DNA of 64,000 nucleotides from NCBI GenBank assembly GCA_023663135.1, contig JAMPIE010000012.1:1-64000 (forward strand), in the 5' to 3' direction. Numbering within the stretch: the stretch's first letter is position 1; each line of letters begins with the position of its first letter. The DNA comes from Alloprevotella sp. (GTDB lineage Bacteria > Bacteroidota > Bacteroidia > Bacteroidales > Muribaculaceae). A program made the translations under genes and the position numbers. Shown here one piece after another: positions 1-64,000 of this stretch. The notes under the pieces are model-generated. The model did no database searches. It saw only the letters and a program-made list of their open reading frames with translations, and was not told the origin of the DNA.

Positions 1-291
1 CGATACTGGCCAAATTTTATGCCGAAAAACATATCCTATTTAACCTTTGTTAACATATAGGGTTTTCGCAAAATCTTAATCTTCTTCAATTATATCACTG
101 ATTATCAAAGATGTATCAATCCAAACCAATGAGCCGAGGATGTATAGGGGGGTGAGAGTTTTAGCAGACGCGGCAGTTCAGTGTGCCTGAGACTCCCGTC
201 AGGGCGAGCGATTATTATATCCAAGATATCCGCGCAAGGGAAAATATACGGCTTTGGGCGTCCGGGGATATCCGGGCGGGATATACGAAAT
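1..291. other. Gene-free left edge
   Basis: No convincing gene. The short open frames here have no recognisable domain and lie on both strands of the same bases. The first 120 bases are AT-rich and the rest is GC-rich with short inverted repeats around 265-285. It probably carries the control region of a gene to the left of the window and the 3' flank of the lipoprotein gene that ends at 365. Confidence 0.5.
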
Positions 292-346
292 GGTAGCGGC
301 CCGCGCAAGGCCCGTTATCATATGGGACCATGCGTGGGCCGCTGCC
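292..346 (-). terminator. Candidate hairpin terminator after the DUF4988 lipoprotein gene
   Basis: The arms 292-307 and 331-346 pair over 16 positions with two G-U type pairs and enclose a 23-base loop. The hairpin starts about 20 bases past the stop codon of the minus-strand gene at 365. There is no clear U-run after it, so it may be a processing or stabilising hairpin rather than a classical terminator. Confidence 0.45.
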
Positions 347-364
347 ATTATATTAGTAGTAAGG

Positions 365-1540
365 TCAGTTGTTGGCCTTGATGAACTCGTAGAAGTCGGG
401 GAGCCCGGCGGGATTTGAGCGTGAAATGAAATCAAAAGAGAACTGAGCGTTCTCGGCCATGCCGTCGCTGTCCTTGAACACGCGGAAGACTCCTTTTTTC
501 ATAAGGAGGTTGCTTGGGTCATTGCCCTTGTCGACCATCACGAATGCGTAATAGAGATCCTTGATCCCGTTGGCGGTCTTGGTGCCGCTGATGAGGAGGG
601 CTGTCTTGGTGTAGATGCCCTTTGACTGGCCTTCGGTGTTGAAGAAGGCGGTAAACTTGTTGTCGGAGCCCTGGATGTAGCAGCCGTCGCCAATCTTGTA
701 GCTACTCATGTTGGGGGTGCTCTGCTTGAAGTCGATGGTGAGGTTGGTCGAGTTTTGGTTGAAAAAGCCAAGATATTCGCTTGTCACCACATATCCGGGG
801 TCAAAGCCGCCGTTGCCCTGGTCTTCGCAATAAACGGTCACGAATGGGTCGGCGAAGTAAACGCCGTTGACGTCCGGAGGAGTGGTGCCTTTGTAGATTG
901 GCATCCAAGGCTCGATTTCAGGGAGGATATCAGAGGGAATGATGTCAGGGACACGGTCAGGCACGGTGACGGGGGTGTTGCCGCTTCCGCCGGTGCATTC
1001 GCATGAGCGGATGCGTATCTCGGAGCCGTTGCTGAGGATAAAGACGTAGTAGTCGCCGTCTTGGTAAACGTCGGTGACATAGGAGCTGCCGCCGCCGTTG
1101 AATACGGCCTGGACGGAGTAGCCGTTGGTGTCTTTGATGTTGGTCCAGGTTACGCCCTTGTCGTAGGACACCACCCAGCAACCAAAGACATCGACCTTGA
1201 GCAGTGGGGTGATTACATCAGCGGGGGGGGTGGCGTCCTGGCCGTCCTTGCCGTCCTTGCCGTCGCGGATAACGATTGACGAGCCGTCGTCCATCATTAT
1301 CACGAGGCCGCTGAGGGTGTGCTTGACGCCGACGATGGTGAGGTGGTTTTTCTGGGCGTCAAGGAGCGCCATGATGCTTGACACATCGGCGTTCATTGTC
1401 TTGGTGGCTTTCTCGATGACCTCAACGCGCTGGGTGATGTCATCGAGCTTATTGCTGATGGGCGCGTCGTCATATTTGTTGCAACCGGCCAAAAGCAATC
1501 CCATGGAGACTGGCAAAACAAGCTGTAACAGTCTATTCAT
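365..1540 (-). CDS. DUF4988 (PL29 N-terminal type) surface lipoprotein
   Basis: A 391-residue lipoprotein. The signal peptide ends in a lipobox (LLLAGC, Cys20). A predicted coiled coil at about 28-62 is followed by a collagen-like GKDGKDGQD stretch near residue 95, the hallmark arrangement of the DUF4988 / PL29 N-terminal domain of Bacteroidales lipoproteins. The C-terminal half (about 190-391) is a beta-rich region I do not recognise. There is no catalytic motif, so polysaccharide lyase activity should not be assumed. It is probably exposed at the outer membrane. A TAATTTTG element at 1673-1680 on the minus strand could be its -7 promoter, giving a leader of about 130 bases. It appears to be a single-gene unit. 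Confidence 0.75.
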   Translation of the reverse strand: MNRLLQLVLPVSMGLLLAGCNKYDDAPISNKLDDITQRVEVIEKATKTMNADVSSIMALLDAQKNHLTIVGVKHTLSGLVIMMDDGSSIVIRDGKDGKDGQDATPPADVITPLLKVDVFGCWVVSYDKGVTWTNIKDTNGYSVQAVFNGGGSSYVTDVYQDGDYYVFILSNGSEIRIRSCECTGGSGNTPVTVPDRVPDIIPSDILPEIEPWMPIYKGTTPPDVNGVYFADPFVTVYCEDQGNGGFDPGYVVTSEYLGFFNQNSTNLTIDFKQSTPNMSSYKIGDGCYIQGSDNKFTAFFNTEGQSKGIYTKTALLISGTKTANGIKDLYYAFVMVDKGNDPSNLLMKKGVFRVFKDSDGMAENAQFSFDFISRSNPAGLPDFYEFIKANN

Positions 1541-1749
1541 GAAAATGTGTAAATGATTGATATTATTATTGATTGATATTTTCCTTGCAATCCACCGGCC
1601 TCTGAGGGCAACGAGACGCGGCGCGTCGGTCGACGAAGGCCGGCTTATATCCGTCCCTGAAAAAAATTACGGCAAAATTAAACATAAATTAAGACTTACC
1701 CCCTTTTTTGCTAATATTTGTTAACAAATTAAGGGGGCATCATCCGCCG

Positions 1750-3255
1750 TCAGAACTTCCATGTCACCATCATCCTCTCGGCGATGGACCAGGAGGAGAC
1801 ATCGGGGTAGTCGCGGTAGTGGGTTGAGCGGAAATAGTGGCTGACACCAATGGAGAAGTAGAGGCGGCGTAGGATGCGGACATCGATGGTGAGCTCGCTT
1901 ACGCCAAAAATAGCGCGGCTCTTGTCCCCCTGGGCGTTGAGAGTCCGGCGGTCGGCGCGTCGCAGATCAGTGCCCTGTCGGTAACCCTTCCATGTGAATA
2001 GATGGTAGAGCTCGTGGGAGAGAGAGACGGAGAGACGGTCGCGGCCGAAGACAAAGTGGGCTCCCGCCATGACGGAGTAGCCTGAGGCGAGGTTGTAGTT
2101 TCGCTCATCGAGGAAGTAATGGTCGGAGAGGACAGCGCCGAGCATCACGGCGTTGGCGTGAAGGAAGGCGTCGGCGGTGCAGAAGGGGCTCATCCGGTCG
2201 CGATAGAGTAGACCGGCTCCCATCGAGGCAGGGACGCCGAGCTTGTAGGGACATTTTGCGGCAAGCGATGAAATGGTGTCGGAGTCGTAGTAGTCAAAGT
2301 GTTGGTAAAGGCCCAGGGAGAGATGTGTACGTGGGGTCTCGCGTAGCTCAAAGGCCATGAGACGACCCTTGATATTGAGCTGAGAGAGAAATGGCTGGCG
2401 GTTGATGAGGTTGAGGCCGGCGCGGATACTGAAATAGTCGTAAGGCTTGGCACGGCGTATATCGAAGCGGTCGCCATACTCGAGGTTGAGCTCTATGGCG
2501 CCTCCGGGGCGAGTATCGTTGACGCCTTGGTTGCCAAAGGTGAGGATGCGGGCACCGCCGGAGACCTCGAGGCCAACGTCGGGTACACCGAAGCGACGAC
2601 CGGTGGTGGCGCGATGGGTCCAGGCATCACCGTTGAGGATGCGTGTGAGGCCTCTCATGGGGGAGACAACAAAAGCGCCTGCCTCGCGGCCGAAGCGTTC
2701 CCATCCTGTTGCGCGGTCGTTGAGGATGATGTCGGAGACACGATAACACACCTCGCCGATGGCCATACCTCCGATGGGGGTAGCGATGATGTCGTTGGTC
2801 GAGGGATATTCATTCTCCATGAATAGCTCCCACTGGGCCGAGCCGGCAATGGCAAAGAGGCCGCTACCCCAATAAGAGTAGCCGTTGGAACGGGCGGCGT
2901 TGTAGAAGAGGGAGCCATTATAGGGGTGGAGAAACATGTTGGTGCCCATCTTGTCGTTGTCCCATATGAAGCCGTGGCGTAAGTTTTCCTTGATAGTCTC
3001 CCAGGAGATATAGGCGAAGTCGCCATGCTGGATGTATCTATCAAAGGCCCAAAGACCCATGTTCATACCAAATACTGTCCCTGCTGCTCGCCAGAAATGG
3101 TGTTTATCTTGGCGGGCGACATCGCTCGAGTCGGGCAACACCCTTGGCCTGACGCTCAGATGGATTGGCATTTGGGCGTCGACAGTGAGCACTGAAGCCA
3201 TCAGGAAGAGGGCAGTCAGGAGGCGGCGGAAGAGGAGACAAGGGCGTGTGTGCAT
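1750..3255 (-). CDS. DUF3943 domain protein, probably envelope-associated
   Basis: About 501 residues when started at the ATG ending at 3255. The open frame extends 18 codons upstream, but only this start gives a clean signal peptide (basic MHTRPCLLFRR, hydrophobic core, cleavage near VDAQ). Residues about 60-190 match the DUF3943 type found in Bacteroidota and Proteobacteria, with aromatic stretches around FLHPYNGSLFYNAARSNGYS and an ELFMENEYPSTND segment. The C-terminal half has alternating aromatic/polar beta strands and ends in Phe, which suggests an outer-membrane or periplasmic barrel-like protein. The function of the family is unknown. It stands about 80 bases downstream of the GNAT gene and may be read with it. 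Confidence 0.7.
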   Translation of the reverse strand: MHTRPCLLFRRLLTALFLMASVLTVDAQMPIHLSVRPRVLPDSSDVARQDKHHFWRAAGTVFGMNMGLWAFDRYIQHGDFAYISWETIKENLRHGFIWDNDKMGTNMFLHPYNGSLFYNAARSNGYSYWGSGLFAIAGSAQWELFMENEYPSTNDIIATPIGGMAIGEVCYRVSDIILNDRATGWERFGREAGAFVVSPMRGLTRILNGDAWTHRATTGRRFGVPDVGLEVSGGARILTFGNQGVNDTRPGGAIELNLEYGDRFDIRRAKPYDYFSIRAGLNLINRQPFLSQLNIKGRLMAFELRETPRTHLSLGLYQHFDYYDSDTISSLAAKCPYKLGVPASMGAGLLYRDRMSPFCTADAFLHANAVMLGAVLSDHYFLDERNYNLASGYSVMAGAHFVFGRDRLSVSLSHELYHLFTWKGYRQGTDLRRADRRTLNAQGDKSRAIFGVSELTIDVRILRRLYFSIGVSHYFRSTHYRDYPDVSSWSIAERMMVTWKF

Positions 3256-3336
3256 TGTCAAGATAAAGGGCTTACATCCCGATACCTTAACAACACGCAC
3301 AGGGGTCAATTAGTTATCGCCCGGTGGCAGCTAAAT

Positions 3337-4467
3337 TCAGAGAGATTTGCGGAATGACTCGCGGCGGCGGTGGAGGCGGTTTTCAAAATATTGCCATTGA
3401 GCCTGGACGGCGTTGTTGGTCTCGAGCTCCAGGTTGCTTTCGGCATATTTGTAACCGTTGCGGATATAATTGGGGAGGAGGTCGGCGAAGAGAAGAGCGT
3501 TGACCCCTTTGCTCTGATATTCAGGCTCGACGGCGATGAGCATGAGGTCTACGATGTCGTTATGGCCTTTGATTGCCTTAAGGAGATGAAACCAACCCAT
3601 GGGGAAGAGCTTGCCGCCCCCCTTCTGGAGGGCACGGCTAAGGGAGGGCATGGAGATGCCCACACCGACGAGGCGACGGTCGGCATCGACGATGACACTG
3701 ATGCAGTCGAGGCGGAGGACGCTGAGATAGTGCTTGATGTAATAGTCAATCTGACGGTCGGAGAGCTGGGAGTAGCCGTAAAGGTCTTTGTAGGCGCGAT
3801 TGATGAGGTGGAAGAGGGGGCGTCCAAACTCCTTGGCAAGGTCGCGAATATTGGAGAAGTGGAGGTTTTGGAGACCATACTTGCGGCGGACAATGTCGGC
3901 GATGCGCTGATATTTGTCAGGGACACGGTCGGGGACCGTCATGCGAAACTCCACCCACCCGGCATCTTTGACATACCCGCGGCGCTTGATCTGGGTCGGG
4001 TAGTAGGGATGGTTGTAGATTGTGGCGATGGTGCCAAGCTCGTCGAAGCCAAAGGTGAGCATCCCCTCGTGGTCGAGGTCGGTAAATCCCATGGGGCCAA
4101 TCATCTCGGTCATCCCTTTGGAGCGAGCCCAGCTTTCGGCAGCATCCATGAGAGCGTCAACCACCTCATCATCATCAACAAATTCAATCCATCCAAATCG
4201 AGCCTCATGCTTTTTTGAGGCCTCGTTAAGCTTGCGGTTGATGATGGCGGCTATGCGACCTGCGGGACGACCGTCGCGATAGGCCATAAAGAGCTGGAGG
4301 TCACAGAAGTCGAGAGCGGGATTTTTGGCAGGGTTGAAGGTATCGATTTCGTCAAAGAGCAGCGGAGGGACATAGCAATCGTTGCCCTTATAGAGGGAGT
4401 TGCCAAACTCTATGAACTTCTTGATGTTGCGCCTGGAGAGGCTTACTTCGCGTACTTCAACAGACAT
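3337..4467 (-). CDS. GNAT-family N-acetyltransferase-like protein
   Basis: A 376-residue cytosolic protein. The last 110 residues contain a GNAT core: strand LMLIAVEPEYQ, then an acetyl-CoA loop QSKGVNALL (Q/R-x-x-G-x-A/G), then a helix and ESNLELETNN. The N-terminal two thirds hold a conserved long region typical of a Bacteroidota family annotated only as N-acetyltransferase (about 370-380 residues). The substrate is unknown. It lies 47 bases downstream of the kinase-like gene on the same strand and could be co-transcribed. The acetyltransferase fold is well supported; the activity is inference. Confidence 0.75.
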   Translation of the reverse strand: MSVEVREVSLSRRNIKKFIEFGNSLYKGNDCYVPPLLFDEIDTFNPAKNPALDFCDLQLFMAYRDGRPAGRIAAIINRKLNEASKKHEARFGWIEFVDDDEVVDALMDAAESWARSKGMTEMIGPMGFTDLDHEGMLTFGFDELGTIATIYNHPYYPTQIKRRGYVKDAGWVEFRMTVPDRVPDKYQRIADIVRRKYGLQNLHFSNIRDLAKEFGRPLFHLINRAYKDLYGYSQLSDRQIDYYIKHYLSVLRLDCISVIVDADRRLVGVGISMPSLSRALQKGGGKLFPMGWFHLLKAIKGHNDIVDLMLIAVEPEYQSKGVNALLFADLLPNYIRNGYKYAESNLELETNNAVQAQWQYFENRLHRRRESFRKSL

Positions 4468-4514
4468 AGCTACTTATTTACTTCTTCTGACCGGAGGGGG
4501 GGGATGGTGGTGGA

Positions 4515-5375
4515 TTATCGGGTGGGGAGGGAGGGCGCAAGGGGCGACGTGAGCCAAAGCAGGAGGGCAATCATGACCACGAGGAAGGCAATGACGGTGA
4601 GATAGAGCTTGCGGTCGGTGCGATGGAGAAGGGCAAGGCGGAGCTGGACCACGTCGCGATAGCGGCGACGAGGGTCGGGGTCGGTGCAACGCTCGGCCAC
4701 CTTTCTGAGCCAAGCCGGGGCACCGGGAACCTGAGCCAAGACCTCTTCGAGCACCTTTCCGAAGGCATAGATATCTTCGGTGGCATCGGCGGGGGTGAGC
4801 TTTTCGCGCTGGTCAAAGCCTACATCGATGAGCTTGAGATTCTCAATGTTTTCGGTGAAGATGATGGTCTCCGGACGGATGGGAGTGTGGACCAGATGAT
4901 TGGTCTGGATATACTCGATGGCGTCAACGAGCTGGTGCATGACCTTGTCGAGGTGGGCCGGTTTGACCTCGCCGGAGTCGAGGATCTTGCGTAGAGAGCG
5001 GCCATAGACATCGTCAGTAATGATGCTGAGCCCCACGCCGGGCACCTCTTCAAGGTCGTTGATCATGACGATGTTGGGGTGGGCAAGATTGTAGCGCACG
5101 TCAAATTCCTTCTCAATCATGGATCGGAAGCGGGGGTCTTGACGATACTTCTCCTTGAGAGTCTTGAGCATCACCCACTTGCCATATTTCTTGGCTGTAT
5201 ATACGTCATAGAAATCCTCGTCCCACTCGGGGAGGTGCTCTATCTCAGTCCATTTCTCGGCTTGCGAGGGGCTGACGGGTGAGGGATTGGAAGAAGGGGG
5301 CTGCAATTGAATGGGCTTGGGGAAAGCGACATCGGCTCGGAAGACGATGCCAGGGTTTGTGTCATCAGAGTGCAA
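4515..5375 (-). CDS. Membrane-anchored protein kinase-like protein, probable pseudokinase
   Basis: A kinase fold is visible: ATP-binding Lys71 (WVMLKTL), an alpha-C Glu near 88-90, a catalytic-loop-like segment at 163-170, a DFG-equivalent D184-V185-G186 and an alpha-F Asp201 (DIYAFG). The HRD triad reads H-T-P (163-165) and the loop Asn is Thr170, so the catalytic base is missing. A single membrane helix at 258-276 ends the protein, placing the kinase-like domain in the cytosol. The start is unclear: the only upstream initiator in frame is a TTG at 5375, and it overlaps a TACCTTTG promoter element at 5373-5380. The gene is divergent from the GH3 gene and upstream of the GNAT gene. Binding or scaffold roles are more likely than phosphotransfer. 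Confidence 0.7.
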   Translation of the reverse strand: MHSDDTNPGIVFRADVAFPKPIQLQPPSSNPSPVSPSQAEKWTEIEHLPEWDEDFYDVYTAKKYGKWVMLKTLKEKYRQDPRFRSMIEKEFDVRYNLAHPNIVMINDLEEVPGVGLSIITDDVYGRSLRKILDSGEVKPAHLDKVMHQLVDAIEYIQTNHLVHTPIRPETIIFTENIENLKLIDVGFDQREKLTPADATEDIYAFGKVLEEVLAQVPGAPAWLRKVAERCTDPDPRRRYRDVVQLRLALLHRTDRKLYLTVIAFLVVMIALLLWLTSPLAPSLPTR

Positions 5376-5380
5376 AGGTA
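5373..5380 (-). promoter_or_regulatory. Bacteroides-type -7 element TACCTTTG
   Basis: A TACCTTTG match to the TAnnTTTG consensus on the minus strand, directed at the kinase-like gene. The predicted transcript would begin near 5368, inside the proposed coding frame, which argues against the TTG start at 5375. No good TTTG -33 box is present. Confidence 0.45.
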
Positions 5381-5412
5381 GTCATAAATTCATAAAATCG
5401 CGGGATTTTGAT

Positions 5413-5420
5413 TAATTTTG
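5413..5420 (+). promoter_or_regulatory. -7 element TAATTTTG abutting the GH3 start
   Basis: TAATTTTG fits TAnnTTTG and stands five bases before the ATG at 5426, which would make the mRNA leaderless. No TTTG -33 box is seen at the usual distance. It excludes the longer TTG-initiated frame at 5408. Confidence 0.4.
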
Positions 5421-5425
5421 GGGCG

Positions 5426-6955
5426 ATGATTGACTTCACTCCTATAGTAAGGCCTATATTTAGCCGCCGAGTAGAGGCGGCACGACGCTGGAGCGCCACA
5501 CCCGAGGCTACCCAGCGGAGAGTCCTCGCCACGCTGCTGCGTCGCGGGGCGGCCACCCGATGGGGGGCGGCCCATGGTTTTGGGGCCATCCGCTCGTATG
5601 AGGAATATCGCGACAGAGAGCCCGTCACGCCCTATGAGGAGCTTCGCCCATGGGTGATGAAGATGATCGGGGGCGAGAGGTCGGTGTTGTGGCCGGGACG
5701 ATGCCGGTGGTATGCACAGAGCAGCGGCACGTCTGACGGGCGGTCGAAGTATATCCCCATCACAGATGCCTCGCTGCGCGAGAGCCACTATGGGGGGGGG
5801 AGCGAGGCTGTGGCCCATTACCTTGCGGCCAACCCATCGAGCCGGCTCTTCTCGGGCAAGAACTTCATCCTCGGGGGGAGCTTCGCCTCGACCCTTGAGG
5901 AGGTTCCCAAGGGTGTGTGTGTGGGCGACCTGTCGGCCACGCTGATACGTCGCATCAACCCGCTGGCCAACATGGTACGCGTCCCCTCGAGGCAGGTGGC
6001 TCTAATGGCCAACTGGGAAGAGAAGCTCCCGGCCCTTGTCGAGGCATCGCTCCACGAGAATATCACCGGTATCTCGGGGGTGCCATCGTGGTTTATGACC
6101 GTCATAAGGCGAGTGATGGAGCGGGCTGGGGCCGAGACGATCCACGACGTATGGCCCAACCTTGAGGTATTTTTTCACGGTGGGATAGCCTTCGGGCCCT
6201 ATCGCGACCAATATAAGGCACTGACCGATCCCGATAAGATGATGCACTATGTGGACACCTACAACGCCTCAGAAGGATTTTTTGCCGTCCAGAATGAGCT
6301 TGACGACAACTCGATGCTCCTGCTGCTCAATCATGGCACCTTCTATGAATTCCGTCCCGCCGGCAACCCCACAGCCATGCCGGTGGCGGCATGGGAGGTA
6401 AAAGAGGGGGAGGTGTATGAACTGATCATCACCAGTGCCAACGGCCTGTGGCGCTATCCGATAGGTGACACTGTAAAGATAGAGTCAACGACGCCGCTGA
6501 AGATCACCATAGCCGGTCGGACCAAGGCATATATCAATGCCTTTGGGGAGGAGCTGATGGTCCACAACGCCGACCGTGCACTGGAGCGTGTGTGTCGGCA
6601 GATGGGGTGTACCGTGGCCAACTATACCGCCGGGCCGGTGTATGCCGAAGGGGGCCGGAGCGGACGCCATCACTGGGTGATTGAATTCAGCCTACCCCCA
6701 GCGAGCCTCCAGGCCTTTGCCGAAGCGCTCGACAAAGCATTGACCGACGAAAACTCAGACTATGCAGCCAAGCGGAGCGGCAACATCTTCCTTGCGCCGC
6801 TAAGCGTGGCCTCTGCCCCGGCCGGGCTCTTTGACCGCTGGCTCGCCCTGGGAGGAGGCCGCTTAGGTGGACAGCGTAAGATACCGCGACTGAGCCCCAC
6901 CCCTGCCCTACTCCGGTCGCTGGCGGAGCTTGAGCCCACCGTTGCTCCCAAATAA
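5426..6955 (+). CDS. GH3-family acyl-acid amido synthetase homologue
   Basis: A 509-residue member of the GH3 (auxin-responsive promoter / acyl-acid-amido synthetase) family of the adenylate-forming superfamily. Visible motifs are the adenylation loop SSGTSDGRSKYIP at about 99-111, YNASEGFF in the middle of the protein and WRYPIGDTVK toward the C-terminal domain, all at the usual spacing; length is typical for bacterial homologues. Plant members conjugate amino acids to acyl acids through an acyl-AMP; the substrate of the Bacteroidota proteins is not known to me. It is followed nine bases later by a GT2 glycosyltransferase, suggesting a two-gene operon that modifies a cell-surface or secreted molecule. 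Confidence 0.85.
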   Translation: MIDFTPIVRPIFSRRVEAARRWSATPEATQRRVLATLLRRGAATRWGAAHGFGAIRSYEEYRDREPVTPYEELRPWVMKMIGGERSVLWPGRCRWYAQSSGTSDGRSKYIPITDASLRESHYGGGSEAVAHYLAANPSSRLFSGKNFILGGSFASTLEEVPKGVCVGDLSATLIRRINPLANMVRVPSRQVALMANWEEKLPALVEASLHENITGISGVPSWFMTVIRRVMERAGAETIHDVWPNLEVFFHGGIAFGPYRDQYKALTDPDKMMHYVDTYNASEGFFAVQNELDDNSMLLLLNHGTFYEFRPAGNPTAMPVAAWEVKEGEVYELIITSANGLWRYPIGDTVKIESTTPLKITIAGRTKAYINAFGEELMVHNADRALERVCRQMGCTVANYTAGPVYAEGGRSGRHHWVIEFSLPPASLQAFAEALDKALTDENSDYAAKRSGNIFLAPLSVASAPAGLFDRWLALGGGRLGGQRKIPRLSPTPALLRSLAELEPTVAPK

Positions 6956-6963
6956 AGACTCTT

Positions 6964-7833
6964 ATGGCAAAGGTAAGTGTGGCTATGATAGCCTACAACA
7001 AGGCCTCTGTGATAGAGCAGGCCATCAGGGGGGTAGTGGGTCAGAGAGCTCCCTTTGAGATTGAACTCGTGATAGTCAACGATGCCTCGACCGACGCGAC
7101 ACTCGAAATAGCTCGACGCTGGGAGGCGCGCTATCCCGAGATGATACATGTTTATGACAATGAGACTAATCTGGGTCTCCAACGCAACTATCTCAAGGCC
7201 TTTAGCTTGTGCCGAGGGGAGTACTTAGCTGTGTGTGATGCCGACGACTATTGGATCTCGCCGTCGAAGCTGCGCCGGCAGGTGGAATATATGGATGCCC
7301 ACCCCGACTGCGCCCTTACCTTCCATCGCGTGGTGAACCTATATGAGGAGGATGGAAGTATGAGCCTCAGCAACGGAGGGCAGAAGGTTGACACCACCCT
7401 TGCCGACCTTGCTCGGAGCAACTATATAACAAACCTCTCTGTGGTGTATAGGCGTGAGGCCCTTCCCCTTGACAAGATACCGGCGTGGGTGGCCGACGAT
7501 CCATCGCCCGACTATGCCTTCCACCTACTCGCCGCAGCCTCAGGCAATATCCATTACTTCCGGCGCCCTATGGGAGCCTACCGCATCAGCGCAGGCAGCG
7601 CGTGGAGCATGACCGAGCGGCGGCGACGGCTTGAAATGTCACTCTCAGTGCGTCAGCGGTTTATGGAATATTATGCCGATCGCCCCGAGGTGGCAGAGGG
7701 GCTGCGATGGGCCGCCAAGAAAATCATCAGCGCGATGGATACTGTGCCAGCTCCGCCTCGCGCGAGGGTGCTCACTGCCCTGAGGAGACACCTGTCGCGG
7801 CTGCTCCAATGGCCCGGCCCATGCCGCTTATAG
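6964..7833 (+). CDS. Glycosyltransferase family 2
   Basis: A 289-residue GT-A fold glycosyltransferase. The N-terminus VSVAMIAYNKASVIEQAI, NDAST at about 40 and the metal-binding CDADDYW at about 90-96 are standard GT2 motifs. No membrane segment is predicted. It follows the GH3 homologue by nine bases, so the two are probably translated from one mRNA. The acceptor sugar is unknown. It ends 31 bases before the convergent TatD gene, with no convincing terminator in the gap. Confidence 0.85.
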   Translation: MAKVSVAMIAYNKASVIEQAIRGVVGQRAPFEIELVIVNDASTDATLEIARRWEARYPEMIHVYDNETNLGLQRNYLKAFSLCRGEYLAVCDADDYWISPSKLRRQVEYMDAHPDCALTFHRVVNLYEEDGSMSLSNGGQKVDTTLADLARSNYITNLSVVYRREALPLDKIPAWVADDPSPDYAFHLLAAASGNIHYFRRPMGAYRISAGSAWSMTERRRRLEMSLSVRQRFMEYYADRPEVAEGLRWAAKKIISAMDTVPAPPRARVLTALRRHLSRLLQWPGPCRL

Positions 7834-7864
7834 CCGCGCCGGATTTATGATTTTTAAGGATAGG

Positions 7865-8434
7865 TTAGTCGCTCTCGCGTAGCAGCCGCTCAGGGGGGAT
7901 GATGCTGCCACCGAGCAGGGGGCCGGTGTATGCTTCGTTGAGCGAGATGAAGGTGCCGGGGCGGGAGAGTATCTGAGAGGCTGTCTGGCCATTGCCTCTG
8001 AAGCCGTGAAAAATCCAGGCTACTCGCGGGTGCATCTCTTTGTGTATGCTTAATATCTCTGGATAGGCTCTGACGCAGTGGATGATAAGGGGTTTACCGA
8101 GGACCTCGGCTATCAGGGCTTGCTCTCTAAATATATGGGCCTGCGTGTCGAGGGTGGCTCCGCGAAGGCGGTCGATCCCGGCCTCCCCTATGGCCACCAC
8201 TGCGGGATCGGTCTCTGCGCGGCGGCGAAGCGCAGATAGGGCTTGGTCAACGGAGATTGTCTCAGTGTCCCATGGGTGGATTCCAACAGAATAGAGCATC
8301 CCCCTCTCCCCGGGGGCTTCAGGGCCGGGGAGATTGACTATGGCGCGGGGCTTGGTGGTGTGGGTGTGCCAGTCATCCACTAAGGGGCGTAGGAGGCTGA
8401 GACGGTCTTCGTCGGTCAAGAATGTCATGGTCAT
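7865..8434 (-). CDS. Short TatD-family metal-dependent hydrolase
   Basis: A 189-residue TatD-type TIM-barrel hydrolase. The first metal-binding pair HTHT is at 20-23, GIHPWD near 50, GEAGID near 83, HCVRA near 119 and FHGF near 142. The protein stops directly after ERLLRESD, at the position where longer relatives have ETD with the last metal-binding Asp and then about 20-30 more residues. All catalytic positions are therefore present, but the C-terminal helix appears missing, either a lineage trait or a recent truncation. It overlaps yidD by four bases (ATGA), so it is the last gene of the DUF4271-hemD-rnpA-yidD operon. Confidence 0.8.
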
Positions 8435-8652
8435 GGCACCGGGTCATATCCCGACCCTCCCCAGGGGTGGCATCTCAAGATGCGCCTCAGGGCGAGCCAG
8501 AGGCCTCGCAGGGGTCCGTGGCGACGGATGGCTTCTATGGCATAGGCGCTGCACGTTGGTGTGAATCGGCAGCAGGGGGGGAAGAGTGGCGAGATGGCTC
8601 CTTGATAGAAGCGTATGGGGAGGATAAGGAGCCGGGAGATGAGTTTCTTCAT
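8431..8652 (-). CDS. yidD: Membrane protein insertion efficiency factor
   Basis: A 73-residue YidD protein with a basic N-terminus ([17 protein letters not shown]), the invariant [16 protein letters not shown] block and a C-terminal [12 protein letters not shown]. YidD helps YidC-dependent insertion of inner-membrane proteins. It lies 15 bases after rnpA and overlaps the TatD gene by four bases, the conserved rnpA-yidD neighbourhood. A longer start in another frame (8671) is a shadow. Confidence 0.95.
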
Positions 8653-8667
8653 ATTCCTGATGCCTTG

Positions 8668-9075
8668 TCACTCCGACTTCTCTCTTATCTTCCGCAGCAG
8701 CCGAGCTATAGATGCTGCCGTGAGCTCATAGGTGGTAGGGGTGTTGGCCACGTAGACAAAGGCTATGTCATGCGGAGCCGAGGGGAGGAGCGAGCGCTGC
8801 AGGCGATAAGCCTCGCGGCAACGCCTCCTCATCAACACTCTCTCCACGGCCTTCTTCAGCCTCCGCTTAGGCACTGAGATAAGAAATCGGCTGCAACGCG
8901 GCCTCTTCTCCTCTCGGATGGAGGGGAGGGAAGGGGCCCATACGGCTCGCCATGGGTAGGCTAAGGCTGTCTTCACCGGCGCTGCCCCGGGATAAGACTT
9001 CCCCTGGCTAAACAAGCGGTCTATGGCCCCTATGGAGCATAGCTTCTCTGCCTTGCTGAGCCCGTTGCCTTCCAT
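8668..9075 (-). CDS. rnpA: Ribonuclease P protein component
   Basis: About 135 residues from the ATG ending at 9075 (MEGNGLSKAEKLCS). The open frame runs 50 codons further upstream into hemD, but that part is not homologous. The family N-terminus (LSKAEKLCSIGAIDRLFSQGKSY) and the basic helix KKAVERVLMRRRCREAYRL are present. The usual RNR core of the signature is R-V-L here, an atypical replacement. The protein binds the RNase P RNA and assists tRNA 5' maturation. It sits between hemD and yidD, in the standard Bacteroidales order. Confidence 0.9.
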   Translation of the reverse strand: MEGNGLSKAEKLCSIGAIDRLFSQGKSYPGAAPVKTALAYPWRAVWAPSLPSIREEKRPRCSRFLISVPKRRLKKAVERVLMRRRCREAYRLQRSLLPSAPHDIAFVYVANTPTTYELTAASIARLLRKIREKSE

Positions 9076-9095
9076 GCCTGTCGTAGCGGGGGCAT

Positions 9096-9842
9096 TTATG
9101 CGTTTTTGGCTTTCAAGGCTTTCTCTATGGCCGACACTATTGAGGGAGTCTCGATAGTCCCGGCGAGGAAGTCGAGGCGCAGCCCGGCATCCTCTACGGC
9201 CTTGGCTGTCTTGGGTCCGAGGCATGCAATGACTATCTCCCCCTGGTCAAAGGAGGGGAAGTTTTTCATCAGGCTCTCTATGCCGGCGGGCGAGAAGAAG
9301 ATGAGCATATCATAGTCAAAGGCTTCGTCTGGGCCAAAATCGTTTGAGACAGTGCGATACATCACGGCCTTCGTATACTTGATGCCGAGCGAGTCGAGGT
9401 AGGCCGAGTCGGAGTCGCGGTGGATGTCAGAGACGGCAAAGAGGAAGCGCTCTTTGGAGTGGCGCTGCAGCGAGGCCTTAAGCTGCGGGTCGTCGAGCTT
9501 GCCGCTTTGGCCAAAGAACACTCTGCGCTTGCGATAGACGATGTATTTCTGGAGGTAGTTGGCAATCTGCTCTGAGGTGCAGAAATATTTCATCGTCTCA
9601 GGTATGACGATGCGCATCTCCTCGCAGAGACGGAAGAAGTGGTCGATCGACGTCTTGGCCGTGAAGATGATGGCCGTGAACTCAGGTATGGATATTTTTT
9701 GCTGGCGAAACTCTTTGGCTGACAGTCCCTCCACCTTGATGAAAGGGCGGAAGACGATGTCAACTCCATATTGGGCGGCGATTTCGGCGTAGCGGTCGTC
9801 GGTGGCCTTTGGCTGAGAAATAAGTATCTTCTTGATGCTCAC
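9096..9842 (-). CDS. hemD: Uroporphyrinogen-III synthase
   Basis: A 248-residue HemD-family protein that cyclises hydroxymethylbilane to uroporphyrinogen III. It opens with KKILISQPKA and shows the weakly conserved two-domain pattern: IIFTAKTSIDHFF near 58-70, a linker, FFSPAGIESL near 183 and ACLGPKTAKAVEDAG near 206. The family is divergent, so the call rests on this pattern plus the conserved context between DUF4271 and rnpA. It starts 69 bases downstream of the DUF4271 stop. A TACCTTTG sequence inside the end of the DUF4271 gene (9963-9970, minus) could provide an internal promoter. Confidence 0.85.
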   Translation of the reverse strand: MSIKKILISQPKATDDRYAEIAAQYGVDIVFRPFIKVEGLSAKEFRQQKISIPEFTAIIFTAKTSIDHFFRLCEEMRIVIPETMKYFCTSEQIANYLQKYIVYRKRRVFFGQSGKLDDPQLKASLQRHSKERFLFAVSDIHRDSDSAYLDSLGIKYTKAVMYRTVSNDFGPDEAFDYDMLIFFSPAGIESLMKNFPSFDQGEIVIACLGPKTAKAVEDAGLRLDFLAGTIETPSIVSAIEKALKAKNA

Positions 9843-9911
9843 GTCGTCAGAGGTAATCTAAGTGTGAATCTTAAGTATATTCTTTTCAGGAATTGCTAAG
9901 AAAGAGAGGGC

Positions 9912-10682
9912 TCAGAGGGAGTCTATTCGACCCAATGCAAGGATGGGCGCGATTTCGAGCGTGCAAAGGTACAAAATAAAGAAGAAAAGCGAGAAAATAT
10001 TTGTGTAAAAAAACCTAAATCCCTTGGCAAAGAAAAATAGACGGGCTATCACATAGAGGATTGCACCGACTGTCAGGGCCTCTCTCGCTGCTCCCGGATA
10101 GAAGAGCAGGGCCAGGGCCGGAAGGGTGAGCGCTATGGCCAGAAGGCTCTGCGAGGCAAAGAATCCGCGCAGCCACATCCGCGTGTCGCCTGCTCTGTAG
10201 GCAAAGGCATAGCCGGTAAGGGCATAGGCGGCACTCTGGCAGAGCATCAGGGCGGCGGCTCCGGCGGCGCATATAGATATGGCTATGGCCGGGGAGCCCC
10301 ATGACCCTATGAAGGGGAGGGCTGAGTGGATCATGATCCCTTCGCAGAGGCAACAGAGGATCAGTAGCGAGGCGGTGATGCGGCTCTCGGCCACGGTGTG
10401 GTCGTCAAAGGTGTCGGTGCGCCGAGGCCCCGACAGCAGGGCTGAGGCAAAGGTGCGCAGGAAGGTGGTGTGTCGGCTCACCGACAGAGCCAGCAGGAGG
10501 AAGACACCGGTCAAGATGGCGGCCACGCCGTCGTCATAGCCCGGCAGCAGCGGGCGCGGCTCCGGCTCCATGCCTCGGGTGTAGGCCACGGTGCCATGCA
10601 GCATCCCTCGGGCTGAGCCCCAGGTGGCTGTGGGGGCCTGGTCTTCGATGCAATGACAGGGCTCTGAGATGAGGGTGGTCAT
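9912..10682 (-). CDS. DUF4271 multi-pass membrane protein
   Basis: About 256 residues starting at the ATG ending at 10682, which overlaps the stop of the LOG gene by four bases. The longer frame upstream is a shadow of the LOG gene. After an N-terminal soluble part, at least five hydrophobic segments follow, ending with ARLFFFAKGFRFFYTN and FSLFFFILYLCTLEIAPILAL, the typical end of DUF4271. The family is found next to hemD in Bacteroidota and has no known function. The location should be the inner membrane. Confidence 0.8.
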   Translation of the reverse strand: MTTLISEPCHCIEDQAPTATWGSARGMLHGTVAYTRGMEPEPRPLLPGYDDGVAAILTGVFLLLALSVSRHTTFLRTFASALLSGPRRTDTFDDHTVAESRITASLLILCCLCEGIMIHSALPFIGSWGSPAIAISICAAGAAALMLCQSAAYALTGYAFAYRAGDTRMWLRGFFASQSLLAIALTLPALALLFYPGAAREALTVGAILYVIARLFFFAKGFRFFYTNIFSLFFFILYLCTLEIAPILALGRIDSL

Positions 10683-11224
10683 GGCTCTGTTATCTTGGCT
10701 ATGGCTTCGGCGGGGGTGGAGGCCACGGAGTAAAGGTCTGTGTCGGTCTCCTTGCGCATGAAGCCTTGCTCTGAGGCCTTGTCGAGCATGGCAAGGATTG
10801 GCTCGTAATAGCCAAGGGTGTTGAGTATGACTATCTTGCCGGTCCAAAGCCCGAGCTGCCGCCATGTGATGATTTCAAAGAGTTCATCAAAGGTGCCTAT
10901 CCCTCCGGGGAGGGCTATGACGGTAGAGGCCATGGTGGCCATTAGCGTCTTGCGGGTGTGCATGTCGGGGGTGGGGAGGGTAAGCCCAAGCTCCGGGTGG
11001 CCCCATCCTTTCTCTATCATAAAGGTGGGGAGTATGCCTATGGTCTGGCCCCCTTCTTCTCGGGCTCCGTCGATGGCTGAGGCCATCAGGCCGGCACGCC
11101 CGCCGCCGCATACCAGAGTGTGCCCTGCTTTGGCTATCAGGGCACCCATCTCGTGGGCTGCTGCGTAATATTGAGGGTCGAGGTGGGCCGACGACGACCC
11201 ATATACTGTGATATATCGGTTCAT
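10679..11224 (-). CDS. LOG-family protein (TIGR00730 Rossmann fold, possible nucleotide 5'-monophosphate phosphoribohydrolase)
   Basis: A 181-residue protein with the two LOG signatures: GGGRAGLM at 40-47 and PGGIGTFDELFE at 106-117. Arg91 and the motif Glu correspond to catalytic positions. LOG proteins release a free base from nucleoside 5'-monophosphates (cytokinin activation in plants and some bacteria); in Bacteroidota the substrate is unproven. It is translationally coupled to DUF4271 (ATGA overlap) and follows a small membrane protein by 22 bases. Confidence 0.9.
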   Translation of the reverse strand: MNRYITVYGSSSAHLDPQYYAAAHEMGALIAKAGHTLVCGGGRAGLMASAIDGAREEGGQTIGILPTFMIEKGWGHPELGLTLPTPDMHTRKTLMATMASTVIALPGGIGTFDELFEIITWRQLGLWTGKIVILNTLGYYEPILAMLDKASEQGFMRKETDTDLYSVASTPAEAIAKITEP

Positions 11225-11246
11225 TATGAGGGATGATGATGTGCTC

Positions 11247-11729
11247 TTATTCTGTTGGGGAGGCTGCTGCGGTGGTGGTCACTTCGATGCGCGGCCTCAG
11301 CCCTTTGATGATGGTCATCGACAAGATGGCCTCGGGGGGGATGGCTGTGAAGGCGGCGCGGTCCACTTGGGTACCGTCAACGGTGATGTCGACCTCTTCC
11401 GGCAGCTCTGAGGGGTCGAGGGCGCGCGTGGCTGCTCGTTCGGTCACCACTTCGATGAGGTTGGCGGGCGAGCGGGTGACGGTCAGTGAGCGTATCTCCG
11501 AGCGGTCGAGCATAAAGAAGGTGTCGCGACAGACGGTGTCGCCGTCTATCGTAAAGGTGGCGGCGGCCAGGTCGAGGGAGTCGCCCGGAAACACTATCAT
11601 ATTGCCCCCTTGTGAGGTGAAGATGCGCCGGTGGTGGCGGGCAAAGGTGCCGGCTATGGCGGTAGCGGCGAGGATGATGGCTGCAAGGATGCCTGACAGG
11701 CGCAGCAGGCGTTGACGTCTTGGTGTCAT
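11247..11729 (-). CDS. Small membrane-anchored periplasmic protein of unknown function
   Basis: 160 residues with an N-terminal membrane helix (about 9-28) after a basic stretch, then an extracytoplasmic domain of about 130 residues. The downstream part contains PPEAILSMTIIKG, which resembles the plug/secretin-like motif of anti-sigma and TonB-plug type domains, but this is too short to assign a family. It lies in the operon between the thioredoxin-like lipoprotein and the LOG gene. No function is proposed. Confidence 0.65.
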   Translation of the reverse strand: MTPRRQRLLRLSGILAAIILAATAIAGTFARHHRRIFTSQGGNMIVFPGDSLDLAAATFTIDGDTVCRDTFFMLDRSEIRSLTVTRSPANLIEVVTERAATRALDPSELPEEVDITVDGTQVDRAAFTAIPPEAILSMTIIKGLRPRIEVTTTAAASPTE

Positions 11730-11763
11730 AGTGATGGGTAAACGCTCTGAGGAGTCGTTAGGT

Positions 11764-12792
11764 TTATTTGTCTGCGCCGAGAAGCCGAGTGATGTAGCGG
11801 CTGGCCTCGGAGGCTGAGGCGGTGTGGAGCCGCTGTGTCCCGGTGGAGTCTGCTATAATAAAGTAGGGGAGGGTGGGGATGGCATAGTTGCGCCACTGGC
11901 GGTCGGCCGTGGCCCCGGGGGTCCAGGTTATATCCCAGGCGGCGGCAGTGTCGGCGGCCACGTTCATGGCCCATGTGGACGAGTCGGCGTAGCTCGATAC
12001 TTCTAAGGCCTGGAGGCGGCGGCGCGGATAGCGCGTGGTCAAGTCGCGTAGGGTGGCGACGGCCGAGTCGGCTTCGCGGCGTCCTTGGGGGGTGCCAAAG
12101 GCTATGAGGGTCAGGGTGGCGTCGCGCGGATAGAGTCTTATTCTCTTCCCTTTGGGGCCGGGGAGTGAGCGAGGGCCTATGGTGCCTGAGGCATCGAGGG
12201 TCAGGCGCGAGGCGAGCAGGGCGGGCCATGAGCCAAGGAGGGCTTTGGAGCGGGCCTCAGGCTGGAGGAGTCGCAGAAGCGAGTCGGCCGTGGCTTCTGA
12301 GCCCATGGAGCGGAAGTAGTTGGTGAGCAGGGCGGTGGAGGCGGGCGAGGAGGGGTTTTCGGCTATGAAGGCTTCAACGGCGGCGTTGATGGCCGAGGCA
12401 TCCATGGTGGCCAGGGCGGGGGCGTTGTCGTGGATCCAGGCATCGAGCTGCTCTGTGACATCGTTGCCGCGGGCGCGGCTGTTGAGCGGCTCATTGCGGT
12501 CTATCTCTACGCGCAGATGGTCGCCGTCGCGGGCTATGACGCTAACCAGCGGCCGCTCGCTCTCATCCATGAGCCACACTAAGGCATAGTCGGGTGCCGA
12601 GCCTTTGATGCGAAACGAGCCGTCGAGCGGGGCCAAGTGGGTCTCATGCATCTGGCTTCCGTCGTGCCACATCATGGTCAGCGGCTCGTCGCCTTGGGTC
12701 TCGCCGTCGATGGTGAAGTGGTCGGCTTTGGAGCATCCTCCGGCCATCGCCGTTGCAGCGGCTATCAGTATATATATTAAAATATGTCTCAT
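11764..12792 (-). CDS. Thioredoxin-like fold lipoprotein without CxxC
   Basis: About 342 residues from the ATG ending at 12792, chosen because it yields a lipoprotein signal (MRHILIYILIAAATAMAGGC). The frame is open for another 68 codons upstream, but that part looks like a remnant of another gene. Residues about 20-130 resemble the DUF4369 N-terminal domain of Bacteroidota TlpA-like lipoproteins. Residues about 225-340 resemble the TlpA/AhpC thioredoxin fold, ending PTLPYFIIADSTGTQ. The active-site cysteines are absent: the lipid-attachment Cys is the only Cys in the protein. It is therefore unlikely to be a disulfide reductase. It is first in the minus-strand operon. Confidence 0.7.
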   Translation of the reverse strand: MRHILIYILIAAATAMAGGCSKADHFTIDGETQGDEPLTMMWHDGSQMHETHLAPLDGSFRIKGSAPDYALVWLMDESERPLVSVIARDGDHLRVEIDRNEPLNSRARGNDVTEQLDAWIHDNAPALATMDASAINAAVEAFIAENPSSPASTALLTNYFRSMGSEATADSLLRLLQPEARSKALLGSWPALLASRLTLDASGTIGPRSLPGPKGKRIRLYPRDATLTLIAFGTPQGRREADSAVATLRDLTTRYPRRRLQALEVSSYADSSTWAMNVAADTAAAWDITWTPGATADRQWRNYAIPTLPYFIIADSTGTQRLHTASASEASRYITRLLGADK

Positions 12793-12819
12793 ATTGGTGT
12801 AAGATTTTGGGGAGGGAGG

Positions 12820-12996
12820 TGTTACATATCGTCGAGGGTAAAAAAGGCGGGTCTCTATATCATATCCGGCTAAAGCCATGGATTCTATCCTGGTCACTTT
12901 TGCCATGAAATCTTCGTGGCTGTAGTTGCGGCGTTGGCGCTTTACTACGACCAAAAAACCTCGACTCAAATCTTCTGTCCGATTATAGAACTTCAC
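12820..12996 (-). pseudogene. Internally deleted remnant of an AAA-type ATPase gene
   Basis: The reading frame starts MKFYNRTEDL, like the N-terminus of Bacteroidota AAA ATPases of the MKFYNREKEL type, and after 14 residues jumps to VVVKRQRRNYSHEDFMAKV and ALAGYDIETR, like the C-terminal nuclease-type end (EVKRQ...FxxKV...GYxIexR) of the same proteins. About 400 central residues would be missing, with the frame kept. The frame runs on into the lipoprotein gene without a stop. The recognition is from memory of the family, so it is inference. Confidence 0.45.
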
Positions 12997-13102
12997 GATT
13001 TGTCACCGTGGTGATTATTACGGCGGTGACAAAATTACTCCTTTTCCGCGACTTTCTCTCTCTCATTTCTCATCTTTTTGATATTCATCAAAAGATAATA
13101 CC
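12997..13102. other. AT-rich intergenic stretch upstream of pldA
   Basis: Together with the ATPase remnant this makes a gap of over 300 bases without an intact gene. It contains TTTG at 13077-13080, a possible -33 box for the phospholipase promoter (spacing 22 to the -7 element). Nothing else is recognisable. Confidence 0.4.
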
Positions 13103-13110
13103 TACCTTTG
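13103..13110 (+). promoter_or_regulatory. -7 element TACCTTTG just before pldA
   Basis: A perfect TAnnTTTG match seven bases before the ATG at 13118. With a TTTG at 13077-13080 the spacing is 22, slightly long. The transcript would have only about three leader bases. Confidence 0.55.
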
Positions 13111-13117
13111 CACTGCA

Positions 13118-13960
13118 ATGACCAAAATCTACTGCCTGCTCATCTCTTGTATCGCCGGCCTCCTCGCTCCCCTCTGCGCCGAGGCTCAGATTGTGCGCCC
13201 CGACGCTTCCATCAGCTCCGACTCTATCCGCCGCGCCTTCGACGACGGCCCTTACTTTGGTCTATACAAGGACAATTACTTTATCTTCGGCACGACCATA
13301 GGCCAGCGCCCCACGCGCGAGAACTCCAACGTGAAGTTTCAGATCTCCATCGCTCAGCGCCTCACTAAGTCGACCCTCCCGCTTGGCTCTTATCTCTTCC
13401 TCTTCTACTCCCAGAAATGCTTTTGGAATGTCCTCCAAGAGTCGTTTCCCATGACCGACCTCAACTTCAACCCCGGCATTGGCCTCACCAAGCCCCTCTT
13501 TGTCAAGAACCGCTACGTGGGCAAGGTGAGCCTCATAGCCGAGCACGAGAGCAACGGCCGCGACGGCGTCCAGAGCCGCTCCTGGAATCGCATCTCCCTA
13601 TCCGGCTCCATAATGATCGACCCCATGATGGTGGTCCACGGCAAGTTTTGGATCCCCATCGTCGACGGCCAAAACAATCGCGACATCCTCGACTACTGCG
13701 GCATCTATCAGATAGGCACCTCCTTCCAGAGCCCCAACAACCGCTTTGGCCTCAGCGTGATACTCACCAAGCGCAAGGGCTGGCGCCTCAACTATAACAC
13801 CATCGTCGAGCTCTCTTACCGACTCTTTAAGCGCGACAACCAGAGCCTCTTCCTCCAATACTACAACGGCTATGGCGAGGGGCTCCTCGACTATAAGCAA
13901 TTTCATTCCACCGTCCGCATTGGCATCGTCATCAAACCCCGCCTTTTCTCCGACTACTAA
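13118..13960 (+). CDS. pldA: Outer-membrane phospholipase A
   Basis: A 280-residue OMPLA family protein that hydrolyses acyl chains of phospholipids in the outer leaflet. The signal peptide ends at CAEAQ. The catalytic signature EHESNGRDGVQSRSWNR supplies His143, Ser145 and Asn157, at nearly the same numbering as in the E. coli enzyme (142, 144, 156). Beta strands with alternating aromatics fill the rest, as expected of a 12-strand barrel. Length is usual. It stands alone, with a promoter directly before the start and a damaged gene downstream. Confidence 0.93.
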   Translation: MTKIYCLLISCIAGLLAPLCAEAQIVRPDASISSDSIRRAFDDGPYFGLYKDNYFIFGTTIGQRPTRENSNVKFQISIAQRLTKSTLPLGSYLFLFYSQKCFWNVLQESFPMTDLNFNPGIGLTKPLFVKNRYVGKVSLIAEHESNGRDGVQSRSWNRISLSGSIMIDPMMVVHGKFWIPIVDGQNNRDILDYCGIYQIGTSFQSPNNRFGLSVILTKRKGWRLNYNTIVELSYRLFKRDNQSLFLQYYNGYGEGLLDYKQFHSTVRIGIVIKPRLFSDY

Positions 13961-13974
13961 ACAAGTCAATCTGT

Positions 13975-14000
13975 CATATTGTCAATTTGACAATTTGACA
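13975..14000. repeat. Short TTGTCAA/TTGACAA inverted and direct repeats
   Basis: The stretch contains TTGTCAATTTGACAATTTGACAA, an inverted repeat followed by a partial direct copy. Related TTGTCA and GTCAATTTGAC words recur at 14557-14592 on the other side of the decayed gene, so the two clusters flank it. They could be borders of a decayed mobile segment. Confidence 0.35.
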
Positions 14001-14023
14001 AAGCCATCAATAACTCAATAGAC

Positions 14024-14550
14024 CATGGGCGTCAAATTCTCCTCGTCCCCATCTTATTTTTGGCTCAATTCATGGGTGTTAGCCAATATCATTGAGCTGG
14101 CCACTCAAAGCTTCTGATATAAATACGTCAGCTATAAGATCTACCCCGGAAAGCGACTATTCGACCAAATGACTCAGGCTGCGCGATCTATCCGCGCAAA
14201 TATTGCCGAAGGTTCCGGCCGACACGAGACCTCTTACGAAAATGAGATGCGACTCACCGACGTTGCCCGCGCAAGCGTCCACGAGCTTCCCGGAGACTTT
14301 ATCAACTATATGATGCGCCACTCCTTGCCCGCCTGGCCTGCTACCGACCCTCAACGGCGGCTCTGCTGAAAACCTCACTCAAGAGCCTCTTGAAGCCCGT
14401 CAAGCCATGGCTGTTGCCTCCTGTGCCCCGACATGTCCTAAATGCGGCAAGCCAATGATCAAACGCTCCATCCAGCGTGGCTCTAAGCAAGGACAGCAGT
14501 TTTGGGGCTGCTCCGACTATCCCCGCTGCACCGACGCCCGCAATCTCTAA
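14024..14550 (+). pseudogene. Decayed four-helix-bundle suffix protein gene with C-terminal zinc ribbon
   Basis: From ATG 14024 one frame reads a tryptophan-rich start (YFWLNSWVLANIIELATQSF), an in-frame TGA where relatives have a Cys codon, then FDQMTQAARSIRANIAEGSG and EMRLTDVARASVHEL, the signature of four-helix-bundle suffix domain proteins. It stops at about 14367. In the +1 frame (about 14341-14550) the sequence resumes with a topoisomerase-type zinc ribbon: CPKCGKPM, then QQFWGCSDYPRCTDARN. One nonsense change, one frame change and a missing middle section make it a pseudogene. These genes are common accessory genes in Bacteroidales and their role is unknown. Confidence 0.7.
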
Positions 14551-14595
14551 TGAGCTTGTCATCTTGTCAAAATATAAATCCGTCAATTTGACCTT

Positions 14596-14622
14596 GCCGA
14601 TTTTTTCTGAAAAAAATCGGCC
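14596..14622 (+). terminator. Rho-independent terminator
   Basis: The arms GCCGATTTTTT (14596-14606) and AAAAAATCGGC (to 14621) enclose a very short loop and are followed by TTTTCTCTTTG. It would end transcription from pldA and the decayed gene before the large glycoside hydrolase gene. Confidence 0.7.
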
Positions 14623-14727
14623 TTTTCTCTTTGTCTGTCAGCTTTTTTTTATCTATTTTTGAGCAGTAAATTGGCTTCCTGAAGCCTTCTATCTTACCAT
14701 GAATTTCCTTATTATTTATCTAAGTTG

Positions 14728-17700
14728 ATGAAAATCAATCACTTATTACCCCCCCCATTTATGCGTTTTAAACATTCCTTGGGGGCATTGGCTGTGGCCG
14801 CAGCCTTGGGGCTTTCCCCCGCCGCCAGCGCCCAGTCGGTGATCTTCCCCTCGCAGACTCAGCCTGGAGCGGCATCCCTTACCGAGGCCGACGGGACCAT
14901 CACCCTCGCCAATGACCTCCTCTCGGCCTCTTTCATCAAGGGCGCTAACAATACCCTCGCCTTCGGCGGATGCTCCGCCCTCGGCCTCCTCCCCGGCGGC
15001 GACATCTTCAAGATCCAGCTCGCCGACGGCACTGTCTTCTCCGGCTCTGAAATCCAATGGGAGACAATCACATCCGGCACCGCCTACTCCGAGAGCGAGT
15101 TTGCCCCCGCCCGCGCTTCCATCAAGATTCTCGGCCAGATGATCGAGGCCAAAGGCAAGGTCAGCGGCATGGACCTCACATGGCGCGCCGTGCTCCGCGA
15201 CGGCTCCCACTACCTCCGCACCGAGATCGAGCTCACCAACCCCGAGAGCGGAGAGGCCGTCCCCATGGCCTCCCTAACCCCAATGATTTACTCTGCCGAC
15301 CCCGACGTAATCGGCGACATGGCTATTGTGGGCAACACCCGGGGCGCACTCCTCGCCTCCCCTAAGGTCTTCGCCGGCATAGAGACCCCAATGGGCCAAA
15401 ACTCGGTTGCTCCACAGAGCGCAAACGTCAAAAACCTTAGCCTCACCGGATGGACTTCTATAAACGATTGGATGCAATGGAAACCTGAAACATTGCCATC
15501 GGCTATAGGTAAGTTTGATGACAGTGGAGAAGTCACACCCACAGTCTCCAATGTCAACGGCATGCACGGATATGTATATTTCCCCGAGGCGGGTGAATAT
15601 ACAGCTACTTTTGTCTACACGTCAGGTAACATACGCATTGATTTGCTTGGCGTGGAGCTTAACAAGGTTGACGATTCATCTGTAAAAGTAACCGATTATC
15701 ATCATGGATATTATGGCAGTGCTCATGCCGACAATGTCTATACCCTCAATGTCACGGAGCCGGGTATCTACGAAACCATATACTATCGTTCACACCATAA
15801 GGGGGACAATAACACGACAGTAGGCACCATCACCTGGGCCGGCCCGGCTCAGCCTCAATTGGCAGAGATAACCATTGACAAGGGGGTGTCCACACCCAGT
15901 GTAGAATATTCAACCGAGAGTATCATTGAAGCCCCCTCAACATCATGGAAGGCTGCTGATTGGAAAAATCCCACAGATGCTGAAGTGACACCCAAGGCAA
16001 TCATATTCACAGCTGCTGCTACCGCCAACAGTGCCACGCCTTTCATTCGTCAGCACGAGCAATCGTTCACTACTGCTAATGAGGGCGTAATCTCAGCCTA
16101 TTACGCTTACAGCAGTGGTGCGCATGCAAGATACTTTACAGGTGCATCGCTCTATAAGGTAGAGGGAGATTCGGAGACCCTTGTCAAGCATCTCACCGAC
16201 CACAAGAAAGTCGGTTCAAATGCTAACATCACTTACAACTTTGGAAGTCAGCCCGCGGGACAATACAAAGTTGTGGCTTACTCAGCACATAATGCCACTT
16301 CCGGCACTAATAACGGCAACAATACATCCACATATAATGTATCCCTTGACGGTACAGTGATAGACGGCACATCCGGCACCTCTACAAGCGGTGCGGGATG
16401 GACTGTCCCGGCTAATCCCGAGCTTGTTCCTGAGCAGCTCGGTGAACGCTTCGCCGACCTTAAAGCCGATGAGGGAACCAGGTATATTGACCTATTGACC
16501 AAGATTGGAGTCATCTCCAAAAACATCATCATAGGCGGCTCTGACCCCGCTTCGCTTTCCGTTGTAATCGGATTCAGCTCAGGCAACAACCGCATATGTC
16601 CTGTAGGCGTAGCCCTTTTTGATGAGAACAATGATGAGATTGCAGCTGACTATCATTTTGGTTTTGTAGGCAGTAATCCCAGCAACAACACATACACACT
16701 CTCAGACATCACCCCCGGCAACTATACGCTTCGTTTCTATATTGAGGAACGCACTGAGACCGCACTCAACGCAACCGGTACATTCACCTTCAACTGCTCC
16801 GCCGACCTCAAGGAGAATTTCGGTGAGATTACCCAAGCATTGCTCACTCTGCCGTTTGATAATTCTGTCAAGATGCAGGGTCTGTGGGCGAGGTCCGCGA
16901 GCATCCAGCCCGGCAAGACCTGGGAGGTGGGCTCCGTGGTGGGCCTCATCGCCGACGCCGGCACCGGCGGCGCCGACCAGAGCCGCCGCTCCGTCCTGGC
17001 CTACATAGAGCGCGAGCGCGCCGTGCCCTGGCGCTCTATGCCCATCTACAACTCCTGGTATGAGCTCAACATAGGCCGCAACAATGACGCAAACTACACC
17101 AACCACATGAAGCCTGAGGAGTGCCTTGAGGTCATTCAGCAATGGTATGACAACCTTTACAAGAAAAACGGCACCAACATCGGAGCCTTTGTATGGGATG
17201 ACGGCTGGGACTCCTACGGTACTTGGACTTTTAATCCAAACTTCCCCAACGGCTTTACCGAGATAGACGAAAAGGCCCGCACTATGGGCACCGGCCTCGG
17301 CGCTTGGCTCGGCCCTGTTGGAGGTTACGGCAATAGCGGCAATATGCGCAGAAAATATTGGACAGACCGTGGACAGGAGATGCAGCTTGCCAACCCCGAT
17401 TATTACAAGGTGTTTAATGATGCCATTGACAATCTTGCCAATAAACTGGGATATGATTTCCGCTACTTCAAGTTTGACGGTATTTCCGCTTTGAATCCGG
17501 CTACAGGCCCTGGCAATACTGAAAGTGCAGAGGCAATCATTGACATAGAGACGCAGGCCCGTAAAGCTCGTCCTGATATTTTCCTCAACACCACCGTGGG
17601 CACTTGGGCTTCTCCTTTCTGGTATCGCTACACCGATGCAACATGGCGTCAAGGTGAGGATTGCAAGCTTTTGTCCGGGGCTCAGTTTGGCGACGGCCGT

Positions 17701-19815
17701 GAGGCATGGATAAGCTATCGTGACAATATGGTTTACGATAAGTATGTTAAGGACTCCCCCCTATGCCCTATCAATTCAATGATGACACATGGGTTTATCT
17801 TGACTAATGCAAGCGGCACAGGTGGAACTGCTGCCGGTTTGCCGCGTGACTACGACGGCATCGTCCGCGAGATGCGCGCTGCCTTTGCCTGCGGCACGGG
17901 ACAGGTGGAGCTATATGCCGACTATGCCCTGATGAACTCCATCACCAAGGAGGGCAAGGAGCCCGGCGACCTCTGGAAGGAGATGGCCGACGGCATCAAA
18001 TGGCAGAGAGCCAACGCCGACGTGCTCCCCGACATCCACTGGGTGGGCGGCGACCCGAGCGACGCTGCCATCTACGGCTGGGCCTCGTGGAACGGCCGCA
18101 AGGCTACGCTCGCTCTCCGCAACCCCAAGACTTCTGAGCAGACCTTCACTTTCACTCTCCGCCAGGCCCTCGAGCTCCCAGGCTACTGCTCCTCCACATT
18201 CACCTTTACCAAGGCGTTTGAGGACCAGGCCGCGCTCACCGGCCTCACGGAGGATACGGAGCTTGAACCCGACACCGAGATCACTGTAACCCTCCCCGCC
18301 AACTCCATCTTCGTCTTCAACGGCATCGACTCCAACTATGCCGACGCTCCCATTGAGACCGACTACAACATCGTGGTTGACAATGAGGTGGAATACACCC
18401 TCACCGCCACCGAAGCTCCCTATCCCGGCAAGGAGGGCGTGATGATCAACAAGACCCTCACCCCCGAGCCCCTCGATCCCTACCACTTCACCTTTGAAGT
18501 TCCTGAGGATGGCAAGGAGCTCGTGACAGTTGACGAGGACGGCAACGTTTCATTCTGGGCCCCCGGCGAGACCACCATCACAGTCAAGGCTATGAAGGGC
18601 GAAGCCCCTGCCAAGACCGAGGAAGAGACCGAAGGTGAGGAAGAGGCTGAAGTCGCAAGTCTCATGGCCATATCCCTTGCCGGGGAGACTACCTCCGATG
18701 AGACTGCCGATGACCCCGATATGCTTGCTTCTTACATGATTGACGTGACTATCCCTGCTGCCACCGTCACAGCCCAAAACATTGAGCTGATACTGGCCCG
18801 CGACCATGACGAGTATAACCACGTGGCTCTGCCCGCCACCATACTCACACCCACTTCCGCTGCCGATACAGAGGGCTTCGTCGTTGCCAGCAGCGACTTC
18901 ACCCTCCCCTCAGTCGATGAGCTTCAGGCCGAAATCACCCTCTCTAAGGGTCTCGGAATTGATAATGGTGAGCTTAAAGTAACTGGTCAGGATATTAAGA
19001 ACGGCACACTCGATGTCAAGATTGTCAAGAAAGACAGCGATCCCCTCGTGACCTACGGCTCACTCGCCGACCCCGTCTCCGTAACCATACTCGACGCCGT
19101 CAAGACCTTTGAGGTGAGCAGCGAATTCCCCTCTCTGCTCAATGTCGGCGATGAGCCTGTTGACCTCGCCGAGTTTATCACCCTCGAGCCCGGCCACGAG
19201 AAGTTTGTCAATGTCAAGCATTCTATCGTCCTTGCAGAGGATAACGATGCTGAGGCCGCCAAGCTCGAGGAGAGCAAGCTCTCAGTCGACGGCGACAAAC
19301 TCACCGATGGGTCACAGACTGCTACCATCACCATCTCGGCCCCCGGCAAAGACCCCATCACCAAGACCGTGGAACTCCATCGCCTCATCTCCGAGATAAC
19401 CCTCACAGCCTCTAAGACAAGCAACTTCAAGAAGGGAGACGAGTTTACACTCACACCCTCGTTTGTCACCGCCGACAACGGCACTCACACCGAGACACTC
19501 ACATGGAGCTTCGAGGGCGACGACATCCTCTCCGTAGACGAGCAGGGCAAAGTGACCATCACCGGCGACAAGGGCGAAGCCACTGTTACCGTCACAGCCT
19601 CCCCCTCCGGCATCTCGCAGTGCTTCGTCGTAAAGGTCGGTGGCGACCCCGTCATCGTTGGCATCGACACCATCGATATGGACTTCCTCTCCCTCGGCGC
19701 CGAGATCTACACTGTCAGCGGCCGCCGCGTTGCCTCTGAAAGCATTCAGAGCCTCGCCCCCGGCATCTACATCCTCCGTCTCTCCGACGGCCGTGTAGTC
19801 AAGCTCATGAAGTAA
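14728..19815 (+). CDS. Large secreted glycoside hydrolase, GH36/GH27-like barrel with Ig-like and sorting domains
   Basis: About 1695 residues. ATG 14761 also gives a good signal peptide (MRFKHSLGALAVAAALGL...AQS), so the exact start is open. The N-terminal beta-sandwich is followed by two related inserted domains (about 240-370 and 620-690, each with DYHxG..G...YTL...PGxY). Then comes a TIM barrel with YNSWYELNIGRNN, FVWDDGWD near 821 and YFKFDG near 912; the Asp in YFKFDG fits the nucleophile position of clan GH-D enzymes such as alpha-galactosidases. A beta domain, an acidic linker, bacterial Ig-like repeats and a C-terminal sorting-like segment (GRRVASESIQSLAPGIYILR) complete it. The substrate is not known. 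The inserted part, 15.4-16.8 kb, has lower GC and less C-ending codons than its flanks. Confidence 0.75.
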   Translation: MKINHLLPPPFMRFKHSLGALAVAAALGLSPAASAQSVIFPSQTQPGAASLTEADGTITLANDLLSASFIKGANNTLAFGGCSALGLLPGGDIFKIQLADGTVFSGSEIQWETITSGTAYSESEFAPARASIKILGQMIEAKGKVSGMDLTWRAVLRDGSHYLRTEIELTNPESGEAVPMASLTPMIYSADPDVIGDMAIVGNTRGALLASPKVFAGIETPMGQNSVAPQSANVKNLSLTGWTSINDWMQWKPETLPSAIGKFDDSGEVTPTVSNVNGMHGYVYFPEAGEYTATFVYTSGNIRIDLLGVELNKVDDSSVKVTDYHHGYYGSAHADNVYTLNVTEPGIYETIYYRSHHKGDNNTTVGTITWAGPAQPQLAEITIDKGVSTPSVEYSTESIIEAPSTSWKAADWKNPTDAEVTPKAIIFTAAATANSATPFIRQHEQSFTTANEGVISAYYAYSSGAHARYFTGASLYKVEGDSETLVKHLTDHKKVGSNANITYNFGSQPAGQYKVVAYSAHNATSGTNNGNNTSTYNVSLDGTVIDGTSGTSTSGAGWTVPANPELVPEQLGERFADLKADEGTRYIDLLTKIGVISKNIIIGGSDPASLSVVIGFSSGNNRICPVGVALFDENNDEIAADYHFGFVGSNPSNNTYTLSDITPGNYTLRFYIEERTETALNATGTFTFNCSADLKENFGEITQALLTLPFDNSVKMQGLWARSASIQPGKTWEVGSVVGLIADAGTGGADQSRRSVLAYIERERAVPWRSMPIYNSWYELNIGRNNDANYTNHMKPEECLEVIQQWYDNLYKKNGTNIGAFVWDDGWDSYGTWTFNPNFPNGFTEIDEKARTMGTGLGAWLGPVGGYGNSGNMRRKYWTDRGQEMQLANPDYYKVFNDAIDNLANKLGYDFRYFKFDGISALNPATGPGNTESAEAIIDIETQARKARPDIFLNTTVGTWASPFWYRYTDATWRQGEDCKLLSGAQFGDGREAWISYRDNMVYDKYVKDSPLCPINSMMTHGFILTNASGTGGTAAGLPRDYDGIVREMRAAFACGTGQVELYADYALMNSITKEGKEPGDLWKEMADGIKWQRANADVLPDIHWVGGDPSDAAIYGWASWNGRKATLALRNPKTSEQTFTFTLRQALELPGYCSSTFTFTKAFEDQAALTGLTEDTELEPDTEITVTLPANSIFVFNGIDSNYADAPIETDYNIVVDNEVEYTLTATEAPYPGKEGVMINKTLTPEPLDPYHFTFEVPEDGKELVTVDEDGNVSFWAPGETTITVKAMKGEAPAKTEEETEGEEEAEVASLMAISLAGETTSDETADDPDMLASYMIDVTIPAATVTAQNIELILARDHDEYNHVALPATILTPTSAADTEGFVVASSDFTLPSVDELQAEITLSKGLGIDNGELKVTGQDIKNGTLDVKIVKKDSDPLVTYGSLADPVSVTILDAVKTFEVSSEFPSLLNVGDEPVDLAEFITLEPGHEKFVNVKHSIVLAEDNDAEAAKLEESKLSVDGDKLTDGSQTATITISAPGKDPITKTVELHRLISEITLTASKTSNFKKGDEFTLTPSFVTADNGTHTETLTWSFEGDDILSVDEQGKVTITGDKGEATVTVTASPSGISQCFVVKVGGDPVIVGIDTIDMDFLSLGAEIYTVSGRRVASESIQSLAPGIYILRLSDGRVVKLMK

Positions 19816-19830
19816 GACCCTCCCACCTAC

Positions 19831-19876
19831 ATACATTGATGGCGCCCGGCATTGCTGCCGGGCGCCATCAATGTAT
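19831..19876. terminator. Bidirectional terminator between the glycoside hydrolase and ahpC
   Basis: A perfect 21-base inverted repeat (19831-19851 and 19856-19876) with a TTGC loop lies between two convergent genes. Its symmetry would serve both strands. No long U-run is present. Confidence 0.8.
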
Positions 19877-19892
19877 AAGATAGGGGGATGGA

Positions 19893-20459
19893 TCAGATCT
19901 TGCCTACAAGGTCAATGCCGGGGGTAAGGGTCTTGTCGCCGGGACGCCAACGCGCGGGGCACACCTGATCGCCGTGCTCGGCCACAAACTGGGCAGCCTC
20001 TATGCGGCGCGTAAGGTCGTCGGCCGAGCGCCCTATGCCGTTGTCGTTGATTTCGGCAATCTTGATCACTCCCTCCGGGTTGGCCACAAACGTGCCGCGA
20101 TAAGCCATGAAGGCCACAGGGTCGAGCACTCCGAAGGCCTCGGAGAGGTAGCCGGTCTTGTCGGCGAGCATCGGGAACTTTACCTTGGAGATGGCAGGCG
20201 ACGAGTCGTGCCAAGCCTTGTGGGAAAACTGCGAGTCTGTCGAGATGGCATATACCTCCACTCCCAGACCCTGGAGCTTCTTGTAGGCATCGGCCATATC
20301 CTCCAGCTCGGTGGGGCACACGAAGGTAAAGTCGGCGGGGTAGAAGAAGTAGACAGCCCACTTGCCGAGGGTGTCTTTCAGAGATATGTTCTTGAACTGT
20401 CCGTCGACATAGGCCTCGACGGAAAAATCAGGTACGGATGTATTGATTATTGTTTTCAT
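19893..20459 (-). CDS. ahpC: Alkyl hydroperoxide reductase subunit C (peroxiredoxin)
   Basis: A 188-residue typical 2-Cys peroxiredoxin that reduces H2O2 and organic peroxides. The peroxidatic Cys48 lies in DFTFVCPTEL and the resolving Cys167 in GDQVCPARW. Length matches AhpC of the AhpCF system. No ahpF lies beside it in the window, so its electron donor must be encoded elsewhere. It is divergent from the NlpC/P60 lipoprotein with only about 50 bases between them. Confidence 0.96.
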   Translation of the reverse strand: MKTIINTSVPDFSVEAYVDGQFKNISLKDTLGKWAVYFFYPADFTFVCPTELEDMADAYKKLQGLGVEVYAISTDSQFSHKAWHDSSPAISKVKFPMLADKTGYLSEAFGVLDPVAFMAYRGTFVANPEGVIKIAEINDNGIGRSADDLTRRIEAAQFVAEHGDQVCPARWRPGDKTLTPGIDLVGKI

Positions 20460-20475
20460 AGTGTAGGGACAACAA

Positions 20476-20507
20476 TTTGTCCATTACAAAGGTTTGGGTT
20501 ATCTTTG
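20476..20507 (+). promoter_or_regulatory. Full consensus promoter TTTG-N20-TATCTTTG
   Basis: TTTG at 20476-20479 and TATCTTTG at 20500-20507 with a 20-base spacer match the Bacteroides sigma-AB consensus. Transcription would begin near 20512, on the first ATG of the NlpC/P60 frame, which favours the second ATG (20536) as the start. Confidence 0.75.
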
Positions 20508-20535
20508 CCTTATGAACCGGTCTTTCACAAATTTT

Positions 20536-21315
20536 ATGAAGCTGGCCCCGGCGGCCATCCTGTCGCTGGCTCTCCTCTTTTCGGGATGCCGCGCCAAGCG
20601 CTCGGCCTCCTCGGCGCCGGGCTATAAGCGCCAAGGCTCTGAGCTCGTCACGACCAAGGAACGCAAAGAGATGGCAGAGCCCACGCGCCGTCTCCTCGAT
20701 GAGGCCTCTCGATGGCTCGGAACTCCCTATCGCTACGGCGCCTCGGAGCGCGGCAAGGGGGCCGACTGCTCAGGCCTCGTCGTCGGCGTGTTCAACAATG
20801 CGCTCTCCCTCAAGCTCCCCCGCAGCTCGCGCGACCAGGCGGCGTGGTGTGCTCGCCTCAAGGGGGTCAAGGAGGCTATCCCGGGCGACCTCATCTTCTT
20901 CGCCCCCGGCGGCAAGGGGAGGGTCAATCATGTGGGCATCTACCTGGGCGAGGGCCGCTTTGTCCACACCTCCTCCTCTAAGGGGGTGATGGTGAGCTCG
21001 CTCGATGAGCCTTATTTCACGCGCAACTATGCCATGACCGGGCGCGTGGAGCCCTACTTTGCCATGGTTGGGCGCAGGGCACCGGAGCCTGCACCTATGC
21101 CTGCCACGAGGCCGGAGGTGAGCTTAGACTCTCTTGGCGCGGTCCTCGACTCGACTAAAGCTGCCGAGACTAAAGCCGTCGAGACTAAGCCTGCCGCTAA
21201 GAAGGCCGAGACTAAAGCGGTCAAGACCACGGAGGCCTCCACCGACTCAGCCACTCTTGACGCTGCTGAGGCACGCCGCCGCCTCTTGCTACGCCTCTCT
21301 GAGGAGGGGGACTAA
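20536..21315 (+). CDS. NlpC/P60-family cell-wall peptidase lipoprotein
   Basis: About 259 residues from ATG 20536, with signal peptide MKLAPAAILSLALLFSGC and a lipid-attachment Cys. ATG 20512 in the same frame would be at the transcript's first base. The NlpC/P60 domain has the catalytic Cys in GADCSGLV and the His in GRVNHVGIYLG; the RSSRDQ and PGDLIFF motifs are also typical. These enzymes cut D-Glu-diamino-acid bonds in peptidoglycan stem peptides. The last 70 residues form a low-complexity Lys/Ala/Thr/Glu tail with repeated ETKA words, which may bind wall or remain disordered. Confidence 0.9.
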   Translation: MKLAPAAILSLALLFSGCRAKRSASSAPGYKRQGSELVTTKERKEMAEPTRRLLDEASRWLGTPYRYGASERGKGADCSGLVVGVFNNALSLKLPRSSRDQAAWCARLKGVKEAIPGDLIFFAPGGKGRVNHVGIYLGEGRFVHTSSSKGVMVSSLDEPYFTRNYAMTGRVEPYFAMVGRRAPEPAPMPATRPEVSLDSLGAVLDSTKAAETKAVETKPAAKKAETKAVKTTEASTDSATLDAAEARRRLLLRLSEEGD

Positions 21316-22712
21316 CTGATGCGTATCAGCTCTGGGACAAAGGCTTTAATCTCCACCGGATAGTCAATGCCGGAGATTATCTCAGTGGTGTCGCGGTCGG
21401 CAAAAGCCATCACCACCTTGTTGTCACTTTCCGGGTCGGTCTTGGTCACTATCAACACCTCTGCCTCGCCGTTGCGATAGCGGTTAAACTCCTGCTCGCC
21501 GCGCCACATGGCCGGATTATCCTTACGGAAGTGCATTACCCTCGACACATAGTTGTAGACCTTTGCCCCACGCTCGTCGGCGGCCATAAGATGGCCCGAG
21601 GTGCGGGCGGCATTGTCGGGCTGTGCACCCTTGCTGTCGCGGCTCAGGTCGGCAAACTCATCGCCATAATATAGCGTCACCGGGCCGGGATAGCCGGCCA
21701 GGATGGCAAAGCGGGTCATTACGTTGATGTCGTTGTCATCGTCATAGAAATGGTCGGCCACGCGAAAGCCGTCGTGATTGCTCAGAAAGAGATTGGGCAT
21801 TACATCATCGGGCGAGTAGCCGCGCTCTGAGGGGGCAGAGTAGACCTTCACCACGTCGTCCCAGCCATTCTCCAGGCCCCCTGAGGCAAGGTCGGCCATG
21901 GGGCCGCTTATCAGCTCCTTGCCGTCAAAGTCAAAGGCCGAAGTGAGGCCACCGTCGCGGAGGATGCGCTCGCTTATCCCCTTGGCGTCGCTCCAGTCTT
22001 CGCCCACCATGTAGCCCAGGATGCCCCATTGCTTACCCTCCTTGCGGCGACGCTCGGTGAGCTCCTTGACGGCTTGGGAGATCTCCACCCAGTAGTTGTG
22101 GCCATCCTGACAGAGCTGATAGGCTTGGTCGAGCCTCCAGCCGTCAATGTCAAAGCGGTCAATCCAGTAGGTGGCCACCTCCTTGAAGTAATCGAGCGAC
22201 TCGGGATATTTCACGTTTCCCTCCTCGTCGCGCTCATTGATGGCCTTTGTAGAGTCAATCTCTTTGCCGCCGGGCGAGGGCTTGTCCACACCCCCGTGAT
22301 GGCCAAAGACGCCGTCGAGGATTATGTAGAGCCCCATCTCATGGGCCTTGTCAACGAGCTCGCGCAGGTCATCTTCGGTCCCGAAGTGTGGGTCAATGGC
22401 AAAATAGTCTTTGCAGAAATAGCCCGAGGCCTGGAGCTTCTCGCCCCCTGAGGCTCCCCGGCTGTCAAAGATTGGGGTGAGCCAGATGGCGTTGACTCCG
22501 AGCGAGGCAATGTGGGGCAGGGCCTCTATCACGCCACGCAGATTGCCATCTTTGGTGTTGCCGTCGGGGCCCCACATCTGCCGGTATCCCTCGGCGCCAT
22601 TGTCGGAGTGGATAAACGAGCCCACCATCACCTGATAGATGGTCAAGGCTCTGGGGTCGTCGATGGGAGTTGCTTTCTCAGTCCCTGTAATTTCTTTTTT
22701 TGTCTGTGCCAT
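21312..22712 (-). CDS. GH13 alpha-amylase family enzyme, cytosolic
   Basis: About 466 residues from the ATG ending at 22712 (MAQTKKEITG). The frame extends 33 codons further, but that part is proline-rich and overlaps the terminator-like region. The GH13 motifs are GVNAIWLTPIF, DGVFGHHG, the nucleophile Asp in IDGWRLDQ, the acid/base Glu in VGEDWS and the third Asp in LSNHD. No signal peptide is seen, so it should act in the cytosol on imported alpha-glucans or oligosaccharides. It is separated from the sialic-acid genes upstream by a hairpin. It is convergent with the NlpC gene and overlaps its end by four bases. Confidence 0.88.
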   Translation of the reverse strand: MAQTKKEITGTEKATPIDDPRALTIYQVMVGSFIHSDNGAEGYRQMWGPDGNTKDGNLRGVIEALPHIASLGVNAIWLTPIFDSRGASGGEKLQASGYFCKDYFAIDPHFGTEDDLRELVDKAHEMGLYIILDGVFGHHGGVDKPSPGGKEIDSTKAINERDEEGNVKYPESLDYFKEVATYWIDRFDIDGWRLDQAYQLCQDGHNYWVEISQAVKELTERRRKEGKQWGILGYMVGEDWSDAKGISERILRDGGLTSAFDFDGKELISGPMADLASGGLENGWDDVVKVYSAPSERGYSPDDVMPNLFLSNHDGFRVADHFYDDDNDINVMTRFAILAGYPGPVTLYYGDEFADLSRDSKGAQPDNAARTSGHLMAADERGAKVYNYVSRVMHFRKDNPAMWRGEQEFNRYRNGEAEVLIVTKTDPESDNKVVMAFADRDTTEIISGIDYPVEIKAFVPELIRIS

Positions 22713-22798
22713 GACTGAAGGTGTAAAAGTTGAGTGACGGAGGGAAAACAACGGCGGTGCGGCGGAGGTTTGACGAGCGGTGTGGAAAAATGGGGGCG

Positions 22799-22826
22799 GG
22801 GGGGCCGGCATTGGTGCCGGCTCCCC
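22799..22826 (-). terminator. Terminator between the AGE epimerase and GH13 genes
   Basis: The arms 22799-22810 and 22815-22826 pair with one mismatch around a four-base loop. On the minus strand a CATTTTTCC run follows a few bases later. It may separate the GH13 transcript from the nan genes or let only part of the transcripts pass. Confidence 0.6.
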
Positions 22827-22850
22827 CCGCTGTGAGTCTCTCTCCTAAGG

Positions 22851-24065
22851 TCAGGCCTTGAGGATGTCGTCGATGAGCATTGCGCTCTTGATCATCATGC
22901 GCGGAATGTGGAAGGGGCCTTTGAAGATGTTGCCCTTGGCGGGCTGGGCCACTGAGCCGTCGCGGTGGAGGTAGCCATACCATTCGCCATATTCCTTGTC
23001 GGGCAGATGAGTGTAGGCCCAGTCGTTGGCCATGCGGTGCATCTCGATGTAGCGCTCGTCGCGGGTCATGAGATAGGCATAAAGCGAGGCGATGACTGCC
23101 TCGGTCTGTGGCCACCAGAATTTCATGTCTTGCGAGTAATCTTGTGAGGGAAATCCCTTGCAGTCAACAAAGTTGATCACGCCGCCATACTCCTTGTCCC
23201 AGCCGGCATCCCATGCCCATTGCAGGATGGTCAGGGCGGTGTCGGTCAAGGCTTTGTCGTCACGATGACGGGCCTCTTCGAGGATAAACCATGAGGTCTC
23301 GATGCAGTGGCCGGGGTTGACGGTGCGTCCGGCTATGGTGTCGATAAGCTCGCCGTCGGGGGTCACCATCTCCAAAAGAGCCTTCACCTCAGGATGCATA
23401 AACCGCGTGGTGATGAGCCTGAGAGAGGTGTCAATCTGCCGCTTGAGAGCCTCTAAGCGCGGGTCATCGCCCATGCCCAAGGCTCCAAAGGCGCGACGGA
23501 TGCATGCAGCCGTGTTGAGCAAAATCATGGTGATGGAGTGGCCGATGGCCTCGAGTGTAGGCAGATATTTGGGCTCGAGGATGCCGGGGGTGGTGATGAA
23601 GTGCACAATGTCGCCAAAGAGCCCTATGGCCTTGTCGGCATACTCCTTTGAGCCAGTGGCGATGGCATATTCGCTCATGGCTATGGCCGCAAAACACTCC
23701 GAGAAGACGTAGCGACGCTTGCGCAGGGGACGTCCGTCGGCCGTCACCTCAAAGTACATCCGCCCGTCGCTGTCAAAGCAATGGGCTTCGATGAAGTCAA
23801 GGCAGCTGCGCGACATCTCCAGATATTCAGCCGACTTACATATATTATTATAGGCAAAGGCAAAGACAAAGCCACATCGGCCCTGAAACCACACGCTCTT
23901 CGTCGTGTCCATCAGCTTTCCCTGACGGTCTACACAAGTATATACGCCCCCGTTGACAGGGTCGGCTCCATGCTCCATCCAGAAGGGGAGGATGTCGCCG
24001 GTGAGATCGGCCACATAGCGGTCGTGCCACTCTTTGAGGTAGCCCCTTATTTCTTCTGTTGTCAT
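22851..24065 (-). CDS. nanE: AGE-family epimerase, probable N-acylglucosamine 2-epimerase
   Basis: About 404 residues starting MTTEEIRGYLKEWHDRY. It belongs to the N-acylglucosamine 2-epimerase (renin-binding protein) family with an (alpha/alpha)6 barrel: FWMEHGADPVNGGVYTC, KSVWFQGRCGFVFA, PGHCIETSWFILEEAR and KFWWPQTEAVIA are recognisable; the His residues in GHCIE and near HRM fit the catalytic pair. In Bacteroides this type of epimerase interconverts ManNAc and GlcNAc after sialic-acid cleavage. The symbol is given on this context (nanA two genes upstream) and is not proven. A four-base overlap with the nitroreductase frame is avoided by the chosen start. Confidence 0.82.
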   Translation of the reverse strand: MTTEEIRGYLKEWHDRYVADLTGDILPFWMEHGADPVNGGVYTCVDRQGKLMDTTKSVWFQGRCGFVFAFAYNNICKSAEYLEMSRSCLDFIEAHCFDSDGRMYFEVTADGRPLRKRRYVFSECFAAIAMSEYAIATGSKEYADKAIGLFGDIVHFITTPGILEPKYLPTLEAIGHSITMILLNTAACIRRAFGALGMGDDPRLEALKRQIDTSLRLITTRFMHPEVKALLEMVTPDGELIDTIAGRTVNPGHCIETSWFILEEARHRDDKALTDTALTILQWAWDAGWDKEYGGVINFVDCKGFPSQDYSQDMKFWWPQTEAVIASLYAYLMTRDERYIEMHRMANDWAYTHLPDKEYGEWYGYLHRDGSVAQPAKGNIFKGPFHIPRMMIKSAMLIDDILKA

Positions 24066-24069
24066 GACA

Positions 24070-24726
24070 TTACTGCTGCTCTTGTGGCGCGGCACTCCAG
24101 GCATTGAAGTGGATTGCCTCGGGGTTCCATTTGTCTTTGGGTTCTATCGTCCCATCGGGGTGGCCGAGGGTCACTACATTGAGAGGTATGATATAGGCGG
24201 GGAGGCCTAAGGCCTTACTGACAGCCTCCACTCGCTCTTCCATCGGGTAGACGCCACACCACACTGCGCCGAGCCCCATGCTGTGGGCGGCAAGGAGGAT
24301 ATTTTCGGTGGCGGCGGAGCAGTCTTGTATCCAATATTCGCGTCCTTTCCCTTCCATGGTCTTCTGCATGTTGCCACATACGATGATGGCGGCTGCTGCC
24401 GTAGCAAGGTTGCTATGGGGATGGGCGGCGGCAAGGGAGTCAAGGAGTGGGTGTTCATTCACCACTACAAACTCCCATGGTTGCTTGTTGAGAGCTGTCG
24501 GGGCTGCCATGCCGGCGCGGACCAGGGTGTTAAGAGTATCGATACTCACCGGCTCTGAGGTAAACTGACGCACTGAGGTGCGGGTCAGAATGTTATACAT
24601 CACGGCCTCCGACCCTGAGAGGGTGGCGTTGGATGTCTCCTCGGCGTAGGGGGAGTTTTGCTGTCCGCAAGAGGAAGCCATTACGGCGAGAGCGGCAGCG
24701 GCGGTTGCGGCGAAATGATATTTCAT
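24070..24726 (-). CDS. Nitroreductase-family lipoprotein
   Basis: 218 residues: lipoprotein signal to Cys20 (ALAVMASSC), then an FMN-dependent nitroreductase fold beginning ILTRTSVRQFTSEPVS with PTALNKQPWEFVVV, ATENILLAAHSMGLGAVWCG and a C-terminal TLGHPDG. Bacteroidales have several of these apparently secreted nitroreductases; the substrate is unknown. Its position between nanA and the epimerase gene, with 17 bases to nanA and 4 bases to the epimerase, is unusual and suggests a role in the same operon. Confidence 0.85.
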   Translation of the reverse strand: MKYHFAATAAAALAVMASSCGQQNSPYAEETSNATLSGSEAVMYNILTRTSVRQFTSEPVSIDTLNTLVRAGMAAPTALNKQPWEFVVVNEHPLLDSLAAAHPHSNLATAAAAIIVCGNMQKTMEGKGREYWIQDCSAATENILLAAHSMGLGAVWCGVYPMEERVEAVSKALGLPAYIIPLNVVTLGHPDGTIEPKDKWNPEAIHFNAWSAAPQEQQ

Positions 24727-24743
24727 AGCTATATGTGTGTGGA

Positions 24744-25673
24744 TTAGATTTTGTTGCAGCGGCAGAAGAAGTCTATGGCGTCAAGCTCCCGGCGCATTGC
24801 TTCTTCCTCCTGATCGGTCATGTTGCGGAAAGGCACTCGATTGGGGCCGAGGTCGAGCCCTATCAGCTTCATGATGCGCTTGCCTCCTACTATGTTGCCT
24901 CTGTAGCGGCAGATGACGTTAATCACCTCCTGGGCATAGTCTTGATGCAGGCGGGCGCCTTCAAGGTCGCCGTTGTTCCAACAGTCGATGATGGCGTTGA
25001 GCTCGCGACCGTTATAGTTGGTGGTGCCGCCGATACCGCCGCGGGCGCCCCCTTGTGCGAGTGAGGGGAGGATGGTCTCATCTTGCCCGTGGAGCATATC
25101 ATATTTGCCCCCCTTGTAGAGGCGACACTGATTATACTCATAGAGGCTCTCGTAGGTATACTTGATGCCGGCAAAGTTGGCCACGCGTCCGTCGACGGCT
25201 TTAAGCAGGTCGAGCATAGGCAGGTAAGCACCGTTAAAAGCCGGGATGTGGTAATAGTAGAAGGGGAGGTTGGGGGCCTCGGCGGCTATCTCTTCGATAT
25301 ACTTCACGAGCTCTTCGATGCGTCCTATCTTCGGGAAGGGGGGAGCCATGGAGCCTATGCCCCATGCACCATGTTCGGCGGCGTGGCGGGCCAGCTCCTT
25401 GGCTGAGCGCAGGCAGCATGAACCCACATGGACTATCACCTTGAAGTCAGGGTCGTCGCCCACAGCCTCGAGCCACGCCTCGGCCAGGGCCTTGCGTTCA
25501 TCGTCGGTGAGCATATACCCCTCGCCTGACGAGCCGTTGATAAACACTCCTTTGAGGCCGTTGGCGCGGAGCATATTATAGTATTGAGGGATGGGGGCGA
25601 GATTGATGTCGCCATTGGGGTGCATCGGCGTGAAAGGGGCGTCGATGAGCCCCACTATCTTTTCAAATTCCAT
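24744..25673 (-). CDS. nanA: N-acetylneuraminate lyase
   Basis: A 309-residue TIM-barrel aldolase of the DHDPS/NAL family. GSSGE (47-51) is the carboxylate-binding motif; YYYHIP (139-144) carries the catalytic Tyr and the Schiff-base Lys is K171 in FAGIKYT. The YHIP form and the overall sequence favour sialic-acid lyase over dihydrodipicolinate synthase. It splits Neu5Ac into ManNAc and pyruvate. It is first in an operon with the nitroreductase and the epimerase. No NanT-type transporter or sialidase is in the window. Confidence 0.88.
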   Translation of the reverse strand: MEFEKIVGLIDAPFTPMHPNGDINLAPIPQYYNMLRANGLKGVFINGSSGEGYMLTDDERKALAEAWLEAVGDDPDFKVIVHVGSCCLRSAKELARHAAEHGAWGIGSMAPPFPKIGRIEELVKYIEEIAAEAPNLPFYYYHIPAFNGAYLPMLDLLKAVDGRVANFAGIKYTYESLYEYNQCRLYKGGKYDMLHGQDETILPSLAQGGARGGIGGTTNYNGRELNAIIDCWNNGDLEGARLHQDYAQEVINVICRYRGNIVGGKRIMKLIGLDLGPNRVPFRNMTDQEEEAMRRELDAIDFFCRCNKI

Positions 25674-25704
25674 AGGTCAAAGATATATGGGTTGTATTTG
25701 AGGG

Positions 25705-25712
25705 CAAAGGTA
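25705..25712 (-). promoter_or_regulatory. -7 element TACCTTTG for the nan operon
   Basis: On the minus strand, 31 bases before the nanA ATG. It matches TAnnTTTG; no good -33 TTTG is seen. It allows nanA to be transcribed separately from the O-methyltransferase operon upstream. Confidence 0.5.
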
Positions 25713-25719
25713 ATGCAAA

Positions 25720-26361
25720 TTATTTTAATGTGACGAGGGTCAGGCCGTCGCGAAGCGGGATGATGACACAGGTTTTTACCCTCGGATGTGTCGCTATCCA
25801 GGTGTTAAAGCTCCTTATCGCCTCGGTCTGGGTGTCGTGAGCTTCGGGGTCGGTCACCTTCCCTCCCCATAGGGTGTTGTCACATACTAAGGTGGCTCCT
25901 GTGGACATGTGGGGCATCAGTTGCTCCACATACTGCCTGTATTCTCTCTTGTTGGCATCGATATAAGCCATGTCCCAGGGTCCGGCCTGGCGGCTCAACG
26001 GCTCAATCATCTCTAAAGCATCGCCTATGTGGAGGGTGATGTCGGCTCCGCGGGAGGAGGCCTCAAGGCGTCGTCTGAGCTCCTCCTCCATCTCGTCGTC
26101 GGCCTCGATGGTGTGGAGTCTCGCTCCGGCGGGCATCCCCTCGGCTATGGAGAGGGTGGAATAGCCGGTGAAGGCTCCGAGCTCTATGATGCGCTTCGGG
26201 GCAGCCATCTCGGTCAGGAGTTTGAGCAGCCGCCCCTGGAGATGCCCCGAACACATGCGGGGGTAGAGGTGATGGAGGTTGGTGTGCCGCCATATCTCAT
26301 AGAGAGCTTTGGGTTCAGGCGATATGTTTTGCAGGATATACTCCTCAAGAGCGTCGGTCAT
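25720..26361 (-). CDS. Class I SAM-dependent O-methyltransferase
   Basis: 213 residues of the O-methyltransferase family 3 (COG4122) type: GRLLKLLTEMAAPKRIIELG, FTGYSTLSIAEGMP, HTIEADDE, WDMAYIDANKREY and LVCDNTLWGGKV. The metal-binding Asp/Asn set (D in YIDANK and D-N in CDNTLW) is present, so it is likely a divalent-metal-dependent catechol-type or small-molecule O-methyltransferase. The start ATG overlaps the pyruvate kinase stop by four bases. The aroQ-pyk-methyltransferase order is conserved in Bacteroidales. Confidence 0.88.
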   Translation of the reverse strand: MTDALEEYILQNISPEPKALYEIWRHTNLHHLYPRMCSGHLQGRLLKLLTEMAAPKRIIELGAFTGYSTLSIAEGMPAGARLHTIEADDEMEEELRRRLEASSRGADITLHIGDALEMIEPLSRQAGPWDMAYIDANKREYRQYVEQLMPHMSTGATLVCDNTLWGGKVTDPEAHDTQTEAIRSFNTWIATHPRVKTCVIIPLRDGLTLVTLK

Positions 26362-27374
26362 TGGCAGTGAGTAGGGTTAAGAGCGGCTTCAGCGATGCGG
26401 TGGGTCCAGTCCACACATTCAATCGGATATTTACCCTTGGCGGTTTCACCCGTGAGCAGAAGAGCGTAGACACCGCTGCGGGCGGCAAAGGTGATGTCCA
26501 TCACCTCGGCGCGCGTTGGGCTTGGGGAGTCCATCATGGAGTGGAGCAGCTGGGTTGCTATAATCAGGGGCTTGCCTTGACGCCTGCAAAGCTCTATGCA
26601 GCCCATTTCCAAGACACCTACGCGCTCAAGACCCATGGTGGCTCCCAGGTCGCCGCGAGCGCATAGGAGGCCGTCGCTTGCTTCAAGGATCGAGGCCATG
26701 TTCATCACCCCCTCAGGACACTCTATCTTGGCAAAGACTTTCGGTCCCGAGGAGCCGCAACACTCTTTGACGGCCTCCACGTCGGCTGCCGTCCTGACAA
26801 AGGAGTGGGCTATTATGTCCACTCCCCCCTCGATTGAGGCCTCGATGGCGGCGCGGTCGCGCTCCGTCAGGCTCGGCAGGGCGTTGAGCTCTATGCCGCG
26901 GAAGTTGACAGTCTTGCGCGACCCTAAGCGTCCCCCTTTCGTCACGCGACACTCCACAGCCTCTGTGGTGACGCGCTCCACTCTGAGCATTATCTCGCCA
27001 TCATCCACGGCGGCAATCATCCCCTCCTTCACCAGCGAGCAGATGCCCGAGGCGGTGATGCATATGTGGCGCAGAGAGGTGGGCTCTGCCCCACCGTCGG
27101 TGATGGTGATGCGGGCACCTTCGAGCAAGGGGAGCTCGTCGGCATCGGAGGCGAGCGCGGTGGTTCTCACCTCAGCCCCTTTCGTGTCCACAAGAATTAT
27201 CTGCGTGGGGTCGACCGAGCGCACCATCTTTGTCATCTCTATAATTTCCTCCGGCGTGGCATGAGCCGAGTTGAGCCTCACCCCCCTCATGCCGGCCCGA
27301 ACCATGGCCTCCACCATTGTGGAGGTGGCGCGTCCCGAGGCCAGGGTAGCCATCACTATTGGTGTCGTCATCAT
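26358..27374 (-). CDS. pyk: Pyruvate kinase, short form lacking the C-terminal domain
   Basis: 338 residues compared with about 470-490 for usual pyruvate kinases. The A and B domains are complete: K+-site RLNSAH, DTKG, VDDGE, the catalytic KIE (FAKIECPEGV), ARGDLG, IATQLLHSMM, SPTRAEVMD and TGETAKGKYP. The protein ends where the C-terminal allosteric domain would begin, and the next gene overlaps the stop by four bases, so no remnant of that domain follows. It would convert PEP and ADP to pyruvate and ATP but lack the usual effector site. It overlaps aroQ by four bases upstream. A full-length paralogue elsewhere is possible. Confidence 0.85.
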   Translation of the reverse strand: MMTTPIVMATLASGRATSTMVEAMVRAGMRGVRLNSAHATPEEIIEMTKMVRSVDPTQIILVDTKGAEVRTTALASDADELPLLEGARITITDGGAEPTSLRHICITASGICSLVKEGMIAAVDDGEIMLRVERVTTEAVECRVTKGGRLGSRKTVNFRGIELNALPSLTERDRAAIEASIEGGVDIIAHSFVRTAADVEAVKECCGSSGPKVFAKIECPEGVMNMASILEASDGLLCARGDLGATMGLERVGVLEMGCIELCRRQGKPLIIATQLLHSMMDSPSPTRAEVMDITFAARSGVYALLLTGETAKGKYPIECVDWTHRIAEAALNPTHCQ

Positions 27375-27808
27375 GGGAGCTGGAGCAGGGCCTCAATGCC
27401 GAGGCGATAAGAGTCGAGGCCAAAGCCGGCTATCACGCCGAGGCAGGCCGGTGATATCATCGAGTGGCGGCGTATCTCCTCGCGGCGGTGGACATTGGAT
27501 ATATGCACCTCTACCACCGGCCGCTCAATGGCCGAGATGGCATCGGCCAAGGCCAGCGACGAGTGGGTATAGGCTCCGGCGTTGAGCACTATGCCTGTAA
27601 GCAGAGGATCAAAACCCACTCGGTGGAGCTCGTCAATCAAGGCACCCTCTGAGTTGCTCTGGAAATAGGCAATCTCAGCCCTGTCGCGGAAGGCCAACCT
27701 CAGGGCGGCCAGGCAATCTTCCATGCCTGTCGATCCATATATGCCGGGCTCACGCCTCCCCAAGAGGTTGAGGTTGGGCCCATTGACTATCAATATTTTC
27801 TTCATCAA
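27371..27808 (-). CDS. aroQ: Type II 3-dehydroquinate dehydratase
   Basis: 145 residues, the usual length. KILIVNGPNLNLLGRREPGIYG carries the active-site Arg and Tyr, NAGAYTHSSLAL the substrate loop, and VEVHISNVHRREEIRRHS the catalytic His. It catalyses the third step of the shikimate pathway. It is coupled to pyk by an ATGA overlap and starts 19 bases after the MscS gene, so clostripain, MscS, aroQ, pyk and the methyltransferase could form one transcript. Confidence 0.95.
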   Translation of the reverse strand: MMKKILIVNGPNLNLLGRREPGIYGSTGMEDCLAALRLAFRDRAEIAYFQSNSEGALIDELHRVGFDPLLTGIVLNAGAYTHSSLALADAISAIERPVVEVHISNVHRREEIRRHSMISPACLGVIAGFGLDSYRLGIEALLQLP

Positions 27809-27827
27809 ATGGTGTTTTTATAAATGT

Positions 27828-28796
27828 TTAGTCGTGGCTGAGGTGGATGTCGAGCTGAGGGAAGGGGAAGTGGAAGCCGGCGAGGGGAAGCTCGCGGTAG
27901 AGCCGCTCGTTGATTTCGTAGAAGAGGGCCCAGTAGTTGGGTGTGGCAGTCCACGCCCTGACCGATAGCTTGATGGCTGAGTCGGCCATCTCAGAGAGCA
28001 CCACGGTGGGCGAGAGGTCGGGGCTGTCATCGTGTGACAGCAGCGACTTGTTGGGTGCCGCCGGGTCGTAGGTCGAGTGGTGCCCTTTGATTACGCGTTC
28101 GTCGCCGTGGAGCATTTCGAGGATAAAAGTGCGTGCTTTCTCTACATCATCGCCATATGCCAGTGACACGTCCCAGCTCACTCGGCGTGTGGCGGCACGG
28201 TTCCAGTTGTTGATGGTTCCGGTCGATAAGCCGCCGTTGGGTATGATAATACTTTTGTTGTCGTAGGTGTTGATGATGGTGTGGAAAATCTGTATTTCTT
28301 TCACTGTCCCGGCATACCCCTGCGCTTCAATATAATCGCCTATGCGATAGGGCTTCAGCAGGAGTATCAACACTCCCCCTGCAAAGTTCTGGAGAGTCCC
28401 GCTCAGAGCCATGCCTATGGCTACGCCGGCAGAGGCAAAGAGAGCTAAGAATGAGCTGGTGTTGATGCCGAGAATCCCTACTACCGTGATGATTAAGATG
28501 AAGTAGAGTACTATCTTCACCATCGACAAGATAAATGTCGAGAGTGATAGATCCACTTCGCGGCGCACCATCACCCTCGCCACCAGCCTATGGATACGCT
28601 TGATGATAAACCGACCTATATAAAAGACAAGGATGGCCACGGCGATATGGATTGTCAGATCCACTATCCCCTCGGCCATCCGTTGGATGAAATCGCCTAA
28701 ACTCAGCCCTTTCAACTCCTCAAGCCCGCTTTGTATTGCTTCGGGCGAGGGGGGGGTCAGGGTCGGCGCTGTGACTGGGTCGGTTGTCTGGGTCAT
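27828..28796 (-). CDS. Small-conductance mechanosensitive channel (MscS family)
   Basis: About 322 residues from the ATG ending at 28796, which overlaps the upstream stop by four bases. Three N-terminal membrane segments include the pore helix with the Ala/Gly pattern FASAGVAIGMALSGTLQNFAGGVLILL, followed by KPYRIGDYIE and GTVKEIQIFHTIINTYDNKSIIIPNG, the standard MscS beta domain. A C-terminal alpha/beta domain follows. It releases solutes on hypo-osmotic shock. Confidence 0.92.
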   Translation of the reverse strand: MTQTTDPVTAPTLTPPSPEAIQSGLEELKGLSLGDFIQRMAEGIVDLTIHIAVAILVFYIGRFIIKRIHRLVARVMVRREVDLSLSTFILSMVKIVLYFILIITVVGILGINTSSFLALFASAGVAIGMALSGTLQNFAGGVLILLLKPYRIGDYIEAQGYAGTVKEIQIFHTIINTYDNKSIIIPNGGLSTGTINNWNRAATRRVSWDVSLAYGDDVEKARTFILEMLHGDERVIKGHHSTYDPAAPNKSLLSHDDSPDLSPTVVLSEMADSAIKLSVRAWTATPNYWALFYEINERLYRELPLAGFHFPFPQLDIHLSHD

Positions 28797-30004
28797 TGTT
28801 GCGGGTTGAGTGTCGGATTGAGGCTCACCACGTCTACCCACCATGCTTGGTTGCGGTAGCCATATCGGTCGGCATCAGTCGGCTTTGCAAGCATGGCACA
28901 TGCCAATCCGCCAAAGTTGGTCAGGTCATAACGTCCATAGCTCTCGGTGGCCGCCTTATAGAGGATGGCCTTGTCGTAGGCACGCTGCCAGTCGGCCAAG
29001 AGCTCAGGTTCCTCGGCGCAGAGATGGCTGATATAGTGGGTCATGTCTACTATGGCGTTGGTATACGTCCGGTAAAAGCTGATTGGGCTGTATGACGATG
29101 CCGGGGTGGCACCCGTGGCCATGATGGCGCGAGTAGCCTCGGCCAGCGGCTCAAGGGCCTCTGTGTCTATCACCACCATCGAGCAGGCATGGGCCATATC
29201 TTCGGCGGTCGAGTAGTAGGTAAAGGTGTTGCGGGCAGCCTCTGTCATGTCGGGCTTCTCCTTGAAGAAGACGGGGACGTTGAGGTCATAGCGCATCCCA
29301 TACACCTGCAGCTCAGTTGGCGAGGCCACGATGACGGGGGTGACATGCCGCAGCTCATAGGCCACCTCTATCGAGCCCATCAGGCAGCAGTCAAAGTAGA
29401 TGAAGTCAAACCGTCGCCCCTCAAGAGCCTTGGCCAGTGACGTAACCTTCATCTCATAACCATAGTCGTCGCCAAATGATAGCGGGGCTATGAGGTCATC
29501 ATATCTTGAGGAGGATGCCGACCGAGAGTCGTCGGTCTCCACCCATCCTGTCCCATGACTCCAAAGTACGAGGCCATACGAATCGGCCGGAGCAAGGGCC
29601 TCCACATCGGTCAACACCTCGCGCATCCGTTCGGGTGTCAGAGTAAGACCGTCGCGATAGCCTCCCTCATAATACTTGAGCCTCGTTGAGCCCTCGGCGG
29701 TTATCTCGTGCAGCTCCGGGTCGTTTTGTCGGCGTGCATGATAGACTATCAGGTGAGAGCCCTCGGGGATTGCTCCGTCAAAGGCTGCTTTCTTCATCTC
29801 CTCGATGTCCATGCGGTCATAGCCCGAGGAGCCGAGATTGTTGTTGGCAGCCATGTAAACCACCACCGTGCGCGTCGGCGTCGGTGTGGGCTCGGGGCTT
29901 GGGTCAGGCTCGTCGCTCGAACAAGCGGCTGCTATCGGCGCGATGACAAGCATCATCAGCGCCTTAATGATATTTGTTATAGAGAGATGTTTATTTATGT
30001 TCAT
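28793..30004 (-). CDS. Clostripain-family (C11) cysteine peptidase lipoprotein
   Basis: About 403 residues from the ATG ending at 30004. The lipobox (IAPIAAAC) is followed by a Pro/Thr-rich linker. The peptidase domain opens TVVVYMAANNNLG; the catalytic His is in LWSHGTGW and the Cys in YFDCCLMGSIEVAYEL. C11 peptidases cleave after Arg/Lys and are often self-processed; fragipain of Bacteroides fragilis is a known relative. It should act at the cell envelope. Its start codon lies five bases behind a TAACTTTG promoter element. Confidence 0.9.
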   Translation of the reverse strand: MNINKHLSITNIIKALMMLVIAPIAAACSSDEPDPSPEPTPTPTRTVVVYMAANNNLGSSGYDRMDIEEMKKAAFDGAIPEGSHLIVYHARRQNDPELHEITAEGSTRLKYYEGGYRDGLTLTPERMREVLTDVEALAPADSYGLVLWSHGTGWVETDDSRSASSSRYDDLIAPLSFGDDYGYEMKVTSLAKALEGRRFDFIYFDCCLMGSIEVAYELRHVTPVIVASPTELQVYGMRYDLNVPVFFKEKPDMTEAARNTFTYYSTAEDMAHACSMVVIDTEALEPLAEATRAIMATGATPASSYSPISFYRTYTNAIVDMTHYISHLCAEEPELLADWQRAYDKAILYKAATESYGRYDLTNFGGLACAMLAKPTDADRYGYRNQAWWVDVVSLNPTLNPQQ

Positions 30005-30009
30005 ATCTG

Positions 30010-30017
30010 CAAAGTTA
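30010..30017 (-). promoter_or_regulatory. -7 element TAACTTTG abutting the clostripain start
   Basis: A TAnnTTTG match on the minus strand, five bases before the ATG at 30004. No clear -33 box. Confidence 0.5.
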
Positions 30018-30078
30018 CTACAATTATAAAGATTATCGACACTCCTTTTTGCTAATAAATCAAAAAAATGATGTTTAT

Positions 30079-30110
30079 ATCTTGGTGTCCCAAGATTTTG
30101 ACTACCTTTG
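30079..30110 (+). promoter_or_regulatory. Promoter and possible operator upstream of the ROK kinase
   Basis: TACCTTTG at 30103-30110 is a -7 element. Just upstream, ATCTTGG (30079-30085) and CCAAGAT (30090-30096) form a perfect seven-base inverted repeat with a four-base spacer, lying between the -33 and -7 positions. It could be a repressor site. The -33 box itself is weak. Confidence 0.45.
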
Positions 30111-30182
30111 CCGTTGATGCTCCCTATTGGGCACATTCCCATAACTGAATTAATTCCCTCTGACTAATACCCTTTACTCACC

Positions 30183-31157
30183 ATGGTCAATACCAAGCCT
30201 TACGTCATAGGCATCGACATGGGCGGCACCAACACTGTCTTTGGCATTGTTGACGCTCGTGGCGTAGTCCTCACTTCCGACAGCATCAAGACTCGCAAAC
30301 ATTCTGACATCAACGACTATATCGAGGAGCTTTATCAAGGCATCTCTCGCCTGATGACTGCCATCGACGCCAAGGACAAGGTATATGGCATTGGTGTCGG
30401 TGCTCCTAACGCCAATTTCTACACCGGCATGATCGAAGATGGCGTCAACCTCCCTTGGCCCACCCCCATACCTCTCGCTCAGCTCCTGACCGATAAGTTT
30501 GGTATCCCCGTAGCCATCACCAACGACGCCAACGCTGCCGCCATCGGCGAGATGACATATGGCGCTGCCCGTGGCCTCAAAGATTTCATCATGATCACCC
30601 TCGGCACGGGCGTAGGCTCCGGCATCGTCATCAACGGTCAGCTCGTCTATGGCCACGACGGTTTTGCCGGCGAGCTCGGCCACGTGATCGTCAAGCGCAA
30701 TAATGGCCGCCTATGCGGATGTGGCCGTGCAGGATGTCTCGAGACCTACTGCTCTGCCACCGGTGTGGCCCGCACCGCCCGCGAGTTCCTCGAGATACGC
30801 GACGGCGAGGAAAGCCTCCTCCGCAACATACCCATCGACGAAATCACCTCCAAAGATGTCTACGACGCCGCTATGGCCGGCGACAAGCTTGCCAAGGATG
30901 TATTTGAATACACCGGCAACATCTTAGGTGAAGCCCTGGCCGACTTCACCACTTTCTCCGCCCCCGAGGCCTTCATCATCTTCGGCGGCCTTGCTAAGGC
31001 CGGCGAGCTCCTCTTCAAGCCCATGCGTGAATCCATGGAGCGCAATATGCTCTCCATCTGGCGAGGCAAGGTCAAGATCCTCCCCAGCGAACTCAAAGAG
31101 GCCGATGCCGCCGTCCTCGGCGCCTCTGCCCTCGGTTGGGAAGCCAAAGAGCGCTAA
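30183..31157 (+). CDS. ROK-family sugar kinase
   Basis: 324 residues. The ATP site GIDMGGTNTVFGIVD is at the N-terminus; ITNDANAAAIGE and LGTGVGSGIV follow; GELGHVIVK holds the catalytic neighbourhood; CGCGRAGCLETYCS is the ROK zinc motif. No DNA-binding domain is fused, so it is a kinase, not a repressor. Bacteroides RokA phosphorylates glucose and N-acetyl-hexosamines; glucose, GlcNAc or ManNAc are the likely substrates, which would fit the nan genes 5 kb away. The leader is about 70 bases long. A Fur-family gene follows. Confidence 0.92.
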   Translation: MVNTKPYVIGIDMGGTNTVFGIVDARGVVLTSDSIKTRKHSDINDYIEELYQGISRLMTAIDAKDKVYGIGVGAPNANFYTGMIEDGVNLPWPTPIPLAQLLTDKFGIPVAITNDANAAAIGEMTYGAARGLKDFIMITLGTGVGSGIVINGQLVYGHDGFAGELGHVIVKRNNGRLCGCGRAGCLETYCSATGVARTAREFLEIRDGEESLLRNIPIDEITSKDVYDAAMAGDKLAKDVFEYTGNILGEALADFTTFSAPEAFIIFGGLAKAGELLFKPMRESMERNMLSIWRGKVKILPSELKEADAAVLGASALGWEAKER

Positions 31158-31240
31158 TCCCCCCATCTTCACCCCGACAACACGATCCATCCCGACCCCC
31201 GGCCGTGACCTCTGCCGGGGGTCAATATAATATCTATCAT

Positions 31241-31687
31241 ATGACAGCGACAGACAGTCTCGATCTCCGGCTTTCGGCCCACGGCATCCGTCCAACCCCA
31301 AACCGACGCCTCGTCCTCGCAGCCCTCGACGGGGCAACTTGCCCCATAGCCCTGGCCGACCTCGAGACCATCCTCGACACCGTCGACCGCTCTGCCATCT
31401 TCCGCTCCCTCAATCTATTCCGCTCCATAGGCTTGGTCCATGTCATCGACGACGGCTCAGGCTCTACCAAATATGAACTCTGCCGAGAAGAGAGCCACAC
31501 CCTCGCTCCGGCCCACCTCCACGCCCACTTCCATTGCAGCCGTTGCGGCGCAACTGTCTGCCTCCCCGATATCCCCGTTCCCGCCGTTGCCCTCCCTCCC
31601 GGCTACATCGCCTCCGATGCCAACTTTGTCGTCACCGGCCTCTGCCCTTCCTGCTCCCCCACCGGTGCCTTTCCCATCTCCCGGTAA
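31241..31687 (+). CDS. Fur-family metalloregulator
   Basis: About 148 residues from ATG 31241; the open frame extends upstream into the ROK gene, but that part is unrelated. An N-terminal winged helix (RPTPNRRLVLAAL ... VDRSAIFRSLNLFRSIGLVH) precedes the dimerisation part with the regulatory site HAHFHCSRCG and two CxxC pairs (HCSRCG and LCPSCS) for structural zinc. The metal (Fe, Zn or peroxide-sensing) cannot be told. It is 83 bases from the ROK stop and may share its transcript. Confidence 0.85.
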   Translation: MTATDSLDLRLSAHGIRPTPNRRLVLAALDGATCPIALADLETILDTVDRSAIFRSLNLFRSIGLVHVIDDGSGSTKYELCREESHTLAPAHLHAHFHCSRCGATVCLPDIPVPAVALPPGYIASDANFVVTGLCPSCSPTGAFPISR

Positions 31688-31710
31688 TTTTTAAAGTTCA
31701 TAAAACATAT

Positions 31711-31752
31711 AAATGGCGTGGGCCCGCAATCACTGCGGACCCACGCCCATTT
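31711..31752. terminator. Hairpin terminator between the Fur gene and the DASS transporter
   Basis: AAATGGCGTGGGCCCGCA and its near complement (TGCGG...CATTT) form a long stem with one bulge and one mismatch around ATCAC. It lies between convergent genes and probably serves both strands. Confidence 0.75.
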
Positions 31753-31789
31753 AATAGAAACATTTATTTAGATATAACGTTAATATGCG

Positions 31790-33304
31790 TCAGAAGATGC
31801 CATTGATGCCGCATAAGATCAGCACCAAATAGCCGAGGATGAGGCCTACGACACCCATGATGATACCTGTGGTGGCCATATCCTTCTGCTTGATAAAGCC
31901 GGTGGCATCGGCCAGAGCATTGGGAGGAGTGGAAATGGGGAGAATCATGGCGAGCGATGAGCAGATGGCCACGCCGATAAGGAGGGTGGTGACTCCGCCA
32001 AAGGATGCGAGATTGCTCTCCATCGACTGACCGGCGATGGCGAGGATAGGTACGAAGAGGGCTGCGGTGGCCGTATGACTGATAAAGTTGGCCATGAGGT
32101 AGCAAAGTAGACCTGAGCCTATGATAATGAGCAGGGGCGACCACTGGTCGAAGGGAATGGCCTCGATCATGTCGGCAGCGAGGCCGCTTTCACGCATGGC
32201 CACGCCAACAGCAAATGCGCCGGCAATCATCCAAAGGATGCTCCAGGAGATTTGCTCGAGGTCGCGCTTGGTGATCACGCCGGCCATGCAGAGCACACCC
32301 ACTGGGAGCATGGCCACCACATTGGCGTTGACGCCGGTGAAGGCATCGGAGAGCCAGAGGAGGACGGTCACGGCAAAGGTGATGTAGACAATGATATCTT
32401 TCATGCTCCCTTCGTGATGACTCTCAATCTCAAGATGTATAGTCTTTTGCTTGAAGGGGAAGAGCTTGCGGAGCACTATCCAGGCAAAGAAAATCATTAC
32501 GATGGTGAAGGGCACCATCACCATCATCCACTGGCCGAAGCCGATGCCAAGGTTCATGCCGGCGGGGTCGTTGAGAAATTTGAGGGCAATGGCGTTGGGA
32601 GGTGTGCCAATGGGGGTACCGATGCCGCCGATGTTGGCTCCGATGGGTATGGCCAGTGCGAGGCCTATCTTACCCTTACCGTCGGCCGGGAGAGCGCGGA
32701 GCACGGGGGTGAGGAATGTGAGCATCATGGCCGCAGTGGCAGTATTGGACACAAACATGGAGAAGAAGGCTGTGACCAGAAGAAAGCCCAGGAGCACATT
32801 TTCGCTCTTGGTGCCAAAGGGGGTGAGAAGCACCTTGGCCAGCTTCACGTCGAGGCCGCTCTTGGTGGCGGCGATGGCAATAATGAAACCGCCGATGAAG
32901 AGCATGATGGTTGGGTCGGCAAAGCAGTGGAGGATGGCGGTGTTACTTACAAGATTTTCCCACTTGCCCCCCATACCGTCGCTCTGAAAAAACCATAGAG
33001 CACTGTTGGAAGTGCAGAAGAGGAGGAGCACCACCACTACGAGAGATGTGGTCCAGGCCGACACCACCTCGAAGAGCCACATCAGGGCAGCGAAAGCAAA
33101 GATGGCGAGCACGCGCTGCTCAATGGGGTTGATGCCTGGCAATCCGTAGATGTCAGATGGGGCAATCCAGAGAAAGAGAGGCAAGAGAATGGCGATGGCC
33201 AGCTTGACAAACTTTATCCAGGCCGGATTTTTGTCATTTCTATGCTCCTTTTTCCAATGATGGTAGGCTTCTACAAGAGAATAGCCATGAAAGATAGTAA
33301 ACAT
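31790..33304 (-). CDS. DASS/SLC13-family divalent-anion:Na+ symporter
   Basis: 504 residues with about 11-13 hydrophobic segments. A first SNT motif (VSNTATAAMM) and a second one reading FISHTATAALF (His in place of Asn) are at the expected half-repeat positions, as are PIGANIGGIGTPIGTPPN and PISTPPNALA, the sodium/substrate loops of the dicarboxylate:Na+ symporter family. Likely substrates are succinate, fumarate, malate or citrate; import is usual, export is possible. The gene is preceded by a cobalamin riboswitch about 170 bases upstream with no gene between, so B12 should control its expression. Confidence 0.88.
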   Translation of the reverse strand: MFTIFHGYSLVEAYHHWKKEHRNDKNPAWIKFVKLAIAILLPLFLWIAPSDIYGLPGINPIEQRVLAIFAFAALMWLFEVVSAWTTSLVVVVLLLFCTSNSALWFFQSDGMGGKWENLVSNTAILHCFADPTIMLFIGGFIIAIAATKSGLDVKLAKVLLTPFGTKSENVLLGFLLVTAFFSMFVSNTATAAMMLTFLTPVLRALPADGKGKIGLALAIPIGANIGGIGTPIGTPPNAIALKFLNDPAGMNLGIGFGQWMMVMVPFTIVMIFFAWIVLRKLFPFKQKTIHLEIESHHEGSMKDIIVYITFAVTVLLWLSDAFTGVNANVVAMLPVGVLCMAGVITKRDLEQISWSILWMIAGAFAVGVAMRESGLAADMIEAIPFDQWSPLLIIIGSGLLCYLMANFISHTATAALFVPILAIAGQSMESNLASFGGVTTLLIGVAICSSLAMILPISTPPNALADATGFIKQKDMATTGIIMGVVGLILGYLVLILCGINGIF

Positions 33305-33473
33305 ATGGATAATGATGGTTAATATTCCTTATATATACACTATGGAGGAGAAAGGGAGCAACAAGACCGGGCCATTGCATCTCGCAACGGGGCAAGGGAG
33401 GCCTCGGACGGGACACCATTGCCACGGATTGCCCTCACTCTCCAATCCACGAGAGAGCTAAAAGAGGTAGATG
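33305..33473 (-). other. Leader between riboswitch and transporter
   Basis: No gene. It presumably holds the riboswitch expression platform. The last 40 bases before the ATG are AT-rich, as is common for Bacteroidota translation initiation regions. Confidence 0.5.
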
Positions 33474-33670
33474 TCTCTGGCCGGTATCCTGACTTAGACC
33501 TCCCCGGCAGAAGCCTTCCCGGGGGCCGAAGCTCCCAGTGGCCTTTGTTGTTTCATCCGCAGGGGGTGACAATGAAATGCCTGTCCTTACAGTAGCGGGT
33601 CTGTCCGGGAGTCTCACCCGGTTCCCGTTTAATGAGCCTCCCCCTGGGGGGAGGCCCAACCAAAGACGGG
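33474..33670 (-). promoter_or_regulatory. Cobalamin riboswitch
   Basis: Read on the minus strand, the core blocks occur in order: GGTT with a GCCTCCCC/GGGGGAGGC helix, TTAAACGGGAACCGGGTG, CCCGCTACTGTAAG, GCCACTGGG, CCCGGGAAGGC, and the B12 box AAGTCAGGATACCGGCC at about 33478-33495 (plus coordinates). These match the AdoCbl/cobalamin riboswitch consensus (Rfam RF00174) almost base for base. The next gene downstream on this strand is the DASS transporter. Riboswitches of this class usually repress when B12 is bound. The expression platform (33305-33474) has no clear terminator that I can see, so translational control is possible. Confidence 0.95.
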
Positions 33671-33689
33671 TGCAAAGGTAAGCATTTTT

Positions 33690-34215
33690 GGTCACACTCT
33701 TCATCAGCCTTTGTTTCTATTGGTAGGTTTTAATTGAAAAAAATTTTTTTCAAAAAGCTTAATCATAACAGAAGCAATAAAGTCTGTTAATAGCTGATAT
33801 AACTTTTTGAGCTGTTTCTTGCATTTTTCGTTATCATTATCCGACTCCGGTAATTCAACAGCTTTTCTACAAGCCAAAATGTTGAATTATAGGTTAATGA
33901 TGCTGTTATAAACACTATGTTAATAACCGATATATGTAAATATTTTAATAACCTTATAGTGTTGATAAGCACGGGAAAATCATATCAAAAAAGGGAAGAA
34001 AAATAGATGACAGCAAATTTGGAGGGGTAGGGGTGGAGCGCGTATAATCGCTATGTGTCAATGATGCAAATTTATTTGTTGAAAACATTGAAAAATTGTT
34101 TCAACAATTATCAACAGGTTTTTAACAACCTTATCAAGCCTTATCATCAACACTATTTTCACCTCTAATGTTCATCATTGCCGCCCGTTGATTTGCCAAG
34201 GTGAAAATAAAGCAG
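33690..34215. other. AT-rich gene-free region with TTATCAACA-type boxes, candidate replication origin
   Basis: About 525 bases without a gene, much more AT-rich than the surroundings. Boxes resembling the DnaA consensus TTATnCACA occur: TTATAAACA at 33906-33914, TTATTAACA at 33918-33926 (minus), TTATCAACA at 33960-33968 (minus) and 34108-34116 (plus), and a partial TTATCAAGC at 34131. The section 33721-33760 is a run of A and T that could be an unwinding element. The gene to the left reads leftward and those to the right read rightward. No dnaA is adjacent in the window, so this is a candidate only; it could also be a dense control region of the two operons. Confidence 0.4.
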
Positions 34216-34223
34216 TAAGTTTG
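34192..34223 (+). promoter_or_regulatory. Full consensus promoter TTTG-N20-TAAGTTTG for the LPS-core operon
   Basis: TTTG at 34192-34195 and TAAGTTTG at 34216-34223, spacer 20, match the Bacteroides consensus. The ATG at 34232 follows eight bases later, so the leader would be only a few bases. Confidence 0.75.
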
Positions 34224-34231
34224 CAATCGAC

Positions 34232-34984
34232 ATGTCACTTCATCATAATATATCAGCCACCATACTCACCTTTAACGAGGAGGAGCATATAGGGGCATGC
34301 ATTGACTCGCTCGACGGCATTGCTGAGGAAATCATAGTGGTTGACTCCGGGTCGACCGACAACACTGTAGACATATGCCGATCCAAGGGATGCCGGGTGG
34401 TGACCCGCCCAATGAAGGGCTACGGGGCGCAGAGACAATATGCCACCTCGCTGGCCGGCCACACCTATGTGCTCTCTATCGATGCCGATGAGGAGCTCTC
34501 GCCCGCCGCCATAGCGAGCCTGCTACGGCTCAAGGAGGAGGGGTTTGCCCATCGAGGATATTCCTTCACCAGGCTCAATTTTTATTGCGGCCAGCCCGTG
34601 AGACACTGCGGCTGGTATCCCGACATACAGGTGAGGCTCTTTGACCGACGGTATGCCAACTGGAACCTGCGCGGAGTGGATGAGCGCGTGATATTCCGCG
34701 ACAATATAAGCCCCGAGCCGGTAGATGGCGACATCTTCCACTATCGTTGCTCCACCACTGCAGAGCTCGACATCACCGAGGAGCGCCATGCGCGCTTGGA
34801 GGCCGACCGACTGAGGGAGTCGGGGCGTCGCATAGGGTGGCTCACCCCCTATATAGAGGGGGCTAAGGCTTATGCCAAATGTTTCCTCTCCCAAGGGGGA
34901 TGGATGGATGGCATAGTGGGGCGCGCCATAAGTCGCCGCAGATTTCTCACTGTGTTTCACTCCTACAGCTTGGCACGCCAATGA
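34232..34984 (+). CDS. GT2 glycosyltransferase of LPS-core type
   Basis: 250 residues of the WaaE/KdtX-like GT2 group: ISATILTFNEEEHIGACIDSL, EEIIVVDSGSTDNT, then SIDADEEL as the DxD-type motif, and the conserved RLNFYCGQPVRHCGWYPDIQVRLFDR block seen in LPS core heptosyl/glucosyl transferases. There is no signal; it is peripheral on the inner membrane. It is the first gene of a three-gene operon and its stop overlaps the next start (ATGA). Confidence 0.9.
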   Translation: MSLHHNISATILTFNEEEHIGACIDSLDGIAEEIIVVDSGSTDNTVDICRSKGCRVVTRPMKGYGAQRQYATSLAGHTYVLSIDADEELSPAAIASLLRLKEEGFAHRGYSFTRLNFYCGQPVRHCGWYPDIQVRLFDRRYANWNLRGVDERVIFRDNISPEPVDGDIFHYRCSTTAELDITEERHARLEADRLRESGRRIGWLTPYIEGAKAYAKCFLSQGGWMDGIVGRAISRRRFLTVFHSYSLARQ

Positions 34985-36066
34985 GACTCATTGACATATA
35001 TGACAATGGCGGGAGGGCCACGGCTATGGGTCAGCTGGTGAGTGACCGGCTGCGCTCGATTGGGTGGAGAGGAGAGAGTGTAGGGGCATTAATGCGCAGA
35101 GGCGAGACTGCCATGAAGTTGTCAGACTCGCCCGGCATAGATGTGGTCACTACAAGCTTTGGCTTTGGAATGATGCTGACCCTCCCGCATAAGCTGCGCA
35201 AGCTGTCGGCAGGTGCCGACCACCTGATAGTCCACACCCACTCGCTTAAAGTGGCCGAGCAGATATTGCTTGCCTCAAGAGCAATGGATGATATCCGTGT
35301 GTCCACCATTATAGAACTCACATCGGGGATAGCCCCGGAGAAGACCTCACATGCCTCTTTCGTCATGGAGGGAGTTGACATGATGATATTTCATTCAGCC
35401 TTTGACCGCGACACCTTCCTTGCTCCCTGGGCCGAGGACACCGGCATTATGGAAAAAGCCATAGTGTGCCCGCCGGGCGTATCCATCCCACCGGAATGTA
35501 AGAAAGCCGACGACACCAAAGAACTGGCCCTTATATGGGGTGGGGAGATAGACTCCATCACCGCCCCCGGGCTGAGCCTGTTGATAGAGGCTATGGGCAA
35601 TTGCCATCACATACCGGTGAAGCTTATAGTGGCAGGGCAGGGGAGTGCAAAGACCACAGTGCCACTCTTGCGCAAGGCTTCCTCATTGGGCCTCAAAGAG
35701 CGAGTGGAGTGGCTGGGCGATAGAGCCCTCACCCCCGCCGATATGCTGCGAGCCGATGCCGCAATCATCCCCGTGAGCGACGACCCCGGTGCCTTCCTCC
35801 TCGGTGCCACGGCCATGGCCGCCGGGCTGCCGCTCCTCTTGCCCGACACACCGAGAATGGCTGAGCTCGGGCAAGACCCCGTCAACGCACTCTTCTTCTC
35901 TCCGGGCAGCAAGGAGAGCCTCGCCGAGGCCATGACGACCATTGCCGGCGACCCCACTCTCCGTGCCTCCTTAGGCAAGAATGCCCGCCTCAAAGCCGAG
36001 GCTCAATATGACTTGATATTTAGCCTCGACCGCCTGTTGATGGCTTACTTGAAGCTACTCCTATGA
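34981..36066 (+). CDS. GT4-like glycosyltransferase
   Basis: About 361 residues from ATG 34981, which overlaps the previous stop by four bases; the longer frame upstream is a shadow. The first half is a GT-B N-domain (DIYDNGGRATAMGQL, DHLIVHTHSLKVAEQIL); the second half has KLIVAGQGSAKTTVPLLRKASSLGLKERVEWLG and ADAAIIPVSDDPGAFLLGATAMAAGLPLL, the usual GT4 donor-binding layout, although the EPFG-type Glu is not obvious. It probably adds a core or O-antigen sugar. Confidence 0.75.
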   Translation: MRLIDIYDNGGRATAMGQLVSDRLRSIGWRGESVGALMRRGETAMKLSDSPGIDVVTTSFGFGMMLTLPHKLRKLSAGADHLIVHTHSLKVAEQILLASRAMDDIRVSTIIELTSGIAPEKTSHASFVMEGVDMMIFHSAFDRDTFLAPWAEDTGIMEKAIVCPPGVSIPPECKKADDTKELALIWGGEIDSITAPGLSLLIEAMGNCHHIPVKLIVAGQGSAKTTVPLLRKASSLGLKERVEWLGDRALTPADMLRADAAIIPVSDDPGAFLLGATAMAAGLPLLLPDTPRMAELGQDPVNALFFSPGSKESLAEAMTTIAGDPTLRASLGKNARLKAEAQYDLIFSLDRLLMAYLKLLL

Positions 36067-36797
36067 CCGCCACTCGGAAGATAACTATCCAATACTCGCC
36101 GCGAGGCGAGGAGATAAAGACGCTGGTGGAGCAGGTGGCTCGTGAGGGGATGCCCTCCGGCGCCACCATCCTCTTCACCGGACGCAACACCGTGGCCGCC
36201 GTAGACACCCCCACCATAAGGGTCAACATCAAGTCATTTGCTCTCCCCAACGTTATCAACCGCTATGTCTATGGCCACCTGAGAGTCGGCAAGGCACAGC
36301 GCTCTTTTATCAACTCCCACCGCCTGCTCGCTCTTGGCTTCAAGGTGCCCACACCGCTGGCCTTTGCCGAGGAGCGTGGACCGCTGCGATTTTATCGCAG
36401 CTACTTCTTCTCAGAGCATATGGAGGGGCTCACCGAGATGCGCCATCCCGAGACCCACCCCTTCCTCAACGAGCTGCTTGATGCCTTGGGGCAGGAGATG
36501 GCTCGTCTTCATCGTGCGGGAGTGTGGATGAAAGACTTCTCTCCCGGCAACGTTCTCTTCCGTCGCAACGGCGACACAGGCTCCTTTGACTTCTATTACG
36601 TAGATCTCAATCGCATAGCCTTTGACGAGCACCGCTCTTCGCGTCTCGACCATATGTGGGAGCGACTGCTCTTCGATCCCGGGCAGCTCAAGAGAGCCAT
36701 CAAGGCCTATGCCGCAGCGATGGGGACCGACCCCGACCTGCTCACTGTCAAGGCCCTGAGCCTCCATGAAGCCTATCGCCGCCGCAAGAAACTATAA
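36063..36797 (+). CDS. Kdo/WaaP-family lipopolysaccharide core kinase
   Basis: 244 residues. It has the kinase-like fold of LPS kinases: VNIKSFALPNVINRYVYG, then GVWMKDFSPGNVLFR with the catalytic-loop Asp and Asn, and FYYVDLNRIAF replacing DFG, as normal for this group. It would phosphorylate Kdo or heptose in the LPS core. It is coupled to the GT4-like gene by a four-base overlap and completes the LPS trio. A nucleoside kinase gene follows 39 bases later. Confidence 0.85.
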   Translation: MTATRKITIQYSPRGEEIKTLVEQVAREGMPSGATILFTGRNTVAAVDTPTIRVNIKSFALPNVINRYVYGHLRVGKAQRSFINSHRLLALGFKVPTPLAFAEERGPLRFYRSYFFSEHMEGLTEMRHPETHPFLNELLDALGQEMARLHRAGVWMKDFSPGNVLFRRNGDTGSFDFYYVDLNRIAFDEHRSSRLDHMWERLLFDPGQLKRAIKAYAAAMGTDPDLLTVKALSLHEAYRRRKKL

Positions 36798-36836
36798 GAA
36801 ACAAACACACATATCTACCTGAATATAATAGATACC

Positions 36837-38510
36837 ATGAGCGATATATTGAAGATTTACTGCACCAACCTCAATCGTTACATCCCCTTTGAGGGGGGGC
36901 AGTCACTGCTTGATATTTACGAGAACATAAAAGAAGAGCTTCCCTTTGAGGCTATATGTGCCCGCGTCAATAACAAGACCGAGGGGCTGGGCTATCGCCT
37001 CTTCCGCCCAAAGATGGTGGAGTTTCTCCCTTACGGCTCCTCATCGGGCACGCGAGTCTACACCCGCACTCTCTGCATGATGCTTTACAAGGCCGTCAGC
37101 GAGCTGCTGCCGGGAGTGAGGCTCAAGATAGAGCACTCGGTGAGCCGCGGATTCTTCTGCCGCCTCTATGGCATGAATGGCGCGCTGGAGCCTGAGACAG
37201 TGGTGGCTCTGCGCGACAAGATGAGAGAGCTCGTCAGAGCCGACTATCGCCTCATACGCAAAGAGCGACTGGCCGAGCATGTGGCACAGATATTTGAGCA
37301 ACAAGGGCTCGACGACAAGGTGAAGCTCCTGCACAGCCTCCACGACCTCTATGCCACCTATTACACCCTCGACGGCCTGGCCGACTCCTATTATGGCTCC
37401 CTGGCACCCCACACCGGCATGATTTCCATCTTTGACCTGGTGCCTTACCATGACGGGATGCTGCTGCTTGCCCGCGACAGCGTCAACCCCTCAGCACCGG
37501 CCACGCCGCTTACCCAGGAGAAGCTATTCAACGCCTTCAAAGACTATCAGAAATTCAACAAAATAGTGGGAGTGACCAACGTCGGAGAACTCAACGAGGC
37601 AGTGAGCAAGGGGCTGAGCGCTGACCTCATCAATGTATCCGAGGCTCTCCACAACAAGCGCATATCAGACATTGCCGATGACATTGCCGCCCGTTTTGCC
37701 GACGGAGGCGCGAGGATTGTGCTCATTGCCGGCCCATCGTCGAGCGGCAAGACCACCTTCACCAAGCGCCTGGCCATCCAGCTCATGACCAATCTGATGA
37801 AGCCCGAAATGATAAGCCTCGACGACTACTTCGTTGACCGCCACCACACACCTCTCGATGCCGACGGAGAGTATGACTACGAGAGCCTATATGCCCTTGA
37901 TCTTGATCAATTCAATGCCGATCTTCAAGCCCTCCTCGACGGTAAAGAGGTCTCGCTCCCAACTTATAACTTTGCCACCGGCGCGCGAGAGTATAAAGGC
38001 AACGCCATCAAACTCGCCCCAGACTCCATCTTGCTCATTGAGGGTATCCACGGCCTCAACCCCGAGCTTACCTCGCTCATCGACGACAAGATGAAATATA
38101 AGATATACATTTCGGCCCTTACCACCATAGCCATCGACGACCATAACTGGATACCCACCACCGACAATCGACTCTTGCGACGCATCATACGCGACCACAA
38201 ATATCGCGGGGCCTCGGCAGTGAGCACCATCAAGCGGTGGCCATCTGTCCGCCGTGGGGAGGAGAAGTGGATCTTCCCTTATCAGGAAAATGCCGACGTG
38301 ATGTTCAACTCGTCGCTCCTCTTTGAGCTGGCCGTTGTGAAAGAGCAAGCCGAGAGAATACTGGAGGCTGTCCCGCGCGACATGCCTGAGTATGCCGAGG
38401 CCTATCGTCTGCGCAAGTTCCTGAGCTACTTTGTTCCTATCTCACCTGAATATATACCGTCAACCTCGCTGCTGAGAGAGTTTCTTGGCGGCTCATCATT
38501 CCGCTACTGA
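36837..38510 (+). CDS. TGS-domain nucleoside (uridine-type) kinase
   Basis: 557 residues. The N-terminus (about 1-70) is a TGS-like domain and about 70-270 resembles the threonyl-tRNA synthetase editing-type second domain. The C-terminal half is a uridine kinase/phosphoribulokinase P-loop domain: Walker A IAGPSSSGKTTFTKRL near 300, SLDDYFVDRHHTP and EGIHGLNPELT. This architecture is a known Bacteroidota/Firmicutes nucleoside kinase form. It overlaps the next ATG by one base (TGATG). Confidence 0.9.
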   Translation: MSDILKIYCTNLNRYIPFEGGQSLLDIYENIKEELPFEAICARVNNKTEGLGYRLFRPKMVEFLPYGSSSGTRVYTRTLCMMLYKAVSELLPGVRLKIEHSVSRGFFCRLYGMNGALEPETVVALRDKMRELVRADYRLIRKERLAEHVAQIFEQQGLDDKVKLLHSLHDLYATYYTLDGLADSYYGSLAPHTGMISIFDLVPYHDGMLLLARDSVNPSAPATPLTQEKLFNAFKDYQKFNKIVGVTNVGELNEAVSKGLSADLINVSEALHNKRISDIADDIAARFADGGARIVLIAGPSSSGKTTFTKRLAIQLMTNLMKPEMISLDDYFVDRHHTPLDADGEYDYESLYALDLDQFNADLQALLDGKEVSLPTYNFATGAREYKGNAIKLAPDSILLIEGIHGLNPELTSLIDDKMKYKIYISALTTIAIDDHNWIPTTDNRLLRRIIRDHKYRGASAVSTIKRWPSVRRGEEKWIFPYQENADVMFNSSLLFELAVVKEQAERILEAVPRDMPEYAEAYRLRKFLSYFVPISPEYIPSTSLLREFLGGSSFRY

Positions 38511-39538
38511 TGAAGAGGATAGTAGTTATAGCGGCGTTGTTGGCAGCCATCCTCACCGGCTGCTCTGAAAGCGACTGGGCCGCCGAGCAAGTGATTACCG
38601 ACCCCAAGCCCGACTATGAAGCCATCAATCCGCGCTCGCATTACGTGGCGGTGATAGGCGACATACAGGAATATACATGTAAACCCGAGCTGATGAGATA
38701 TTTCAAGGGCTCAGTGGAGTGGCTAATAATACAGCAGTCGTTTTTTGGAAATATCGACGCCGTGTTTCAGGTGGGCGACCTCACAGACAATAATGTGGAG
38801 ATGGAGTGGAACCGCGCTCTGCTCACCCTCGACCCTTTGGCCGACCTAATCCCCACAATCGCCATCACCGGCAATCATGACTATGACTGGGCCAAGACCG
38901 AAGAGGATTACAACTATATATCCTCCCGCCAATCAAGCCTCTTTGACAGCCATAATCTCCCTGTCGCAACCGGCATGAGCATAATGAACGTCTATGAAAT
39001 AGGCAGCCGCGCCAACGCCATCTATCGCCTGACCATAGGGGGTCGAGAGGCCCATGTCGTGGCCTTGGAGTTTGCCCCACGCCCCGAGGTGGTGGAGTGG
39101 GCCCGCTGCCATGTGGCTGCCTATCCTGAGACCGACATCTATCTGCTCACCCACGAATGGCTCAACGGCAAGGGTGAGCGAATAGACTGGAACAACTCCT
39201 ATGCCAAGATGCAATTTAAGACTCGCGAGAAGGCCCTCGCCCCCGAGGATATCTGGAAGGCCTTAGTGGTGCCCTATGATAATGTGATAGCCGTGATCTG
39301 CGGCCACAACTCCTTCCAGCAGGCCCGCGAAGATGTCAACGATGCCGGCCGTATGGTGCCTCAGATATTGTTTAACCTTCAGTATCAAGAAAATGGAGGC
39401 GACTCAATGCTACAGTTATGGGAGTTTCCGGAGGGAAGCGACTCAGTGTATACTCATATCTACAACACCCTTGGAGGATATCATCACCCCGACGCTTCAA
39501 CACGTTTTAACTTCTCGCGCCGCCGCGCCACAAAATAA
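38510..39538 (+). CDS. Metallophosphoesterase lipoprotein
   Basis: 342 residues, lipobox Cys18 (LAAILTGC). The calcineurin-like metal motifs are in order: VIGDIQ, VGDLTDNN, TGNHDYDW, LTHEW and CGHNS. The enzyme should be anchored in the periplasm or on the cell surface and cleave phosphate esters of unknown type. Its start shares one base with the stop of the nucleoside kinase gene, so the two are coupled. Confidence 0.88.
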   Translation: MKRIVVIAALLAAILTGCSESDWAAEQVITDPKPDYEAINPRSHYVAVIGDIQEYTCKPELMRYFKGSVEWLIIQQSFFGNIDAVFQVGDLTDNNVEMEWNRALLTLDPLADLIPTIAITGNHDYDWAKTEEDYNYISSRQSSLFDSHNLPVATGMSIMNVYEIGSRANAIYRLTIGGREAHVVALEFAPRPEVVEWARCHVAAYPETDIYLLTHEWLNGKGERIDWNNSYAKMQFKTREKALAPEDIWKALVVPYDNVIAVICGHNSFQQAREDVNDAGRMVPQILFNLQYQENGGDSMLQLWEFPEGSDSVYTHIYNTLGGYHHPDASTRFNFSRRRATK

Positions 39539-39568
39539 ACAGGCCATATTTTACGTTACAATAAAGAG

Positions 39569-40183
39569 ATGACACCAAACTTGACCGACGATATGCGCCC
39601 CACTTTAGTGGTGGCCACCAACAACGCCCACAAACTATCAGAGATACGCGCCATCCTTGGACATCAGTTCATAGTCAAGGGCCTGGCCGACATAGGCTGC
39701 ACCGACGATATAGCCGAGACAGCCACGACGCTCCAAGGCAACGCAGAGATTAAGGCTCGCTATGTCAAAGAGAAATATGGCCTCGAGTGCATAGCTGACG
39801 ACACCGGGCTGCTCGTCGATGCCCTCGGGGGCGCACCGGGTGTGATGTCGGCACGCTATGCCGGTCCCGGTCACGACTCCAAGGCAAACATGGCCAAGCT
39901 GCTCCGGGAGCTCGACGGCGTGGAGCGGGCCAGGCGCACGGCACGATTTGTCACCGTGGTGGCCCTGACGCTCCCCGACGGCGGCATACAGTTCTTTGAA
40001 GGTATGGTGGAGGGCCACATCACCCTTACGCCCCACGGCAGCGACGGCTTTGGCTACGACCCGATCTTTGCCCCCTCCGAAGCTCCCGGCCTCACCTTTG
40101 CCGAGATGAACGCCGAGGCCAAGAACGCCATCTCCCACCGAGGCCGAGCTATCAGAGCCCTGGCCGACTATCTCATGAAGTAA
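39569..40183 (+). CDS. rdgB: Non-canonical purine NTP pyrophosphatase (RdgB/HAM1)
   Basis: 204 residues. LVVATNNAHKLSEIRAIL, IADDTGLLVDALGGAPGVMSARYAG and GFGYDPIFAP are the family signatures, followed by FAEMNAEAKNAISHRGRA. It hydrolyses dITP and XTP to keep them out of DNA. An alternative ATG at 39593 starts closer to the usual N-terminus. Confidence 0.95.
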   Translation: MTPNLTDDMRPTLVVATNNAHKLSEIRAILGHQFIVKGLADIGCTDDIAETATTLQGNAEIKARYVKEKYGLECIADDTGLLVDALGGAPGVMSARYAGPGHDSKANMAKLLRELDGVERARRTARFVTVVALTLPDGGIQFFEGMVEGHITLTPHGSDGFGYDPIFAPSEAPGLTFAEMNAEAKNAISHRGRAIRALADYLMK

Positions 40184-40198
40184 TCTCCAATCAGCCTG

Positions 40199-42637
40199 AT
40201 GAAACATATTCTCTCCTTATCTATCCTTTCTCTCCTTATCTTCTTCTTTGCCCGGCCTGCCTTAGCCGACAGCGGGCAGTGGCGCGTGCATCCCGTCTTT
40301 TCGCGCCCTGTCAGTCGCGCCGTAGAGACCTCGTCAGATGTCTACTACTTGGCCGGCGGCTCGCTCTTTGGCTATGACAAAAAGCGCGACGAGAGCGTGA
40401 GCTACACTGCCGACAACTTCCTCTCATCCTCAGCCGACATCACCGACCTCTTCTATGATCATGCCGCCGATCGTCTCCTGCTGGCCTACGAAGATGGCAA
40501 CATCGACATCCTCTATGGCAGCCGCGAGCCTGAGAAGGTGGTAAACCTGCCCGACATTGCTGCCTCCACTGTAATGACAGGCAAGGGGATAAACGACATG
40601 GCCTTTGACGGCGATACCGCCTATGTGGCCACCGCCTTTGGCATGGTGAAGCTCAACATTGCCTCGGCTGAGACCCTATCATCAGGCATCTACGGCAAGC
40701 CGGTGCAGGCCGTGACGCTCACCCCCTCTCATGTCATCTTCAAGTATGATGGGAAGATATGCTCCATGCCACGCGGTGCACGTCCAGGCGACATGGACGC
40801 CATGACCCGCCTGACCTCATGGAGCGACGTGACCGAGATGGCCACCCTCACCCCCAATCTCGTGATTGTCAACAACAAAGGCACCCTTTACCTTCTCCGG
40901 CTCAACGACGCTGCCACCACCATCTCCCCCGCTCAGCTTGCCACCGGCCTCCCGGCCTCAAAGGCCTTCATTACCGCCCCCGACGGCGCTCTGCGCCTTG
41001 TCTCATCCTCAAAGCTCTATGAGATGGATACAGATGGTAAGCTCAACCTTCTTGCCCCCCTTCACGACGACCTCAAGACCGACGCAATTGCCTGTGGCTA
41101 CGGCCCCTCGGCCATATGGGGAGCCGGCCATAAGGGTATTGCTTGTTATGGCTATGACGGTAACGGTGGATGGACTCTCCTCTCCGACCGTTACTTGCCG
41201 GAAGCTCTTAGCGTAAAACGAGTATCGTTTATCACTCCCTCGGCCGATGGAGAGAGGGTCTATTTCAGCAATCAGGGTCCTACGGTGTTTCGCCTCGGAT
41301 ATGTGGCCGGCAACGAGGGGCTTACCGTGGTGCACACAGCCACGCTGATGGATGCCGACGGCAAGATGACCGACGTTACCGCCTTTCCCGTAGAGGCCAA
41401 GTATAGCCTCACCGCTTCAAATCAGAAGGGCTATGGCGCTTACCCCTTGGCGCCCACCCAGATGGTGGAAGACCCCGATGACCCCTCGACCTATTGGCTC
41501 GGGACAGGCAACGACGGCCTCTACCGCATCACCTCCGGCGCCCTCACCGGTCGCTTTGACCAAGATAATGCCCCCTTTGCAGCCCCCTGGGGATGTCGCG
41601 TATATTCTGTGTCTATCGACCGCGGCGGCAACCTCTGGGTCATCACCCACCCCGATGCCGGCCACTCAGGCATTGCCGTGCTCCCGGCCGCCAAGCGACG
41701 ACTGTCCTCCGAGGAGATTACCGCCGATGACTGGATTGAGCTCACCATCCCCGGCTTCTCGGCAAACAAGGATGTGAGCATCCTCCATTGCCGCAAGAGC
41801 AATATGGTCTTTATCCTCGACGCCAGCACCGACCGATTCATGCTTGCTATCGACACCCGAGGCACCTTTGACGACCTCTCCGACGACATATATCGAGTGT
41901 GGGACTCCCTCATCGATCAAGATGGAAAGACCTTCTCACCCGACCGACAGTCAGCATTGGCCGAGGATCTCGGCGGCCGGGTGTGGATAGGCACCTCAGG
42001 TGGAGTCATAGAGCTCCCTAATCCCTCTGAGGCTGCTACGCAGAGCCTCACGGTGACTCATGTCAAAGTGCCGCGTCGCGACGGTACCAACGCCGCCGAC
42101 TATCTCCTTGAGAGCGACATAGTGTATAGCATAGCCGTTGACCACGCCGACCGCAAGTGGCTCGCCACTGAAGGCTCGGGTGCCTTCCTCGTCTCTCCGC
42201 GTGGCGACGAGATAATACAGACATTCAATGCCTCAAACTCCCCCTTGAGCTCCAATCGCGTAAACGCTGTATATTGCTCCCCACGCTCCAATGCCGTCTA
42301 TTTCGGCACCGATCGCGGAGTGGTGGAGTATGCCTCCTCGGCCTCGCCGGCCGCCCCATCCTTTGACGATATCAATGTCTACCCCAACCCCGTAAGACCC
42401 GAACATTCAGGGCCTGTGACCATCACCGGGCTGATGGATGGCTCGCTGGTGAAGATAGCCAATGCGGCGGGTCACGTGATATGGCAAGGGCGCTCCGAGG
42501 GGGGCATGTGCACCTGGCCTGTGACCGACATGGGCGGCCGCCGAGTGCGCTCGGGAGTCTACTTCATCATGGCCTCGCGCAGCGGCCAGGATGTCGACAG
42601 CGCAGGAGCCGTGGCCCGCGTTACCGTGGTCAACTGA
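40199..42637 (+). CDS. PorZ-like two-propeller secreted protein
   Basis: 812 residues with an N-terminal signal peptide (LLIFFFARPALA). Two beta-propeller-type repeat regions fill about 25-700, with two-component-regulator-propeller style repeats (GRVWIGTSGGVIELP, DRKWLATEGSGAFLVS, NAVYFGTDRGVVEY). A C-terminal Ig-like sorting domain begins INVYPNPVRPEHSGPVTITG and ends GVYFIMASR. The order resembles PorZ, a type IX secretion attachment-complex protein. No other T9SS component is in the window, so participation in T9SS is inference. It follows rdgB by 15 bases. Confidence 0.78.
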   Translation: MKHILSLSILSLLIFFFARPALADSGQWRVHPVFSRPVSRAVETSSDVYYLAGGSLFGYDKKRDESVSYTADNFLSSSADITDLFYDHAADRLLLAYEDGNIDILYGSREPEKVVNLPDIAASTVMTGKGINDMAFDGDTAYVATAFGMVKLNIASAETLSSGIYGKPVQAVTLTPSHVIFKYDGKICSMPRGARPGDMDAMTRLTSWSDVTEMATLTPNLVIVNNKGTLYLLRLNDAATTISPAQLATGLPASKAFITAPDGALRLVSSSKLYEMDTDGKLNLLAPLHDDLKTDAIACGYGPSAIWGAGHKGIACYGYDGNGGWTLLSDRYLPEALSVKRVSFITPSADGERVYFSNQGPTVFRLGYVAGNEGLTVVHTATLMDADGKMTDVTAFPVEAKYSLTASNQKGYGAYPLAPTQMVEDPDDPSTYWLGTGNDGLYRITSGALTGRFDQDNAPFAAPWGCRVYSVSIDRGGNLWVITHPDAGHSGIAVLPAAKRRLSSEEITADDWIELTIPGFSANKDVSILHCRKSNMVFILDASTDRFMLAIDTRGTFDDLSDDIYRVWDSLIDQDGKTFSPDRQSALAEDLGGRVWIGTSGGVIELPNPSEAATQSLTVTHVKVPRRDGTNAADYLLESDIVYSIAVDHADRKWLATEGSGAFLVSPRGDEIIQTFNASNSPLSSNRVNAVYCSPRSNAVYFGTDRGVVEYASSASPAAPSFDDINVYPNPVRPEHSGPVTITGLMDGSLVKIANAAGHVIWQGRSEGGMCTWPVTDMGGRRVRSGVYFIMASRSGQDVDSAGAVARVTVVN

Positions 42638-42835
42638 CCCGCTTAGGGCTTATAAATAGCCAAATTTGATACTCATCAGAGTAGGACACGGGTCGGTGCT
42701 TCGTCGTTGCAAATAAGCGTTTTTTGGGCCGGTTGTTGTCATTATTTGTGTGAAAATGTGTAATTTTGACATAAATTTGCGTGGGTCAGCGATCCCGCAA
42801 TCCCTCATATTACCATCCATCATACTTATAACATA
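42638..42835. other. Intergenic region before the TonB receptor operon
   Basis: 198 bases; TAAATTTG at 42772-42779 is a plausible -7 element for the receptor operon (leader about 50 bases), with no -33 TTTG at proper distance (the nearest gives spacing 23). Nothing else is recognisable. Confidence 0.4.
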
Positions 42836-45361
42836 ATGACAGTAAGACTGTTGGCATCTGCTGCCCTGCTCTCTGCGCTCTCTTTCCTTCCTCTGGCTGC
42901 TCAGGTGATGCCCGATTCAATCCAAGACCCCTCCTTTCATGAGGAGCTCCTCTTTGACCAAAGCATGCTTGACGAGGAGGAGGGCAACACACAGACTATC
43001 GGAGCACTCGTTGGCGCAAGCGACAACGTGTATTATTCGGCTGCCTCTTATGACTTTTCAGCGATGAGGTTTCGCCTCAGGGGATATGACTCCCAGTATA
43101 CCGACATTTATATCAACGGGATGTTGATGAACGACCTGGCGCGTGGTCGCTTCAACTACTCATCCATGGGAGGACTTAACCGTGCCTTCCGTAATCGCAC
43201 CAACACCATAGGCCTCGACGGAGCCTCATATGGATTTGGCGATATAGGCGGCTCGGCCAACATCTCTACCATCACCTCAGGATATGCTCCGGGTTTTAAC
43301 GGCTCCGTGGCCTACACTAACGCCAACTACATGCTCCGCGCCATGGCAATGTACTCCACCGGCATCAACGATAAAGGATGGGGCTTGACCATTGCCGGCA
43401 TAGGCCGATGGGCCGACGAAGGCATCATCCCCGGCACCTTCTACAACTCCGGAGGCCTCTTCCTCTCGCTCGAGAAAGAGCTCTCGGCCACCAATGCCCT
43501 CAACTTCACCGCCTGGGGCGCCCCGACGCAGCGCGCCACCAACTCGGCCACCTATCAAGAAGCCTATGAGCTGGCCGACGACTACCTCTACAACCCCAAC
43601 TGGGGATGGCAAGACGGCAAGAAACGCAGCTCCAAGATAGTGGAGACCTTTGATCCCACCATGATGCTCAACTGGCTATACAAGAGCCTCGACGGTCGGA
43701 CTTCGGTCAACACCGCCGCCATGATACGCTGGGTCAACTACTCCACCTCGGCCCTCAACTGGTATAACGCCGCCGACCCACGCCCCGACTATTACCGCTA
43801 CCTCCCGTCATATTATAAAGACGACCCTGAGGCCTTTGATCTCTACACTCGTCTGTGGCGCACCGACGAGAGCTTCCGCCAGATTGACTGGAACGCCATG
43901 TATCAGGCCAACTACCTCAACTCGGCAGCTTCGCAGGGGCTTCCCGAAGCCGACCGCAAAGGCTCGACCTATATCCTCGAAAATCGTCACTCCAATCAGT
44001 TTAACGCCGCTCTATCCACCCTCATAAACCATCGCCTCAACAGCACGATGACCCTCCAGGGAGGTGCTTCTGTCAACTTTACCAACGCCCATTATTTCAA
44101 GACTATACGCGACCTGCTTGGGGGCGACTTCTGGCTCGACATCGACCAATTCTCAGAGCGCGACTACCCCGACAACCCCTCCTTGCCCCAAAACAACCTC
44201 AACGACCCAAACCGCCGAGTGGGTAAGGGCGACACCTTTGGATATGACTACAACATTCGCGCCATCCAAGCTCGCGCATGGCTCCAAAACATGATAACAC
44301 TCCCTCACTGGGACCTCAATTATGGCCTTGAGATGAGCTACACACAGTTTCAGCGCGATGGACATATGCGCAATGGTCGCGCCCCTCTCAACTCATATGG
44401 CAAGGGCGATACCCACCGCTTTGACAACGCCGGCATCAAGGCCGGAGCAACATATAAGCTCGATGGCCGTAACTACTTCCAGGCCCATGCCTCTTATGAG
44501 AGCCGCGCCCCGCTATTTGAATACTCCTACATCTCGCCTCGCATCAAAGACGACGTAATCGACGGCCTCCAGAGCGAGCGTGTATTCTCGGCCGACCTTT
44601 CTTACACCTGGCTCTATCGCCGTTTCCGTGGATCTATCACAGGATTTTATACCGAGATGCGCGACCAGACCGAGCGCACCTCATTCTATGACGACCAATA
44701 CTCGACCTTCATGAATTATGTGCTCCGCGGCGTAAACACTTGCTACAAAGGCATAGAGCTTGGAGCTGCCTTTAAGATTACCCCTTCCATCACTGCCTCC
44801 GTGGCCGGCACCATTGCCTCTTATCGCTACAAAAACCGCCCCACCGGAGTGCGCTCCTACGAAAACGGCATGATGCCCGACACAGCAACGACCGTCTACC
44901 TCAAAAACTATCACATAGGAGGCACACCCCAGACGGCTGTTAACGTGGGCCTTGACTGGGCCGCTCCCCACTCATGGTTTTTCGGCATTAACGCCTCATA
45001 TATGGCCGATGCTTATGTGAACCTCACCCCGGTGCGCCACGAGTCGCTTTCCAATCTTTGGACCCTCTACCCCGACGAGGCCACCCTCGCCGAGAAGATT
45101 GACGAGATCACCGCTCAGGAGAAGCTCAACGACGCCTTTACCCTCAATGCCTCCATCGGCAAGATAATCAACATCAACAGGCAAGTGTCGCTCAATGTCA
45201 ACCTCAACGTTGACAACATCCTTAACAAACGCAATATCATGACCTATGGATACCAGCAGGGACGATTTGACTATACCAACTACGACTCCTCAAAGTATCC
45301 CAACAAATATTACTACACCCAAGGCATCAAGGTGTTCCTCAACGTGGGTGTCCGTTTCTAA
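42836..45361 (+). CDS. TonB-dependent outer-membrane receptor
   Basis: 841 residues. After the signal peptide a short plug region shows FRLRGYDSQYTDIYINGMLMND and YGFGDIGGSANIST, the TonB plug core, without the N-terminal CarboxypepD/SusC-type domain. The remaining part is a 22-strand-type barrel with aromatic girdles, ending in NVGVRF, the C-terminal Phe typical of outer-membrane proteins. There is no SusD partner; instead two DUF5689 lipoprotein genes follow at 27 and about 20 bases. The ligand is unknown. Confidence 0.9.
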   Translation: MTVRLLASAALLSALSFLPLAAQVMPDSIQDPSFHEELLFDQSMLDEEEGNTQTIGALVGASDNVYYSAASYDFSAMRFRLRGYDSQYTDIYINGMLMNDLARGRFNYSSMGGLNRAFRNRTNTIGLDGASYGFGDIGGSANISTITSGYAPGFNGSVAYTNANYMLRAMAMYSTGINDKGWGLTIAGIGRWADEGIIPGTFYNSGGLFLSLEKELSATNALNFTAWGAPTQRATNSATYQEAYELADDYLYNPNWGWQDGKKRSSKIVETFDPTMMLNWLYKSLDGRTSVNTAAMIRWVNYSTSALNWYNAADPRPDYYRYLPSYYKDDPEAFDLYTRLWRTDESFRQIDWNAMYQANYLNSAASQGLPEADRKGSTYILENRHSNQFNAALSTLINHRLNSTMTLQGGASVNFTNAHYFKTIRDLLGGDFWLDIDQFSERDYPDNPSLPQNNLNDPNRRVGKGDTFGYDYNIRAIQARAWLQNMITLPHWDLNYGLEMSYTQFQRDGHMRNGRAPLNSYGKGDTHRFDNAGIKAGATYKLDGRNYFQAHASYESRAPLFEYSYISPRIKDDVIDGLQSERVFSADLSYTWLYRRFRGSITGFYTEMRDQTERTSFYDDQYSTFMNYVLRGVNTCYKGIELGAAFKITPSITASVAGTIASYRYKNRPTGVRSYENGMMPDTATTVYLKNYHIGGTPQTAVNVGLDWAAPHSWFFGINASYMADAYVNLTPVRHESLSNLWTLYPDEATLAEKIDEITAQEKLNDAFTLNASIGKIININRQVSLNVNLNVDNILNKRNIMTYGYQQGRFDYTNYDSSKYPNKYYYTQGIKVFLNVGVRF

Positions 45362-45388
45362 TCCCTCTCACCTTAATTTATCACAGAT

Positions 45389-46717
45389 ATGAAGCTCATA
45401 CATATAGCGGCATCGGCCCTGGTTGCCCTGGCCTCTCTTGTCATGCTCCCCTCATGTGACGAAGAGCTCGACCGCCCGCCATTGGACATCCCTCACACAA
45501 CCACTGAGGCCAACACCACAATCCTCGACCTCAAGACCCGTTACTGGCAGAGCGACCGCAACTTTGCCGTGGAGATCACCCCGACCGTTGCCGGCGGACG
45601 CGTCATCATCGGCGGCCGTGTCATTGCCTCCGACTCTACCGGAAACATCTACAAGACGGTCTATCTCCAAGACAAGACATCGGCTGTGGCCATTGCCGTG
45701 GACACCACCAAGCTCTACCTCCGTTACAAAGAGGGCGAAGAGATGTATATCGACGTTACCGGTCTCTATGCAGGCAAGTATAACGGCCTCTTCCAGATAG
45801 GCGAGCGCCAGGCCTATGGCACCGGTTACGAGACCTCGCAGATGGCCGGCTCTACATTCTATAATCGCTCATCACTCAACGGCCTCCCTAAGCCCCAGGA
45901 GCTCGACACCATTGTCACCACAATGGCTCGCATCAAAGAATGGGGGCGCAATCAAGACTCCATAGCCCGCTACGTCGGGCAGCTCATCCGCCTCGACGGA
46001 GTGGCCTTTGAAGGTGGAGGAGAGCTCACATGGAGCGACTTCGGCGCCAACTCCAACCGCACCCTCATCGACGGTCGCGGCAACTCGCTTACCGTCCGCA
46101 ACAGCGCATATGCCACCTTCTCGCAGATGACCATGCCCGCCGGCACCGGCTCCGTCGTGGCCATCCTCAGCTACTACGGCACCGACTGGCAGCTGCTCAT
46201 GCGCTCCCAGACCGGCGCCTTTGGCTTCTCAGGCGACCCCGCTGACATCCCCGGCGCCAAGCCCGCCCGATATCGCCTCTCTTCATCCAAGCCCGCCCCC
46301 GGCACTCGCTTCATTATGGTGGCCGACGGCAACAAGGTGGTCATCCCCATAGCTGCCTCCTATACCTATGGCTATCTCTATGTTGAAGACCCTCTGGCCT
46401 CCGACAGCGACATCATCACTGCCCGTGAGACCTCAGAGATGACCTTCCTTGCGGGAGAAAGCGACGCCACCCGAGCCATCACCGACTCTTATGGCCGCTA
46501 TCTGGCCATGGACGACGTGGAGAGTCACCGCTCTTTCCAGCTCTACGCCGCTCCCCAGGCCGGATGTTACTGGACAGTGACCCCTGCTGAAAAAGGGTGG
46601 ACACTGACCAACACCCTCCGCGGCATGACCATTCGATGGGCCTCCAATTACAGCAACTACGCCCCGTCGACCGATGCCTCCCAGCCTCTTCCCGTGATAT
46701 ATGTACGCGTCGACTAA
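45389..46717 (+). CDS. DUF5689 lipoprotein
   Basis: 442 residues, lipobox Cys23 (LVMLPSC). The N-terminal half is DUF5689: TTILDLKTRYWQ, GGRVIIGGRVIASDSTGNIYKTVYLQD and YLRYKEGEEMYIDVTGLYAGKYNG; the pattern suggests an OB-fold-like barrel. A C-terminal region of about 200 residues is beta-rich and unrecognised. As the second gene of the receptor operon it is probably a surface-exposed ligand-binding partner. That role is inference. Confidence 0.85.
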   Translation: MKLIHIAASALVALASLVMLPSCDEELDRPPLDIPHTTTEANTTILDLKTRYWQSDRNFAVEITPTVAGGRVIIGGRVIASDSTGNIYKTVYLQDKTSAVAIAVDTTKLYLRYKEGEEMYIDVTGLYAGKYNGLFQIGERQAYGTGYETSQMAGSTFYNRSSLNGLPKPQELDTIVTTMARIKEWGRNQDSIARYVGQLIRLDGVAFEGGGELTWSDFGANSNRTLIDGRGNSLTVRNSAYATFSQMTMPAGTGSVVAILSYYGTDWQLLMRSQTGAFGFSGDPADIPGAKPARYRLSSSKPAPGTRFIMVADGNKVVIPIAASYTYGYLYVEDPLASDSDIITARETSEMTFLAGESDATRAITDSYGRYLAMDDVESHRSFQLYAAPQAGCYWTVTPAEKGWTLTNTLRGMTIRWASNYSNYAPSTDASQPLPVIYVRVD

Positions 46718-46736
46718 CCCCTCTACTTCCACAAGA

Positions 46737-49364
46737 ATGAAAAAGATATTCAGATATGCAATAGCCGCCCTTACGCTCCTCCCCGTGGGACTATGGACGG
46801 CAAGCTGCCAAGACGACGTGGACTCCCCGGCGATGGTCACCCCCGAGTCGCCCTTGGCTCCCAATACCACCATAGCCGAGCTCAAGGAGGCCTATTGGAA
46901 CGATGCCGCCAATTATATTGACACCGTCGCACTCAACGGTGCCGGTGAACACATCATAATCTCGGGCCGAGTGACAAGCTCCGACGAGGCCGGCAACATC
47001 TACAAGAGCCTCGTGATACAGGATGCCACCGGAGCCTTGGCCATGAGCATCAACGCCAACAGCCTCTTCAACCGCTACCGCATAGGCCAGGAGGTAGTTG
47101 TGGATGTCACCGACATGTATATAGGCAAATATTCGTCGCTCCAGCAGCTCGGTTTCCCCGACTATTCATCCTCCTATGGCTGGCAGGCCACCTTCATGCC
47201 CTATGAATTTTTTGAGCAACATGCCTCGCTCAACGGCCTGCCGGAGCCTGAGATGATTGACACCATCAATGTCACCATTCCTTCGCTCTCTAACACCGCC
47301 GAGGGGCTCAGGATGATGCAGAGCCGCCTCATCCGCATCAATAATGTCCACTTTGAAGAGGGCGGCCAGGCTAACTTCTGCTCGGCTCACAAGGTGAACA
47401 CTAATCGTACTCTACTCGACGAGAATGGCAACTCCATCATAGTCCGCACCTCGGGATATGCTCGCTTCTGGAGCTCCCCCCTACCCGTGGGAAACTTTGA
47501 CATCGTGGGCATCTTATCCTACAATGGGTCAGGCTCGTCGGCAAGTTGGCAGCTCCTGCTCCGTTCCCTCGATGATGTGCTCAACGTGGGTAATCCTACC
47601 CTCCCCATCGGTACTGAAACCAACCCCTACACCGTAGAGCAGGCCGTAGGGATGGAGGCCGCCGGGAATGCCGGCTTTGGATGGGTCCAGGGCTACATCG
47701 TGGGCGCCCTCCGCGCCGGTGTCTCCGCCGTCACCTCCGTCGACGATATACAGTGGGAGGCTCCCTTTGAGATGAACAACACGCTCGTGATAGGTCAATC
47801 ACCCTCAAGCCACGCCTTGACCGAGGCTCTGGTGGTCCGCCTTCCCCAAGGCTCGGCCTTCCGTGCGGTGGGCAATCTGCGCGACAATCCCTCCAACTTA
47901 GGCCACAAGATCATGGTCTATGGCAACTTCACCCGCGATCTCGGCACCTTTGGCATAACCGGAAACAAAGGCACCGCCGCCGAATTTTCAATCGAAGGGA
48001 TAGAGACCCCCGGCAGCGGCATTCCTCAAGGCGATGGCACCGAGGCCAAGCCCTTCAACCCGGCTCAAGTGTGCGGGCTCAACCCCTCATCCACTTCTGC
48101 TGCCGTGAAGAGCGGCGTGTGGGTCAAGGGTTATGTCGTCGGATGGGTCAACACCGACCTGCTTACCTATGCCGACACTGAGAGCTGCATTTTCACTGTC
48201 CCGGCCTCCAAGGCCACCAATCTCCTGCTTGCCGGCTCGCCAGATGTCACCGATTTCAATGAGTGTATCTCGGTCAACCTCCCCACCGGGAGTGGTCGTT
48301 CGGCCCTTAACCTCGTTGACAATCCATCGCTCCTTGGCAAGGCCATCGCCGTGAAAGGTGATGTGATGAAATACGTGGGCATTCCCGGCGTGAAGAATAT
48401 CACCGAATATGACAAGGGCCAAGGTGGAGGCGACACACCCACTCCACCCTCCACAACCGATCCTCTCTCGTCGCTCACCCAAGACTTCTCAGGCCTCACC
48501 GACATCTCGCAGCTTAAGGGATGGACTCTCGCCACCCCCTCGGGCAACAGGCCCTGGTTTATCCAGAGTTACAACTCCAACACCTTTGCAGCTTGCACCG
48601 GATATAATGGAAAGCCGGGCGCGCAAGGCTTTGACTCTTGGCTCATCACCCCGGCCCTTGATGTTGACAAGATGGCTTCCAAGGTAATGAGCTTCACTAC
48701 CTGCGTGGGCTATTCCGGCTCAGGGGTCTTAGAGGTGTATGCCATGACCACTGCCGACCCCACCACTGCCATTCTGACGCGCCTAAATGCATCCATTCCC
48801 AGGCCCACCGGCTCATGGAGTGAATTTATCCCCTCGGGCGCGATAGACCTCAACGCCTTCAAGGGAGTTATATTCATTGGCTTCCGCTATTATGGCGAGG
48901 AGGCCTCGGGCTACACCACCTATCGCATCGACGACCTGAAGATCGGGGAGGGGAGCTCAACCCCATCGACCCCCGACAACCCTGACGCTCCCGGCGACGG
49001 CAGCGGCACCGAGGCCAGCCCTTACACCGTTGCCCAGGCCATCACACTCTATGGTAAGGGTGGTGCCACTGATGTCTACGTCAGCGGCTACATCGTGGGC
49101 TCTGTCGACGGCCAGAGCATCCAGTCGGGTGCCCATTTCTCCACCGAGGCAGCCTCAGCCACTAACATCTTGCTTGCCTCCTCGGCCTCTGAGACCGACA
49201 TTGACAAGTGTATCCCCGTCCAACTCCCCTCAGGCGTGGTGCGCTCGGCTCTCAATCTTGCCGCCAATCCCGCCAACTTAGGCAAGAAGGTGACCCTCAA
49301 GGGCAATATAGAAAAATATTTTGGCGTGGCCGGCCTTAAGTCCACATCAACTTATAAGTTTTGA
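46737..49364 (+). CDS. DUF5689 / DUF6359-repeat lipoprotein with a jelly-roll insert
   Basis: About 875 residues from ATG 46737 (lipobox Cys24, GLWTASC). A DUF5689 domain (about 35-280) similar to that of the previous gene is followed by three DUF6359-type repeats, each opening GTExxPxxxxQ and containing V(Q/K/S)GYIVG and NPxxLGxKxxxxG; the third is the C-terminus. Between repeats two and three lies a choice-of-anchor J-like jelly roll (SLTQDFSGLTD ... FDSWLITPALDVD). It appears to be a modular surface adhesin/ligand binder. Its stop overlaps the TTG start of recF. Confidence 0.82.
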   Translation: MKKIFRYAIAALTLLPVGLWTASCQDDVDSPAMVTPESPLAPNTTIAELKEAYWNDAANYIDTVALNGAGEHIIISGRVTSSDEAGNIYKSLVIQDATGALAMSINANSLFNRYRIGQEVVVDVTDMYIGKYSSLQQLGFPDYSSSYGWQATFMPYEFFEQHASLNGLPEPEMIDTINVTIPSLSNTAEGLRMMQSRLIRINNVHFEEGGQANFCSAHKVNTNRTLLDENGNSIIVRTSGYARFWSSPLPVGNFDIVGILSYNGSGSSASWQLLLRSLDDVLNVGNPTLPIGTETNPYTVEQAVGMEAAGNAGFGWVQGYIVGALRAGVSAVTSVDDIQWEAPFEMNNTLVIGQSPSSHALTEALVVRLPQGSAFRAVGNLRDNPSNLGHKIMVYGNFTRDLGTFGITGNKGTAAEFSIEGIETPGSGIPQGDGTEAKPFNPAQVCGLNPSSTSAAVKSGVWVKGYVVGWVNTDLLTYADTESCIFTVPASKATNLLLAGSPDVTDFNECISVNLPTGSGRSALNLVDNPSLLGKAIAVKGDVMKYVGIPGVKNITEYDKGQGGGDTPTPPSTTDPLSSLTQDFSGLTDISQLKGWTLATPSGNRPWFIQSYNSNTFAACTGYNGKPGAQGFDSWLITPALDVDKMASKVMSFTTCVGYSGSGVLEVYAMTTADPTTAILTRLNASIPRPTGSWSEFIPSGAIDLNAFKGVIFIGFRYYGEEASGYTTYRIDDLKIGEGSSTPSTPDNPDAPGDGSGTEASPYTVAQAITLYGKGGATDVYVSGYIVGSVDGQSIQSGAHFSTEAASATNILLASSASETDIDKCIPVQLPSGVVRSALNLAANPANLGKKVTLKGNIEKYFGVAGLKSTSTYKF

Positions 49365-50473
49365 CCCTCGACTCCCTCTCTCTCGTCAATTTCAAGAACA
49401 TCCCCGAGGCTGCTCTTGACTTCTCGCCCAAGGCCAACTGTTTCTTGGGCGACAACGGCATGGGCAAGAGTAATCTCCTCGACGCCATCTATACCCTGAG
49501 CTTCACCCGAAGCTTCACCGGAGCTCCCGACAGTATGCTCCTCCGCCGCGAGCAAGATTTTTTCACCTTGCGAGGCGAGTATACCCGACATTCTACCCCC
49601 GAGGTGATCACCTTGGGGCTCAAGCGCGGCGGCCGAAAGGTGCTCAAGCGCGGCGGAAAGGAATATGGCCGCTTGACGGCTCATATCGGGCTCTTTCCGG
49701 CGGTGGTGGTGCTACCGAGCGACATCGACCTCATCCGCGGCGCGGCCGAGGAGCGTCGCCGGTGGATGGATATGGTGATATCGCAGGGCGATGCCCGCTA
49801 CCTGGATGCCCTTGTACGTTATTCTGCGGCCCTTGAACAGCGTAACAGGCTCTTGCGCGACGGAGTGGTGGATCATCTCCTTTACGACGCTGTAGAGGCC
49901 TCTATGGAGCTCTCCTCGCGTTATATCCATCAGTGCCGTATAGAGTGGACTGATCGCCTCTCCTCCATCTTTGCACGCCATTACGCATCGATAGCCGGTG
50001 AAGGGGCTGAGGAGCCTGCCTTAGGCTTCCGTGGTTCGCTGTCTGCTTCGCCCGACGGCTCTCTTGCCTCGCTGCTGAGCTCGGCCCGGCGACACGATGA
50101 GATGGTGCGCCACACCTCCGTCGGGCCCCATCGCGATGACCTTGAGATGACCCTCGGCGGAATGCCTGTGAGGCGCACCGGCTCGCAAGGCCAGTGCAAG
50201 ACCTTTACTGTGGCTCTCAGGATGGCCCAATATGAGTTTCTTGCTGAGGCCACCGGACTAAAGCCGCTCCTTCTTCTCGACGATATATTCGATAAACTTG
50301 ATGCCAAGCGAGTGGAGCGCATAATGAATCTTGTGACCGCCTCCGACGCCTTTGGCCAGATTTTCATCACCGACACCAACCGCCGGCATCTCGACGAGAT
50401 AGTGTCGCGCACTGAGGGAGACTATCGCCTCTGGAGCGTCACCAATGGCTCTTTCGACCCTATAACGCAATGA
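49361..50473 (+). CDS. recF: DNA replication/repair protein RecF
   Basis: 370 residues. It starts with TTG at 49361 (overlap TTGA with the previous stop); the start is supported by the homologous N-terminus LDSLSLVNFKNI. Walker A is GDNGMGKSNLLD near 30-41, the signature region GSQGQCKTFTVAL near 270 and Walker B LLLLDDIFDKLD near 300. RecF loads RecA at gaps and is part of the RecFOR pathway. It is coupled to the DUF721 gene (ATGA). Confidence 0.95.
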   Translation: MTLDSLSLVNFKNIPEAALDFSPKANCFLGDNGMGKSNLLDAIYTLSFTRSFTGAPDSMLLRREQDFFTLRGEYTRHSTPEVITLGLKRGGRKVLKRGGKEYGRLTAHIGLFPAVVVLPSDIDLIRGAAEERRRWMDMVISQGDARYLDALVRYSAALEQRNRLLRDGVVDHLLYDAVEASMELSSRYIHQCRIEWTDRLSSIFARHYASIAGEGAEEPALGFRGSLSASPDGSLASLLSSARRHDEMVRHTSVGPHRDDLEMTLGGMPVRRTGSQGQCKTFTVALRMAQYEFLAEATGLKPLLLLDDIFDKLDAKRVERIMNLVTASDAFGQIFITDTNRRHLDEIVSRTEGDYRLWSVTNGSFDPITQ

Positions 50474-50760
50474 AAAGGACAGAAGCTGAGAGCATCCGCG
50501 ACATCATTGATCGCGTGGTGGCCCAGGCAGGGCTTACCGAGACCATGGCGGCCCAGCGCGCTTGCTACCTCTGGCCCGAGGTGATGGGGCCGGGTGTCAA
50601 TCGCTACACCCTCCGGCGCTATGTCGAGGGTTCCACTCTCCATGTCTATATCACATCGGCGCCGCTGCGCAATGAACTCTCGTTCATGCGTCAGGCCATT
50701 GTGCGCAATCTCAATGCAGCCGCCGGCTCCGATGCCCTTACCGACATAATATTCCATTAA
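50470..50760 (+). CDS. DUF721 (DciA-like) protein
   Basis: 96 residues with the DUF721 core: ESIRDIIDRVVAQAGL, YLWPEVMGPGVNRYT and a C-terminal LHVYITSAPLRNELSFMRQAIVRNLN. DciA is the ancestral loader of the replicative helicase in bacteria lacking DnaC. The gene directly behind recF is the usual Bacteroidota arrangement. Confidence 0.88.
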   Translation: MKRTEAESIRDIIDRVVAQAGLTETMAAQRACYLWPEVMGPGVNRYTLRRYVEGSTLHVYITSAPLRNELSFMRQAIVRNLNAAAGSDALTDIIFH

Positions 50761-50766
50761 TCCCCT

Positions 50767-51237
50767 ATGACACCGGGACACTACCTTCATAGCGACAATC
50801 CGCGCGTACCCTGCGCTGACCGTCCTTTCCGCCACTGCTTGAGGATTCAGACTCGCTTCACCGATAGCGATATGCTCGGCCATATCAACAACAACACCTA
50901 TCTCTCTTACTTCGACTTAGGCAAGGCACGATATTTCCGCGATGCTCTCGGCCCCCTCTTTGACTTTGACAACATCACAGTGGCCATAGTCAACATCAAC
51001 GTCGACTTCTACGAGCAGGCCTACTTCACTGACGAGCTTGACGTGTGGACACGCGTAATGGAACTTGGCACCAAGAGCTTGACGCTTGAACAGCGAGTGG
51101 TGTCGGCCACGACGGGAGCTGTCAAGTGTCGCGCCGTGACGGTGATGACGTCGTTTGACCCCTCAACAGCCCGAGCCACCCCCCTCCTCCCCGAGTGGAA
51201 GACGGCCATAGCTATATTTGAGGGCTTAGAGGCGTGA
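50767..51237 (+). CDS. Hot-dog fold acyl-CoA thioesterase
   Basis: 156 residues of the 4-hydroxybenzoyl-CoA thioesterase type: RIQTRFTDSDMLGHINNNTYLSYFDLGKARYF carries the active-site Asp/Asn region, then VAIVNINVDFYEQAYFTDELDVWTRV. It hydrolyses acyl-CoA of unknown chain. It follows the DciA-like gene by six bases and its 3' end overlaps the convergent gene at 51226 by 12 bases. Confidence 0.85.
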   Translation: MTPGHYLHSDNPRVPCADRPFRHCLRIQTRFTDSDMLGHINNNTYLSYFDLGKARYFRDALGPLFDFDNITVAIVNINVDFYEQAYFTDELDVWTRVMELGTKSLTLEQRVVSATTGAVKCRAVTVMTSFDPSTARATPLLPEWKTAIAIFEGLEA

Positions 51238-51768
51238 GAGAAGGTGGAGGGCGGCGAGGAGATCAGTACGCCCTATGTGCCTCTCCTCTATCAGTCGGTC
51301 AACGAGGCTGGTTGTCACCGAGCCCACGGTGGGATGGGAGAATACGCGTGTGAGATAGTCAAAGGTGCGGTTGAAGAGCGTGTCTATCTCGTCGTCGTCG
51401 AGCTGGCAGGTGTCGCGTCCGTCGGTCTCCACCCCTTTGCGGAGGGCAGAGCGGAGGTTGTAGCCCACTGCTGCATGTTGCCCCACCATGTAACGGGCCA
51501 AAATGTTGCCTGAGGCCATGATGAGCGAGGCGCGATAGGCTGAGAGGAGCTGTTGCCAGGCTGCTGAGACGCTCTTGGCCCTCTGTCCGGCCAGGTAATA
51601 TGAGTCATCCATCTCAATCATGTCGGCCGGGGAGGGGGCGTCGAGGTCAACGCTGAGCATAATATCTTCGGCGTTACACACCACGATAGCCACGGCCATG
51701 CCGGCAGCGCCATATGCGCGGTCGGCTTCATCTTTGTAAGATAGTGTTTGAGTTGAAGTGTTGTCCAT
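51226..51768 (-). CDS. Unknown small helical protein
   Basis: About 180 residues from the ATG ending at 51768; a further ATG seven codons upstream lies upstream of the predicted transcription start. The sequence is alpha-helical, rich in Ala and acidic residues, without signal peptide or membrane segment. I do not recognise a family. It is probably cytosolic. Confidence 0.7.
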   Translation of the reverse strand: MDNTSTQTLSYKDEADRAYGAAGMAVAIVVCNAEDIMLSVDLDAPSPADMIEMDDSYYLAGQRAKSVSAAWQQLLSAYRASLIMASGNILARYMVGQHAAVGYNLRSALRKGVETDGRDTCQLDDDEIDTLFNRTFDYLTRVFSHPTVGSVTTSLVDRLIEERHIGRTDLLAALHLLSRL

Positions 51769-51776
51769 ATCGGGCG

Positions 51777-51784
51777 CAAAGTTA
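51777..51784 (-). promoter_or_regulatory. -7 element TAACTTTG abutting the start of the unknown protein
   Basis: A TAnnTTTG match on the minus strand, eight bases before the ATG at 51768; it supports that start. No -33 box. Confidence 0.5.
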
Positions 51785-51818
51785 CGCAAAATTATCTGAA
51801 AAGTGATGGCTCGCCGGG

Positions 51819-53714
51819 TTAGCTTAGTCGGGTGAAGCGGCCGGGGGTCGATTGCTCCACCTTGCCGCTGTCGAGGAGTATCCTGAGCGCCGGGGCTATA
51901 TGGCCGGGAGTTATGTCGGCGGCCACGGCCAGAGCGTCAAGGAGGTATGGGGTGCCGGGGGTCATGGCGCTGAGGAGGCGAGTGGCCATAGCGGTCATGT
52001 CGGGCTTCGCGGCTCGCTTGGCTCGGCATATGTCGCAGTTGCCGCAGTCGGGAGCTCCGCTTTCGCCAAAGTAATTGAGCATCATGGCCACACGACACCC
52101 CTTGTCGGCAAAGGCAAATGAGCGCATTGCCTCCAGGCGGCTCTTCATGCGCTCTCTCATCTCCTCGTAGACGGCTAAGGGAAACTGCACATATTTTGGC
52201 AGTTCGCGCGAGGTGGTGAAGATGAGGAAGGGGGTGGTGTTGCGCGGCACGTAGCTCACGGCACCGGCGCGGTTTAAGGCCAGGAGGCCCTCATAGACCT
52301 GCCGGTCGTTGAGGCCGGTGTTTCGGGCAATGACGCTCTCTGAGATATAGACATAGTCGGCAAAGAGACCTGTGTAGCCTCGCAGGAGGGCTTGAAGCAC
52401 GGTGTCGGCCACAGGGTCGAGCCTTAGGTCATAGAGGTCGCGCTTGTCCATCACCACCATGGCGCGAGAGCGAGAGGTGGTCTCGTCGATATACTCTATA
52501 TAACCGGCCTGTGTGAGCAGATGGAGCGAGGCGTGGGTCTTCATTGGCTGGAGGCCAAAGGTGGTGCAAAAGAGGGGGAAGTTAAATTCAAAGAGGCGGC
52601 CTGCGCCACTCCCGACGGCTATGCTCAGAAAGTTGCCGGCGAGCTCATAGACGCGCCTTATTTCATCTTTTTGGGGGAAGGCCTCGGCGAGGCGACGGGA
52701 GAGGGTGGCGTTGTCGCGCGGCGAGACAATCACCACGGCAAAAGAGGGTAGGCCGTCGCGCCCGGCGCGTCCGCTCTCTTGGTAATATTCTTCGAGCGAT
52801 GAGGGGAGGTCGTAATGGATGACGGTGCGGACGTCGGGCTTGTCAATACCCATACCAAAGGCGTTGGTAGCCACGATGACGCGAGTGTCGCCTCGCTTCC
52901 ATTCATCTTGGCGGCGGTTTTTATCCTCGGGATCGAGGCCGGCATGATAATGGCCGGCGCTTATCCCCGCGCCCTCTATCATGGCTGCCAGTTCGCGTGT
53001 CCGTCGGCGGGAGCGGACGTAGACTATGGCGCTCCCATTGGTTGTGCTGAGCACCTTGAGAAGCATATCTTCCTTGTGTTCCACTCGGCGGACGATATAT
53101 GAGATATTGGGCCTGGCAAAGGTGGCTCGGAAGGTCTGATGGCCGGGACGGAAGGATAGGCGAGAGCGTATGTCGTCGGCCACTTCGGGAGTGGCCGAGG
53201 CTGTGAGTGCCAGGATGGGGACGGAGGAGAAGAGGGCGCGTAGGTTGCCCACGCGTAGGTAAGATGGGCGGAAGTCATAGCCCCATTGAGAGATGCAATG
53301 GGCCTCGTCGACCACTATGAGGCTCACGTTCATGTGGCGCAGCTCATCGATAAACGCCGGGGCACCGAGGCGCTCGGGCGAGACGTAGAGGAGCTTGCAA
53401 CGGCCTGAGGCGATGCGGTCGAGGGCCAGGTGCCTCTCGCGCGAGGCGAGGCCTGAGCAGAGGTAGGCGGCGTTGATGCCCCGGGAGCGCAGGTTGTCCA
53501 CCTGGTCTTTCATCAGGGAGATTAGTGGGGTCACCACTATGGTGAGCCCCGGGAGCATCAGGGCGGGCACCTGGAATGTGATGCTCTTGCCGCCGCCCGT
53601 CGGCAGCAGTCCAAGGGTGTCGTGGCCGTCGAGGACTGAGGCTATGATGTCGGCCTGCAGGGGGCGGAAGTTGTCGTATCCCCAATAGCGGTCAAGGACT
53701 TCGAGAGGGGTCAT
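51819..53714 (-). CDS. recQ: RecQ-family ATP-dependent DNA helicase
   Basis: 631 residues. Walker A GLLPTGGGKSITFQ, DEAH box VVDEAHCISQWGYDFRP, SAT motif ALTASATPEVADDIRSRL and motif VI GRAGRDGLPS make the two helicase domains. The zinc-binding RecQ-Ct part (CRVAMMLNYFGE ... CGNCDICRA) is present; a short C-terminal wHTH-like extension follows. It unwinds forks and supports RecFOR recombination. It is coupled to recJ by a four-base overlap. Confidence 0.95.
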   Translation of the reverse strand: MTPLEVLDRYWGYDNFRPLQADIIASVLDGHDTLGLLPTGGGKSITFQVPALMLPGLTIVVTPLISLMKDQVDNLRSRGINAAYLCSGLASRERHLALDRIASGRCKLLYVSPERLGAPAFIDELRHMNVSLIVVDEAHCISQWGYDFRPSYLRVGNLRALFSSVPILALTASATPEVADDIRSRLSFRPGHQTFRATFARPNISYIVRRVEHKEDMLLKVLSTTNGSAIVYVRSRRRTRELAAMIEGAGISAGHYHAGLDPEDKNRRQDEWKRGDTRVIVATNAFGMGIDKPDVRTVIHYDLPSSLEEYYQESGRAGRDGLPSFAVVIVSPRDNATLSRRLAEAFPQKDEIRRVYELAGNFLSIAVGSGAGRLFEFNFPLFCTTFGLQPMKTHASLHLLTQAGYIEYIDETTSRSRAMVVMDKRDLYDLRLDPVADTVLQALLRGYTGLFADYVYISESVIARNTGLNDRQVYEGLLALNRAGAVSYVPRNTTPFLIFTTSRELPKYVQFPLAVYEEMRERMKSRLEAMRSFAFADKGCRVAMMLNYFGESGAPDCGNCDICRAKRAAKPDMTAMATRLLSAMTPGTPYLLDALAVAADITPGHIAPALRILLDSGKVEQSTPGRFTRLS

Positions 53715-55435
53715 CTATGGCGTATCTCCTTGATGAGGAGTTGGATATGGCCGTCAATGCCGTGGCGCTTGTTTTCCTCGATGGTGAAGCATATGTCAAA
53801 GGGCCGGCCGGCATGGATATGCTCAAAGTGAGAGGCGGCGTTGAAGGCAATTCCGCTATACACTTTGCCCGAGGTGTCGTCGACGAGCTCGAGCTTGATA
53901 TGCTCCATGTTGCGCCCGACGAGCTTGCTCGTCCCAAAGTCTTTGACATTGTTGACGCAGAAGACCGGCTTGGGGTTTCCGGGTCCAAAGGGGTTGAAGC
54001 GTTTGAGTAGGTCGGTAAACTCGGGGGTGATGTCGGCAAAGGTGATGTTGGCATCAATCTCGAGCAGGGGTGTGAGCTGCGACGGCAATATGTTTTGGGC
54101 CACATATTCCTCAAAGCGGCGCGTAAACTCGGGGATGTTTTCCTCCTTGAGCGAGAGCCCGACGGCGTAGGCATGGCCGCCAAAGTTTTCGAGGAGGTCT
54201 CGCGTGGCTTCCACAGCTTTGTAGATGTCAAAGCCCTGGACGGAGCGGCTTGAGCCGGTTGCGAGGCCGTTGGTGAGGGTGAGCACCACGGCTGGCTTAT
54301 AGTAGAGCTCCGTCAGGCGCGAGGCCACGATGCCTATGATGCCCCGATGCCAGTCTTTGTTGTATATGACGATGCTTTTGCTGGCCTCGGCCTCGGGGCC
54401 GCGAGCTGAGAGTATCTCATTGGCCTCCTCGGTGATGCGCTTGTCGAGCTCTTTGCGGTCTTGGTTATAGCGGTCGATGGCGCGCCCCTTGGCATAAGCC
54501 TCCCCCATGTCGCGCGCCACGAGGAGGTCAACGGCCTCGCGTCCGCTCTGCATGCGTCCTGAGGCGTTGATTCTGGGCCCTATCTTGAATATTACGTCAG
54601 AGATGGTTATCTCTTTCCCGGAGAGGCCACAGATGCGTATTATCGACCTCAGGCCCATGTTGGGGTTGGTGTTGAGTCGGCGCAATCCATGGTAGGTCAT
54701 GATGCGGTTTTCGTCGACCATCGGCACTATGTCGGCGGCGATGGAGACAGCCACCAGGTCGAGCATGGCGTCGAGCTCGGCTGTCGGTATGCCATTGCTT
54801 CGGGCAAAGGCTTGCATAAACTTAAAACCCACGCCACACCCCGAGAGGTGGGGGCAAGGGTAGGGGGAGCCTTCGAGCTTGGGGTTAAGGATGGCCACGG
54901 CGGGCGGGAGCTCGTCGTCGGGCACGTGATGGTCACATATTATGAAGTCTATGCCCAGCGATGAGGCATAGGCAATCTCTTCGTTGGCTTTGATGCCGCA
55001 GTCGAGGATGATGATTAGCTTCACGCCCTGTGATGCGGCGTAATCAATGCTGGCGCGAGACACGCCGTAACCTTCTTCGTATCGGGTGGGTATGTAGTAT
55101 TCTATGTTGGAATAAAACTGGCGGAGGTATTTGAACACCAGGGCCACAGCCGTGGTGCCGTCCACGTCGTAGTCGCCATACACCATAATCCTCTCCTTGC
55201 GCCCCATGGCTTGATTGAGCCGGTTTACGGCCTTGTCCATGTCGGGCATCAGGAAAGGGTCGTGGAGATTGGCCAATGAGGGGTTGAAAAATCGGTCAGC
55301 CTCCTCCACAGTGGTCACTCCGCGCTCCACGAGCAGCTGGCTCACCGGCGGTGTGCCGGCATATCGCTCAGCCAATGCGGTCTCCAATGCCTGCTCTTCC
55401 GAAGTAAGGGGTTGGTAATGCCATTTGCTTGTCAT
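53711..55435 (-). CDS. recJ: Single-stranded-DNA exonuclease RecJ
   Basis: 574 residues. DHH phosphoesterase motifs: YGDYDVDGTTA, ILDCGIKANEE and ICDHHVPDDE; the DHHA1 part includes IVYNKDWHRGIIGIVASRLTE and SSRSVQGFDIYKAV, and an OB-like C-terminal domain follows. RecJ degrades 5' single-stranded ends for recombination and mismatch repair. The recJ-recQ pair is the usual Bacteroidota order. Confidence 0.96.
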   Translation of the reverse strand: MTSKWHYQPLTSEEQALETALAERYAGTPPVSQLLVERGVTTVEEADRFFNPSLANLHDPFLMPDMDKAVNRLNQAMGRKERIMVYGDYDVDGTTAVALVFKYLRQFYSNIEYYIPTRYEEGYGVSRASIDYAASQGVKLIIILDCGIKANEEIAYASSLGIDFIICDHHVPDDELPPAVAILNPKLEGSPYPCPHLSGCGVGFKFMQAFARSNGIPTAELDAMLDLVAVSIAADIVPMVDENRIMTYHGLRRLNTNPNMGLRSIIRICGLSGKEITISDVIFKIGPRINASGRMQSGREAVDLLVARDMGEAYAKGRAIDRYNQDRKELDKRITEEANEILSARGPEAEASKSIVIYNKDWHRGIIGIVASRLTELYYKPAVVLTLTNGLATGSSRSVQGFDIYKAVEATRDLLENFGGHAYAVGLSLKEENIPEFTRRFEEYVAQNILPSQLTPLLEIDANITFADITPEFTDLLKRFNPFGPGNPKPVFCVNNVKDFGTSKLVGRNMEHIKLELVDDTSGKVYSGIAFNAASHFEHIHAGRPFDICFTIEENKRHGIDGHIQLLIKEIRHR

Positions 55436-55686
55436 TTATGTTGTTCATTTTTTATTATCTAAGGGGTGTGGTATGGGGGGGATAATATGTAGGGATGCCC
55501 TATGAGGCATCCGTCGCGAAGGAGGTGGAGGAGAGGTGATGTGGGGCCGGTGGAGGGGAGTGGCAGAGGTCTCTGCCCATTGCCCGCTAAGCCACATTTA
55601 TGCAATATGGCAAATGTTATGCAAAAGTAACGAAATTTCTGCAAAAATGTGTGATTATTGCCCCCTTTAAGCTTTATTAATATAAC
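55436..55686. other. Gene-free stretch between recJ and the formate/nitrite channel
   Basis: No gene. It contains TACTTTTG on the minus strand (55622-55629), a possible -7 element for the recJ-recQ operon, far from the start. Confidence 0.4.
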
Positions 55687-55736
55687 CGGCAAGGACCGGC
55701 TCATGCTCCGATGGGGGCAGATGTCGGTCCTTGCCG
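55687..55736 (-). terminator. Hairpin after the formate/nitrite channel gene
   Basis: CGGCAAGGACCG (55687-55698) and CGGTCCTTGCCG (55725-55736) are perfect 12-base complements with a 26-base loop. An AT-rich stretch follows on the minus strand. Candidate terminator. Confidence 0.6.
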
Positions 55737-55752
55737 TTGGATGAGGGATGCC

Positions 55753-56553
55753 TCAGGACTGCTGTTTGAGGTGGAGGCGGGTGAAGAGGGCGCCCACGAA
55801 GAGGGCGCCTCCCAGGATGTTGCCCAGTGTGGCCGGGATGAGATTGGCTATGAATAGGTCAGGGATGCTCACTGCGGCTCCCTCCATCATGCCAAGCGGG
55901 ATGAAAAACATATTGGCCACGCAGTGCTCATAGCCCAGCGCCACAAAGGCCATTACGGGCAGGAAACAGCCGGCCATCTTCTCCAGCAAGGAGTGGCCAG
56001 AGAGAGCGAGCCATATTGCGAGACACACACACCAGTTGGCCCCTATGGCACGGATGAAGACGGTGGCCCAAGGGAGCGAGCATTTGGTCTCGGCCATTGC
56101 CATGATGGCTGAGTGCCAAGGGTCGGCTTGGGTGAGGCCTGCGCCCCACACCATCAGTGTGGCGAAGAGAAGGGCGCCGACAAAGTTGGCCACCCAGACT
56201 ATGGCCCAGTTGGCGGCTACGCGCCAGGGGCTGAGCCGGCGCTTCATAAGTGGGGGGATGAGCAGGGCGTTGTTGCCGGTGAAGAGCTCGCCGCCGAGAG
56301 TGACGATGAGTATCAGGCCTATGGGAAACATCAAGGCTCCGGCCATCTTGCCTATGGCGGGATTGTCGGCGCTGAGGCCGGGCATCCCCTGCCCGGCTAT
56401 GAGCGAGAGGGTGCCTCCAAAGGCAATGTAAGCCCCGGCTACAATGGCGAGGGCAATGAGCCTGGCGAGGCTCTTAGGTGTGGTGAGGGCGCCCTTGGCG
56501 TGGCCGGCCTCAAGGGCTGCGGCGGCTGTCTCCGATGGGGTCTTGAGCTTCAA
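55753..56553 (-). CDS. Formate/nitrite transporter family channel (FocA/NirC)
   Basis: 266 residues with six membrane helices. IAFGGTLSLIAGQG and LGGELFTGNNALL are FNT signatures, and TVFIRAIGANWCVCLAIW plus SLLEKMAGCFLPVMAFVALGYEHCVANMFFIP are the typical loop regions, with the central His in GYEHCVANM. It moves formate, nitrite or similar anions across the inner membrane. It starts 15 bases after ferritin. Confidence 0.93.
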   Translation of the reverse strand: MKLKTPSETAAAALEAGHAKGALTTPKSLARLIALAIVAGAYIAFGGTLSLIAGQGMPGLSADNPAIGKMAGALMFPIGLILIVTLGGELFTGNNALLIPPLMKRRLSPWRVAANWAIVWVANFVGALLFATLMVWGAGLTQADPWHSAIMAMAETKCSLPWATVFIRAIGANWCVCLAIWLALSGHSLLEKMAGCFLPVMAFVALGYEHCVANMFFIPLGMMEGAAVSIPDLFIANLIPATLGNILGGALFVGALFTRLHLKQQS

Positions 56554-56568
56554 GATAGGCTGGGGGAG

Positions 56569-57090
56569 TTACTCGGCTGAGGCCAGGGGTGAGGGGGTGG
56601 TGTAGGTGCGAGCGGCGAGCTCTTTGTCGAGCATATAGAGGCCAAACTTGTTGCCCTCCACGGCGTCGAAGGCCGAGATCATGTCGCGGGCTGTCTCTTC
56701 TTCCTCCACCTGCTCGTTGATAAACCATACGAGGCTGTTTTGCGAGGCAAAGTCGTTGTCTTCGTGGGCTATGGAGGCGAGGTTTTGGATCATGGCGGTC
56801 ACTTTCTTCTCATGCGCGAGGGTGTCTTTAAACATAGCTAAGGCGCTTTCCCAGGTGGTGGGCACTGCCTCAATGGGCTTGAGCTCTACGCGGCAGTCGC
56901 GTGCTGCGAGATAGTTCATGAAGATGCGTGCGTGGTCTTGCTCCTCGCGAAACTGGATGAAAAACCAGTTGGCAACCCCCTTAAGGCCTTTGGCCTCAGC
57001 GTCGAGGCTCATGGAGAGATAGAGGTAGGCCGACCAGAGCTCGGCGTTAATCTGGGCGTTTACGGCGTCCTGAAGTTTGTGGCTAAGCAT
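56569..57090 (-). CDS. Non-haem ferritin
   Basis: 173 residues. Glu17, Glu50 and His53 match the ferroxidase centre positions of bacterial FtnA, with Gln125 and Glu128 nearby (NEQVEEE). It stores iron as ferric oxide in a 24-mer shell. A TACCTTTG -7 element at 57133-57140 on the minus strand precedes the start by about 40 bases. It probably shares a transcript with the downstream formate/nitrite channel. Confidence 0.94.
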   Translation of the reverse strand: MLSHKLQDAVNAQINAELWSAYLYLSMSLDAEAKGLKGVANWFFIQFREEQDHARIFMNYLAARDCRVELKPIEAVPTTWESALAMFKDTLAHEKKVTAMIQNLASIAHEDNDFASQNSLVWFINEQVEEEETARDMISAFDAVEGNKFGLYMLDKELAARTYTTPSPLASAE

Positions 57091-57132
57091 AGCTTTTGAT
57101 TCTTTGGCTTGAATTAGTGATTATAATTGCGG

Positions 57133-57140
57133 CAAAGGTA
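57133..57140 (-). promoter_or_regulatory. -7 element TACCTTTG for the ferritin gene
   Basis: A TAnnTTTG match on the minus strand, about 42 bases before the ATG at 57090. No -33 TTTG at the usual distance. Confidence 0.5.
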
Positions 57141-57170
57141 ATGACAATTGGTCAAACAAAAAAATAATAT

Positions 57171-58208
57171 TCACTCGTCGCTGAGCCTGAAGCGGGCCAG
57201 GAGGGCGCGATGGTCGGAGGGCCATGTGGCCAATGGGGCGATGATGTCGCGCCGCCCCCAGATGGTGGAGGTGCGCTCTCCGCGGATGATGTCGTCTTGT
57301 GGCCCAATGATTGCTATGCTTTCGGGAGTGAGGCGCGCATCGGGGAGGAAGAAGATATAGTCGATGCGCTCCCGCTCGTCGGCGGTGAGGGCCCATGAGA
57401 GTCGCTTGACCTCAGCATCGGGGTTGGATGATGGATAGGTATATCCGGGATGGGTCGCGGGGTCGGGGTAATGATGGCGATATGCATCGATGAGGCCCGA
57501 ATTGAGGAGGATGCGTATCGAAGGCCAGTCGATGACCACTCCGCGATGGTCGGCCATGGAGGCTGTAGCCTCGGTCCAGTCTTGGCCCGAGGGCTCGTTC
57601 ATGTCGCCGCCCAGGAAGATGATGCTCCCGGCCTGCTGCTCGCGGGCCACGTCGGCGGCAATGGCTTCGGCGGCTTCGTCGCGCAGGGAGAGGAGGTTGC
57701 GTCGGGTGAGCTCTTCGGGGTCGGTCACCGGCGCGATGGGCTCCCAGTTGTTGCCGTCATATCCGCGTGGCTCATAGTAAGTGTCGTTGAGATAGTCGAG
57801 ATGGGCGGTGTAGGCGGCCACGCGTTGGCCGTCAATCTCTGTTATGAGCTTGTAGGCCGAGCCATGGTCGTCGCCATAGGGATAGATGGTGGCGGTGTCG
57901 GTGATGGCCGTGCGCGAGAGCAGGCCGGTGTCGGTAGAATAGAAGGAGTGGTATTGGATACCTCGGGCGGCGAGCGACTCCACGATGCGGTCGCAAAACC
58001 GAGAGCCATGATAGTTTCTCACCTCCGAGAGCATCACTATGTCGGGCTCCCATCGCGCTATCTCGTCGGCCAAAGCCTCGTAGCCGCCGGCTACGCTCGT
58101 CCCCTCCTGCCAGATGTTAAACTGCATCACGGCCACCTCACGGGCCTCAGCCGGGATAACGGACGCAGCAGCCACTGCCGCCGCAAAGATTATATGCTTG
58201 ATGTTCAT
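57171..58208 (-). CDS. Secreted endonuclease/exonuclease/phosphatase-family protein
   Basis: 345 residues with a signal peptide (MNIKHIIFAAAVAAASVIPAEA). EEP motifs: MQFNIWQEG, LSEVRNYHG, LGGDMNEPSGQD and SDHRALLARF. This fold includes nucleases, sphingomyelinases and inositol phosphatases; the substrate cannot be told from the sequence. The protein should be periplasmic or secreted. Confidence 0.88.
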   Translation of the reverse strand: MNIKHIIFAAAVAAASVIPAEAREVAVMQFNIWQEGTSVAGGYEALADEIARWEPDIVMLSEVRNYHGSRFCDRIVESLAARGIQYHSFYSTDTGLLSRTAITDTATIYPYGDDHGSAYKLITEIDGQRVAAYTAHLDYLNDTYYEPRGYDGNNWEPIAPVTDPEELTRRNLLSLRDEAAEAIAADVAREQQAGSIIFLGGDMNEPSGQDWTEATASMADHRGVVIDWPSIRILLNSGLIDAYRHHYPDPATHPGYTYPSSNPDAEVKRLSWALTADERERIDYIFFLPDARLTPESIAIIGPQDDIIRGERTSTIWGRRDIIAPLATWPSDHRALLARFRLSDE

Positions 58209-58588
58209 TGCTTCGTTGAAGAGTGATTTGAATATTGCTACTCAATAGTTTATAACTTTTATTTCGGCCTTTAGCCTGACATGCCACGCCCACTCATGCT
58301 GATACCGCATTTTTATTCCCTCAGGCATCCTATCGGGACAATGTAAATTCCGTCTTCCCTCCGGTAGGCATAATCCCCCACAGCGGTCAGTATCATCATA
58401 AATGATGGTTCTCCCATCTTTCCTGTATCTATGATTGACGAAAGTTTTTTCAAAGTAGACACACCTTCGTCTATCAGTTGTGGCGATTTCGTTCGGCAAA
58501 TTGTGGCGATTTAGTTCGCCAAAAATTCCAACTCCAAAATCACATACATATTTTGTACTCGGCGATTAGGTGGTCGTTTACTTTCGTG
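58209..58588. other. Gene-poor gap with a short tandem repeat
   Basis: 380 bases without a gene that I trust. A frame of 85 codons on the minus strand (58242-58499) has no recognisable domain. The lower-GC composition and the repeat at 58478-58523 suggest a decayed or foreign piece. Confidence 0.45.
58478..58523. repeat. Two-copy 23-base tandem repeat
   Basis: TTGTGGCGATTTCGTTCGGC plus AAA (58478-58500) is followed immediately by a second copy (58501-58523) that differs at two positions. Function unknown. Confidence 0.8.
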
Positions 58589-58957
58589 TCAGAGGATGTT
58601 GCGCCCTATCCACCATGCCAGGAGGAGGAAGAAGATTGCGAGTATAAAGGGGCGGGAGTTGATTGCGCGGCGCAGGGCCGGCTGGCATTGGCCAATGACG
58701 ATAAACGCCATGAGGGGGAGCGAGACGACAAAGGCCGCGTTATATCCCCAGGCCTGGGCTAAGCGGCCGTGGGCAAGGGCATGGATGGCGCGCTGGGTGC
58801 CGCAGCCGGGACAGTCGAGCCCGGTGAGCAGCTTGAAGGTGCAGCGTGGAAACCATCGCGTGGCCATCGGGTCAAAGGCCGCGTAGACCCATACGCCGAC
58901 AGCGGCTGCCGCTATGGCGGCCGCAACAATCAGAGCCTTGCGCGAGAGGGGTGTCAC
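58589..58957 (-). CDS. DUF2752 membrane protein
   Basis: About 122 residues from a GTG ending at 58957, chosen because the longer ATG frame overlaps the previous gene by about 60 bases and because the GTG follows a GGAG sequence. The family core is FPRCTFKLLTGLDCPGCGTQRAIHALAHG with its four-Cys pattern, surrounded by three membrane helices. The function is unknown. It is the second gene after the CD225/GYF protein, a frequent pair in Bacteroidota. Confidence 0.8.
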   Translation of the reverse strand: MTPLSRKALIVAAAIAAAAVGVWVYAAFDPMATRWFPRCTFKLLTGLDCPGCGTQRAIHALAHGRLAQAWGYNAAFVVSLPLMAFIVIGQCQPALRRAINSRPFILAIFFLLLAWWIGRNIL

Positions 58958-58973
58958 TCCTCTGCTCCGTGGG

Positions 58974-59507
58974 TTAATATTCGCCCAGGCCGGCCCCGAT
59001 GCCCACGAGTATGGCGTAGGCAAATCCTCCAATGGCTTGTAGCGCGCCGGCTATGGCTGCTACAATACACCATGTCTTGGCCGTGTTGGCGGCCTCTTGA
59101 GCGCCGATGTAGTCGCCTTCGTGATATTTGGGTTGCACTTTGGAGGAATAGACCAGAGCCACGATGCCAAAGGGGAGGCAGCAGAGGATGGTGGTAAGGA
59201 TGGCCCACACTAAAAAGTTGTTGGGCATGGGTGGAATATTGCCGCTATCCTGTGCCATGCCCGGGGCATGTGTCGGGACTTGTGTATAAGGCTGATGATA
59301 GGGGGGGGCCGGTGAGGGTGCAGGTGGGGGTGCGGGCATGGCAAAGCGGTCGGCAAGCTCGGGGAAAGTTGATGCCTCGGCCCAGTCGGCCATCCCGGGT
59401 CGCCACATGGGGGTGGTGGGTGTCAGAGGCTGGCAGCGTAGCTCGGCGAGGCTCATAGGGCCAATGCGATTGTCGCCCATCATGACGTAATATTTATTCT
59501 CGTCCAT
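58974..59507 (-). CDS. GYF-like / CD225 (dispanin) membrane protein
   Basis: About 177 residues from the ATG ending at 59507. The N-terminus (YYVMMGDNRIGPMSLAEL ... PMWRPGMADWAEAST) is a GYF_2 (DUF4339) domain; a Pro-rich linker (about 60-95) leads to the CD225 domain with PPMPNNFLVWAILTTILCCLPFGIVALVYSSKV and a second helix after AGDxxGA-type residues. Eukaryotic CD225 proteins (IFITM) shape membranes; the role of the bacterial ones is unknown. deoC is next upstream. Confidence 0.88.
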   Translation of the reverse strand: MDENKYYVMMGDNRIGPMSLAELRCQPLTPTTPMWRPGMADWAEASTFPELADRFAMPAPPPAPSPAPPYHQPYTQVPTHAPGMAQDSGNIPPMPNNFLVWAILTTILCCLPFGIVALVYSSKVQPKYHEGDYIGAQEAANTAKTWCIVAAIAGALQAIGGFAYAILVGIGAGLGEY

Positions 59508-59531
59508 ATGAAGTGGGTGGGTGTTTGGCAA

Positions 59532-60416
59532 TTAGAAATATCTGGTCTCGGAGCCGAGTATATCGCCAAGCAGATTGTTGGCCAGGCGTGAAGCGCCGAT
59601 GCGGAAATATTCGGGTGTGAGCCACTTGTCGCCCAAGACGGCCTTGACGATGCAGAGATATGACAGGGCATCGGCTGTGGTGGACACTCCGCCGGCGGCC
59701 TTGAAGCCCACCATGTTGCCCGTCTTGTCGTAATATTCCTTGATGCACTTACACATCACGTAGGCGGCCTCGAGCGATGCTCCGGGATAACCCTTGCCGG
59801 TCGAGGTCTTGAGGAAGTCGGCGCCGGAGTATAGAGCAAGGACTGAGGCGGCGCGGATGTTTTCGGCCGTCTTGAGGGCGCCTGTCTCGAGAATCACCTT
59901 GAGGCGAGCATGGCGACATGAGTGTTTGAGCTCCGAGATCTCGTCGGTTACCTCCTCCCAGTCGCCATCGAGGAAGTTGCCAAGATTGAGCACTATGTCA
60001 ATCTCGTCGGCACCCCCTTCAACGGCCAAGGCTGTCTCGGCCACCTTCACCTCGGGGAAGGTCTGAGAGGAGGGGAAGCCGCCGCTCACGGCGGCAACCT
60101 TTACCCCCGAGACCTCGAGCACAGTACGCACCACCGGAGTGAAGCAGGGATATACGCATATAGCAGCCACATGGGGGAGCTCGCCATGGTCGGTCTCAAA
60201 GTCGTTGACGCGCTCGGTGAAGCGGGCCACACTCTGCTGCGAGTCTGTGGCGTTGAGTGTGGTGAGGTCAATGGCGCTGAAGCACAGGCGTAGGTTTTCA
60301 GGCGTAGCGGCCTGAGGCAGATCTTGTTCAATAATCTTGGCCACGGCTTTAGCCACGGCCTCGTCGTCGGTGGTCACCTGGCTGGCGGCCACGGTATCAT
60401 GATATTTGTCAGTCAT
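59532..60416 (-). CDS. deoC: Deoxyribose-phosphate aldolase
   Basis: 294 residues, long form. The Schiff-base Lys lies in FLKTSTGKGYPGAS and a second Lys in VGFKAAGGVST; IDIVLNLGNFLDGDW and KVILETGAL complete the barrel pattern. It splits deoxyribose 5-phosphate into acetaldehyde and glyceraldehyde 3-phosphate in nucleoside salvage, which fits the divergent upp gene beside it. Confidence 0.95.
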   Translation of the reverse strand: MTDKYHDTVAASQVTTDDEAVAKAVAKIIEQDLPQAATPENLRLCFSAIDLTTLNATDSQQSVARFTERVNDFETDHGELPHVAAICVYPCFTPVVRTVLEVSGVKVAAVSGGFPSSQTFPEVKVAETALAVEGGADEIDIVLNLGNFLDGDWEEVTDEISELKHSCRHARLKVILETGALKTAENIRAASVLALYSGADFLKTSTGKGYPGASLEAAYVMCKCIKEYYDKTGNMVGFKAAGGVSTTADALSYLCIVKAVLGDKWLTPEYFRIGASRLANNLLGDILGSETRYF

Positions 60417-60561
60417 TGTCTTTGGCTTATGAGAGATATGTGTTTTGCCACAAAGATAGTGTGTTCTGTCGGATTTCCGGCCATCTTACCCCATTTATTT
60501 CGCAAAATCCACGCTTACATCATCACACGATTTTTCTTGAGCTCGTTTACCGACTTTTTGT

Positions 60562-60569
60562 TATCTTTG
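60562..60569 (+). promoter_or_regulatory. -7 element TATCTTTG for upp
   Basis: A TATCTTTG match about 34 bases before the upp ATG; the upstream TTGA at 60537-60540 with spacing 21 is an imperfect -33 box. Confidence 0.6.
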
Positions 60570-60603
60570 CGCATTACAAAACGATAATCCTCTGTTTTAC
60601 ATC

Positions 60604-61257
60604 ATGGACGTAATCAATTTTGCCGACTCCCCATCTCTCGTCGGCCAATATATGTCGGAGCTCCGCGACGTTAACATTCAGAGCGATATGCTCCGCTTCC
60701 GCCGAAATCTCGAGCGCATCGGTGAGATAATGGCTTATGAGATAAGCCGCCATATGGCCTTCAAGGAGGTCGATGTTGAGACACCCCTGGCCACGGCCAA
60801 ATGCCAACGCCTGGCCGCTCAGCCGGTGCTCGCCACCATCTTCCGTGCAGGCATCCCCTTCCATCAGGGCTTCCTCAACTTCTTTGACCAGGCCCAAAAC
60901 GCCTTTGTCTCGGCCTACCGCAAGTATCGCGAGAAGGAAAACTTTGACGTCTTTATCGAATATATTGCCTCGCCGCGCCTCGATGGCAAGACTCTCATCC
61001 TCGTTGACCCTATGCTCGCCACAGGAGCGTCGATGGACCTCGCCTATCGCGCTCTGCTCACTAAGGGCACTCCCGAGCGCGTCCATGTGGCTTCGGTCAT
61101 CGCCTCGCAGACTGCCGTCGACTATATTGCCGAGCACTTCCCCGCCGACAAGACGACTCTTTGGGTTGGCGCCATCGACACCGAGATCAACGCCCACTCT
61201 TACATCGTGCCCGGACTGGGCGACGCCGGCGACCTCGCCTACGGTGTCAAGGAATAA
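60604..61257 (+). CDS. upp: Uracil phosphoribosyltransferase
   Basis: 217 residues. The PRPP-binding loop is LILVDPMLATGASMDLAYRAL; FRAGIPFHQGF and the C-terminal PGLGDAGDLAYGVKE (uracil-binding) are typical. It converts uracil and PRPP to UMP. Single gene with its own promoter and terminator. Confidence 0.95.
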   Translation: MDVINFADSPSLVGQYMSELRDVNIQSDMLRFRRNLERIGEIMAYEISRHMAFKEVDVETPLATAKCQRLAAQPVLATIFRAGIPFHQGFLNFFDQAQNAFVSAYRKYREKENFDVFIEYIASPRLDGKTLILVDPMLATGASMDLAYRALLTKGTPERVHVASVIASQTAVDYIAEHFPADKTTLWVGAIDTEINAHSYIVPGLGDAGDLAYGVKE

Positions 61258-61381
61258 GCCCTCCGTTAACCGATCTTTACATTCCGCTGAGCCTTCGCCG
61301 GATTGTAACCCTCCTCGAGAGGCCGATATTCCGGAATGATGGACACGAGACACTGAAATATCGCGCTCTCAGAGCGCAAAC

Positions 61382-61427
61382 TATGGGCTCAATGCGCTGA
61401 TATATCAGTCATTGAACCCATATTTTT
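61382..61427 (+). terminator. Terminator after upp
   Basis: TATGGG..TCAATG (61382-61394) and CATTGA..CCCATA (61410-61422) pair with one mismatch, with an inner CTGATATATCAG palindrome, and TTTTT follows. Confidence 0.75.
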
Positions 61428-61455
61428 GTGTCGGGATTTATTGGCCAGAAAAATA

Positions 61456-62253
61456 TCAGTTTATTGGGTAGCCGTCTTTGCGGCATTTTTTGACCATATT
61501 ACTGATGCGAGCCCCCACGTCGGGGTGTGACGAGAAGAGCTGAGATAGCGGAGTGGATTGCGCGTCGGCCTGCTGCTCCATGGCTTGGAGTTTGCGGAAG
61601 GCATAGACCATGGCGCGGGGGTCGCGCCCGTTGCGCTTCAAGAAATTGTAGCCATAGTCGTCGGCATTCGTCTCGGCCTTGCGGCTATATTTCGACGATA
61701 CGAGCGAGTTGCCTATGGCTCCGAGCTGCGAGTCGGTCAGTGCCGCAACCTTGGATGAGGTGGAGGCCAGGCCATCGGCTATCGCCTCATTCATCAGAGC
61801 TTGCTTAAACTGATTGCGCGAGTCGTGATGGGCCACATGGCCAATTTCGTGACCAATCACCCCAAGCACCTCCTCGTCGGTCATCAAGTCGAGCAGACCG
61901 GTATAGACCCTCACTGAGCCGTCGGCGCATGCAAAGGCGTTGACCTCCTCGTTGCGGTAGACCTTGAAGTTGAGTGGCATCCCGTCTACATTCGTGATGC
62001 CATGTGTGATAGAGGACAGGCGCTGCGAGTAGGGGTCGGTGGCCGGGAGCACCTGGTTGACCGAGTCGGAATAATGGACATACTCTTGTATGTAGGCCAC
62101 CACCTGGGCATCTGAGAGCGTGACGGCCTGTACGCCCTTCACAACGCCCTGAAAGAGCCTCGATAGGTTGAGCTGGGCATCTGCCTCGCTCGGAGCCACA
62201 AAGAGCATCAGCAGGGCTCCAAGAGCCCCTGCGAGCATTCTTATTCGTCGCAT
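61456..62253 (-). CDS. M48-family zinc metalloprotease
   Basis: 265 residues with a signal peptide (ALGALLMLFVAPSEADA). The zinc motif is VIGHEIGHVAHHDSRN, with the third-ligand Glu in RKAETNADDYGYNFL. The fold is like BepA/LoiP periplasmic proteases that act on outer-membrane protein assembly. It is one gene upstream of the terminator and downstream of the large protein at the right edge. Confidence 0.92.
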   Translation of the reverse strand: MRRIRMLAGALGALLMLFVAPSEADAQLNLSRLFQGVVKGVQAVTLSDAQVVAYIQEYVHYSDSVNQVLPATDPYSQRLSSITHGITNVDGMPLNFKVYRNEEVNAFACADGSVRVYTGLLDLMTDEEVLGVIGHEIGHVAHHDSRNQFKQALMNEAIADGLASTSSKVAALTDSQLGAIGNSLVSSKYSRKAETNADDYGYNFLKRNGRDPRAMVYAFRKLQAMEQQADAQSTPLSQLFSSHPDVGARISNMVKKCRKDGYPIN

Positions 62254-62269
62254 AGTTGTCTATATATCA

Positions 62270-62297
62270 TGGGGGCGCGATCAATGTCGCGCCCCCA
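62270..62297 (-). terminator. Terminator after the right-edge gene
   Basis: TGGGGGCGCGA (62270-62280) and TCGCGCCCCCA (62287-62297) are perfect complements with a six-base loop. Confidence 0.75.
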
Positions 62298-62311
62298 GTG
62301 GTGATTAGGGT

Positions 62312-64000
62312 TTAGCGGATGAGGGTCTTGCGGCCGTTGATGATGTAGAGGCCGGGGGCTGTGGCCTCGCGCATGCGGCGCCCTTGGAGGTCATAGATGC
62401 CTTGCTTGGCGGGAGAGGGGAGGGCATCGGCTCCTATGGCGTCGATGGCTCCGGGGGTGGCCATGGCATCGAGGAGAGCCTGTCGGGCGGCTTTGACGCG
62501 GACGGTCATCGCTGAGATGGCCTCGTTGTCGTCGGCGGGGAGCTGGGAGGCTTGCTGGAGGAGGCGGTATGTGTCAATGAGGAGCTGCTCGGACAGGCCG
62601 GGGTAGCGGCTGCTGACGGTGACATCATAGCCGGGACGGCCCACGCCGAGCTCCGACATGACGAAGTATTGATGACCCTGAGCCTGCTGGCCGGTATATG
62701 TCTGTGTCACCATGAGCCTGATGTGAGAGGCCGGGGCGGAGAGGTTGATCTCAGGGGAGATGTAGGTGGCGGCATTGGTGGAGGGGAGGTTGCCGGAGAG
62801 GGTGGTTACGTCGACCCAGGTCTTGCCGTCGGTTGATGATTCCACCTTTATTACCATTGGAGCGCAGACGTTGCCTTGGCCGCGGGTGGTGTAGTTGACG
62901 GTGAGTTCATCGAGGGGCTCGGGGAGGGCTATGGAAATCCAGTGGTCGAGCTTGTCGTCGGTGTCGACTGACGGAGCCCAGTTGGTGTGGAAGAATGTAT
63001 TGGGGTCGTTGTCGAGCAGGACGCTCCATGACGTGAACATATCGCTGCCACAGGCGGGGCCACACTTGGCGTTGGAGTCAAAGGAGGCTTCGGTGAGCTC
63101 CACCGGGGCAGGGGAGGGGGTTACTGAACCGGCCTCGCTGAGGGTTGAGCGGGTGTCGGCGATGGCCTTGCCCAGCAGGCGCGACGATGAGTCGGTTGAG
63201 CCTTCGATGGCTGTCATAAGCCACTGGCTATGATTGTTGGTCTCGGTCTCGGTCCAGTAGACTACGGTGCCGTTACCGGCGATGTGGAGGTTGTAGGAGT
63301 GAGAGTTCTTTGAAGCAAGGCTCAGGGCGGTGGTGGTGTTGGTAAGACGGATGTAGTCAAATGCCTCGGGGGTGGTTCCCATGGTGATTTGCGATGATAC
63401 CATCTTGTGAGCTTGTATATAGAGTCCCGACTTTTTGTTGCGGATATAGAAGCAGTCATTCTTGCCTGTGCTTTCGAGCACCCATTGCTGGGCTTGGTCG
63501 GAGGCATCGGGCTTGGCCGAGATGGCTTTGGTGCCGTCGTCGGCGAGGGCCCGGTCGGGATAACCCACGTTGACCAGGGTGACCACCATCTTGTCGGCGG
63601 GGCGGATCACGCTATAGGGATTCTCTTTCAGGTTGCTGACGGCCTTGGAGAGGTCGGTATAAGCTTTGGAGAGGTCGACTTGGATGGCAGAGACGAGAGC
63701 CTCTTTGGCGGCCTTGACATAGGGCTCGAGCTCGGCAATGTCGGCTGAGTAATACTGGCCTATGATTTTGTCGGCGGGGGAAGAGAGTTTGCTTAGCTCT
63801 TCGGCCTGGGCTATGAGGAGTTCGAGGCTCTCTACGATGGCCGAGGTGTCGGTGGTGGAGGAGGGAATCTCGGTGAGGGTGCCGTCGGCGTCGACGCTGT
63901 AGACGCGGGCGTCGCCGGTGACGGCGGCTTGGGCGGCCTCGGGCGAGAGGTCGAAGGTGAGGGTGTTGGAGAAGCTCAGCAAGCGGCCGTCTGAGGAGTA
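62312..64000 (-). CDS. Secreted F5/8-type-C-like protein, 5' end outside the window
   Basis: The frame is open from the right edge of the window, so the N-terminus is missing; at least 562 residues are visible. In order they show a helical FIVAR-like stretch (about 45-115), a ricin-like/beta-trefoil-like region (QQWVLESTGKNDCFYIRNKKSGLYIQA), an F5/8 type C-like discoidin domain (LLDNDPNTFFHTNW ... DHWISIALPEPLDELTVNYTTRGQG), a second helical stretch and a C-terminal sorting-like segment (IYDLQGRRMREATAPGLYIINGRK). It is probably a carbohydrate-active or carbohydrate-binding exoprotein; the catalytic part would lie beyond the edge. Confidence 0.75.
   Translation of the reverse strand, partial: YSSDGRLLSFSNTLTFDLSPEAAQAAVTGDARVYSVDADGTLTEIPSSTTDTSAIVESLELLIAQAEELSKLSSPADKIIGQYYSADIAELEPYVKAAKEALVSAIQVDLSKAYTDLSKAVSNLKENPYSVIRPADKMVVTLVNVGYPDRALADDGTKAISAKPDASDQAQQWVLESTGKNDCFYIRNKKSGLYIQAHKMVSSQITMGTTPEAFDYIRLTNTTTALSLASKNSHSYNLHIAGNGTVVYWTETETNNHSQWLMTAIEGSTDSSSRLLGKAIADTRSTLSEAGSVTPSPAPVELTEASFDSNAKCGPACGSDMFTSWSVLLDNDPNTFFHTNWAPSVDTDDKLDHWISIALPEPLDELTVNYTTRGQGNVCAPMVIKVESSTDGKTWVDVTTLSGNLPSTNAATYISPEINLSAPASHIRLMVTQTYTGQQAQGHQYFVMSELGVGRPGYDVTVSSRYPGLSEQLLIDTYRLLQQASQLPADDNEAISAMTVRVKAARQALLDAMATPGAIDAIGADALPSPAKQGIYDLQGRRMREATAPGLYIINGRKTLIR

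Follow-up and report, generated by a model that had tools for sequence, protein, structure and literature searches.

A cobalamin riboswitch in front of a DASS-family carboxylate carrier gene in Muribaculaceae and other Bacteroidales

The window, i.e., the whole stretch of 64,000 nucleotides of Alloprevotella sp. DNA that was analysed, carries on its minus strand a cobalamin riboswitch aptamer followed directly by the gene of a DASS/SLC13-family transporter. The features of the locus are:

33673..33680, minus strand: Bacteroidota -7 promoter element TACCTTTG, motif TAnnTTTG, at the 5' edge of the aptamer
33462..33679, minus strand: cobalamin riboswitch aptamer (RF00174; cmscan 95.0 bits, E 2.2e-22)
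33437..33457 (approximate), minus strand: hairpin with stem CTCTCT/GGAGAG and 8-nt loop CGTGGATT, from covariation in relatives
33305..33461, minus strand: remaining 5' leader, presumed expression platform, 157 nt, in which no intrinsic terminator-like site was found
31790..33304, minus strand: DASS/SLC13-family transporter, 504 aa, motifs SNT and SHT; ATG at 33304, stop codon ending at 31790
31711..31751, minus strand: strong inverted repeat GGCGTGGGTCCGC...GCGGGCCCACGCC, read from the sequence 3' of the DASS gene

The covariance search with RF00174 gave a match over the full model (positions 1-189) that scores 95.0 bits (gathering score 31.5), and R1, a covariance model built in this analysis, scores the same interval at 118.7 bits. 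The aptamer that an earlier note, made from the letters alone, had placed at 33474-33670 is thus real, but slightly short at both ends in that reading (33679-33462). It is the sole Rfam match within the window and one of two RF00174 elements in the genome, the second of which lies upstream of a TonB-dependent receptor gene. The sequence TAnnTTTG occurs a single time on the minus strand near the locus, at 33680-33673, where the aptamer begins, and most aligned aptamers have a similar sequence at the corresponding place. A separate promoter between 33474 and 33304 would have made the transporter independent of the aptamer; however, no -7 box lies between the aptamer and the DASS start codon, and a scan of this interval for sigma-70-type promoters found nothing. 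The 157-nt gap also holds no ORF, in agreement with the earlier note, which had the transporter as the next gene. Judged by sequence, the placement of the -7 box and the spacing of 157 nt indicate that the riboswitch would be transcribed in the leader of the DASS gene.

Nearly all leaders in relatives have a hairpin directly 3' of the aptamer, with a loop that starts CGDGG; the hairpins of g17, L186 and L187 deviate in loop or stem. Comparison of 21 different stems showed standard inner four pairs every time, with compensatory changes. The stems were selected for at least four pairs, and the percentage paired is therefore partly given by construction, but this does not affect the changes in pair type, i.e., UA, UG, CG, AU and GC at pair 1, and AU, GU, CG, GC and UA at pair 4. 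The variety of pair types implies that conservation probably extends to the part of the switch 3' of the aptamer. No excess complementarity was found for an L5-L13 kissing loop (P13 hairpin loop against L5, 10.5 compared with 10.43 in shuffled pairs).

The DASS protein scores 240 bits with TIGR00785 'dass' (cut-off 198.6) and 141 with PF00939 (cut-off 27), and likewise exceeds the cut-off of PF03600 (CitMHS); its start codon is backed by the conserved N-terminus MFTIFHG (alignment A1). The first SNT motif is present and invariant across aligned members, and its surroundings, SNTATAAMM, match VcINDY. The second motif reads SHT (residues 409-411), as noted earlier, with SNS or SHS in other members; the histidine replaces the asparagine of the VcINDY motif, which may alter ion use. 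SHT is also found in yeast PHO90, the best single-sequence match. The proposal that SHT marks a B12 circuit did not hold, since the motif occurs in DASS members without a riboswitch and the riboswitch-bearing g17, G140 and G190 have SNS.

Among solved structures, the protein is closest to VcINDY and other cotransporters (E 2e-52) and matches LaINDY-type exchangers much more weakly (4e-14). Furthermore, Thr190, two residues past the first SNT, occupies the position, worked out from the residue numbers given in PMC7553777, at which members of the exchanger subgroup, DASS-E, have an arginine; the sodium surrogates in DASS exchangers are an arginine and a histidine (PMC7553777). By these sequence features the protein is a member of the Na+-cotransporter branch, in which Na+-driven import is usual (PMC7553777). 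It agrees with this branch in exceeding the cut-offs of TIGR00785 and PF00939, but differs from VcINDY in the second motif (SHT instead of SNT), in a longer N-terminus and in its predicted control by a B12 riboswitch. The inverted repeat that follows the stop codon is a likely terminator, and the gene after DASS is a convergent Fur-family gene, both of which suggest that the DASS transcript is monocistronic.

A survey of the genus found that 6 of 34 genomes hold a gene closely matching DASS, whether whole, broken or at the end of a contig, all six with RF00174 upstream and codirectional; a seventh genome, G002, has only a marginal match with 29% identity. At family level, DASS is present in 66 of 397 genomes. 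The DASS genomes were searched with RF00174, and the surroundings of their DASS genes with the covariance model built here, which placed a riboswitch 5' of DASS and in the same orientation at 37 loci: 30 in Muribaculaceae, spanning at least nine genera, and seven in other Bacteroidales (L152, L154, L155, L163, L186, L187 and L205), including Prevotella and Bacteroidaceae records. Every model match in 1.66 Mb around the relatives' DASS genes lies upstream of a DASS operon and in the same direction, and none was found away from these operons. With 37 loci and all matches so placed, chance pairing is excluded, the probability per locus being 3e-4 by a rough estimate that ignores shared ancestry. 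The comparison of relatives proposed in the earlier note therefore confirms that riboswitch and transporter stay together.

Many DASS genes lack a riboswitch. The number of label changes for the riboswitch is 15 on a tree of 133 rows and 13 on a tree of 63 rows, where 12 of the 13 are forced by well-supported branches. Because one or two of the changes are contig breaks (G320, G146), the trees indicate that the riboswitch was gained or lost at least about 10 times, with gains and losses counted together as indistinguishable. The DASS of the window groups with G015, G214, G142-C29 and G223-C31, separately from a subclade linked to a MetE-like gene; G223-C31 (86% identity) is riboswitch-less and porin-linked, and G142 and G223 each hold one DASS of either subclade.

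The riboswitch is followed directly by DASS, with nothing recognised 3', in the window, G015, G142-C29, G315 and L187, and G214 stops at the contig edge. At about 20 loci in several clades the riboswitch is shared by DASS and a MetE-like gene, which lies 3' of DASS in g1 (G021 and G007), g4, g9, g13, g26 and g30, and 5' of it in g14, g22, G001 and G320. The MetE-like protein has 360-380 aa, stays below the cut-off of the PRK06520 and PRK06233 'methionine synthase' models and matches Meth_synt_2 weakly. In g17 the corrinoid adenosyltransferase CobO/BtuR sits between riboswitch and DASS, and in L186 a BtuB-type receptor gene lies 3' of DASS. L205:5476-11087 holds riboswitch, DASS, AccC, biotin carrier (BCCP) and an MmdA-like carboxyltransferase on one apparent transcript; accC begins 11 nt past DASS and has no -7 box before it. 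A cobalamin riboswitch thereby precedes genes of the acyl-CoA carboxylase/methylmalonyl-CoA decarboxylase type. MetE-like partners are more common than these propionate-pathway partners. Most riboswitch-less Muribaculaceae members, and some riboswitch-bearing ones, have Porin_O_P or DcaP 3' of DASS.

Several loci show further variation. In the MetE-linked subclade, riboswitch and DASS are separated by a conserved ORF that encodes about 70 aa (MKCPRCEKEFPFEF..., with a CxxC motif) (L126:2495-2930, L082:5770-6000, L124, L077, L079 and L037; shortened in L080). In G001 (L036:763-1362) an internal in-frame deletion has removed residues of about 32-332 from DASS and left a 199-aa ORF after the MetE-like gene; truncated DASS genes adjoin MetE-like genes in G007 and G142-C44 as well. 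In G209 (C2:667-2139) a MetE-like gene stands right after the riboswitch with no DASS adjoining, and the DASS of this genome is elsewhere and riboswitch-less.

The genome of the window encodes both subunits of methylmalonyl-CoA mutase (MCM; G000:C33), MetH, one DASS and a DcuA/DcuB homologue, and CbiC is absent from it. With MCM and MetH present and CbiC missing, the organism is a user of B12 that very probably makes no corrin ring. MCM does not discriminate between carriers with and without a riboswitch, since 65 of 67 DASS genomes have it in either case.

Known RF00174 leaders (btuB, cob/cbi, metE and others) share with this locus the aptamer class, the position in the 5' leader and, among the relatives, transcripts with BtuB-like, CobO and MetE-like genes; the difference is that a DASS carboxylate carrier would be controlled here. 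No earlier report of a cobalamin riboswitch on a DASS carrier was found in the literature searched, the coverage of which is incomplete, so that one may exist elsewhere; within this literature the DASS carrier represents a class of target that is new for this familiar riboswitch.

The closest physiological parallel is the related Xylanibacter ruminicola, which accumulates succinate without B12 (PMC11575231) and shares with the present case the pathway from succinate to propionate, its B12 logic and the presence of MCM. In Xylanibacter, riboswitches adjoin many of the genes with the strongest response to B12, but none of its four riboswitches is near propionate-pathway genes, and control was judged post-translational, with B12 acting mainly via the mutase itself (PMC11575231); a text search of that paper found no mention of DASS, a symporter or an anion transporter. 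Here, in contrast, the riboswitch precedes a carboxylate carrier.

We propose that transcription would start from the -7 box at the aptamer edge and yield a single-gene transcript with the riboswitch at its 5' end, which with plentiful B12 would lower production of the di-/tricarboxylate carrier and with scarce B12 would release it. Repression by B12 is likely by analogy with known cobalamin riboswitches and because BtuB-like, CobO and MetE-like genes are under the same switch, and the predicted substrate is a C4-dicarboxylate. Without B12, MCM would stop and succinate would replace propionate as end product, and the additional carrier would let succinate leave the cell or be exchanged. Such export or exchange is the most economical reading of the carrier's purpose and the most likely, though unproved; it fits low B12, and succinate taken up to be decarboxylated would be called for only when B12 is at hand. 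The claim on regulation is strong and that on transport moderate, and to the combined proposal, a B12-repressed carrier that serves succinate export or exchange when MCM lacks its cofactor, we give about an even chance.

Besides the aptamer match and the recurrent pairing, evidence for this proposal comes from the CobO (g17), BtuB-like (L186) and propionate (L205) genes on shared riboswitch transcripts and from the DcaP and Porin_O_P porins as DASS partners in relatives. Na+-coupled succinate efflux has reportedly been described in Selenomonas. Against export stand the usual import by the Na+-cotransporter branch, the porins that often accompany DASS in riboswitch-less relatives, and the DcuA/DcuB homologue of the genome, which could export instead; in A. 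succinogenes, DASS is regarded as uptake and Dcu as efflux (PMC6011838). The overflow circuit suggested in the earlier note is accordingly upheld in part: the presence of MCM, the succinate build-up in Xylanibacter and the L205 operon agree with it, but MCM is non-discriminating and the recurrent MetE-like partner needs another link, which may be mere co-membership of the low-B12 response. It would also be odd for MmdA in L205, as a propionate-forming enzyme, to be off with B12.

The strongest alternative is that the riboswitch turns on import of di- or tricarboxylates (e.g., fumarate, malate or citrate) as an electron acceptor or carbon source at low B12. The nearest structures are Na+-driven importers, and the outer-membrane porins paired with DASS in relatives include DcaP, which in Acinetobacter serves di- and tricarboxylate use (PMC12338516). 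Imported succinate, however, would be useful for decarboxylation with B12 and not without it, which makes this reading rather unlikely. We know of no low-B12 need for another dicarboxylate.

It is improbable that the carrier supports methionine supply when B12 is short by importing what the MetE-like enzyme would use as substrate or methyl donor. The riboswitch shared at about 20 loci and the resemblance of the enzyme to PRK06520/PRK06233 speak for this, but no MetE-like enzyme was found in the genome of the window, none of the window's DASS subclade shows such a partner (G214 ending at a contig edge), riboswitch and DASS also occur with CobO, BtuB-like, MmdA or nothing, and in G209 the riboswitch and MetE-like gene stand without DASS.

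A riboswitch left over from another, lost gene, with incidental control over the transporter, is suggested by the genes found between riboswitch and DASS elsewhere (MetE-like in G001 and g14, CobO in g17). Among relatives with the riboswitch, the nearest (G015, G214 and G142) show the direct pairing free of remnants, it recurs repeatedly elsewhere, and the missing MetE-like gene is a property of the window's branch (G015, G214, G142-C29 and G223-C31) and hence no sign of a true target that has since been lost. A leftover, a case the earlier note had allowed for, is thus highly improbable, and a relic of a deleted MetE-like gene was rejected. Import of metal-citrate or a B12 precursor is hardly credible as the main reading, even though PF03600 (CitMHS) matches as well as PF00939 and metal or corrinoid transporters are often under cobalamin riboswitches, because cbiC is missing from 40 of the 49 DASS genomes tested, that of the window included, so that a supply of cobalt to B12 synthesis does not explain the pairing, and because close riboswitch-less relatives pair DASS with carboxylate-type porins.

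Among the major products of Bacteroidales in gut and rumen are succinate and propionate, which affect host and community. The recurrent pairing of riboswitch and DASS suggests that B12 supply governs the movement of succinate and similar acids into or out of these bacteria. With a recurrent riboswitch on the dicarboxylate carrier, gene regulation would become a further layer that connects vitamin supply with succinate cross-feeding and is testable in culturable species. More tentatively, and with somewhat less than an even chance, Bacteroidales may repeatedly have put C4-dicarboxylate transport under B12 riboswitches, such that B12 directly sets succinate exchange in the community, and elements like that of L205 might be B12-activated switches from succinate to propionate.

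Two other genes on the minus strand of the window encode a peptidase of the clostripain family (C11; 28793-30142) and a barrel-only pyruvate-kinase protein of 338 aa, below the usual pyruvate kinase length (26358-27374).
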